From a virus, in the IMG/VR virus record IMGVR_UViG_3300031565_000170, positions 1 through 36,171 of that record: DNA of 36,171 nucleotides; one strand, 5' to 3'. Shown here in pieces: positions 1-36,171 of the stretch; position 1 is the stretch's first letter, and every line of letters starts with the position of its first letter. The notes under the pieces are model-generated. The model was not told where the DNA came from. It worked only from the letters and a program-made list of their open reading frames with translations, and did not search any database. The position numbers and the translations under genes are program-made.

Positions 1-2
1 GA

Positions 3-98
3 TCTATGGTTAAAGGCCAATTAGGAAGTGGGATATTTAAGTCTGAGGGTCAACTAAGACGTAAACAGTTGGAAAAACTTTTTGGTGCAATAAAGTGA
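3..98 (+). CDS. C-terminal fragment of an upstream gene
   Basis: An open frame runs from the window edge to TGA at 96-98. It encodes at least 31 residues and ends in LEKLFGAIK. The fragment is short, basic and probably helical at its end. I do not recognise a family. An internal ATG at position 6 would make a 30-residue product, but no ribosome binding site can be judged because the sequence begins just before it. The gene is most simply the 3' end of a longer gene. Its stop codon lies inside the left arm of the inverted repeat that follows. Confidence 0.5.
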   Translation, partial: SMVKGQLGSGIFKSEGQLRRKQLEKLFGAIK

Positions 99-153
99 TC
101 CTCGGTTGTTTTATGCGGACTCCCCGCACCCGTAGGAATAACCGGGGATCACT
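94..153 (+). promoter_or_regulatory. Nested inverted repeat (possible terminator or RNA-stabilising hairpin)
   Basis: Bases 94-110 pair with 137-153 as a 17-bp stem, unbroken except that two positions are G-T wobbles (102/145 and 108/139). Inside it, TGCGG (114-118) pairs with CCGCA (124-128) around a 5-base loop. The upstream gene stops inside the left arm, and the ribosome binding site AAGGAGGGG of the next gene follows about 13 bases after the right arm. No clear T-run follows, so a classical intrinsic terminator is only one option. An mRNA-stabilising or protein-binding structure is equally possible. It lacks the arms and CCA-proximal features of a tRNA. Confidence 0.5.
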
Positions 154-180
154 TGATTTCATTTAAGGAGGGGAACTAAA

Positions 181-1560
181 ATGACTGTCTGTGAGATGTC
201 TATCAAAGACTCTTATGTATCAGATTGGGGCTCATGGGAGTCTGTGCGAGAAATAATCCAGAATGGGTTAGACGCTGACGATAGAGGATGGGGGTTATCT
301 GTTACGTATGAGAATGGTGTTTTAAAAGTTCATAATTTTGGTGCTGATTTACAAGTTCAATCTTTGGTGCTGGGTGTCGGAGATAAAGTAGGCGACGACA
401 GTCAACGCGGGAAACATTGTGAGGGATTGGCGTTAGGTATTTTAGCAGGCGTTAGAAGTGGATCTAAAATAGAGATTAGAACTAAAACAGAAAAATGGAT
501 TCCTTCTATTGAATACTCTGATATGTGGAAAACAAAGGTGTTGGTAATTAGAACTAGAAAGATGAAAGAGCATTCTGGTGTTACTGTTTTTATTCCTATT
601 GAGGAAGATTTGTGGTTGGAATATAAGAGGCGATTTTTAAAATTTTCGGATTTAAAAAAGATTGCTACTCAGAGGGGATGTCTTTTATTAGATCCTAATT
701 ATTCGGGTATGTTATACGACAAGGGGATATTTGTAGAAAAAAGAAAAGACCTTAAATACGGTTATGATTTTAGGTATGCTTGTTTGGATAGAGATAGAAA
801 GTTTTTTTCTTCGTTTGAATTTAATTTTGAAGCAGCCAGGATTCTTGGGCTTGCTGTAGCAGCCAATCCATCTATAGTTTCAGATGTAACGGATGTATTG
901 CTTAATGACGGACCAGAAGCAAGGGCCACTTACGAAATGCGCCTAGAGTATGAAACAAAGGACTTGATTGCTAATGAGTTTATAAAACGAAATGGAGATC
1001 TGGCTATTCCTGTCCAGGATATTGACAGTTCCAGACAAGCCGCTAGTTTGGGTTTTAACGGCGTAGTTGTTCCGCGCGCCATGATGAAATGTTTAGAGAA
1101 TACCTCTGTAAATAGTTTGGAAATTATACAGGAAGAATCTTCACACGAGGTTTTATTAAGATATTCATGGGACGATTTTACCAAGGAAGAATGGAGTGTT
1201 TATAAAGATTTTATTGTCAAATATGGATTATTGGTTAATACGTTTTATGGCAAGAATGACCTTTGTAAAGAGTTGAGTATTTCGACGTCCATTTCAAAAC
1301 TTAAGCAAGTTCCCCTTAAGATTGTCATTGTGGATTTTTCAATGGATTCCACTAGGGGAATGTGGAATCCAGATACTGAGGAGCATTTAATTGCTAGAAA
1401 AGAGATGACTCATGTATTTAGATTTTTGAGGGTAGTTTTGCATGAGCTGGCGCATTCTAGTAGTGGATGTTCCGATGTTGACCTACAGCAAGGCTATACA
1501 GAAGCAGAAATCTTTTTAGCCTTAGCTTATGCTTGTAGTGAGGTTAAGAATGATCACTAG
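181..1560 (+). CDS. GHKL-type ATPase domain protein with C-terminal HExxH metallopeptidase motif
   Basis: This 459-residue protein has the ATP-binding signatures of the GHKL (Hsp90/gyrase B/histidine kinase/MutL) fold at its N terminus. They are an N-box-like segment EIIQNGLDA at 24-32, a GADL segment near 54-57, and a G2-like lid GKHCEGLALG at 77-86. No histidine-kinase dimerisation helix is apparent. Near the C terminus is HELAH at 421-425, the zinc-metallopeptidase HExxH motif, with acidic residues D434, E441 and E443 that could supply a third ligand. The middle is unrecognised. A strong AAGGAGGGG ribosome binding site precedes the ATG. It heads a run of small overlapping genes. ATP binding is well supported by motif. 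Peptidase activity is inferred from one motif. Related GHKL proteins in phages are usually left as ATP-binding proteins of unknown role. Confidence 0.75.
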   Translation: MTVCEMSIKDSYVSDWGSWESVREIIQNGLDADDRGWGLSVTYENGVLKVHNFGADLQVQSLVLGVGDKVGDDSQRGKHCEGLALGILAGVRSGSKIEIRTKTEKWIPSIEYSDMWKTKVLVIRTRKMKEHSGVTVFIPIEEDLWLEYKRRFLKFSDLKKIATQRGCLLLDPNYSGMLYDKGIFVEKRKDLKYGYDFRYACLDRDRKFFSSFEFNFEAARILGLAVAANPSIVSDVTDVLLNDGPEARATYEMRLEYETKDLIANEFIKRNGDLAIPVQDIDSSRQAASLGFNGVVVPRAMMKCLENTSVNSLEIIQEESSHEVLLRYSWDDFTKEEWSVYKDFIVKYGLLVNTFYGKNDLCKELSISTSISKLKQVPLKIVIVDFSMDSTRGMWNPDTEEHLIARKEMTHVFRFLRVVLHELAHSSSGCSDVDLQQGYTEAEIFLALAYACSEVKNDH

Positions 1561-1798
1561 TAGTGGACCTCTGTGCGACGTTTGCGGAGAATATATTTTA
1601 TTGGAACTTCACTTGAATTGGTTCAGTGTTCCGGGGATAAAGACCAAAATGTGTTGTCATCAGAAATGTCTTCCTGTTTTAAAAGCTGCGATCTTTCGGG
1701 AGGATTGGAAGATGTTGCCAAAGGGGCCTCTTAGAAAAGTTTTTGAAGAGCAAGAAGAGAACAAAAAAATTTATGGGGAGGTTAGTAATGAGGAATGA
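1550..1798 (+). CDS. Small cysteine-rich protein, probably zinc-binding
   Basis: An 82-residue product if started at ATG 1550, which overlaps the end of the ATPase gene by 11 bases. A further in-frame ATG at 1529 would add seven residues, but the nearer start has the GAGG-like sequence at 1540-1543 at a workable distance. Cysteines C9 and C12 (CDVC) and a later CCHQKC cluster (C35, C36, H37, C40) form a plausible zinc knuckle. The C-terminal half is charged and helical, with a Glu/Lys-rich tail. Family and function are not recognised. The overlap suggests translational coupling to the ATPase. Confidence 0.6.
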   Translation: MITSSGPLCDVCGEYILLELHLNWFSVPGIKTKMCCHQKCLPVLKAAIFREDWKMLPKGPLRKVFEEQEENKKIYGEVSNEE

Positions 1799-2297
1799 AG
1801 AACGTATTAATAAATATAAAAAGTGTTTGAATTTAGCGGAATTTTTAGTGCCTTTTTACATAGAATCCGGAGGTTCTGTTACGGATATTGAAAAGGTCTT
1901 TGAGGCGTTAAATAAACCTGGGATTGGCCTTGTTAAGTCGCCCTTGGATGAAATAATTATAAACGATGCGATAATCAACATGGCGATTTCTCAAAAGGAT
2001 TCCTTTGTTTTAAAAACGGGTTCCGAAGGCTACCTGCTACGGGCTAATTATTATAGCTGGCAGGGAAAATATTATTTGTGTTGCGCGTATAATTATCTGG
2101 TTTTTGTTGCGTTGGATTCGGCAGTGCAGTCATCCGGAAAAGCTTTAGGTTTTTTGACTGTAAGTAAGTATTTGCGACATAATGAAATAATTGAAAATGA
2201 AGACGATAGAGATATGAATGAATTTTGTGCTTTTGGTTTGGCTAGTGAGATCGAAGACGATTTTTTGAACGATTGCAAAAAGAAAGGGTGGATTTAA
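1788..2297 (+). CDS. Hypothetical protein, 169 residues
   Basis: The start is placed at ATG 1788 because GGGGAGG lies just upstream (1775-1781). A TTG at 1743 is in frame but has no comparable site. The gene overlaps the end of its upstream neighbour by 11 bases. The N terminus is lysine-rich and helical (RINKYKKCLNLAEFLVPFYI). The middle has alternating hydrophobic segments suggesting beta strands (YLLRANYYSWQGKYYLCCAY), and the C terminus is acidic. There is no signal peptide or clear membrane segment. I do not recognise a family. Position suggests an accessory or early function shared with the surrounding small genes. Confidence 0.6.
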   Translation: MRNEERINKYKKCLNLAEFLVPFYIESGGSVTDIEKVFEALNKPGIGLVKSPLDEIIINDAIINMAISQKDSFVLKTGSEGYLLRANYYSWQGKYYLCCAYNYLVFVALDSAVQSSGKALGFLTVSKYLRHNEIIENEDDRDMNEFCAFGLASEIEDDFLNDCKKKGWI

Positions 2298-2492
2298 GTG
2301 GGGACTGTCACAAGGGAAGAATATGACTTTGCCGAGGAGCATTATTATGGATATTGCAAGTTATGCCAGGATTTTACGCATGAATCAGCTGAAATAGATG
2401 CTGAGAATTATGAATGCCCCGTATGCGGATATTCAACGGTTTTTGGAATGCGGTCCTGTTTACTTTTAGACTTGTTTGAAATCGATGAGTAA
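2298..2492 (+). CDS. Small zinc-ribbon-like protein
   Basis: A 64-residue protein beginning at GTG 2298, directly after the TAA of the previous gene, with GGGTGGA-type purines just upstream. It contains two CxxC pairs, C20/C23 (CKLC) and C40/C43 (CPVC), separated by 16 residues, which is the layout of a zinc ribbon. The flanks are acidic, so nucleic-acid binding is not obvious and a protein-binding role is possible. Its stop overlaps the next start. No specific family can be named. Confidence 0.6.
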   Translation: MGTVTREEYDFAEEHYYGYCKLCQDFTHESAEIDAENYECPVCGYSTVFGMRSCLLLDLFEIDE

Positions 2493-2808
2493 AGAAATCG
2501 AAAAAAGAATGCCCGATATAAAGATTGAAGAGTTTTTTACAGAGGACCTAACCCGCGATAAATTGTTGAAATATAATCAAGTCATTGCGCAACTTAAAAA
2601 TAAATTTGGGGCCGATGAATTGGCCATTGAATGGATGGTAAATTTAAGCGCTTTATTGCAAGAGATAGATTCCGATTTATTGGACAAGATAGTCTTGAGG
2701 ATAACCGACGAAAGTGAAAGCTTTGATGAGACTGAATCGGGAGTTTATATCGGTGATTATTGCCTAGGTGATGACTATTGTTTTATTTGGATCGAAATTC
2801 CTCGTTAG
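2485..2808 (+). CDS. Hypothetical acidic protein, 107 residues
   Basis: The start ATG at 2485 overlaps the end of the zinc-ribbon gene by 8 bases. An in-frame TTG at 2476 is possible but less likely. No strong ribosome binding site precedes it, so translation probably depends on coupling. The N-terminal two thirds is helical (KYNQVIAQLKNKFGADELAI). The C-terminal third is strongly acidic and aromatic (GDYCLGDDYCFIWIEIPR) and probably beta-rich. Acidic small phage proteins sometimes act as DNA mimics or inhibitors, but nothing here establishes that. Confidence 0.55.
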   Translation: MSKEIEKRMPDIKIEEFFTEDLTRDKLLKYNQVIAQLKNKFGADELAIEWMVNLSALLQEIDSDLLDKIVLRITDESESFDETESGVYIGDYCLGDDYCFIWIEIPR

Positions 2809-2826
2809 GCATGCTAAGGATTACAG

Positions 2827-3816
2827 ATGAAGGAATCTAAATTAATAGCGCCCTTTCCTTGGTTTGGAGGTAAATCAAAAGTGGCTAATATTGTATGGCC
2901 GCGTATTGGATGCGAGGTATATAATTATGTAGAGCCTTTTTTTGGAAGTGGATCTATGCTATTCGGGCGCCCGGGGGGTCCGGGTAAAGTAGAGACCGTC
3001 AACGATAAAGATGGGTATGTATGCAATTTTTGGCGTGCTATACGATCTGATCCCGAAGAGGTTGCATATTATGCGGATCGTCCTGTAAATGAATGCGATT
3101 TGACGGCTGTTAATGTGAGGTTAACGTTACAAGGATTACGACCGGAACTAGTGGAACGGTTAGAAGGAGACTTGGATTATTGTGATGCTAAAATAGCCGG
3201 ACTATGGGTATGGGGACTGTGCTGCTGGATAGGTGGTGGTTGGGCCTCCGCAGATGGGCCTTGGTATGTATCAGACGACGGACGCCTATTGGACCGCCGA
3301 AAGCTACCACGCCCCAGCGACGCGGGGATGGGAGTCACCCGCCGGCGTCCTCACCTCGGCTGGGGGCGTGGAGTCCTCCGCCAGCAAATCCGACTACTGC
3401 CTTGGTTCGCGGATCTCGCTAATCGGCTGCAACATGTACGGGTGTGTTGCGGCGACTGGCGGAGGGTATTGGGTAATGTGCCAACATGCTCACTAGGTAC
3501 TACAGCAGTATTCCTAGACCCGCCTTATGGAGGTGATGTGGGCAGGGATAACAATTTGTACGCTACGGAGGATTTGACCGTCGCGGCGGAAGTACAAATA
3601 TGGTGCGTCGAAAACGGAAACAATAAAAAAATGAGGATTGCTCTTTGTGGATACGAAGGTGAGCACAATATGATTGAGTCTTTAGGATGGACGGTATTTG
3701 CTTGGAAAACGGAAGGTGGATACTCCACCGCTGACAACCCAAACAAAAACAAAGAAAGGATATGGTTCTCGCCGCATTGCCTAGCGGGTGATCAGCTACA
3801 ATTGGTGTTGCTTTAG
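2827..3816 (+). CDS. D12-class N6-adenine DNA methyltransferase (Dam-like)
   Basis: This 329-residue protein carries the hallmarks of D12-class adenine methyltransferases. The N-terminal PFPWFGGK (9-16) is the FxGGK motif of the AdoMet site, followed by EPFFGSGS (36-43). The catalytic DPPY is at 231-234. The segment with HLGWGRGV and CCGDWRRVL also matches the conserved middle of this family. It would transfer a methyl group from S-adenosylmethionine to the N6 of adenine in DNA, probably protecting phage DNA from host restriction. No cognate endonuclease is seen nearby, which suggests an orphan enzyme. The central part (about 3190-3490) is clearly richer in GC than flanking genes, hinting at acquisition from a high-GC source. 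AAGGA lies 8 bases upstream of the ATG. Confidence 0.9.
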   Translation: MKESKLIAPFPWFGGKSKVANIVWPRIGCEVYNYVEPFFGSGSMLFGRPGGPGKVETVNDKDGYVCNFWRAIRSDPEEVAYYADRPVNECDLTAVNVRLTLQGLRPELVERLEGDLDYCDAKIAGLWVWGLCCWIGGGWASADGPWYVSDDGRLLDRRKLPRPSDAGMGVTRRRPHLGWGRGVLRQQIRLLPWFADLANRLQHVRVCCGDWRRVLGNVPTCSLGTTAVFLDPPYGGDVGRDNNLYATEDLTVAAEVQIWCVENGNNKKMRIALCGYEGEHNMIESLGWTVFAWKTEGGYSTADNPNKNKERIWFSPHCLAGDQLQLVLL

Positions 3817-3854
3817 ATTTTTCTATTATTCTGCGATTGCCGGTTTCCGGCCGC

Positions 3855-3883
3855 TTGACAAATACCCTTGCCGGTACTATATT
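3855..3883 (+). promoter_or_regulatory. Sigma70-type promoter (TTGACA-17-TATATT)
   Basis: A perfect -35 box TTGACA (3855-3860) and a -10 box TATATT (3878-3883) are separated by exactly 17 bases. It lies in the 112-base gap after the methyltransferase, so transcription would begin near 3890 and enter the 52-residue gene at 3929 and those after it. This is the best promoter in the window and is readable by a housekeeping host RNA polymerase. Confidence 0.75.
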
Positions 3884-3928
3884 AATAATATGAGCAATTA
3901 AGCTCACCAGGAAACGGGGGAAACACTC

Positions 3929-4087
3929 ATGGATGCCAATAGAATCAACGGATTGTGGATTGATGGAGAAAAGATTTTGGAGGTAAATCATACGCAATCT
4001 GAATCTATTTCGATGCCTATCGGAACTGGCGATGTTGATGATTTCAGTGATGTTAACTATTTTGAGATGCTTTGCCAGGGGGAATAA
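3929..4087 (+). CDS. Small hypothetical protein, 52 residues
   Basis: The frame opens at ATG 3929 after purine-rich CAGGAAACGGGGGAAA, which supplies a ribosome binding site, and closes at TAA 4085-4087. The product starts MDANRINGLWIDGEKILEV and ends in an acidic stretch. It is the first gene after the consensus promoter at 3855, and its stop overlaps the next start as TAATG. Both facts support a real gene despite its size. Family and role are unknown. Confidence 0.6.
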   Translation: MDANRINGLWIDGEKILEVNHTQSESISMPIGTGDVDDFSDVNYFEMLCQGE

Positions 4088-4329
4088 TGGGCAACAAGCA
4101 AACGGATATCCCCGTAGTTGTCCGCGTTATGCATGCCGTAAAACGGATTAAGGACGCCGTTAGAAGGCCCGTCAATATCCATTATAGGGTAGTCAATAGA
4201 CCGGAATGCGCGTTTGTAGAAGAGGGTACGCGTGCCTATAAAAATTACGATGACACTGAAGATATGGTGGGAGCTATTGAATCCAGATATAGTGATGAAT
4301 TCTTTTGCGTGGAATGGAATGTTTTTTAA
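4087..4329 (+). CDS. Hypothetical protein, 80 residues
   Basis: The start is placed at ATG 4087, which shares its A with the TAA of the previous gene and has GGGGG eight bases upstream. An in-frame start at 4072 lies inside the previous gene and is less likely. The N-terminal half is basic (VMHAVKRIKDAVRRP) and the C-terminal half acidic, ending in SDEFFCVEWNVF. There are no recognisable motifs. The tight coupling with the 52-residue gene suggests that the two are made together. Confidence 0.6.
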   Translation: MGNKQTDIPVVVRVMHAVKRIKDAVRRPVNIHYRVVNRPECAFVEEGTRAYKNYDDTEDMVGAIESRYSDEFFCVEWNVF

Positions 4330-4344
4330 AAAAAGGGGGAGCGG

Positions 4345-4518
4345 ATGAGCATGACAGTGTATATTGTTAGATGTGTGTTTACATCGGTAGTGAGGACTAG
4401 ACTGGGGGTAAGACCTATTGACTATTTGGCCTATGTGGAAGGTCTTCTAAAGGAGGGGTTTTTAAAATTAAAATCGGTCAATTTGGATGGTCGAATCACG
4501 GAAACATGGATTAAATAG
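4345..4518 (+). CDS. Small hypothetical protein, 57 residues
   Basis: The frame begins at ATG 4345, preceded by AGGGGGAG at 4334-4341, and ends at TAG 4516-4518. The product starts MSMTVYIVRCVFTSVVRTRL. It is basic, with alternating hydrophobic residues at the N terminus and a helical segment DYLAYVEGLLKEGFLKLK. The strong ribosome binding site and collinear position support it. No family is recognised. Confidence 0.55.
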   Translation: MSMTVYIVRCVFTSVVRTRLGVRPIDYLAYVEGLLKEGFLKLKSVNLDGRITETWIK

Positions 4519-4546
4519 TTGGATCAAGATAGACAGGAGACTGCTG

Positions 4547-4849
4547 ATGAAAAAAATAACAGCTGACATGGTTAGGGATTGGGTTGAGTTTCATGTTAAA
4601 ATTTATTCGGATACTCCTAAAATTACACTCAATTATATATTAAGTTTTTTTAGAGGTAAGCCTGCTATGACAGCGGAAGAAATTGCGAACATGTCTGATT
4701 TAGAAGCTCCGTATAGGGTGCTTATTTTATATAGGCCAGAAGTGATGAAATGGAGACCCTATCAAAGAACGGCCGAATATTTTAGAACTAACCTATTGGG
4801 TTATGAGGGCCGATTAGAATATATTAAGTCGGAATTATCCATCAGGTAG
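4547..4849 (+). CDS. Hypothetical protein, 100 residues
   Basis: ATG 4547 is preferred because AGGAGA lies about 7 bases upstream. A longer in-frame version starting at 4487 would overlap the previous gene and lacks a good site. The product starts MKKITADMVRDWVEFHVKIY and contains several predicted helices, with a basic, aromatic C-terminal half (RPEVMKWRPYQRTAEYFRTN). No known motif is visible. Its position directly before the terminase might suggest a small terminase subunit, but there is no clear helix-turn-helix, so I leave it unnamed. Confidence 0.6.
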   Translation: MKKITADMVRDWVEFHVKIYSDTPKITLNYILSFFRGKPAMTAEEIANMSDLEAPYRVLILYRPEVMKWRPYQRTAEYFRTNLLGYEGRLEYIKSELSIR

Positions 4850-4903
4850 AGTCAACCCCAAGTAAGTCACTTCAGTAAATTTTTTTATTTTTAATCCCTG
4901 TGT

Positions 4904-4909
4904 TATGCT
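4904..4909 (+). promoter_or_regulatory. Possible extended -10 element before the terminase gene
   Basis: TATGCT (4904-4909) is preceded by TGT, giving a TGn-type extended -10, but there is no convincing -35 box in the T-rich sequence upstream. Transcription starting 6-7 bases downstream would begin at or next to the terminase ATG at 4916, which has no ribosome binding site. The element is weak on its own. The lack of a Shine-Dalgarno sequence is what makes it worth recording. Confidence 0.25.
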
Positions 4910-4915
4910 GTATGT

Positions 4916-7714
4916 ATGAGGATTGATAAAAAGTCATTTGACAAGCAAACAGATCAAGCAAAGACGGCGTTAGGGCAAGATCAATCTGATGATGTCCCAC
5001 ATCGTCCTTTGACCGATGCCGAGCTGGAAAAATTCGCCACTCTAATTCTGAATTTTTCTCAAGAAATGTGTGGATTGGATTTGTTTCCGTATCAGCATGA
5101 ATTCGGATGGAGGATTATTTATTCAGTGATTGCCGAAGATTGCGACGAAATAACGGCATTATTTTCCAGGCAATCAGGAAAGTGCCTTGCAAAGGGCACT
5201 AAGATTTTGATGTATGATGGGAGCGTTAAGGCCGTAGAAGACATCAAAGAAGGAGATGTCTTGATGGGGGATGACTCCACCCCTAGAAATGTGCTTTCCA
5301 CTTGTTTGGGAAATGAACGCTTGTGGAGGGTGAATCCTAATAGCAACGGGCATGAATCCTATGTTGTAAATCAGTCGCACATTTTGACGGGAATAACCAG
5401 CTATGATGGGCGCGTTGTAGACCGAAGTGTTAGAAGCCTTTTGAAGTTGAAATGCATTGAAAGTTCTTTCTTAGGATATAAAGCCAAAGTATCATTTCCA
5501 TTTAAAAAAGTTCCTGTTGATCCGTATTGGTTTGGATTGTGGCTTGGAGATGGATCTTCGTACGATGTTGGAATTACTACAGTCGACTCAGAGGTGGTTG
5601 ATTATTTAACTAACCTAGCGCTTTTAAAAGGAATGCGTCTTTCCAAATATCCCGAAAAAAATGCGTCTGATACATATGCGATCACTCATGGGAATTGTGG
5701 CGGTGGAAATGGTGGCAAGAAAAATCCGTTTAGAGACGCATTAAGAGATCTTGGTGTAAATGGTAATAAAAGAATTGCGGATATATATAAAATAAATAGT
5801 GAAGACATTAGGCTGAGTGTTTTGGCTGGGATTATAGATAGCGATGGGCATAGGCCAAACATAAAAGGAAAAGAAAATACTTGCGAGGTTACTTTTAAAT
5901 CAAAACTTTTAGCTGAAGACGTACAGTGGTTGTGTAGATCTTTAGGATTTAGAGCCGCGTTAGAGTGTAATCAGGTTAAGGAAAAAGATTATTGGCGAGT
6001 TAGAATTTACGGTGAATTGTGGAAAATACCTACTTTGATAAAAAGAAAGCAATATTCCTGTGGAAAACTTAGAGAAAATCCTCAATCCTATGGTTTTACT
6101 TTAGTAGATGAGGGGTTAGGAAATTATTACGGTTTTGAGATAGATGGTAACAAGAGATTTTTACTTGGTGATTTTACGGTCACTCACAATACGGAAGCCG
6201 TTGCCGTAGTTGTTTGTGGGATGATGGTGATGCTTCCTTTGTTAGCAGCCACTTTAAAACACGAACCAAGGATGACTAAGTTTAAGGATGGTTTGTGGTG
6301 CGGAATATACGCTCCTCATTATGAGCAATCTGCAATAATGTGGTCGAGAATGAAGATGCGCCTTTATTCAAAAGCTGCTAAAGAGGCACTTTTAGATCCT
6401 GATATCGATATCGATTTGACGGGTAAACATGTATCTCAAAACATGACCTTGCCAAATGGTTCTTATGTTGATTGTGGAACAGCAGCGCCACAAGCAAAGA
6501 TCGAGGGTAAGACCTATCACTTGATTTTGTTGGAGGAAGCGCAAGACATTAATCCGGTGATTATGCGGTCCTCGATTCATCCGATGGCGGCCGCTCTTGC
6601 TGGGTCCTTAGTAAAGATTGGAACCTGCAACAGAAGCAAGTCTGATTTTTATTTAGCTTGTAAACGGAACAAGAGAAAAGACCTGGCCAGCGGAACAACT
6701 AGATCCAAAGTAAGATTGCACTTTGAATATGACTACACAGTTGCTCAGAAATACAATCCAAGATATCGAAAGTATGTTGCCAAAGAAAGAGAACGGTTAG
6801 GGGAGGACTCTGATGATTTCAAAATGAAATACCGATTACATTGGATGATGGAAAGGGGTATGTTTGTTAGTGAGGACCTTATAAGAGAATGCGGAATAAA
6901 TACTGAGAATCAATCTTTGTTTGTCGAAAAAGGAAAGGGCAACAGAAAGAAGAAGATTGAATTTAAGAGGCCGCCAAATCTCGTTACCTATGACCCTGCT
7001 TCTGTCGGATTGGTAGCAGCCATTGACGTGGGTAGAGAAAATTCAACAGTGATCACCATAGGAAAAGTTTTTTGGGACCTTCCTATTCTGCATGGTGGAG
7101 AAGAGCGTTTTCCTATTCATGTGTATAATTGGTTGGAGCTTCAAGGTGATAATCACGAAGCGCAACACCCACAAATATTAGACTTCCTTAAAAATTATAA
7201 ATTGACAGATGTTATAATTGATGCAACTGGTAAAGGCGATCCTATTTATTCTCGTTTAGCTGTTGAGCTGGATAAGTATGACATAACAGTTACGCCTTTT
7301 ATTTTTTCGGAGTCCTCAAAGGATGTGGGCTATAAAGTTTTTTCTCAAGAATTATCTACTAGACGATTCACTTATCCTTCAGGATATAAAGCAAGTAGAT
7401 CTAAGAAGTGGCAAAAATTTATTTCTCAAATGACGGACTTGCAAAAATCCTGGAGAGGTCAAAAGATGGTAGTATCAAAGCCCAAAGATGATAACGAGGC
7501 ACGAGACGACTTCCCAGATTCGTCCATGATGTTGTGTTGGCTTGTGAATGTTCGTGGCACTATGGAGATTGAGGAAGCCCCTAATATGTTTGTGGGAAGA
7601 AACGCAAGGAATTCTTCATCGGATCTTATAAATGACGCCAGGTATTGGTACAGAAGCAGATTTAATCCAAGGCAACGTGGTGTAAGGGATAGTCATAGAG
7701 GAAGGTGGGATTGA
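4916..7714 (+). CDS. terL: Terminase large subunit (TerL) precursor with intein
   Basis: The gene encodes 932 residues, of which 90-425 are an intein, so spliced TerL would be 596 residues, a normal size for the family. TerL is the ATP-driven motor and nuclease that packages DNA through the portal. The Walker A motif is rebuilt by joining SRQSGK (84-89) to T426. Walker B is LILLEE at 536-541. The C-terminal RNase H-like nuclease has candidate metal ligands D704 (AAIDVGRE), D769 (VIIDATGKGD) and D864/D865/D868 (RDDFPDS). The start at 4916 lacks a Shine-Dalgarno sequence. Upstream in frame there is a stop at 4892 and only a CTG, so no better start exists. It is followed by a TGATG overlap with the next gene, then by portal. 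Confidence 0.95.
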   Translation: MRIDKKSFDKQTDQAKTALGQDQSDDVPHRPLTDAELEKFATLILNFSQEMCGLDLFPYQHEFGWRIIYSVIAEDCDEITALFSRQSGKCLAKGTKILMYDGSVKAVEDIKEGDVLMGDDSTPRNVLSTCLGNERLWRVNPNSNGHESYVVNQSHILTGITSYDGRVVDRSVRSLLKLKCIESSFLGYKAKVSFPFKKVPVDPYWFGLWLGDGSSYDVGITTVDSEVVDYLTNLALLKGMRLSKYPEKNASDTYAITHGNCGGGNGGKKNPFRDALRDLGVNGNKRIADIYKINSEDIRLSVLAGIIDSDGHRPNIKGKENTCEVTFKSKLLAEDVQWLCRSLGFRAALECNQVKEKDYWRVRIYGELWKIPTLIKRKQYSCGKLRENPQSYGFTLVDEGLGNYYGFEIDGNKRFLLGDFTVTHNTEAVAVVVCGMMVMLPLLAATLKHEPRMTKFKDGLWCGIYAPHYEQSAIMWSRMKMRLYSKAAKEALLDPDIDIDLTGKHVSQNMTLPNGSYVDCGTAAPQAKIEGKTYHLILLEEAQDINPVIMRSSIHPMAAALAGSLVKIGTCNRSKSDFYLACKRNKRKDLASGTTRSKVRLHFEYDYTVAQKYNPRYRKYVAKERERLGEDSDDFKMKYRLHWMMERGMFVSEDLIRECGINTENQSLFVEKGKGNRKKKIEFKRPPNLVTYDPASVGLVAAIDVGRENSTVITIGKVFWDLPILHGGEERFPIHVYNWLELQGDNHEAQHPQILDFLKNYKLTDVIIDATGKGDPIYSRLAVELDKYDITVTPFIFSESSKDVGYKVFSQELSTRRFTYPSGYKASRSKKWQKFISQMTDLQKSWRGQKMVVSKPKDDNEARDDFPDSSMMLCWLVNVRGTMEIEEAPNMFVGRNARNSSSDLINDARYWYRSRFNPRQRGVRDSHRGRWD
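5183..6190 (+). mobile_element. Intein with LAGLIDADG homing endonuclease, inserted in TerL Walker A
   Basis: In-frame insertion of 336 residues (TerL residues 90-425). The N-terminal splice block starts at C90 (CLAKGTKILMYDG). A block B-like segment NQSHILTG follows. The C-terminal end is YYGFEIDGNKRFLLGDF followed by VTHN, with the terminal Asn425 and penultimate His424 needed for cyclisation, and Thr426 as the +1 nucleophile. Two dodecapeptide motifs are intact: WFGLWLGDGS (205-214, acid D212) and LAGIIDSDG (303-311, acid D310). A block D-like NKRIADIY lies between them. All splicing and endonuclease residues I can check are present, so both activities look intact. The insertion separates Lys and Thr of the P-loop, so the motor cannot work until splicing occurs. 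Confidence 0.93.
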
Positions 7715-8019
7715 TGTCAAAGAATGGCGTATCTTTAGAGACTCGGTTGAAGATAAGTAACGCAGTAAAAGCTGCTCACGAAAGAAAACTTGATGAAAAT
7801 TTTATGGAAACTAGCAAGTCAAGAAAATTGATGCGCAAGTTGGTGAATGCCTTTTCAGAAGGTCATCCTGATAAACTTGAAGTTGCTGCGATTAGAAATT
7901 ACGGTGATTTTGGTATAGAAAGAAGAGTTAAAGATCTCGAAGATAGAAAGAAAGCTACCTTGCCAGAGCACAAAGAGATTATCCAAGAAAAAGAAGTTGG
8001 TGATGCTACTTCTGTATAG
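7714..8019 (+). CDS. Hypothetical protein between terminase and portal, 101 residues
   Basis: ATG 7714 overlaps the terminase TGA as TGATG, with GAGGAAGGTGGG just upstream. A GTG at 7705 is also in frame but less well placed. The product is very basic, with high helical content (LETRLKISNAVKAAHERKL, SRKLMRKLVNAF) and a Lys/Glu-rich C-terminal half. Small basic proteins between terminase and portal may be packaging accessories or DNA-binding proteins. Nothing specific can be assigned. Confidence 0.65.
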   Translation: MSKNGVSLETRLKISNAVKAAHERKLDENFMETSKSRKLMRKLVNAFSEGHPDKLEVAAIRNYGDFGIERRVKDLEDRKKATLPEHKEIIQEKEVGDATSV

Positions 8020-8036
8020 TAGCTTTGGAGGCTGAA

Positions 8037-9575
8037 ATGATTTATGAAAAACCGATTTCGTCAGTCAACCACGGTATAACAAGTTCTTTTGAGCTTCTTT
8101 TTCCAGAGGAAGTTTCAAGGAATCATACTAGACGACTGAACGCATATCGAAAATATTGGCTGTATTATTTGGGTAAACATTGGTCCTATCAGAGAGACCC
8201 TGGAGAGCCCACAATAACGATGAACTATTCAAGAAGGATCGTCGATATACATACAGACTTCACTTTTAAAAAAGGTTTTCAAACGGTGATACCGGATGAT
8301 CCGTCTACTCCTAACAATGAGCAAGAAGATAGGGAATTCCAAAGGTATCTTTTAGAAGAGACCTGGAAGAAAAATTCACAGAACTTATTTTCAATGGAAA
8401 TGGGTCAACATGGAAGTGTTACTGGTGATGTTTTCTTACGGGTAGCATGGAACGAATCCGATCCGTTGGAGGATCCTTATGCCATAGTCGAGTTGATTCC
8501 AAGTCATCTTTGTTTTCCTGAATTCGGTGGGACGTACGGTGTTGACCGTAGGCAGTTAAAGAGAGCGCTTATCGTCATTCCTGTTTTCGCGGAAACCCTT
8601 TCGAACCCAGCTTCTGGTGCGTTTTTTATGAGAAGAACTAAGACAATGGCGATGACTCAGATTAAAATAAACGCGGAGTTATGGACTCCCGAATCAGTTA
8701 CCTATTTTGAGAACAAACAGGAAGTGGAAAAGAAACCAAATCCATTGGGCGAGGTTCCTATAGTTCATATTCCTAATTATCCTTTATCAGGAGAGTCTTA
8801 TGGAATTTCTGATTTAGTTGATTGCATTGAGCTGAATCGAGAGCTGAACGAAAAAGTAACTGATGTTTCTGACATCATAAACTATCATGGCTCACCTCAG
8901 ACGATTGTTTATGGAGCAAAGTTGAAAGACCTTGAGCGCGGAGTGAACAGAATATGGTCTGCGCCTGCGGATGCAAGGGTTGAAAATTTGCGGCTTGATG
9001 GGGACCTGGTTGCTGCTAATGAGCACGTGAAAATGTTGAAGCAGTCCATTTTAGAATTGACGGGAACTCCAGAGCAGGTATTAGGAAAGCAGCAGGCAAT
9101 AAGCAACACAACAGGTGTTGCAATGCAGATAACTTACTTGCCTATGATCGAAAAAAGAGACCTGAAGGTTTTGACTTATGGGCACGGTTTGAGATTAGTG
9201 AATCGATTGATAATGAGAACTCAAGAGATAGCGGACAAGTCTTTTTCGGATAAGATGGAATCTTTGAAAAAAAACAAATATAGAAATGAAGTGGTGTTCT
9301 CAGATCCTATGCCGCAAGATGAGCGTAGGGAGTTAGAGCTTACAAGGGAAAAACTTGACTTAAGATTGACATCTAGAAAGAGGGAGCTTGAAAAACAAGG
9401 AATGTCCCAAGCTCAAATAACGGTGCTTATGAAAGAAGTGGAAGAAGAGATGGAAAAAGAAGCCGCTTCTTTGTTTGATGCTCCTGGACCTGGAAGTGGG
9501 AACGCAACTTTTATTAGAGGAGGGGCTAACGAGACTCGCGGTGAAAAGATAGATGATGACTTGATGGAAAAATAA
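8037..9575 (+). CDS. Portal protein (SPP1 gp6-like)
   Basis: A 512-residue protein directly after terminase. ATG 8037 is chosen over TTG 8025 because TTTGGAGG lies immediately upstream. The length and the central region with ELNREL, INYHGSPQTIVYGAK, ELTGTPEQVLGKQQAISNTTGVAMQ and the following helical segment match SPP1 gp6-type portals (Pfam Phage_portal/Phage_prot_Gp6). The portal forms the dodecameric ring at one capsid vertex through which terminase pumps DNA and to which the neck attaches. The C terminus has a charged coiled-coil segment (about residues 420-485) rich in Glu/Lys/Arg. The next gene is the minor head protein, the usual order. Confidence 0.88.
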   Translation: MIYEKPISSVNHGITSSFELLFPEEVSRNHTRRLNAYRKYWLYYLGKHWSYQRDPGEPTITMNYSRRIVDIHTDFTFKKGFQTVIPDDPSTPNNEQEDREFQRYLLEETWKKNSQNLFSMEMGQHGSVTGDVFLRVAWNESDPLEDPYAIVELIPSHLCFPEFGGTYGVDRRQLKRALIVIPVFAETLSNPASGAFFMRRTKTMAMTQIKINAELWTPESVTYFENKQEVEKKPNPLGEVPIVHIPNYPLSGESYGISDLVDCIELNRELNEKVTDVSDIINYHGSPQTIVYGAKLKDLERGVNRIWSAPADARVENLRLDGDLVAANEHVKMLKQSILELTGTPEQVLGKQQAISNTTGVAMQITYLPMIEKRDLKVLTYGHGLRLVNRLIMRTQEIADKSFSDKMESLKKNKYRNEVVFSDPMPQDERRELELTREKLDLRLTSRKRELEKQGMSQAQITVLMKEVEEEMEKEAASLFDAPGPGSGNATFIRGGANETRGEKIDDDLMEK

Positions 9576-9578
9576 ACG

Positions 9579-10502
9579 ATGGCAGGTCAAATACTAAATG
9601 AAGCGCCGAAAGCTTCAAAGTCAATATTGAAGCAAGGCGATAAAGAACTGTCAGAAGAACAAAAGAAGTTTTTTCTGGCGATGATTGCTGGTGTAACTGC
9701 TATTGGTTCTCTTACAAGAGGATTTTCAAATGAAGTAACAGGAAAATTAAACGAAAATATGGTGAATGAATTCGATACGCGTTTGACCCTTAGGGCGGTC
9801 AATCGAATTCACAAGTCATCTGTAAAGGGATTGAAGACTCTTTTGGAAGAGATAGATTCGACTATTCGGGGGGGAGTGGCTAGAGCTATTGTTAAATCTT
9901 CTAGGATGAACAATGGTCTTTTAGTTAAATATGGATTGCCTCCGTTGAGTCCAAAGCAATTAGAATCCTTGCAGTCCAAAGTGTTTGGACTAATGGATCA
10001 AGAATTTCCGCTTGGGTCAGGTATTACTTATAGGATGCGTTTAGAGAGACTGCATAGAATGCATAGTCAGCAGCTTAAAATGATTTTGAAAAGAAGTCAT
10101 TCAAGCGGGAATGTCTTACCTAATATTATGCGTGACATTAGAAGCGGTTTGTCTCATACAGGGGCATCGAGAACCCCCATTGTAGGTGGAAGCGCTGCTA
10201 AAAAGTTGCAAAGAATTATGATTGCTGAAGAATCGAGATTAGCGAGAGAAGTAGAAAGGCAAGTGTTTCAAACTTCTGGAGTTAATTTTGGATATTGGAG
10301 ACTGAGTCCTTTGCACATATGGTATGGCGGGAATGAAATTTGTGAAGTGCTTGCATCAGCAGAAAGTTCTATTACATCAGAGGATCTTGTAAAATCGGGA
10401 AAAGCTTTATCGGGGGTCCCTTTAGCAGGTTTATATCCTTTGAATAAGTGGCCCGGATATCCACATCCACATTGTAAATGCTACTTGGAACCCTTGTTCT
10501 AA
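9579..10502 (+). CDS. Minor head / head morphogenesis protein (MuF-like)
   Basis: A 307-residue protein immediately after the portal, four bases from its stop. The C-terminal region NFGYWRLSPLHIWYGGNEIC followed by LAGLYPLNKWPGYPHPHCKC has the HPHCKC ending (296-301) typical of SPP1 gp7 / Mu gpF-type minor head proteins. The N-terminal two thirds is helical. Such proteins sit inside the capsid near the portal and can be ejected with DNA. Some carry toxin domains at the C terminus, but this one ends right after the MuF-like signature. The ribosome binding site is weak (GGAAAAA), consistent with coupling to portal translation. Confidence 0.8.
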   Translation: MAGQILNEAPKASKSILKQGDKELSEEQKKFFLAMIAGVTAIGSLTRGFSNEVTGKLNENMVNEFDTRLTLRAVNRIHKSSVKGLKTLLEEIDSTIRGGVARAIVKSSRMNNGLLVKYGLPPLSPKQLESLQSKVFGLMDQEFPLGSGITYRMRLERLHRMHSQQLKMILKRSHSSGNVLPNIMRDIRSGLSHTGASRTPIVGGSAAKKLQRIMIAEESRLAREVERQVFQTSGVNFGYWRLSPLHIWYGGNEICEVLASAESSITSEDLVKSGKALSGVPLAGLYPLNKWPGYPHPHCKCYLEPLF

Positions 10503-10532
10503 AATTTATTTTCGCAAAATATTTTTAATTGA

Positions 10533-10568
10533 TTGACGGTTGATTATGTTTCGGTGTTATTATATACA
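10533..10568 (+). promoter_or_regulatory. Candidate promoter before the capsid genes
   Basis: In the 131-base gap after the MuF gene, two overlapping sigma70-like arrangements occur: TTGATT (10540-10545) with TATACA (10563-10568) at a 17-base spacing, and TTGACG (10533-10538) with TATTAT (10558-10563) at 19. The surrounding DNA is AT-rich. It would drive the small gene, scaffold and major capsid gene, which need higher expression than the terminase and portal. Confidence 0.45.
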
Positions 10569-10583
10569 TTGAAACCTAGTTAA

Positions 10584-10607
10584 TACTTGACGAATAAACG
10601 TCAAGTA
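10584..10607 (+). promoter_or_regulatory. Perfect 9-bp hairpin in the capsid-operon leader
   Basis: TACTTGACG (10584-10592) and CGTCAAGTA (10599-10607) are perfect inverted repeats around the loop AATAAA. It sits about 15 bases downstream of the candidate promoter -10 and ends about 14 bases before the ribosome binding site GTAGGAGGT. A 5'-end hairpin here could stabilise a highly used mRNA. As DNA, the palindrome could be an operator. Confidence 0.5.
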
Positions 10608-10633
10608 GAAATGCTAAAGGTAGGAGGTATCAA

Positions 10634-10834
10634 ATGGCGAATTCAGCTGGAACGGTTGGCGCTCCTAACGAGGGATCGACTACTGACATGGATCGAGGTA
10701 TGAGCTTTAAATTCCCTTATACTAAAGCCGATCGAAAAACGGGCCAGGTAGGTGGAGCAACAGCTGTTCCAAATCCCGTTACTGTTGACGGCAACAAATC
10801 GGTCAGCAATGACCCACGGTTGGTGAAAGATTAA
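10634..10834 (+). CDS. Small hypothetical protein before scaffold, 66 residues
   Basis: ATG 10634 follows an excellent ribosome binding site (GTAGGAGGT). The product is Gly/Thr/Asn/Pro-rich and looks disordered (MANSAGTVGAPNEGSTTDMD, later GGATAVPNPVTVDGNKSV). It has no hydrophobic core or motif. As the first gene after a candidate promoter and 5' hairpin, it is probably well expressed. Its position between minor head protein and scaffold suggests a small virion or assembly component. The family is unknown. Confidence 0.6.
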   Translation: MANSAGTVGAPNEGSTTDMDRGMSFKFPYTKADRKTGQVGGATAVPNPVTVDGNKSVSNDPRLVKD

Positions 10835-10910
10835 GAAGCAGTTAAAGCAGTTTGATTTCAAGTAGATACGAAACATTACAAGAGTTTATAAAAAAACAAA
10901 GAGGTAGAAA

Positions 10911-11684
10911 ATGGAAAACGAGATTGAAATAACAGAAGACACGAATGCTCAAAATGATTCGTCGGTTAACGATAAGCTTGAGCAATCATCCGAGTTAGCT
11001 ATTAAGAAAGACACGCAAGAATCGACAAAAGAACCGCTTTCAAAAGATAGAATATCAGAGATGATCTCTAAAGCTAGGTCTGATGAAAAAAGCAAAGTGT
11101 ACGGTCAATTGACTTCTTTGAAAGAGCAGAAGGCCGTATCTGATGCAAAGGCCAAGGAATTAGCTGACAAGATTGCATCTTTAGAAAATGATCTTGATAG
11201 TGTACGAAAAGGAAAATCGACCGAGTTGGATTCAGTTACACAGGAGCTTTCAAGATTTAGGGACACGAATAAAAAGTTGGAAGCTGCTATTGAGGAAGTC
11301 GCAAATAAAGCGACCTTGCAAATAAGACAGGCTAAATTGGACGCATATAAAGAAAAAGTTATAGCGGAAAAAAGGCTTGTATTTGTTGAGTCAGTAAATG
11401 GATCAACTGAAGAAGAGATTCTAGAGTCAGCCGAAAAGGCTTTGAAGAAACAGAAACTAATAGAGGAAGATGCTAGACAAAGAGCTTTGGACGAAGCACG
11501 AAGAGGTCTAATAAAAGATCTTCCTAAACCACTTGTGGTTGACGGACAATTAGGAAAAGGACCGAATCCAATGGTGGGAGCTGCTAATAGAGAGGCTTTT
11601 GCAAAATTGCCGGATGCTGAATATAAAAAGCAGCGTGCCATATTATTGGAAGAGGCTAAACGAAAAGTGGGGTTGATTGAGTGA
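10911..11684 (+). CDS. Capsid scaffolding protein
   Basis: A 257-residue, highly charged, almost entirely helical protein immediately before the major capsid gene, the classic scaffold position. The N terminus is acidic and Ser/Thr-rich. Residues of about 60-160 form a coiled coil (for example SLKEQKAVSDAKAKELADKI). The C terminus is basic and amphipathic (DAEYKKQRAILLEEAKRKVG), the kind of end that docks on capsid subunits. It would direct shell assembly and then leave or be degraded. No separate head protease gene is seen nearby. GAGGTAG precedes the ATG. Assignment rests on composition and position rather than on a motif. Confidence 0.75.
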   Translation: MENEIEITEDTNAQNDSSVNDKLEQSSELAIKKDTQESTKEPLSKDRISEMISKARSDEKSKVYGQLTSLKEQKAVSDAKAKELADKIASLENDLDSVRKGKSTELDSVTQELSRFRDTNKKLEAAIEEVANKATLQIRQAKLDAYKEKVIAEKRLVFVESVNGSTEEEILESAEKALKKQKLIEEDARQRALDEARRGLIKDLPKPLVVDGQLGKGPNPMVGAANREAFAKLPDAEYKKQRAILLEEAKRKVGLIE

Positions 11685-11710
11685 CACCTCACGTTAAGGA
11701 GAGTTTTTAA

Positions 11711-12673
11711 ATGGCAAGTTTTTCTGGTGTAGCTACTGCGGGCGATTTTGTTTCGTTGCCGCAAGCAATCTTGGATGTGTACTCAGCTGATATTCTTCAT
11801 GAAGCGCTCGCAGTGATGCGGTTTGAAGAATTTGCAGTTAAGAAAACAGAACTTGGTAAAGTACCTGGTCAAACAATTACCATGACTAGGTATAATAACA
11901 TTACTCGTGGCGGACAGCTTGATGAGCACACAGAACTTTCTGAAAAGGCAATGAGTGCAAGTCAGCAAGCAATCACGGTTACTGAATGGGGTAATGCAAT
12001 CGGCGTATCGGAGAAGCTTTTGCAAATGTCAATAGATGACAATCTTGCTGAGGCCGCTGTTTTGCTGGGTAGGGATTATGGTGTTGTTAATGATCTAATG
12101 TGTAGAGACACTCTAGCAGGAGCTTCTCAGGTTCTTTATGCAGGAGCCAAAAATACCAGAGCCGCCATGGTTGGCGGAACGGATTATTTCGATGTTGAAT
12201 TGATTCGTTTAGCGGTAGAAATTTTGCAAACAAAAAATGCCCCTAAATTTAATGGGGATTTTTATGTGTGCTTTATTCACTCGCACCAAGCGACCCATTT
12301 GAAAAGAGATCCTGATTGGGTATCCGCGAATAATTACGCAAACACAAGAGCGTTGTTTACGGGAGAACTTGGGCGGTGGGAAGATGTTGTTTTTATAGGA
12401 ACTACGCACTGTCGAAACGGTTCAGTTGCGGCCACCGATCCAGGTTATTTTGCGGCCATGGTAAACGGAGCAACTGGTGGAGCCTCGAACGCTAATGTTT
12501 ATGAAGCACTTTTGTTTGGCGATAGCGCTTTTGGAAAAGCAACAGGACTTCCTGTGGAATTGCGTGATGATGGAGTTCGTGACTATGGTAGAAAGCACGG
12601 AATTGCCTGGTATGCTATTCAAGGAGCCGGTATTCTAGAGGATGATTTTATTGTTCGAATTGAAAGCGTTTAG
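11711..12673 (+). CDS. Major capsid protein (N4-gp56 / HK97-fold family)
   Basis: A 320-residue protein whose sequence pattern matches the N4-gp56 family of HK97-fold capsid proteins. It has the N-terminal helix SADILHEALAVMRFEEFAVK, then GKVPGQTITMTRYNNITRGG, then the strand and helix TVTEWGNAIGVSEKLLQMS, and the P-domain-like segment FVCFIHSHQATHL-type (FYVCFIHSHQATHLKRD). It forms the icosahedral shell. The ATG is preceded by TTAAGGAGAG. It follows the scaffold, and the short upstream gap contains a small GTGA/TCAC inverted repeat. No maturation cleavage site is evident. Confidence 0.9.
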   Translation: MASFSGVATAGDFVSLPQAILDVYSADILHEALAVMRFEEFAVKKTELGKVPGQTITMTRYNNITRGGQLDEHTELSEKAMSASQQAITVTEWGNAIGVSEKLLQMSIDDNLAEAAVLLGRDYGVVNDLMCRDTLAGASQVLYAGAKNTRAAMVGGTDYFDVELIRLAVEILQTKNAPKFNGDFYVCFIHSHQATHLKRDPDWVSANNYANTRALFTGELGRWEDVVFIGTTHCRNGSVAATDPGYFAAMVNGATGGASNANVYEALLFGDSAFGKATGLPVELRDDGVRDYGRKHGIAWYAIQGAGILEDDFIVRIESV

Positions 12674-12710
12674 TAAGTTGGATTTTTGGGCGATATAGTT
12701 AGGAGGTAAC

Positions 12711-13049
12711 ATGGTAGGAAGACCGAAAAAAAGAATTTTAGATATAAAGAAAGTTTCCCCTGTATCGCCTGAAGAATCCTTTCCTATAAGGGTTTCTTCT
12801 AAATGTCCTATCGAAGATCCTATTAAGGAATCTGTTAATGAACTCACAAAGATTAAGCAGACTAGTGCAGTTTCAGAAGATGTGCCTAAAGCTTATCCAG
12901 TGGTTAATTTACCAAAGATGGATACTGCTGAGGCTTTAAAAACCTGTGTAAAATTTGTGGGTGCTTGGCTTCATTTAGTAAAGGGGAAACCTTTGACCGC
13001 TTCAAAGGAGGCTATAAATCTTCTTAGGGAAAGCGGATTCGTTAAATAG
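12711..13049 (+). CDS. Hypothetical protein after the capsid gene, 112 residues
   Basis: ATG 12711 follows a strong TTAGGAGGT site. The N terminus is basic (MVGRPKKRILDIKK), the middle is Pro/Ser/Lys-rich and probably disordered, and the C terminus is helical (EALKTCVKFVGAWLHLVKGK, then KEAINLLRESGFVK). It occupies the slot between major capsid and head-tail adaptor, where small linker, decoration or neck proteins often lie. No family is recognised. Confidence 0.65.
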   Translation: MVGRPKKRILDIKKVSPVSPEESFPIRVSSKCPIEDPIKESVNELTKIKQTSAVSEDVPKAYPVVNLPKMDTAEALKTCVKFVGAWLHLVKGKPLTASKEAINLLRESGFVK

Positions 13050-13058
13050 GAGTATATA

Positions 13059-13838
13059 GTGACAACGGAACAGCAAGTCATTGATCAAGTAAGACGAAGA
13101 GTAGCTGACTTTGAAGAACCAAGAAAGTACGAAAAGGCTTACTATCAGGACGCTTTAGAGTTTGCGTTGAGCAAGTTGAGTTTTGATTTTGACGAGACCT
13201 ATAGTGTAGTTGCTGACATTCCTAATAACAGAGTGTTTTTGTTGGTCAAGTTAGCCGTTATAGAGATGGCTTACATTAGAGCTGGCGAGGGTGTTGGTGT
13301 AAGTGAGGACTCTGATTCTGCTGGGTCAGAAGGGATCTCGTCACTAACGGTTCCTAACCTTTCGGTAACGGGACCAGAGTCTGCCTCTGAAAAAGAAGCC
13401 GCTGACGTATGGCTTAATTTAGCCAGGGTTTTACAAGATGAATATGATGCTGAGTTAGAGCATTCAGGCGGAAATTCCTTAACGGCGGAGATAACATCTA
13501 CTCCGGTGAATAGGTTATCTCTTACTCATGGCGGGTTAGCTAGTAGGAAGCTTGATGAAGGATTGCCATCGGTATCGGTGGCGGCTGTAGTTGATGGATT
13601 TTCTGTTTCGTTAAGTTGGGGTGTTTTGTATAGTGATTTGTTTGATAGGTACGAAATTTACAGGGACATTGCTTCTGATATGGAAACAGAAGTCTTGAGA
13701 AGTAGCATTACAGATAATCACGATGTGTCGTTTGTAGATACGGTGGAATCGACTGGCACCTATTATTACAGGGTTAAAACGGTCAATCCAAACGAGATAA
13801 AAACAAACAGCTCAACGTTATTGGTAACGGTAACCTGA
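13059..13838 (+). CDS. Head-tail adaptor with C-terminal fibronectin-III-like domain
   Basis: Starts at GTG 13059 with AGGAG upstream; 259 residues. The N-terminal ~150 residues are helical (VIDQVRRRVADFEEPRKYEK, then YQDALEFALSKLSFDFDETY, then the LARVLQDEYDAELEHSGG helix) and resemble the gp15/gp6-type adaptors that bind under the portal. From about residue 168 a beta-sandwich follows, with the fibronectin III pattern VSLSWGVLYSDLFDRYEIYR, then SFVDTVESTGTYYYRVKTVN. Such Ig-like/FnIII additions on virion proteins are usually exposed and may bind surfaces. The fusion to a neck adaptor is unusual. It is followed by the stopper with a TGATG overlap. Confidence 0.65.
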   Translation: MTTEQQVIDQVRRRVADFEEPRKYEKAYYQDALEFALSKLSFDFDETYSVVADIPNNRVFLLVKLAVIEMAYIRAGEGVGVSEDSDSAGSEGISSLTVPNLSVTGPESASEKEAADVWLNLARVLQDEYDAELEHSGGNSLTAEITSTPVNRLSLTHGGLASRKLDEGLPSVSVAAVVDGFSVSLSWGVLYSDLFDRYEIYRDIASDMETEVLRSSITDNHDVSFVDTVESTGTYYYRVKTVNPNEIKTNSSTLLVTVT

Positions 13839-14239
13839 TGCCAACAGAAGATCAGATAGAAAGTAAAGTTGATTCTTTATTGACCCTTTATCAAAATTCT
13901 CAGATTAAATATTATCCATATTCAACAGGAACCGCTGACATCTACAAACAAAGAACATTATCTTTCGGAACACCTGTCACTGTTGTAGGAAGGGCTATCA
14001 TAAATCCTACAGAGGAACAAATCACTGGAATTGGGCGGTTGGTTGATATTGACGTAGCTTTTCTCTTCAGCCGTTTGGAGATGGTTAGAAAATTTCCAGC
14101 GGCTGAGGAGGGGGCTTGGATGGATAATTCGGGTCAACTATCTTGGAATGGAAGTAGATACCGAATTGTAAAAGTAGCTCCATCAGGGCAGGTTCAAACT
14201 AAGTTTTTGATCTTCATCGCTTTAGGAAAAGATATTTAG
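13838..14239 (+). CDS. Head closure / stopper-like protein
   Basis: A 133-residue protein whose ATG overlaps the TGA of the adaptor gene. It has an N-terminal helix (IESKVDSLLTLYQN) and then a beta-rich body, including PVTVVGRAIINPTEEQITGI, DVAFLFSRLEM and RYRIVKVAPSGQ. Size, fold impression and position between adaptor and tail completion protein fit SPP1 gp16-like or similar stoppers that seal the packaged head. Assignment is by synteny. No diagnostic motif was used. Confidence 0.6.
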   Translation: MPTEDQIESKVDSLLTLYQNSQIKYYPYSTGTADIYKQRTLSFGTPVTVVGRAIINPTEEQITGIGRLVDIDVAFLFSRLEMVRKFPAAEEGAWMDNSGQLSWNGSRYRIVKVAPSGQVQTKFLIFIALGKDI

Positions 14240-14701
14240 ATGACTGCTTTTTACGGAGATTGGGTCCAAGTTTACTCTTGGCTCAACGGATTAAAAGTAG
14301 CCCCTATGGGGGAGTCTTCGAATGCGTTAGAAAACCTAGGTAAAGCAATACAAAAAAAAGTCAAGCAGCATATTACAGACCAAGATATTGATTGGGTTCC
14401 TTTGTCCAGTTACACAATTCAGAAAAAGGGCCATGATAGGATCTATTTAGAGACTCTAGAATATACAAAGAAGATTGATTTTGATGTTTTAAAAAGCAGC
14501 GCGTCTAAATGGGAATTGATTGTTTATCCTAAGGGAGATCATCAAGCTTCTGGATTATCTATGCAACTGTTAGCTATGTATTTAGAATATGGAACAAAAA
14601 GCATTCCGGCGCGGCCTTTATGGAGAGTTGTTTTTGAAGAGTTGGAAACTATGGACGAACTAAAAGCATTGTCTTCTGTAAGTACTTTTTTTGGAGGCTA
14701 G
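14240..14701 (+). CDS. Tail completion / neck protein (HK97 gp10 or gpS-like)
   Basis: A 153-residue protein starting directly after the stopper stop. The segment MYLEYGTKSIPARPLWRVVF (about residues 113-132) is the characteristic EYGT..IPARPL signature of HK97 gp10-like and phage virion morphogenesis proteins. Upstream is ALENLGKAIQKKVKQHITDQ, a helix seen in the same families. It would act at the head-tail junction, completing the tail end before joining. This identification is stronger than for the neighbouring neck genes because of the clear motif. Confidence 0.75.
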   Translation: MTAFYGDWVQVYSWLNGLKVAPMGESSNALENLGKAIQKKVKQHITDQDIDWVPLSSYTIQKKGHDRIYLETLEYTKKIDFDVLKSSASKWELIVYPKGDHQASGLSMQLLAMYLEYGTKSIPARPLWRVVFEELETMDELKALSSVSTFFGG

Positions 14702-14712
14702 ATAGGTGATTG

Positions 14713-15480
14713 ATGACTAGTAGGGCTGTATCGATTATGAAAGTAGATGAAGCGTTAGCCGATAGGTACAGTGGTATCACTATCGATATTGAAGGTGTCC
14801 CTACAGCCGTTGAGGTGTTCATCGAGCAACCTATGCCAGAAGAGTATATTGAGCGGGTTTATCCTTCCATTGCGATTAGTCTTATTAGTGTATTGGAGAA
14901 TACAGAAACCCTTGATTCAGAAGATGACGAGAGTGAAGAAGTAGGTTATGACACAGGTATCATTCCTTTTCAGCGCTATATGAGAGAACGACCTATCCCA
15001 TCTAGATTGATTTATTCTGTTACTGCTTGGCATCGGATTAGAGTAGCTGAGGCGAGGGATTTATTGCATGGTGCCCTGACTAGAAAGACCCGGCCAAAAG
15101 GGAGCTTGACAGTAGAGAACCTTGACGGAACGGGCATAGATGTTTGGACTTTTTGGTCTGGAGGAATTCAATCGGCGTCAGAAGTTGATTCTGATTTTAT
15201 GGTGTATCGGAATACTGTTACGCTTGCCGTATTGGCAGATATTTCTCCTGTAGATTTTGATGATTATGTGTCTCAAAAAGTTGTTATGGATCTTCGTTGG
15301 GAAGTGTATTCAAGACGTTGGGTTATTGATGGAACTGGTATTTCCATTCTTGAAGGCGGAGACATTTTAGATAGAATAGTGAGAGCTGGGATAGATATGG
15401 ACGGAGTGTTTTTGATAGAAGACTCAACGGGTTATTTACTCATAGAAGATTCAACTGGGAATTTATTGATAGAGGAATAG
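14713..15480 (+). CDS. Tail terminator-like protein with C-terminal repeat
   Basis: ATG 14713 is chosen over an in-frame TTG at 14710; 255 residues. The N-terminal part (TAVEVFIEQPMPEEYIERVY, SIAISLISVL, then RLIYSVTAWHRIRVAEARDL) has the mixed alpha/beta pattern of neck or tail-terminator proteins of contractile phages. It lies between the gp10-like gene and the sheath, which fits a tail sheath/tube terminator. The last ~24 residues are a 9-residue repeat of the LLIEDSTGx type, which would form a short stack of beta strands. That tail is not needed for a terminator fold. Function is by context. Confidence 0.55.
   Translation: MTSRAVSIMKVDEALADRYSGITIDIEGVPTAVEVFIEQPMPEEYIERVYPSIAISLISVLENTETLDSEDDESEEVGYDTGIIPFQRYMRERPIPSRLIYSVTAWHRIRVAEARDLLHGALTRKTRPKGSLTVENLDGTGIDVWTFWSGGIQSASEVDSDFMVYRNTVTLAVLADISPVDFDDYVSQKVVMDLRWEVYSRRWVIDGTGISILEGGDILDRIVRAGIDMDGVFLIEDSTGYLLIEDSTGNLLIEE
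15409..15477 (+). repeat. 27-base tandem repeat encoding (F/L)LIEDSTGx
   Basis: Two full 9-codon units (15409-15435 and 15436-15462) and a partial third (15463-15477) encode FLIEDSTGY, LLIEDSTGN and LLIEE. Codons differ between units, so the peptide rather than the DNA is conserved. The repeat forms the extreme C terminus of the neck/terminator-like protein. Confidence 0.85.
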
Positions 15481-15487
15481 GGATAAC

Positions 15488-17095
15488 ATGACAGACATTG
15501 AAACAAAGGGACATTCTCAGGTTCTGGCTGGGTCTATTCATACACCGATAAACCTGTATTATCCAACGGAGGCAGACAGGATCGCGGGAACTAACGAGAT
15601 CAACGGATATACTTTAAGCGCGTTAAACTTGTATCAACACGCTTTACAAGTAGACACTGCGGCTGAGTATATGTTGCTTCAGGTTAGTCCATGTATAATT
15701 TGGTCCAGGGTTGATACAGGAGTTCCAAACGAGACTACTTCTAACATGTCGATCTATGTTGATTCTTCTTCTGGCGATGACGATACGGGTAACGGTAGTC
15801 AAACCTATCCCTTTGAAACTATAACTAAAGCTTTGTCCGTTGTTCCTTATAGATTGAAACACAAAGTGGAAATAGTGGTTCCAGCTGGAAATTACACGGA
15901 ATTTCCAAGATCGGTTGTGCATGAATATGTTGAAGATGGAAAATTGGTTATTGATGGAAGTGGTTTGACTTATCCATCGATTTATTCTGGTGTAATTGAT
16001 GCAGTAACGCCCGTGGGTGGGTTGGGTCCATATGGTGTTGGTATCGCTAATGACTTAAGTGTGGCGGGTTCCCCCGGATGGGCTACTGATTTGTATTATG
16101 GGAAATGGGTACATATAACATCAGGATCAGGCATCGGACGTTTAATGCCTATTTTTTCTAGCGGATCAGACTACGTTCGTATAGGGCTTGATTTTTTTGG
16201 GTTCGTAGCGGGCGATTCTTTTGAGATAGTATCGGAACCTATCGTTGTTAGAGTTGACCACAATGTATTTTTTCAGGGCAATGCTTCTCCTTATATGTAT
16301 GCTTATTATGCAGATGGTTATTCACCACAAGACACTCATTTGTACTTGTTAGGTATGCGGTTTGAGGTTGACATCTCTGAATCCACAGCTGCGGTAACTT
16401 TTGATAAGGTGCTGGTTAATTGCGGTTTTACTTCAGTATCCCATGTGGCCGATATTACTGAAAGCGGCGTAAATGCTATACGAATGTATAATACTATTTT
16501 TAACAGAGTCCTTTATTTGTCGGATGTAGCGGATAACGCAACTTTAGAGGATTGGCCCTTTACTTTTTGTGGGGGTTCGGATGGTGTTCCTCCAACTCAA
16601 ATTTGCGAATCCGTGTATGCAGCCAGTTCTGCGATTAGTAGCATTGTGACCAGGTCAAAAATATTAATGGTAGATTGTAATTATAGCACATGCTTTTATA
16701 GCATGAGTGGTGGATTGGAATCAGAAGCGAGTGAATTTCTCATGGTAGATCATTTATACGTTGAGTGTATAGGTTTTACTGATAATGGAATTGAAGCTAG
16801 GGACGCTATGTTAAGAATAGACAGTGCTTGGATTCAGCGGGCAAGTAGAGCCATGCGTGTTAGGTTGGGTGCCAGTATTAAAATTCGATGGCTGCAAGGA
16901 ACTACTATAACAAGCAATTATGCCATGTGGATGGAAACCGGGGGATATGTTTTAGTTGAGGACCCTGCCAATGTTACTGTTACGGGAGTGGTTGGGGCAC
17001 TTGAATTTATTTTTGACGGAAGCACACATGTTGCTTGGCCTACTTCGGGAAATGTTGCAACTGACATTGCTAATACGATGGTGGCCGCATTATAA
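15488..17095 (+). CDS. Right-handed beta-helix (pectate-lyase-like) structural protein
   Basis: A 535-residue protein. After an N-terminal ~85 residues, SIYVDSSSGDDDTGNGSQTY then PFETITKAL is the DUF1565/pectin-lyase-like entry motif (G-x-G-(S/T)-x-x-x-P-(F/Y)-x-T-I-x-x-A) seen at the beginning of beta-helix domains in tailspikes. It is followed by many short beta-strand repeats. The extended N-terminal segment could be a virion anchor. Such proteins often bind or cut polysaccharide, but no catalytic residues can be fixed by reading. Its position between the terminator-like gene and the sheath is unusual for a tailspike, which normally lies after the baseplate genes. A collar or neck appendage is a reasonable alternative. 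Confidence 0.7.
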   Translation: MTDIETKGHSQVLAGSIHTPINLYYPTEADRIAGTNEINGYTLSALNLYQHALQVDTAAEYMLLQVSPCIIWSRVDTGVPNETTSNMSIYVDSSSGDDDTGNGSQTYPFETITKALSVVPYRLKHKVEIVVPAGNYTEFPRSVVHEYVEDGKLVIDGSGLTYPSIYSGVIDAVTPVGGLGPYGVGIANDLSVAGSPGWATDLYYGKWVHITSGSGIGRLMPIFSSGSDYVRIGLDFFGFVAGDSFEIVSEPIVVRVDHNVFFQGNASPYMYAYYADGYSPQDTHLYLLGMRFEVDISESTAAVTFDKVLVNCGFTSVSHVADITESGVNAIRMYNTIFNRVLYLSDVADNATLEDWPFTFCGGSDGVPPTQICESVYAASSAISSIVTRSKILMVDCNYSTCFYSMSGGLESEASEFLMVDHLYVECIGFTDNGIEARDAMLRIDSAWIQRASRAMRVRLGASIKIRWLQGTTITSNYAMWMETGGYVLVEDPANVTVTGVVGALEFIFDGSTHVAWPTSGNVATDIANTMVAAL

Positions 17096-17109
17096 GGAGC
17101 TAAAAAATT

Positions 17110-17274
17110 ATGCGAGGAGTAAAACCGAGAAGAATTTTAGAAGTTATAAAAAATAATGAGGTTAAGATAAGAAAAGAATTTGGAGATGAGTATTTTGAAG
17201 ATCTGTTAAAACGTGAAGAAAGGGATGCTTGTGAAGCTCCAAAGGAAAGAAAGTCAAGGCGGTTAATAGGATAA
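17110..17274 (+). CDS. Small basic hypothetical protein, 54 residues
   Basis: The frame opens at ATG 17110 with AAGGAG about 11 bases upstream and closes at TAA 17272-17274. The product is very charged and helical (MRGVKPRRILEVIKNNEVKI, ending KERKSRRLIG). It lies between the beta-helix gene and the sheath leader, in line with its neighbours. I do not recognise it. The ribosome binding site and codon use similar to neighbours support a real gene. Confidence 0.55.
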   Translation: MRGVKPRRILEVIKNNEVKIRKEFGDEYFEDLLKREERDACEAPKERKSRRLIG

Positions 17275-17354
17275 TTTGATTTTGTGTTCGTATATGTTAC
17301 TACATAAAGAGACTGTAATTTCATCTTCCCTAGGTCCTTATCGATTCCGAGGGA

Positions 17355-17367
17355 GTAGGCCAGAAGG
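17355..17367 (+). promoter_or_regulatory. Sheath-leader motif GTAGGCCAGAAGG (shared with tube leader)
   Basis: The 116-base gap before the sheath gene contains this 13-base motif 24 bases before the start. The tube-gene leader has GTAGGCCACAAGG at 19880-19892, a 12/13 match. After it comes GGCGCAAAGCGC, a small GCGC/GCGC hairpin, and then the AAAGGAG ribosome binding site. Further upstream in the same gap the DNA is AT-rich and could hold a promoter (TTGATT at 17276), but the spacing to TACATA is 19, so I do not call one. Confidence 0.4.
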
Positions 17368-17390
17368 CGCAAAGCGCAAAGGAGTGACGA

Positions 17391-19847
17391 ATGACAATAT
17401 ACACGCGTCCTGATACATACGCAGAGGAGGTCCCCCAAATTGAAGGTCCCATTCAAGCAGCCCAAGTGGGCATCGGTGGTCTTCAGGGAGTGACTAAAAA
17501 AGGTCCTGTAGGTGTTCCCATTAGGACAAGATCCTACGCTGCGTGGGAACGGATTTTTGGAGGCAGGGAAGTAGCTTCAAGGGGGGATGTGGCCTATGAA
17601 GCTAAGGCGTTTTTTGACGAAGGTGGCTTCGAGCTGATAACTGTTAGGCAGGTTCACTTTTCTGATATTGATGACAAGACATCTTATACCGGAGGAGTAG
17701 CTACAAACACTTCGATTACTGATGGTGTAGCAGCTACATCTGCTTATAAACGCGGTGGAATAGGGCCATATGAATTAGCTGCATCTCAAACAGTTATTAT
17801 TGATGTTGACAATGTAAGTCCGGTTACATCGACGTTTACCGCAACGGCTGGTTATGTAGATGACAGCACTGGTTATCCCGTAGCAGATCAAACAGGTAAA
17901 ACTTTGATTCTTTCTTTTGATGGCGGGTCTAATCAGACCGTTACTTTTGGAACAGCCACTGTAGCCGCGCAACTTATCGAGGATATTAATCAACAAATTT
18001 ATGGCGGCAAGGCTGAAGATAATGGAGGCCAAATAAGAATTACCTCTGATAGAGAGGGATCCGGTAGTTCGGTGGTTATCGTAGGAGGTACGCATGGTTT
18101 GACCTTTGGTGCTCCTACATCAGGCACTGGAAATGTGTCGAATATTAGAGCCGTTACAGCTGCTGAAGTAAAAACTATTGTGGAGTTAGCAACCACGGCG
18201 CTTGTAACGGTAAATGCTGATAGTTCTTTCACGGTCACTTCTCCGACTACGGGTATAGCTTCGGAGTTGGATTTCCAAGCAAGTACCGCTTTAACCGCTT
18301 TGGGATTGTCAATAGAGGTTATTGTGGGAACTGCTTTAGGGGCTACCTACAGCACTTTGAAACTAGAAGCCGGTTATCATGGCACAGTGTCGCCGGGTCT
18401 TGAAGGAAATAATCTAAAGAAAAAGATAACGCAAAATCCCTTGCATGCGAGTCTCGGCGCTGGCAATGATCTTGCCGGAGCTATAACGGCTCTAGATACC
18501 TATGTACAACTGACAAGTTTAAAGGGGTTGAATGCTGGGTCTGTGATTAAGGTTTGGGATGGAACCTACACAGAATATTTTGAAGTCACTCAAGTTAGGT
18601 CTGTAGTATCCGGGGGCGCCGTTACATTTTTTGTTGACATTGATGGGGCTTTTGTAAACAGTTTTGCAGTTATTAGCACTCAAGTTCAATCGCAGGAATT
18701 TGATATCGAAATTTACAACGGGTTGACTTTAGTGGAAACCCATACTGCTTTGTCTATGTTGGACACAGTTGACAACTATGTTGAGACCATACTTAACGAT
18801 GAGAATTTAGGGTCTGAGTATTTGGTGGCTACTGACTTAGACGCCGATCCTCCTGGAATAGGGGCGGATGTTCCTGCTACGGATTCGGTTTCTGTAGCTT
18901 TGGCAAGCGGAACAGATGAGACTATAGGCCTTGTGGATGCTGATTGGATTGGAACCGAAACTGGAGGAACCGGTCTATATGGATGGGACCTTGTTAGAGA
19001 GTTTATGTCCTTTGCCACTCCAGGGAATAACAGTGCTGCAATGGTTCATGCTGCTTCTGCATATGCGTTTAATCGAATGTTCATGGAGTATGTTACTTAT
19101 ATTGACACTGCAATGACGGCGACTGACGCGGTTGCATATAGGGATAACGTTCTAGGATTAGATTCATCCTATGTATCTTTGTATGCAGGAGGAATGAAGG
19201 TCTTTGATCCGTTGGGTTCCGGTTCATCGCCTAGCAGATTGATTTCAGGAGTAGGCGGTCTTTTAGGATTGCGCGCTAGAGTGGATTCCATGCCAGATCC
19301 TACTGGTGGGCCTTGGCAATCTCCAGCTGGCGAAGGAGCTTATGGGACATTAAGATCCGCGTTGAATGTAGCAACTGATTATAATGATTCCGATGCTGGG
19401 ATTTTAAACAGCGCTGGAATAAACGCAATTAGAAAGTTCGGTGTAACGTCTCCTGTATTGGTTTGGGGAAGTCGAACTTTGGATTCAACGGTTGCTGGCA
19501 GATTTCGTTATATCAATGTGAGACGGTTCTTTCAATACGTTGAAAAATCTGTCATCGATTCTACTCGATGGGGCGTGCACCGCAACAATGATTTTCGCTT
19601 GTGGAGTTCGTTGAAAGATCGGGTTGACGCTTGGTTGACTAACCTCATGACTAGAAGGGCTTTTCCGAGTGTGGAAAAAGCAACTGCTTTCTTTGTTAAA
19701 ATGGGAATTGATGATGGAACGATGACTCAATCTGATGTTGACAATGGTCGATGCATTGGACAAATAGGATTAGCACCAAACAAACCAGCGGAATTTATCA
19801 TCTTCCAATTTTCGCAATTGGATAGTGGATATGAGATAACTGAATAA
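17391..19847 (+). CDS. Tail sheath protein with large inserted domains
   Basis: An 818-residue contractile sheath subunit. The N-terminal segment TRPDTYAEEVPQIEGPIQAA and the following GGLQGVTKKGPVGVPIRTRS are typical of sheath proteins. The conserved C-terminal core includes GVTSPVLVWGSRTL, FRYINVRRFFQYVEKSVIDS and the final beta segment AEFIIFQFSQL. Between about residues 105 and 500 is a large beta-rich insertion with TLILSFDGGSNQTVTFGTAT and GSGSSVVIVGG then GTGNVSNIRAVTAAEVKTIV, a module often seen inserted in phage sheath and baseplate proteins. Known sheaths are commonly about 400-660 residues, so this one is decorated on the outside. It stores the energy for contraction. The ribosome binding site AAAGGAG is strong. 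Confidence 0.92.
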   Translation: MTIYTRPDTYAEEVPQIEGPIQAAQVGIGGLQGVTKKGPVGVPIRTRSYAAWERIFGGREVASRGDVAYEAKAFFDEGGFELITVRQVHFSDIDDKTSYTGGVATNTSITDGVAATSAYKRGGIGPYELAASQTVIIDVDNVSPVTSTFTATAGYVDDSTGYPVADQTGKTLILSFDGGSNQTVTFGTATVAAQLIEDINQQIYGGKAEDNGGQIRITSDREGSGSSVVIVGGTHGLTFGAPTSGTGNVSNIRAVTAAEVKTIVELATTALVTVNADSSFTVTSPTTGIASELDFQASTALTALGLSIEVIVGTALGATYSTLKLEAGYHGTVSPGLEGNNLKKKITQNPLHASLGAGNDLAGAITALDTYVQLTSLKGLNAGSVIKVWDGTYTEYFEVTQVRSVVSGGAVTFFVDIDGAFVNSFAVISTQVQSQEFDIEIYNGLTLVETHTALSMLDTVDNYVETILNDENLGSEYLVATDLDADPPGIGADVPATDSVSVALASGTDETIGLVDADWIGTETGGTGLYGWDLVREFMSFATPGNNSAAMVHAASAYAFNRMFMEYVTYIDTAMTATDAVAYRDNVLGLDSSYVSLYAGGMKVFDPLGSGSSPSRLISGVGGLLGLRARVDSMPDPTGGPWQSPAGEGAYGTLRSALNVATDYNDSDAGILNSAGINAIRKFGVTSPVLVWGSRTLDSTVAGRFRYINVRRFFQYVEKSVIDSTRWGVHRNNDFRLWSSLKDRVDAWLTNLMTRRAFPSVEKATAFFVKMGIDDGTMTQSDVDNGRCIGQIGLAPNKPAEFIIFQFSQLDSGYEITE

Positions 19848-19888
19848 TCAGTTACCTTTAAGGGTGTAAGCCCGGTGGTGTAGGCCAC
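19837..19888 (+). promoter_or_regulatory. Three consecutive hairpins in the sheath-tube gap
   Basis: First, TAACTGA (19837-19843) pairs with TCAGTTA (19848-19854) around ATAA, which contains the sheath stop codon. Second, GGGT (19862-19865) pairs with GCCC (19870-19873) around GTAA, a GNRA-type tetraloop, using one G-T closing pair. Third, GTGGT (19875-19879) pairs with GCCAC (19884-19888) around GTAG. The last hairpin abuts the tube ribosome binding site AAGGAG. They may protect or process the mRNA or tune the very high translation of the tube gene. Confidence 0.5.
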
Positions 19889-19900
19889 AAGGAGAAAAAC

Positions 19901-20353
19901 ATGGCGGATCCATACAGGAATTTTAAGTTTGAAGTTGAAGCAGAAGGTTTTACTCGGGCAGGTTTTCAGAAAGTAACAGGACTAAAAAGAACCGTTGAAC
20001 AAATTGACTATCGCGAGGGAGGGGAGAACGAAACTCCTCACAAGCTAACCGGTCAAACTATGTTTGAAGACATCACGCTGGAACGTGGTGTTACTGATGA
20101 TCTTGACTTCATCAATTGGTGCAATGAGATTTTCAACGTTGACCAAGCCGAGGGTGCGCAAGGCACAGATGATTACAGAAGAACTATCATTGTATATCTG
20201 AAGGACAAGTCTGGTGCGCGTAAAGTGAAGTGGACTATTTTTAAGGCTTGGCCTAAAGAGATGGGTGATGGAGATCTTGACGCAGGCGCAAATGAGGTTT
20301 TGATTGAAAGTCTTGTTTTAGCAAACGAAGGGATTAAACGAGAGAAACTATAG
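19901..20353 (+). CDS. Tail tube protein (T4 gp19-like / CIS inner tube)
   Basis: A 150-residue protein matching the T4 gp19-like tube family (Pfam Phage_T4_gp19), which also includes inner-tube proteins of contractile injection systems. Characteristic segments are YRNFKFEVEAEGFTRAGFQK, VTGLKRTVEQIDYREGGEN, HKLTGQTMFEDITLERGVT and the C-terminal ANEVLIESLVLANEGIKREK. Hexameric rings of it stack to form the tube through which DNA passes. It follows the sheath as usual. The leader is strongly structured and the ribosome binding site AAGGAG is close to ideal, as expected for one of the most abundant tail proteins. Confidence 0.93.
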   Translation: MADPYRNFKFEVEAEGFTRAGFQKVTGLKRTVEQIDYREGGENETPHKLTGQTMFEDITLERGVTDDLDFINWCNEIFNVDQAEGAQGTDDYRRTIIVYLKDKSGARKVKWTIFKAWPKEMGDGDLDAGANEVLIESLVLANEGIKREKL

Positions 20354-20406
20354 CTAGTAAAATACAGCTAAGTTTTATTCAACTTTGACACAGCAGGAGA
20401 ATTTAA

Positions 20407-21285
20407 GTGACCGAAAAAGTACCTACCATAAAAACCAATTCACAACTAGACGAAATTTCAGCTTCCTCCTCATGGGAGGGGGATGCTGGAAAATCTAAGC
20501 AAGAAGATTTTTCACCCAGCGACAGTATAGAATTGCCCATAGGAGTGATGAAGGACGGAGCTAATTACAGGCGTTTTATACTTGACGAGATGGGCGGTGT
20601 TGATGATCACTTAGTGGCCAAGAAATCGGAGAACAACGGTGCAAAGGCTATGTCGTTAGTGATTTGCAGAAGTGTTCAGGAGGTAGAAGGACTACTTGCC
20701 AGAAAACAAAATCCTGATGTTATGTTTGATCGTGAACTAGCCAGAAGCATGACACAACCTGATAGGGACTTTTTGGTCACCAGGATTTTCATGCTGTCTG
20801 GCAGGAACGATACCTATATGACAGGAGAATGTCCTAGGTGCGGAAGAGTGACAGAGAAGCCTGTTAGGTTGTCGGACTTAGAAGTGGTTAGATGGAGTGA
20901 CGACAAGCCTAGAGAATTACCGTTTGAATTGGTGAGGGGAGTTGAGACTAGAGAAAAAGGAAAGTCTATATTTTACAAAAAAGGCATCCTTAGATTTCCT
21001 ACGGGTAAAGAGCAAGAGTTGACTGGTAAGATGGACAACCCCGCTGAGATTTTTGATTCTCTTTTTACGGCTTGCGCTAGATTTGAAGGACTGGACTCCC
21101 TTGACACATCTATGGTTATGAGGATGAAGCGGATTGATCGTGACCTTATTACTGATTTGTTGAAATACGAACTTCCAGGAATACGACAATGGGAAGACTT
21201 CGATTGTTCGTGTGGATGTAACTTTGAAATCCATCTGGACTTGGCTTCTTTTTTCGTTGGACGGAGGAGGAGAAAGAAAGAATAA
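20407..21285 (+). CDS. Zinc-binding tail assembly chaperone-like protein
   Basis: Starts at GTG 20407 with AGGAG upstream; 292 residues. The first ~50 residues are polar and probably disordered. Then RDFLVTRIFMLSGRNDTYM leads into a CPRC pair (C142, C145), and CSCGC (C267, C269, C271) near the C terminus probably completes a zinc site. This layout recalls T4 gp26-type baseplate/tail assembly proteins with a zinc-binding beta domain. Position between tube and tape measure is that of tail assembly chaperones, and the next small gene overlaps its stop in the -1 frame. Near the end is T TTT TTC at 21249-21255, a possible slippery site that would give a 341-residue fusion. The C terminus RRRRKKE is very basic. 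Confidence 0.65.
   Translation: MTEKVPTIKTNSQLDEISASSSWEGDAGKSKQEDFSPSDSIELPIGVMKDGANYRRFILDEMGGVDDHLVAKKSENNGAKAMSLVICRSVQEVEGLLARKQNPDVMFDRELARSMTQPDRDFLVTRIFMLSGRNDTYMTGECPRCGRVTEKPVRLSDLEVVRWSDDKPRELPFELVRGVETREKGKSIFYKKGILRFPTGKEQELTGKMDNPAEIFDSLFTACARFEGLDSLDTSMVMRMKRIDRDLITDLLKYELPGIRQWEDFDCSCGCNFEIHLDLASFFVGRRRRKKE
21249..21255 (+). promoter_or_regulatory. Candidate -1 frameshift site T TTT TTC
   Basis: The heptamer TTTTTTC is in the X XXY YYZ register relative to the upstream gene (TTT at 21250, TTC at 21253). A -1 slip here enters the frame of the next gene, which is open from the site to TAA 21431, adding RWTEEEKERI before its MEGLWG start. T TTT TTx sites are known for tail-chaperone frameshifting in P2-type phages. 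I see no obvious downstream pseudoknot. Confidence 0.45.
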
Positions 21286-21431
21286 TGGAAGGACTTTGGG
21301 GACATGTGCATCACTTAGCTACCCGATATGGATGGACAGAATCTGAAATCCTCCGTCTTCCAACAGAGCGCCGAAATTATTACGTTGATAAAATCAACGA
21401 TGATATTCGAAGAGAAAACAAGGGGAAATAA
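21285..21431 (+). CDS. Second tail assembly chaperone-like protein, 48 residues
   Basis: ATG 21285 overlaps the previous TAA as TAATG and the frame ends at TAA 21429-21431, with the tape measure starting at the very next base. The product has the pattern LATRYGWTESEILRLPTERR followed by a charged helix, which resembles the short downstream tail-chaperone proteins of many phages (GWT..EI..LP). GGAGGAGG at 21263-21270 could serve as its ribosome binding site, though it is somewhat far from the ATG. It could be made alone or as the C-terminal part of a frameshifted fusion with the upstream gene. Confidence 0.65.
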   Translation: MEGLWGHVHHLATRYGWTESEILRLPTERRNYYVDKINDDIRRENKGK

Positions 21432-24338
21432 ATGGCTAGTGCTGCTGGTGGTCAAATGTTCCTTGGGATTCGACTTCAGATGGATGCTTCTGGTGTTGTA
21501 ACAGGAGCATCCGTATCAGAACAATCACTTCGAAAAGTAGAGAACGCAGCTACCAGGACCCAGACAAATGTGTCAAAAGCGGCCGTGGATATGGGCAACG
21601 CAATGAAATCCTCTATGGGTCTTGGTGTTGCTGGAGCTGCTGCTATTGGTATCAGTTCGAAAATAGAATCCGGTTTCGTTAGACCGATGATTGATCAAGC
21701 GAAGAGCTTTCAATTTGAAATGTCTCAACTAGGTTTTGTCACCAAGGCAACACAGAAGGATCTGCAATCCCTTGAACAAGTAGCTATTCGAACAGGTTTG
21801 TTGACTCAGTTCTCACCACAAGAAGCGGCAAAGGCCATACGTTTATTGAAAGCCGCTGGTCTAGAGACCAAAGACGCGTTGAATGCTTTGCAGCCAGCGC
21901 TTGACGTTGCTACCGGATCTGGTGGTGCGCTGGGATTGGCTGAAGCCGCCACTAGTGCCGCTGTGGCTTTTTTAAAGTTCAAGCATACAGGCGAGACATC
22001 TACACAGATGATGGACACCTTTGCCAATGCTACAAGGGAATCCAATTTACAATTTCACGATCTCCCTATTGCGTTAAATTCTATGCGTTCAGCTCCTCAG
22101 CTTTTGAAGATGAGTTCCACTGAAGTTTGGACTTTAGTTGGTGCGTTAAGAAACGCTGGAATGACTGCGGCCGAATCGGGTCAATCGTTAAGTAGCTTTG
22201 CTAGAAATCTTGTCTCTAATGAGACCGTATTGAATAGGTATTTGATACGGCAAAAGATGACTATGGAGCAATTTGATAAACTCGATGCTTCTCAACTTAC
22301 TAAAGGTCGCGGACTTATGCGGGTTCGTGCCTTGAAAGAGTTGGGGGTTTCGATGTTTGATCTAGCTGGAAAGGTTCGTCCAGCAAGAGACATCGTAACG
22401 GATTTAGTCACTCGATTGGAGGGGTTGAGCGGAGAGAGCGAAAGAAAATATTTAATGACGGTGTCTGCTGCTTTTAGTGACCAAGCTAAGAACATGTTGA
22501 TTATGCTCAAGAGCCTTGAGAAGGGGACGAAAAAAGGAGCCGAGGCTTTCCAAGACATGTTTAAAGCTATCGGCGCTAATGCTGGAGCAGGAAGAGAAGC
22601 AGCAGCTGCTTTTGAAAACACTCAAGCAGGGTTAGAGCAATTCATAAAAGGCACAGAGGAGACTATAGCTATTATAATGGGCAAGACTTTATTACCCATT
22701 ATGAAGAGTTTCCATGTAGTTCTTAGAAACATACTCAACGCGTTTTTAGAATTTGTAAACGCTAATCCTACCCTGGCCAAGGCGTTGAGCATTGTGATTG
22801 TCGGATTGATGTTTTTGACTAAGATTGCCGGGGTGTTGCTTTTAGGTTTGGCCGGGATGTTCTTTTGGAGCGCTGTCATTGGCCCTGCGTTGACGGCTGC
22901 GGGTGGATTCGCAGGCATAGCGGCCGCTGGATTTGGGATGTTACAAGCTGCTATATGGCCCGTATTGATTGCGATGGGAGCGATTGTTGTTGCTGTAGGT
23001 TTAGTGATAGGATCTGTTAAGCTTTGGAAAAAGATATGGGCTTCTGATTCGGGTTCTTTGTTGTTCAGTATTCGAGTAATTTTTGAACAGATACAAAGAT
23101 TCTGGAAGGGTATATCTGAACTATGGGGGGCCAAGTCAGCCAAGGGTAACGAACGTGTCATCAATATGCTCAAAGAATTTGGACTTTGGGGATTGGTTAC
23201 TAGGGTACTAGCTATTAAGCGCATTATTGTTTCCATCATCCGTGGTGTTTGGGATGGAATAAAAGATGTTGTAATTCCTATGGGCCAAGTTTTTTATTGG
23301 GTTGGAGTTCAGATATCCGGCCTTATAGATTGGTTTAGAAAGTTATTTGAAGAGGTTAAACCATCTCAAGAGATTTGGGGAATCAGCTTTGGATGGATGT
23401 ATTTTGGAAGGGTTTTAGGATGGGTCGGCGGTGTTGTAATAGGGATCATAGTTGTCAAGGCTTTGATGCTGATGGTTGTACAGTTAAAGAGTGCCGTTGT
23501 TTGGATGGCTCGATTGGCGTTCAGAGTTTTTGTGCATCTTGCTTTGATGATTAAGTGGATAGCAGCTAACGCTTTCTTGACGGTTTCTCAACTTGCTTTA
23601 GCCGGTTCTGTTTGGGTTCTTTACGCCGCCTACGCCGCGCTTGCCGTTATGATTGCGGTGATTGCCGTTGTCATAGTTGCTTTGTGGATAAAGGTTATAA
23701 AGTGGGCGATAAAGGTAGGACCAACTATTCTTAAGCACATAGTTGGTTTTTACAAAGAAATGTGGAACGTATTTAGAGACGCAATTCTTTCTATCGCAAG
23801 CTTTGTTTCTGAAATTTATATGAATGTTGTTAACTTCTTTGAAGGCGTCATTGCTGGGATTGCTAATTTCTTGACATCGTTACCATCAAAAGCGGTATCA
23901 GCAGCAACCGGTTTTATATCGGCTTTCTTGGGTACTCTTAAGATGGGATGGGATGGAGTTAAAAGTTGGTTCACAGGTGCCATGCAATGGATACGAGACA
24001 TTCTTCCTGGTTCCGATGCTAAGTTTGGACCGTTGTCCGACTTAACGGCCTCGGGTAGGGGTTTGATGAATGCCTTAGGAACAGGAGTTGAAAGTGGAAC
24101 TCCCGAACTTAGAACTAAAGTTACTCATGCTGTGACGGGTATGAGTGAATCTGTTCAACGCGGAGGAACGGCAGTAGCTTCCGCGCCGTCCAAAGGGGGG
24201 CCAACTTCCATTATTATAGAGAAGATGGAATTTAATGTTGCCGGAGGTTCTCCGGAAGAGTTAGAGAGAATCGCGCGTGAGATAATGGCGCGAATTAGGA
24301 CTGCTATCGATGATGATCAGGAGGTAGCCTTCGCATGA
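21432..24338 (+). CDS. Tail tape measure protein
   Basis: A 968-residue protein, the largest complete one in the tail block. The N-terminal third has the TP901-type tape measure signature, including MDTFANATRESNLQFHDLPI, LNSMRSAPQLLKMSSTEVWT and GMTAAESGQSLSSFARN. Three strongly hydrophobic regions follow, at about residues 450-530, 655-685 and 725-757, which may insert in the host membrane during DNA entry. The C-terminal ~100 residues are polar. At roughly 1.5 angstroms per residue, the rule of thumb for tape measures, the tail would be about 145 nm. No lysozyme or peptidase motif is visible. It overlaps the next gene by ATGA, with AGGAGG upstream of that start. Confidence 0.92.
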   Translation: MASAAGGQMFLGIRLQMDASGVVTGASVSEQSLRKVENAATRTQTNVSKAAVDMGNAMKSSMGLGVAGAAAIGISSKIESGFVRPMIDQAKSFQFEMSQLGFVTKATQKDLQSLEQVAIRTGLLTQFSPQEAAKAIRLLKAAGLETKDALNALQPALDVATGSGGALGLAEAATSAAVAFLKFKHTGETSTQMMDTFANATRESNLQFHDLPIALNSMRSAPQLLKMSSTEVWTLVGALRNAGMTAAESGQSLSSFARNLVSNETVLNRYLIRQKMTMEQFDKLDASQLTKGRGLMRVRALKELGVSMFDLAGKVRPARDIVTDLVTRLEGLSGESERKYLMTVSAAFSDQAKNMLIMLKSLEKGTKKGAEAFQDMFKAIGANAGAGREAAAAFENTQAGLEQFIKGTEETIAIIMGKTLLPIMKSFHVVLRNILNAFLEFVNANPTLAKALSIVIVGLMFLTKIAGVLLLGLAGMFFWSAVIGPALTAAGGFAGIAAAGFGMLQAAIWPVLIAMGAIVVAVGLVIGSVKLWKKIWASDSGSLLFSIRVIFEQIQRFWKGISELWGAKSAKGNERVINMLKEFGLWGLVTRVLAIKRIIVSIIRGVWDGIKDVVIPMGQVFYWVGVQISGLIDWFRKLFEEVKPSQEIWGISFGWMYFGRVLGWVGGVVIGIIVVKALMLMVVQLKSAVVWMARLAFRVFVHLALMIKWIAANAFLTVSQLALAGSVWVLYAAYAALAVMIAVIAVVIVALWIKVIKWAIKVGPTILKHIVGFYKEMWNVFRDAILSIASFVSEIYMNVVNFFEGVIAGIANFLTSLPSKAVSAATGFISAFLGTLKMGWDGVKSWFTGAMQWIRDILPGSDAKFGPLSDLTASGRGLMNALGTGVESGTPELRTKVTHAVTGMSESVQRGGTAVASAPSKGGPTSIIIEKMEFNVAGGSPEELERIAREIMARIRTAIDDDQEVAFA

Positions 24339-24886
24339 GTCAGATGACGGGAAGACCCTTAAACAAGGGGTGGTTTGCTAGGATCGAAGGTGGCGAAGTA
24401 GTTTCTTATTTTATATTTCAGTTTAATCCTACTGAAACAGAGAGAGAAAGAAATGTAACTTATACTTTCGAATCAGCACCAGGTTCTTCAGCGCCGACTG
24501 CTATTTTTCAAAGTATACTAGGGGACAAGATTACGATTGAGCTGTTTTTAGATGCTACGGCTCCTTACTACGAAGAGCAAAAAGGAATTACAGCAGCTTT
24601 AGCTGAGTTGGAAAGCTACACTCAGCCGAAAATAGAACTGTTTAGCGCTGACATAGGACAGGTTCCGTCTCCTCCAACAATTCGTTATGGAATGAATGAA
24701 GACTATTGGGACGTAGTAGTTCCCAGAATTAGGATCAGAACTTTGAGGTGGAATAGGGATTTGAATCCTACTAGGGCGAGAGTCGAAATTGAAATGCAAG
24801 CCGTATTCACTGATATTTCTGCGATTCAATCAAGACTGGATAAGCTTAAACGATATCGTGAGATGATTACCAGGAGCGAGATCTAA
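24335..24886 (+). CDS. CIS-tube-type baseplate hub adaptor
   Basis: A 183-residue protein starting within the last codons of the tape measure gene. The opening ARIEGGEVVSYFIFQFNPTE contains the FxFNPTE motif of contractile injection system tube-type proteins (Afp7-like, Pfam CIS_tube). The C-terminal half has strands DVVVPRIRIRTLRWN and ARVEIEMQAVF and ends in a charged helix. In injection systems this domain links the tube to the hub and often carries a C-terminal LysM domain. Here the LysM is on the next gene, which overlaps by TAATG. Confidence 0.75.
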   Translation: MSQMTGRPLNKGWFARIEGGEVVSYFIFQFNPTETERERNVTYTFESAPGSSAPTAIFQSILGDKITIELFLDATAPYYEEQKGITAALAELESYTQPKIELFSADIGQVPSPPTIRYGMNEDYWDVVVPRIRIRTLRWNRDLNPTRARVEIEMQAVFTDISAIQSRLDKLKRYREMITRSEI

Positions 24887-25185
24887 TGACGATTTTTAGT
24901 AACTCAAGATATAGGAACATAGACACCCTTCAGATTGATTTAGTTGGTGGCGATTCGGTTGCTGTTTATGAATTACGACCGACGACAGTTTACCCAGAAG
25001 AGGGACTAAGAATTTATACTACGCGTGCTGGGGATACTTTTGAAAAGTTAGCCGATCTCTTATTTGGTGATGGAAACAAATGGTATGTATTAGCTGATTT
25101 GAATCCACAAATTTTTTGGCCTCTAGATTTGGTGGCGGGTGTTCAGATAGCGCTACCGACTAAGGTCTTTGCAGCGATGTCATAG
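24886..25185 (+). CDS. LysM-domain baseplate protein (gp53/gpX-like)
   Basis: A 99-residue protein overlapping the previous stop as TAATG. Residues of about 42-92 form a LysM fold, with YTTRAGDTFEKLADLLFGD, then NKWYVLADLNPQIFWPLDLV and the closing GVQIALP. LysM domains in this position (T4 gp53, P2 gpX) hold baseplate parts together rather than binding peptidoglycan freely. The N-terminal 40 residues are beta-rich. Neighbours on both sides are hub components, so it probably sits between hub and wedges. Confidence 0.8.
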   Translation: MTIFSNSRYRNIDTLQIDLVGGDSVAVYELRPTTVYPEEGLRIYTTRAGDTFEKLADLLFGDGNKWYVLADLNPQIFWPLDLVAGVQIALPTKVFAAMS

Positions 25186-25193
25186 GTTGATAT

Positions 25194-26726
25194 ATGAGTG
25201 CTAGAGAAGCAATTTGTACAATGTGGATTAACGGAAAAGGAGTTTCACCAGAATTAATAAGAAGAATATTGTCTCTTGAAATAACCTTTTCTCAGAAAAA
25301 AGCCTCATCAGGAAGTATTGTTTTTCGTGATACTGACTTTAGCATTTTTGATTCAAGGCTTTTCAGGAAGGGACAAGCCCTTCATTTTTTTATGGGCTGG
25401 TTAAACGAGGCTCTTCCAGCGGGTCCTTTTGTTGTCAAGTCTTATTCGATATCGGCTCCCTCTAATGGAAACCCTGTGTTGACTGTTAAGTTTCAAGACT
25501 TGTCCCACAAGATGAATGAGAAACAGAAACGAAGAAGACACACAGGAAAACCAACTGACATATTGAAAAAGATCGCTAAGGAACACGGGCTTGGTTACAC
25601 CATTTCATCTGTTGAAGGATTAGAGTTTACGGATGATTTCCCTTTGATTCAAGCGTCGATTTCCGATGCTGCTTTACTACAAAGACTTGCTGATAGGTAT
25701 GGATATGTTTGGGGAGTTGACGGAGGGAATTTGTATTTTCAACTACCTGCTGAGAAACAAAGCAGAAAAAAATTAAGTCCTCCTGTGTTGTCTTATAGGA
25801 TCAATGATGCTTCTCTAATGTCGTTTTCTCCTGAAATGAAATATTCGAGTGGAGGAAAACGAAAGGGAGCTGCTCACAAACTGTCAAATATTGATTTTCT
25901 AAACGATGGAAAGTTGACTGACGGTCTCGCTAATGCTTTAGGAATAACCGAGGATGAACGAAAAAGATTGTACGATGAAAATCCTCATGATGTAAAAGAA
26001 GCCGTATTGATAGAGGAATCTATCGCCAAGGGAATCAAATCCAGTCTTGGTGAAGGAGCTACCTCGTTTTATCATGAGGCAGTTGATTCGGCAGAACGGT
26101 TAATAAGTTGGTTAGCAGATACTGGCTATGTGACTAACGCTGAAGCCGCTGCTGCTAATAAAAACGTTAATAGAGGATCCAAGTTAGTTCGACCCATAGA
26201 CGGAACCACTGAAGTTGAGTACACAGATGATCTTGAAGAATTGGAACAAGGATGCGTTAGTGGAGCTTGTACACCTTTTGACACAGCTGAAGCAGAAAGA
26301 AGAACTCTCGGAAATAAATATAGAGCCTCTGAAATAATAACCGGAGAGGCTATACCTTCTATTGGATCTATGTTGTATGCACCTGGTTCAAAGGTAACAT
26401 TATTAGGACTTGGAGTGTTTTTATCGGGCGAGTATTTGATCAAGGAAGTGCGCCAATCCTTTTCATCACAAGCGGCAACTTTTTCAACCAATTTGATTGT
26501 GTATAGGTCCAAGTTTTTACCGGGTTCTAAAGCGAAGTCGTCCGCTTTAGAAGTAGAACAGAAGGTTCAAAACGGACTTATGCCACCGCAACAATACGGA
26601 GGTTCTTCTGATTTAAGTGCTCGCGGAGGAGGCGGACCAATTAGAGAAATTGAAAAGGCTATTGATTCTTATCAAGAGGGTGGAAGTTTTTCGTCTAATT
26701 TGGTGGATTGGGAAGAAGAGATATGA
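25194..26726 (+). CDS. Baseplate hub protein (gpD / gp27-like)
   Basis: A 510-residue protein of the late control gene D/VgrG-N/T4 gp27 group. The diagnostic region is LTVKFQDLSHKMNEKQKRRR, then the helix DILKKIAKEHGLGYTI and ALLQRLADRYGYVWGVDGGN followed by LYFQLP. Later GSKVTLLGLGVFLSGEYLIK and VRQSFSSQAATFSTNLIVYR form the second barrel. Between them (about residues 225-385) is an extended helical, charged insertion. It forms the trimeric hub that joins tube to spike. The C-terminal ~70 residues are Gly/Ser-rich and flexible. The next gene overlaps by ATGA. Confidence 0.88.
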   Translation: MSAREAICTMWINGKGVSPELIRRILSLEITFSQKKASSGSIVFRDTDFSIFDSRLFRKGQALHFFMGWLNEALPAGPFVVKSYSISAPSNGNPVLTVKFQDLSHKMNEKQKRRRHTGKPTDILKKIAKEHGLGYTISSVEGLEFTDDFPLIQASISDAALLQRLADRYGYVWGVDGGNLYFQLPAEKQSRKKLSPPVLSYRINDASLMSFSPEMKYSSGGKRKGAAHKLSNIDFLNDGKLTDGLANALGITEDERKRLYDENPHDVKEAVLIEESIAKGIKSSLGEGATSFYHEAVDSAERLISWLADTGYVTNAEAAAANKNVNRGSKLVRPIDGTTEVEYTDDLEELEQGCVSGACTPFDTAEAERRTLGNKYRASEIITGEAIPSIGSMLYAPGSKVTLLGLGVFLSGEYLIKEVRQSFSSQAATFSTNLIVYRSKFLPGSKAKSSALEVEQKVQNGLMPPQQYGGSSDLSARGGGGPIREIEKAIDSYQEGGSFSSNLVDWEEEI

Positions 26727-28096
26727 GCGGCTTTGTAGGAATGGATGAATTCAAGCGAAGGTATTCAGGAAGATATTTCGGAAAATACCGAGCTGTTGTC
26801 ACTAGTATCTCAGATCCAAGAGAAGCTGGAAGGATTATGTTTAAGGCTCCCGTTATACTTGGAATAGATGAGGAATTAGGGTGGGCTTTACCTTCTCCTG
26901 CTTCTGGTGGAGGTGTTAATAAAGGTGATTTTAACGCTCCCGAAATAAATGATTTTGTGTGGATTGAATTTGAAGAGGGTGACCCAGCACAGCCTATATG
27001 GAGCCCTGGACCTTGGGGAATTAGAGATGGCGTCAATATGCTACCGAAGCATTCAAGGGCTGTTGGGGACGATACTGATTACGTATGCAGGGGATTTGGA
27101 ACAACTCCGCCATCTCAATTCGAGGGTTCTTATGGTAACGTTAGATTTTTGCAAAACAGGGATGGTGGTAGCTTTGTAGAATTTGATGACACACCAGGGT
27201 CTGAACGTCTTCAGATGGGCCATCGATCTGGAACTAGGATCGAAATGACGTCTGATGGCGGTCTCCAGGAGGTGGTTATTGCTGGCGCTAGCAAGAGGGT
27301 AAACGGAAACAGAACCCTTGAAGTAGCTGGTGGTGAGACTAAAATAATTTCTGGCCCAAGTTCTTTTGATGCGCAGAAGGAAAGAACTGAAAATTACGGG
27401 GCGGACTTAACACAGACTTTCGGGAATGTATCACAAACAGGTAGTGCTCACACAAGTGTATGGTCTGGAAATGTGGAACAGACCATAGGTGGTCAATGGA
27501 TAACACAAGCAGCTTCTAATGGGGCTTTGATTTTTGGCGGACAACTTGCTTTTATGGTGCGCCAAAATCTTCAGATGACTGTGCTAGAGAATGCCGAGAT
27601 ATCGGTTTCTAATTCTTTAGGGTTACCAACTGATGATGCTGTCTTGATTCATGGATACAACGGATTAGTTACTCTAAAGGGTACCGACATAACCGGACTA
27701 GCGACAGAATCAAGTGTTGTTTTAGACGGAACACCGGGGATTCCATCTGCGGAAATTCAAGCTACTATAGGAGGTCAAGGCCCTGTCATTACTTTGGATG
27801 GAACACCAGCTGCTGGTGGTATCACTCTTGAGGCTTTTTCAGGAGCGGGTGCTATTTGGTTAGGACCTTTACCAGGCGTTAGCAATGTGCATCTAGGTGG
27901 TAAGGGGGCTACGGAGCCATTTATAAAGGGACTCTTGTGGACTACTTATAACACTTCATTGCTAACCGCATTGGGTGTTCATACTCATCCAACGGCGATG
28001 GGACCTAGTGGACCGTCGGTAGATTTTGCGGCTCAAATTGCTGGGTTAACTACACAAGCAACAAACGCTTTATCATTAATGATATTCGGAGTCTGA
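26723..28096 (+). CDS. Baseplate central spike (gpV / gp5-like)
   Basis: ATG 26723 overlaps the hub stop as ATGA; 457 residues. An in-frame start at 26708 lies within the hub gene and is less likely. The N-terminal OB-fold domain is the base V/gp5 type (AVVTSISDPREAGRIMFKAP, then ELGWALPSPAS and DFVWIEFEEGDPAQPIWSPG). The middle is a run of short strands forming a beta-helix. Near the C terminus is HTH at 420-422 (GVHTHPTAMGP), similar to the HxH motifs that hold an iron ion at the tip of P2-type spikes. There is no lysozyme domain as in T4 gp5. It is the membrane-piercing tip. Confidence 0.87.
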   Translation: MSGFVGMDEFKRRYSGRYFGKYRAVVTSISDPREAGRIMFKAPVILGIDEELGWALPSPASGGGVNKGDFNAPEINDFVWIEFEEGDPAQPIWSPGPWGIRDGVNMLPKHSRAVGDDTDYVCRGFGTTPPSQFEGSYGNVRFLQNRDGGSFVEFDDTPGSERLQMGHRSGTRIEMTSDGGLQEVVIAGASKRVNGNRTLEVAGGETKIISGPSSFDAQKERTENYGADLTQTFGNVSQTGSAHTSVWSGNVEQTIGGQWITQAASNGALIFGGQLAFMVRQNLQMTVLENAEISVSNSLGLPTDDAVLIHGYNGLVTLKGTDITGLATESSVVLDGTPGIPSAEIQATIGGQGPVITLDGTPAAGGITLEAFSGAGAIWLGPLPGVSNVHLGGKGATEPFIKGLLWTTYNTSLLTALGVHTHPTAMGPSGPSVDFAAQIAGLTTQATNALSLMIFGV

Positions 28097-28099
28097 TTT

Positions 28100-28813
28100 A
28101 TGTCTATGTCTAAAGCAAAACTAGTGGATGCACTTTCTGACCTCGAACTTTATGGTGATGAATCAGGTGCAATAGCAGGATGGGCTGCTGCTTGGAAATC
28201 ATTTTTTTCAAATGCTTTTGCAAAGTATACGCAAGATTTTCCGACGTATGTGGTCGATCAAACAACAGCTCTAAAAATCGGAGTCAATTCTATTTTAGGA
28301 GTAGTTGCGATTCCTGGATCTTGGATAAAAGTTGAATGCCTTTTGACAAGTGAATTTGAGATCTGTGAATCCAGCTATGACACGCAAAATTATATAGAAA
28401 CCGTTAGTTTGTTGGGTCAAGTTACTCCAAGCACAACGGTAACCAATTATAGAGTTACTGATGCTGCTATTATGGGAACGGACTTAGATGTTCCTGAGGC
28501 CGCTATGGTTAGCGCCATGACTGGATTGTCTGATGAGAATGAAGCAGGAAATAAAATCCAAGCTGGAGTAGTTGCTTGGTGGGATGAACTTGAAAATAAT
28601 CCAGAGGATTATTTTTTGGGTGCTACTGCCATAGTGGCGCCAGCTGGTCTTTTAGGATTGGCGGCTGCTTTAGATACCAGTTTTGCGGAAAATCTTGCTA
28701 TTGACCCACCGATTACAAAGGAAGATGCGATTGACAATGTAGCTGATGATTTCATAGCTGCTAACACAGGCGGGACGGTTACTATTGATGCAGTAACGAA
28801 GTTGATTGAATAA
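28100..28813 (+). CDS. Unrecognised baseplate-region protein, 237 residues
   Basis: Starts four bases after the spike stop with GGAG upstream. It has an N-terminal helical part with many Ala/Trp/Phe (GAIAGWAAAWKSFFSNAFAK), a beta-rich middle (GSWIKVECLLTSEFEICESS) and an Ala-rich C-terminal part (FLGATAIVAPAGLLGLAAAL) that could be a membrane-active helix. I cannot place it in a family. Its location between spike and gp25-like gene suggests a baseplate or spike-associated component, possibly an effector-like cargo. That is inference from position only. Confidence 0.65.
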   Translation: MSMSKAKLVDALSDLELYGDESGAIAGWAAAWKSFFSNAFAKYTQDFPTYVVDQTTALKIGVNSILGVVAIPGSWIKVECLLTSEFEICESSYDTQNYIETVSLLGQVTPSTTVTNYRVTDAAIMGTDLDVPEAAMVSAMTGLSDENEAGNKIQAGVVAWWDELENNPEDYFLGATAIVAPAGLLGLAAALDTSFAENLAIDPPITKEDAIDNVADDFIAANTGGTVTIDAVTKLIE

Positions 28814-29022
28814 TGAGTGATGAACTAACCATAATAGGAAATCGATTGCTTGAAAGAATAAACACAGCTGAAACTAGAATGGACATACGAGAACGGTTAG
28901 CGATTCTTTCTGAAGGATTTTCTTACTTGTCAAAGGTATGTGTGCAAGAAACAGCAATACAAGCAAAGGCGCTTATGGTTATAATGAGAGATAGAGCGGA
29001 GAGGAAAAGGCGCAATGGCTGA
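28813..29022 (+). CDS. Small helical protein, 69 residues
   Basis: ATG 28813 overlaps the previous TAA as TAATG. The product is nearly all helix with heptad character (LTIIGNRLLERINTAETRMD, then AIQAKALMVIMRDRAERKRR) and a basic C terminus. It overlaps the next gene by 8 bases. Its tight coupling to both neighbours suggests that the three are made together. No family is recognised. A small coiled-coil chaperone for one of the neighbours is possible. Confidence 0.6.
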   Translation: MSDELTIIGNRLLERINTAETRMDIRERLAILSEGFSYLSKVCVQETAIQAKALMVIMRDRAERKRRNG

Positions 29023-29950
29023 GTGGCAAGAGTTTGATCCTACTAAAGTTATCCCTGATGACTTGCTTAGTGTAGCTAATGACGCGGCTAGTCTAGCCGG
29101 AATACTTGCACCTATTTTAGACGTTGCGGCTAATGTCGTTGACATAGCTTCTTTGTTTGTGAAGGGATATGATGACGCACAGAAATCAATCATAGAAGCT
29201 TTTCAGAATCTTCTTTTAAGTACGGTTCAGCAGTTGTTAGAAACAGGCGTTTATGTGCTTCCTTATATTCCCGCGTCTTGGAAATTAAACACTACTCCAT
29301 CAGCTTGGCTGGGCTCTGTAGCAGGATCCTTGAGTGATACGTATGACTCCAACAGGCCTATTCTAGTCGACCCTTATGCGTATGTCGGGTGTGTAGTTGT
29401 GATGACAACCACGGCCAACTACCCAAGTTTATTCAGCAAGCTATTCAATCTTTTTGGAATGTTGATTCCCAGTGCCGATCAAGTAGCGGCTTGGCCTACC
29501 AGGGGAAATGTTTTTGAGGTTGTTGAAGGAGTAGGAAGAGACCCTAATTGGGCAAGAAAAAGAATCGCTGACATAGTTCCCGGTGTAGGTCAAATTGTAG
29601 ATACTCTTTTGAATTTCTCCGGTGCTGTTTCTAGTGCTGCTGGAGCTTCTGATATTTATGGTTTGTTTGCTAATCAGTTAAGAAATAAAGCAACTCTTTT
29701 GCAGCAGATCAGTACTTTAATATCTGGTATCGTTTCGTCGATAGAAGATAGCATGGGTTTTTCGGATGCTTATTTATTGCCGATCATGGGGCAAGGGGAT
29801 AAAGCTTGGTTGCAAAGTGAAATAGTTACTTCTACTGGTGGCCCGCGCAATGTAGCCAGCGCCAACTATTCTGCTGGGGTTACTTTTTTGACTACTGGAG
29901 GAACCACGGCACCAGCAGAGTTGCTATTAAGTTTGTTTGGTGCGCTATAG
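29015..29950 (+). CDS. Unrecognised baseplate-region protein, 311 residues
   Basis: ATG 29015 follows GAGAGGAAAAGG. The N-terminal ~100 residues are helical with hydrophobic stretches (ASLAGILAPILDVAANVVDI, then FQNLLLSTVQQLLETGVYVL). The middle contains YVGCVVVMTTTANYPSLFSK and the C-terminal half is Ser/Ala/Gly-rich, ending TTAPAELLLSLFGAL. Long amphipathic helices suggest a structural or tape-like role, or interaction with membrane. I do not recognise a family. It is the last of three unknown genes inserted between spike and gp25. Confidence 0.65.
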   Translation: MAEWQEFDPTKVIPDDLLSVANDAASLAGILAPILDVAANVVDIASLFVKGYDDAQKSIIEAFQNLLLSTVQQLLETGVYVLPYIPASWKLNTTPSAWLGSVAGSLSDTYDSNRPILVDPYAYVGCVVVMTTTANYPSLFSKLFNLFGMLIPSADQVAAWPTRGNVFEVVEGVGRDPNWARKRIADIVPGVGQIVDTLLNFSGAVSSAAGASDIYGLFANQLRNKATLLQQISTLISGIVSSIEDSMGFSDAYLLPIMGQGDKAWLQSEIVTSTGGPRNVASANYSAGVTFLTTGGTTAPAELLLSLFGAL

Positions 29951-29958
29951 GAGAATGA

Positions 29959-30333
29959 ATGACTGAATATCCAAACGGTATAAGATTCCCTTTTAGATTC
30001 TCCGCTGCTGGTGGTGTTGATATGTGTGGCGGAGGCGATAAGGTGATGTCTAATTTAAAGGCATTAGTTTTGAGCCCCGTTAAGGAAAGACTAATTAGAA
30101 AAGTCGGAACGATTGGATATCAGCAGGTTTTAAGATCATCGTTAGGCTTGAACTCGGGTGCTATAGAATCTTTAGTTAGAGACGCGATTTTGAGATTTGA
30201 GCCAAGGGCCGTTGGTGTTCAAGTGAAATTAAGGAATGAAGATATACAGGGGAATCATCACGCGTTTATAGATGTGTCTTTTATTTTTAAATATACAGGC
30301 GATCCTGTAAAAGCAACTATCAGGATTGATTAG
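29959..30333 (+). CDS. Baseplate wedge protein (gp25 / gpW-like)
   Basis: A 124-residue protein of the gpW/gp25 family. It begins NGIRFPFRFSAAGGVDMCGG, the family's typical opening in which the first strands precede helices. It continues with LKALVLSPVKERLIRKVGTI, where gp25 proteins have an I.qILlT..GER-type stretch, here diverged, and ends with a C-terminal strand region (FIDVSFIFKYTG). gp25 links sheath and baseplate and starts sheath polymerisation. It is followed at once by the gpJ gene, the usual pair. TAGGAG precedes the start. Confidence 0.85.
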   Translation: MTEYPNGIRFPFRFSAAGGVDMCGGGDKVMSNLKALVLSPVKERLIRKVGTIGYQQVLRSSLGLNSGAIESLVRDAILRFEPRAVGVQVKLRNEDIQGNHHAFIDVSFIFKYTGDPVKATIRID

Positions 30334-30342
30334 GAGGTTATA

Positions 30343-32133
30343 TTGCCTACAGTCACAACATTATCCGGTGGAACAATCACAGTTGATCTTGGTACGAGAG
30401 ATTTTGAATCCATACGATCCGATATTCTAGATACTGACGGACTAGCAGATCTGTATACTCCTAACTGGACGGATCGTTCTGAGTTAGATTTAGGTGTAGC
30501 CCTAGTTGAGGGTATCGCTTTTATGTATGACAACTTGTCATATTATATAGACAGAAATGCTAATGAGGCTTTTCTAAGAACGTGCGTGCAGAGAAGATCA
30601 ATTATTAATCATGGTCACCTAGTAGGTTATGAACTATCTCCCGCCACAAGCGCGGAGGTGTTGTTAACCTTTGTTGCGTCTGGCGCTGGAACGATACCCG
30701 CTAAAGCCAGGATTGAAGTTGACACTTCCGACGGATCTACACCAGCAACTTTTGAGCTTGAATCTGAATTGATTATTCCAGTGGCGGGAACCTATACAGG
30801 TAATAACGCTATACAGGGAGTGACTGTTACAGATTCGCCCGTATCAAGTAACGGATCGCCTGGTTTCAATGTTCCGTTAGAGCGTTCTCCTTTGTCTTTG
30901 GATTCCGGTGGATCTTTTGGGCTAGAGATTTGGGTTACCGAATCGGGTCCTGCTGTATTGTGGACGAGAGTGGACAATTTTCTAGAATCTGCTTCAACTG
31001 ATATGCATTACAAATTGACTATTGACGAGGCTGATTTAGCAACGATAACTTTTGGCGATGGAGTAAACGGAAAAATCCCTGCTAGTGGTGTGGATAATAT
31101 ACAGGCGATTTACAGAACCGGCGGAGGTACGGCTGGAAATCAAATAGGTCCTGATAAACTAACCAAGTTGATTGGCTCATATTCATTTATTAGCTCTGTT
31201 ACAAATCCAGCTGTTCCTGCTGGGGGCGCTGAAAAAGAATCTATCGAACAAGCGAAATTCAATATCCCTGCTAGTCTAGTTGCGATGAATAGAGCAGTTC
31301 GGCATGATGACTATAGTTATTTTGCAAGGATTCAACCGGGGGTTTCTAAGGCGTATGCATACAGAGATCCAGATAATCCTTTCAAGGAGCGGATTGTGAT
31401 TGCTGTGGGCGGTAGCAATCCTATTCCATCTGGAACTTGGGATCCTTATACGGCTACGGGAACCGGCCTAATTGGGGACGTTGGTGCAGCCTTAGAGTTG
31501 CTTAAGACAACTCCCACTATTTTGATTGTAGAACCAGCTAGAGTCGTTGATGTTATTTTGGACATGACTGTGTATGCTTTCAACAATATCAGAAGGACCT
31601 ATGTTGAGAATTCTATAAGGGATAGTTTATTGAGTAGCGCTGATGGATCTGTTCAGGGAATTCTTGATGTTGAGTACATAGGATTTGGTCAGCAAGTTCC
31701 GGTTTCTTTAGTTATGAAAACCATTGAGGGTTTGACTGGAGTTGATTATTTGGATGTAACTAGATTCCAGAGAGTTCCTTATGGGAGGAAACTAACAGGG
31801 TCATCTTCTGATGTAACCATAGGATCGTTCGTGTATGGAATCGACACTCCTTCTGATACATGGATGATAGAGTTTACAAGCGCAAGTGCCTTTAAGGTAT
31901 TCGGAGAATCAGCAGGTCAGCAAGTTAATCAAGGTTCTTTGGATGTTCTATATACTATCGATGATGGTAGTTTTTCGTTCACGATAGCTTCTGGTTTTGT
32001 TGCTCCTATAGTTAGCGAGAAATGGGAGATTAGAACGGGAGCTTATGTCGGAAATATAGGCCCTGATAGAGCCGAATTGTGCAGGCTTTATAATGACTCC
32101 TATAATCTCACCCTTGCGGGCGGACTCGGTTAA
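30343..32133 (+). CDS. Baseplate wedge protein (gpJ / gp6-like)
   Basis: Begins at TTG 30343, supported by an ideal TAGGAGG about seven bases upstream. The previous gene ends within the same sequence. The 596-residue protein matches baseplate J / T4 gp6 proteins, with DLYTPNWTDRSELDLGVALV and EGIAFMYDNLSYYIDRNANE at the N terminus. The core then includes NRAVRHDDYSYFARIQPGVS and the C-terminal module VLDMTVYAFNNIRRTYVENS. It forms the ring of wedges that opens during contraction. A rare TTG start with a strong binding site may lower its yield relative to gp25. Confidence 0.9.
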   Translation: MPTVTTLSGGTITVDLGTRDFESIRSDILDTDGLADLYTPNWTDRSELDLGVALVEGIAFMYDNLSYYIDRNANEAFLRTCVQRRSIINHGHLVGYELSPATSAEVLLTFVASGAGTIPAKARIEVDTSDGSTPATFELESELIIPVAGTYTGNNAIQGVTVTDSPVSSNGSPGFNVPLERSPLSLDSGGSFGLEIWVTESGPAVLWTRVDNFLESASTDMHYKLTIDEADLATITFGDGVNGKIPASGVDNIQAIYRTGGGTAGNQIGPDKLTKLIGSYSFISSVTNPAVPAGGAEKESIEQAKFNIPASLVAMNRAVRHDDYSYFARIQPGVSKAYAYRDPDNPFKERIVIAVGGSNPIPSGTWDPYTATGTGLIGDVGAALELLKTTPTILIVEPARVVDVILDMTVYAFNNIRRTYVENSIRDSLLSSADGSVQGILDVEYIGFGQQVPVSLVMKTIEGLTGVDYLDVTRFQRVPYGRKLTGSSSDVTIGSFVYGIDTPSDTWMIEFTSASAFKVFGESAGQQVNQGSLDVLYTIDDGSFSFTIASGFVAPIVSEKWEIRTGAYVGNIGPDRAELCRLYNDSYNLTLAGGLG

Positions 32134-32570
32134 TGGGAATACTTAATCCATTAACGGTATACCGTGGAGATTATCGTTATCTAAGGTACAAACAGGAAGT
32201 TATTTGTGTTGTCTCTGATTTAGTTGGGGATTTCGTTTACATAAGCGGAGAACGGGTTGATGACAAATGGACCGTTACTAAGGCCGATCCAGAAGACGAA
32301 ACAAAGATGCCAGCTGTAGGTGTTCTTATAGAAAAGAATTCTGATACAGATGGAGTGATTCAACTCATGGGGGTGTGTACGTTGTTTTCTGGATTGGACG
32401 TTACAAAAGACATCTATGTTTTAGGGCCGTCCGGAATTCAAGTTGGATTACCTGTAATCGGTTCGAATGATTACGTCATAATTCAACAGGTTGGAATTCC
32501 TATTTCAAGCGATAGATTGTATTTACTTGGGAACAGTAGAACAGTAAAGCGATTAGGTGAATTAGGATGA
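32133..32570 (+). CDS. Beta-rich fibre-associated protein, 145 residues
   Basis: ATG 32133 overlaps the gpJ stop as TAATG. The whole product is predicted beta, with RYKQEVICVVSDLVGDFVYI, then the module VGVLIEKNSDTDGVIQLMGV and LFSGLDVTKDIYVLGPSGIQ, followed by VIIQQVGIPISSDRLYLLGN. The same order of strands occurs twice in the downstream tail fibre, so this looks like a free-standing copy of a fibre module. It may attach fibres to the baseplate or decorate them. No named family is assigned. Confidence 0.6.
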   Translation: MGILNPLTVYRGDYRYLRYKQEVICVVSDLVGDFVYISGERVDDKWTVTKADPEDETKMPAVGVLIEKNSDTDGVIQLMGVCTLFSGLDVTKDIYVLGPSGIQVGLPVIGSNDYVIIQQVGIPISSDRLYLLGNSRTVKRLGELG

Positions 32571-32773
32571 CCATTAGACGCCCATTACTTTTGACGGATG
32601 AGGGCAAGTTTGAAGAGCTTCACATCGAAGAAACCGTTATGGCGGAATTCATACGAGAAATTATACCTGTATCAATGGTGTTGCATGTTTTAGAAGACTA
32701 TCAGTATATTGTTTATAACAAGATTACTGTTGACGGATCTATAACCCTAGATGGAAAGTTGGTGATTCTCTAA
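32567..32773 (+). CDS. Small baseplate/fibre linker, 68 residues
   Basis: ATG 32567 overlaps the previous TGA as ATGA, and its own TAA overlaps the fibre start as TAATG. The product begins MTIRRPLLLTDEGKFEELHI and ends VDGSITLDGKLVIL, a strand-turn-strand ending common in fibre-attachment or trimerisation peptides. The middle is hydrophobic (EFIREIIPVSMVLHVLEDYQ). Between a fibre-module gene and the fibre, it is likely a joint or assembly factor. This is inferred from context. Confidence 0.6.
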   Translation: MTIRRPLLLTDEGKFEELHIEETVMAEFIREIIPVSMVLHVLEDYQYIVYNKITVDGSITLDGKLVIL

Positions 32774-35700
32774 TGGGCGAAATGAATGTAAAAACTGTTA
32801 CTTCGGTAGATACGCCATCGGTTGGGTATGTTAAAATTTTTCCTAAAGCAGATGGGTTTTGGTACTCAAAGGATTCCGCTGGCGCAGAAACTAAACTGGG
32901 AAAGACTCCTCATGCCTCGGATCATACAGATGGAACCGATCAAATAGCAGACGCGACACTAACAGATTCCGGTTTGATGTCCGCCGCTGATAAGCTTCTA
33001 TTGGGTTCCGTATCTTTGGGGAATGTCCTAACGCGCGTGAGAAATGAAAGCGGGGGCCCTTTATCTAAACATAAGTTGATTTGTGTGGTTGGATACAGTG
33101 TTGCTGAAGATAGGCCCCTGGTTAACTATGCCGATAAAGATAACGCTACCTTGTGCCTAGCCATAGCGATTCTTTTAGAGGATGTTTCCGATGGAGCCAA
33201 TTCGGATGCATTGGTAACAGGAACTTTAAAAGGAATTGATACGTCTGTCTGGTTAGTAAACGATCAACTCGTATTAGGTAATACGGGAGACATGTCTATT
33301 CCACCGCCTGCGCAGGATCCTTTTACGGGGATTGTTCAGAATATTGGTTTTGCATCTAGAATTGATGCCGTCGATGGGCAGATGGTTATTGTTATTGATG
33401 GTTTAGATACTTTGACGGCCGATCAAGTTTTCGGATTGTTAGGGACCTCAGGATCTCCGTCAAAGACGAATAGGTTTGTTACGGATTCTGATTCGCGTAT
33501 GAGTGACGCACGTACGCCAACGGCTCACGCTGCTTCGCATACAGACGGGTCAGATGATATTCAAGATGCAACTGCTGCTCAAAAAGGATTGATGACTTCA
33601 ACTTATGCTTTGAAGTTAGACGGCATCATTGCTGCTGATGGCGCACCCGAAGATGTAACAAAGTCCGTTGCCGTAATAGGAACCTCCGGTGACTATGCAA
33701 GGGAAGATCACAAACATGACGTGTCTACTGCTACACCAGGAGCAGCTACTCCAGGCGATTCAGCAACCGAGGGAACAGCAACCTCGCTTGCAAGATCGGA
33801 TCATCAGCACAGCTTGCCTGCGTTTGGAACAATTGCGACTACGTTTTGCGAGGGGGATGATTCAAGGCTGAGCGATGCGCGTACGCCTACAGCACATGCC
33901 GCTTCGCATACGGACGGGAGTGATGATGTTCGAGACGCAACCAATGCTTTAAAAGGATTAGCTACAGCGTCCCAAATAGGAGTGCTGGAAGGTCTTGTGA
34001 CAGGAAATCAAGAAGTAGATAAACTGGCTTTCAACCTTTCCGCAGGAGCAACCGCAACCGAAGGTGACATGGTTTGGAACGCCTCAGCTAAAACGGTTGA
34101 AATAGGAATGCCGGGTGGTACTGCTTTGCAAATTGGCCAAGAGATGGATTTGCCAGACCGCCCAAAAAATAAACAAGGCGTTCAAATCGATAATGGTCAA
34201 GCAGTTTATATTTGCGGTTCAACATCAGGGATCCCAGAAGTCAAGCTTGCTAATGCGGTACGATTAGATGCTAGGTACACCATTGCCATCGCTACGGAAG
34301 ATGTGGCCAATGACGCGCAAGGTAGGTATGTAACTTATGGATTCGTTAGGGATATAGATACAACTTTTGGTTCTGAAGGGGATTGGGTTTATCTTGATAC
34401 TACCGACGGAAATCTAACGGTCACTCCTCCGGCTCTTCCTAATTACGTTATTAGAATAGGCACTATCATAACCTCAGACGCTACTAATGGAGTGATCTAT
34501 GTTGCGATAGATAACAGCAGGGGACAAGATTTAGGGGGATTCTGGTCCGGTAGTTTTAGAGAAGTGTTTGACGCCTTGGTAACTTCTAATGGAAGTGTCG
34601 TAACTTTGACATTCGAAAGAAGAGGTGGTGGCGATCTAACCATGCAGTTCTCCACGGGGGAATCCGTATTGGATTGTGTTCCAGCCTCAACCGTTGTTTT
34701 AACAGCTGGAACCGATACGGTTCCACAAGCAAATTATGTGTATATTCCTATAAGCACAAAAGTTCTAACAGTTAGTACGTCACAGTTTCCCGCTTCTTCG
34801 GAACATATAAAAGTTGGTTATTTTTATGTTCAATCAGCTGCTTATGTTTTATCCGATGGAGCTTTAATCAATCAAAATTGGAACGATCCTTTATATCACA
34901 ATAGTACTGGTCATCTGTTACATATAACAGAAAGAATTCGAAGAATTGACGCCCAGTGGTTTTCTGGATGCGATGGCCAAGGTGGAGACGATTATACTAC
35001 TAGTGGCGTCGGATCTGTTACGGTACAAATCGGATCTGGTGTTATTTATCAAATGCACGCACAAAATTTTGTTTCTGTTGATACTTCAATAAGTGGGGAC
35101 GTTCATGTTGTTAATCATGATATAACGCCTTTTTATTCAACAGGTAATTTATACGATGTGGTGAATGACGCGGCTGGAGCTACGTTAGTAAATCGTTATT
35201 TCAATATTGTGCTCATTGGTGTGGCGAACAAAACAGGACAGTATTGTCCGGTTTTAATAAATTTGCCGAATGGATCTTACAATAACCTTTCTGATGCTCA
35301 AAAAGATTCTAACGGATATGATGTGCTTTCAATTCCACGCGAGTTCACAAGGGAAAGTTCAACCGGATTTTTGATCGCCAGATTAACTTTTAGAAAGGAA
35401 GGAACAAGTTGGACCTATCACTCGACAGTCGACCTTAGGGGATTGACTCCGGCTACCGCTTCTGGTGGTGGCGCTGGAGGAATAGTGACAGAGTTTAGTG
35501 ACGCACTTTTCCGCATAACCGGAAATCTAGATAACACCCAAAAAATAGCTGTAAGTGCTTCCGGCATCACTACGGGAAACACCCGAACGATTACGATGCC
35601 TGATAAAGATGTTACCCTAGATGATAGTGGTGACGCACGTACTCCAACGGCGCATGCGGCTTCTCATACGGATGGAAGCGATGACATTCGAGATGCAACA

Positions 35701-36171
35701 AATGCGCTGAAAGGACTTGCTACAGCCGCGCAGATCACGAAGCTTGAAGGGATTGAAGCCTTAGCCGATGTAACGGATCTAACTAATGTTGCGGCTGCTG
35801 GAGCGCTTATGACGTCTTTAGCAGACGCTAAAGGAGATGTATTTGTAGCTACCGCAGACAACACTGTTACGAGGTTGGCTGTAGGAACTGACACCCAAGT
35901 TTTAACAGCTGATAGTGGTCAAGCCAGTGGTGTGAAGTGGGCCACTCCTTCTGCTTCTGTGTCGTATCCTGTGTTTCATTTTTTCGCAAATCAAATGGAT
36001 AATCCAGTGACCGCTGATTGGGCTGTAAATGTGCTTGCTCCTTTAGTTGCGGGATTGGTTAATACGGCAATACAAGGAAGACTTTTTGACGATACTACAG
36101 AAGAGGGTGTTGGAATGCTTATAGAGGTTCCTACTGGAGCCACTAATATAATAATAGGATTAAGATCAAGA
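32773..36171 (+). CDS. Tail fibre protein with repeats (3' end missing)
   Basis: The frame opens at ATG 32773 and stays open to the window end, giving at least 1133 residues without a stop. Four copies of a short motif of the type ARTPTAHAASHTDGSDDI...DAT...KGL occur near residues 47, 244, 367 and 954, a common tail-fibre shaft or joint repeat. Two beta modules, around residues 95-210 and 415-585, share a pattern ending in a GD.VYL-like turn and resemble the small upstream protein. Residues of about 590-900 form another beta-rich unit ending DLRGLTPATASGGG. A TMPDKDVTLDD segment common in fibres precedes the last repeat. It probably recognises the host surface. The tip is outside the window. 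Confidence 0.85.
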   Translation, partial: MGEMNVKTVTSVDTPSVGYVKIFPKADGFWYSKDSAGAETKLGKTPHASDHTDGTDQIADATLTDSGLMSAADKLLLGSVSLGNVLTRVRNESGGPLSKHKLICVVGYSVAEDRPLVNYADKDNATLCLAIAILLEDVSDGANSDALVTGTLKGIDTSVWLVNDQLVLGNTGDMSIPPPAQDPFTGIVQNIGFASRIDAVDGQMVIVIDGLDTLTADQVFGLLGTSGSPSKTNRFVTDSDSRMSDARTPTAHAASHTDGSDDIQDATAAQKGLMTSTYALKLDGIIAADGAPEDVTKSVAVIGTSGDYAREDHKHDVSTATPGAATPGDSATEGTATSLARSDHQHSLPAFGTIATTFCEGDDSRLSDARTPTAHAASHTDGSDDVRDATNALKGLATASQIGVLEGLVTGNQEVDKLAFNLSAGATATEGDMVWNASAKTVEIGMPGGTALQIGQEMDLPDRPKNKQGVQIDNGQAVYICGSTSGIPEVKLANAVRLDARYTIAIATEDVANDAQGRYVTYGFVRDIDTTFGSEGDWVYLDTTDGNLTVTPPALPNYVIRIGTIITSDATNGVIYVAIDNSRGQDLGGFWSGSFREVFDALVTSNGSVVTLTFERRGGGDLTMQFSTGESVLDCVPASTVVLTAGTDTVPQANYVYIPISTKVLTVSTSQFPASSEHIKVGYFYVQSAAYVLSDGALINQNWNDPLYHNSTGHLLHITERIRRIDAQWFSGCDGQGGDDYTTSGVGSVTVQIGSGVIYQMHAQNFVSVDTSISGDVHVVNHDITPFYSTGNLYDVVNDAAGATLVNRYFNIVLIGVANKTGQYCPVLINLPNGSYNNLSDAQKDSNGYDVLSIPREFTRESSTGFLIARLTFRKEGTSWTYHSTVDLRGLTPATASGGGAGGIVTEFSDALFRITGNLDNTQKIAVSASGITTGNTRTITMPDKDVTLDDSGDARTPTAHAASHTDGSDDIRDATNALKGLATAAQITKLEGIEALADVTDLTNVAAAGALMTSLADAKGDVFVATADNTVTRLAVGTDTQVLTADSGQASGVKWATPSASVSYPVFHFFANQMDNPVTADWAVNVLAPLVAGLVNTAIQGRLFDDTTEEGVGMLIEVPTGATNIIIGLRSR
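32911..33000 (+). repeat. Fibre repeat copy 1 (diverged)
   Basis: Encodes HASDHTDGTDQIADATLTDS followed by GLMS, a shorter and more diverged version of the later fibre repeats. It lacks the ARTPT start. Confidence 0.6.
33502..33600 (+). repeat. Fibre repeat copy 2
   Basis: Encodes SDARTPTAHAASHTDGSDDI then QDATAAQKGLM. It is nearly identical in protein to copies 3 and 4 but differs at many silent sites. Confidence 0.75.
33871..33963 (+). repeat. Fibre repeat copy 3
   Basis: Encodes SDARTPTAHAASHTDGSDDV then RDATNALKGLA. Preceded by DDSRL, as copy 2 is preceded by DSRM. Confidence 0.75.
35632..35721 (+). repeat. Fibre repeat copy 4
   Basis: Encodes DARTPTAHAASHTDGSDDIR then DATNALKGLA, matching copy 3 almost exactly in protein. 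It follows TMPDKDVTLDD. Confidence 0.75.

Follow-up and report, generated by a model that had tools for sequence, protein, structure and literature searches.

The stretch of DNA analysed here (the window) is an uncultured virus sequence of 36,171 bases, in which one open reading frame (4916-7714) encodes, in reading order, FSRQSGK, an insert of 336 residues and TEAVAVVV (Table 1). The gene starts with the ATG at 4916, and the codons of Lys89 (5180-5182) and Thr426 (6191-6193) stand on either side of the insert. A Pfam profile search of the 4916-7714 product gave no significant terminase match, and its identity is based on annotated relatives, PHROGs and gene order. With the insert taken out, the protein is 34-35% identical to large terminases annotated in Streptomyces phages over 85-89% of the length (34% for the TerL of Streptomyces phage BRock), and the genes for the portal and the major head protein follow downstream. 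The flanking protein parts (exteins) contain a deviant T4-type Walker A loop (SRQSGK^T, the caret marking the insertion point), an ILLEEAQ motif resembling Walker B and the acidic residues of an RNase H-type nuclease domain. On these sequence grounds, the host gene is a terminase large subunit gene. Tail sheath, tape measure and baseplate genes lie further downstream in the window, and this tail gene content points to a contractile-tailed phage. Elsewhere in the window, an intact D12-class (Dam-like) adenine methyltransferase gene (2827-3816) has a local G+C of about 0.48, against 0.38-0.40 around it, and is possibly a recent acquisition. A second intein had been suspected in this methyltransferase gene from a split profile match, but none was seen and the gene reads through.

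Table 1. Features of the intein-bearing terminase gene in the window (positions are those of the window; conservation is counted in the family alignment).
Feature	Position	Strand	Evidence and remarks
Terminase large subunit gene with in-frame intein	4916..7714	+	TerL homology; precursor of 932 aa, predicted 596 aa once spliced
N-extein, aa 1-89	4916..5182	+	Its end, FSRQSGK, is the first part of the Walker A loop
Class 1 intein, Hint plus LAGLIDADG homing endonuclease, PI-SceI-like	5183..6190	+	1008 nt, 336 aa
Cys1 of the intein (Cys90 of the precursor), N-terminal nucleophile	5183..5185	+	C in 25/26 relatives
Block B, NQSH, intein N63 and H66	5369..5380	+	NxxH form as in PI-SceI; both invariant, 26/26
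First LAGLIDADG motif, GLWLGDG, intein D123	5534..5554	+	Family alignment
Block D, KRIA, intein residues 196-199	5768..5779	+	Family alignment; consensus KHIP
Second LAGLIDADG motif, LAGIIDSDG, intein D219 and D221	5822..5848	+	Family alignment
Blocks F and G, YYGFEIDGNKRFLLGDFTVTHN	6125..6190	+	D330, penultimate His335 and terminal Asn336, all three invariant
C-extein	6191..7714	+	First residue Thr426 is the +1 nucleophile and the P-loop Thr; Walker B-like motif, nuclease domain

The boundaries of the insert, which begins CLAKGTKILMYDG and finishes FTVTHN, were set to the codon by comparing intein-free and intein-bearing relatives. They place the precursor junctions at Lys89^Cys90 on the N side and at His424-Asn425^Thr426 on the C side. 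An earlier sequence-only reading had given the positions and residues exactly (5183-6190, K89, Cys90 and T426), and its proposal that the intein splits the terminase P-loop by separating Lys89 from Thr426 is borne out by TerL homology, gene order and the Walker A alignment. The insert combines Cys1, an NxxH block B, a terminal His-Asn, a +1 Thr and a Hint fold, as in class 1 inteins, with two LAGLIDADG helices that carry the catalytic Asp residues (D123 and D221). In the intein-free alignment it lies between the Walker A Lys and Thr, as at the TerL1-a type of site. Pfam matches within the insert are to Hom_end_hint (7.9e-19), LAGLIDADG_3 (2.7e-6) and Hom_end (2.6e-5); phmmer matched PI-SceI at 2.6e-18, and the PDB sequence matches were PI-SceI and PRP8 inteins. 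The AF2 model of the intein has a mean pLDDT of 94.2, and Foldseek matched it to PI-SceI over its length (E 3e-26) and also to PRP8 inteins. For the whole precursor, the model was of low quality (pLDDT 50.9), uninformative on the P-loop and left unused. All family-conserved residues (C1, N63, H66, D330, H335 and N336) and both catalytic Asp residues are present in the window intein. In the family alignment, block D is the sole departure of its endonuclease from the consensus: the Pro of KHIP occurs in 24 of 26 aligned members, and the window has KRIA, with Lys196 retained. The description "apparently intact" thus holds for the splicing residues and the catalytic Asp pair and needs qualification at block D, where KRIA could mean a weakened endonuclease. 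From these sequence features, we consider the insert a real homing intein that is probably active.

The same terminase codon is found in several states among relatives. Full inteins occupy it in the window, L001 and L034; L025 has a mini-intein of 138 aa without endonuclease at the same site (GK^S); and the P-loop is empty in L021, L022, L023, L024, L026, L027 and L028-L031, so that the intein-free alleles proposed as a check do exist. These empty GK-T/S terminase relatives are 38-63% identical. The C-extein of the empty L021 is 81% identical to that of L001, and the empty L027 is the sister of L025, with a C-extein 89% identical. On the intein tree, the inteins of the window, L001, L034 and L025 are grouped (support 100/84), which is expected if the endonuclease was lost after invasion of L025. 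Since one phage terminase site can be seen here without an intein, with a full one and with one that lacks its endonuclease, this family is useful for testing the homing cycle. An independent invasion of the related terminase L037 is unsupported, as an AU test did not reject a single clade of all inteins of the window's terminase family (p 0.54).

Other inteins came to light in these genomes. The L025 gene (572-3814) carries two, the P-loop mini-intein and one of 333 aa in motif III (MASA^T), and its sister L027 has neither; the gut phage L019 separately bears a different intein at motif III (SA^T). The motif III inteins of L025 and L019 are comparable to the terminase C-motif site reported in PMC5050341. 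A ThyX-like thymidylate synthase open reading frame in L027 (976-2673) contains an apparent intein, seemingly with an HNH-like insert instead of LAGLIDADG. Finally, the terminase genes of L017 and L018 have apparent P-loop inteins that start with Arg or Leu, not Cys or Ser, and are possibly class 3 or otherwise noncanonical.

Based on these results, we are highly confident that a mobile class 1 intein of PI-SceI (Hom_end_hint) type occupies the TerL P-loop of a contractile-tailed phage, and that it is a selfish element. The Walker A loop could not be continuous in the 932-residue precursor. Excision of residues 90-425 by the Hint domain would proceed through an N-S acyl shift at Cys1, then transfer to Thr426, cyclisation of Asn425 and a final acyl shift, and would join Lys89 to Thr426 in a TerL of 596 residues. 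Because the intein splits the P-loop, packaging would depend on splicing; as cited in PMC6195587, the P-loop intein of P. horikoshii RadA disrupts ATPase function. In co-infection, the LAGLIDADG domain would cleave intein-free terL alleles, and repair would copy the intein in. Its persistence may then be due to the destruction of packaging by any imprecise loss from the P-loop, together with re-invasion of empty alleles by homing, and not to regulation of packaging.

The relatives of the intein, gathered by intein similarity alone from viral contigs and bacterial genomes, place this locus in a wider family. The upstream flank could be read in 108 distinct relatives. Sorted mechanically by site, 87 of these fell at GK^T/S (including L010, L084 and L058, which have no clear Walker A loop), 14 had the insertion point three residues further upstream, at G^[ST]GK[ST], another 3 used a variant K^T/S and the other 4 lay elsewhere, although two of the latter (L085 and L092) are GK^S/T sites whose start was shortened by the alignment. 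About 100 of the 108 lie in Walker A loops. BLASTP sorts the hosts into 25 groups, among them several terminase families, SF2 helicases, DnaB, AAA ATPases, an MCM-type P-loop primase, thymidylate kinase and an archaeal PIN-KH protein. They come from phages, bacteria and an archaeon; the expected spread among unrelated phages is supported and reaches unrelated ATPases. A fold search also picked out this architecture in helicases of giant viruses, in a packaging ATPase and in RFC. A few members sit in portal proteins, none of them an NTPase: L010 (2501-3562, at GGK^S) is an annotated crAss-like portal with weak Pfam support, and L066 (3001-4029) and L071 (3001-4035), at related non-P-loop sites, form one host group, with a P22-type portal match on L066. 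In L004 (5793-7166), an open reading frame for a minor head-like protein has a possible second Hint/intein-like stretch (NCYMPDTLIATNYGWKHF...).

A common P-loop ancestor is an unlikely source of the intein in hosts so different, and we infer that it must have been transferred between genes. The tree has about 14 host-group changes, but their number and direction are unsure, as the AU tests did not reject single clades, either for the window's terminase family (above) or for all TerL inteins (likelihood 50 lower, p 0.14). For the P-loop bias across the family, one possibility, compatible with the selfish-element reading and which we hold open without favouring it, is that the endonuclease recognises the GK-T/S codons in any gene and so jumps between non-homologous P-loop genes. 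In line with this are the concentration of the family in Walker A loops, mostly at exactly GK^T/S and in over 20 host groups that are distinct in sequence, the host-group switches on the tree and the few members in portal proteins. However, in an alignment of 32 GK^T/S sites from 18 host groups, strong base conservation was largely limited to the GxxxxGK[TS] codons, and a long DNA homing site common to all hosts was rejected on this account. These codons are the only DNA common to the hosts, and survival bias, with loss from the P-loop being lethal, could produce an identical pattern. As regards the cause of P-loop siting, the occurrence of a few relatives in portal proteins, which are non-ATPases, favours sequence targeting over ATPase regulation. 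More tentatively still, there may be one PI-SceI-like family specialised on P-loops, with an endonuclease that tolerates GxxxxGK[TS] codons and homes into non-homologous ATPases (terminases, helicases, DnaB, AAA proteins and kinases of phages, bacteria, archaea and, as judged from the fold search, giant viruses), with occasional entry into chance GGK-S sites such as those in portal genes. The clustering of inteins in P-loops, often taken as regulation, may thus reflect sequence targeting together with the lethality of loss, given the relatives in non-ATPase portal genes.

Within the selfish-element reading, the state of the window's endonuclease has to be weighed. It is conceivable, though we think it rather unlikely, that the splicing domain works while the endonuclease is dead or dying, so that homing has ended and inheritance is vertical. 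Such decay would fit KRIA in the window against KHIP in nearly all relatives, as well as the complete absence of the endonuclease in L025. Between L001 and L034, moreover, the endonuclease is 70% identical, below the splicing half (77%) and the C-extein (88%), implying weaker constraint on the endonuclease there. Against this, both catalytic Asp residues and Lys196 are retained in the window, with no frameshift or deletion, and its endonuclease is as conserved relative to L001 (62% amino acid identity) as the Hint part (61%) and the C-extein (64%). With dN at about 0.33-0.36 and dS beyond estimation because synonymous sites are saturated, this equal conservation indicates that neither half is decaying and that purifying selection maintains both the splicing and the endonuclease halves over the distance between the window and L001. 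Co-conversion of the flanks was rejected, as synonymous sites are saturated and identity is not raised beside the insertion. As for targets, the window is 55-62% identical over +/-20 bp around the insertion to the empty relatives sampled, among which no close empty allele of its own site was found, so that none of them is a natural substrate of demonstrated closeness. The suggestion that a near-invariant site favours homing is right only in part, since conservation across hosts extends to the GxxxxGK[ST] codons alone and the surrounding bases differ in the empty relatives sampled. The corresponding identity is 85% between L001 and L021 and 80% between L025 and L027, and published TerL cutting pairs have site identities of 75% and 100% (PMC5050341); the intein of L001 could thus plausibly use L021 as a substrate.

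It is very improbable that the intein is instead a condition-sensitive switch, as the sequence-only reading had proposed, in which oxidation of Cys90 or another signal would delay splicing and hold packaging until conditions are right. Redox control through a catalytic cysteine is known for the P-loop intein DnaBi1 of M. smegmatis (PMC6195587), splicing of P. horikoshii RadA is conditional (PMC5790916), and the window intein has eight cysteines. However, the conservation of Cys1 follows from its role as catalytic nucleophile, and the other seven cysteines are not conserved in the family alignment (8/26 at best); no cysteine occurs at positions -1 to -5 next to the N-junction, and the L001 intein is without most of them. 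Most close terminase relatives are intein-free, so the intein is not needed for packaging control, and in the portal proteins there is no ATPase to switch. The DnaBi1 precedent makes a redox switch in the window intein possible, but with no conserved partner cysteine it is unsupported here, and the selfish-element reading is sufficient to account for the intein.

The window intein can be compared with several known systems. In their study of terminase inteins, Kelley et al. (2016; PMC5050341) described the TerL1-a inteins of mycobacteriophages as sitting between the P-loop Lys and Thr, a "classic P-loop insertion", found that five other terminase inteins splice and that TerL1-b and -c cut intein-free alleles, and noted that inteins generally prefer P-loop ATPases. 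The window intein shares the TerL1-a position between the invariant Lys and Thr (PMC5050341), but its terminase belongs to a different family and the intein itself is of the PI-SceI/VMA type, with about 25-28% identity to the mycobacteriophage inteins found. PI-SceI (Sce VMA1) is its best PDB sequence and fold match, with which it has in common the Hint domain, the two-motif LAGLIDADG, the NxxH block B and the C1/HN ends; unlike PI-SceI, it has 336 rather than 454 residues, a P-loop rather than a VMA-a site, and a phage host. The "intein-containing helicase" inteins of Jerseyvirus, Klebsiella Jedunavirus and Vibrio phages are about 40% identical to it, colinear over 336 residues and at GK^T, but their hosts are superfamily 2 helicases and not terminases. 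Similarly, DnaB P-loop inteins of Bacteroidota and Campylobacterota (about 41-45% identity, GK^T site) reside in a chromosomal replicative helicase of bacteria, whereas the window intein is in a phage terminase. The L025 mini-intein shares the terminase family, the insertion codon and the Hint motifs, and differs in its deleted endonuclease and in the second intein of its gene. A family-wide P-loop survey was not found stated in the literature searched, with most subscription journals outside the reach of the search. The survey of the intein family across hosts extends the known P-loop preference, and the window intein adds to the published Lys^Thr inteins of the TerL P-loop (TerL1-a) a member in another terminase family.
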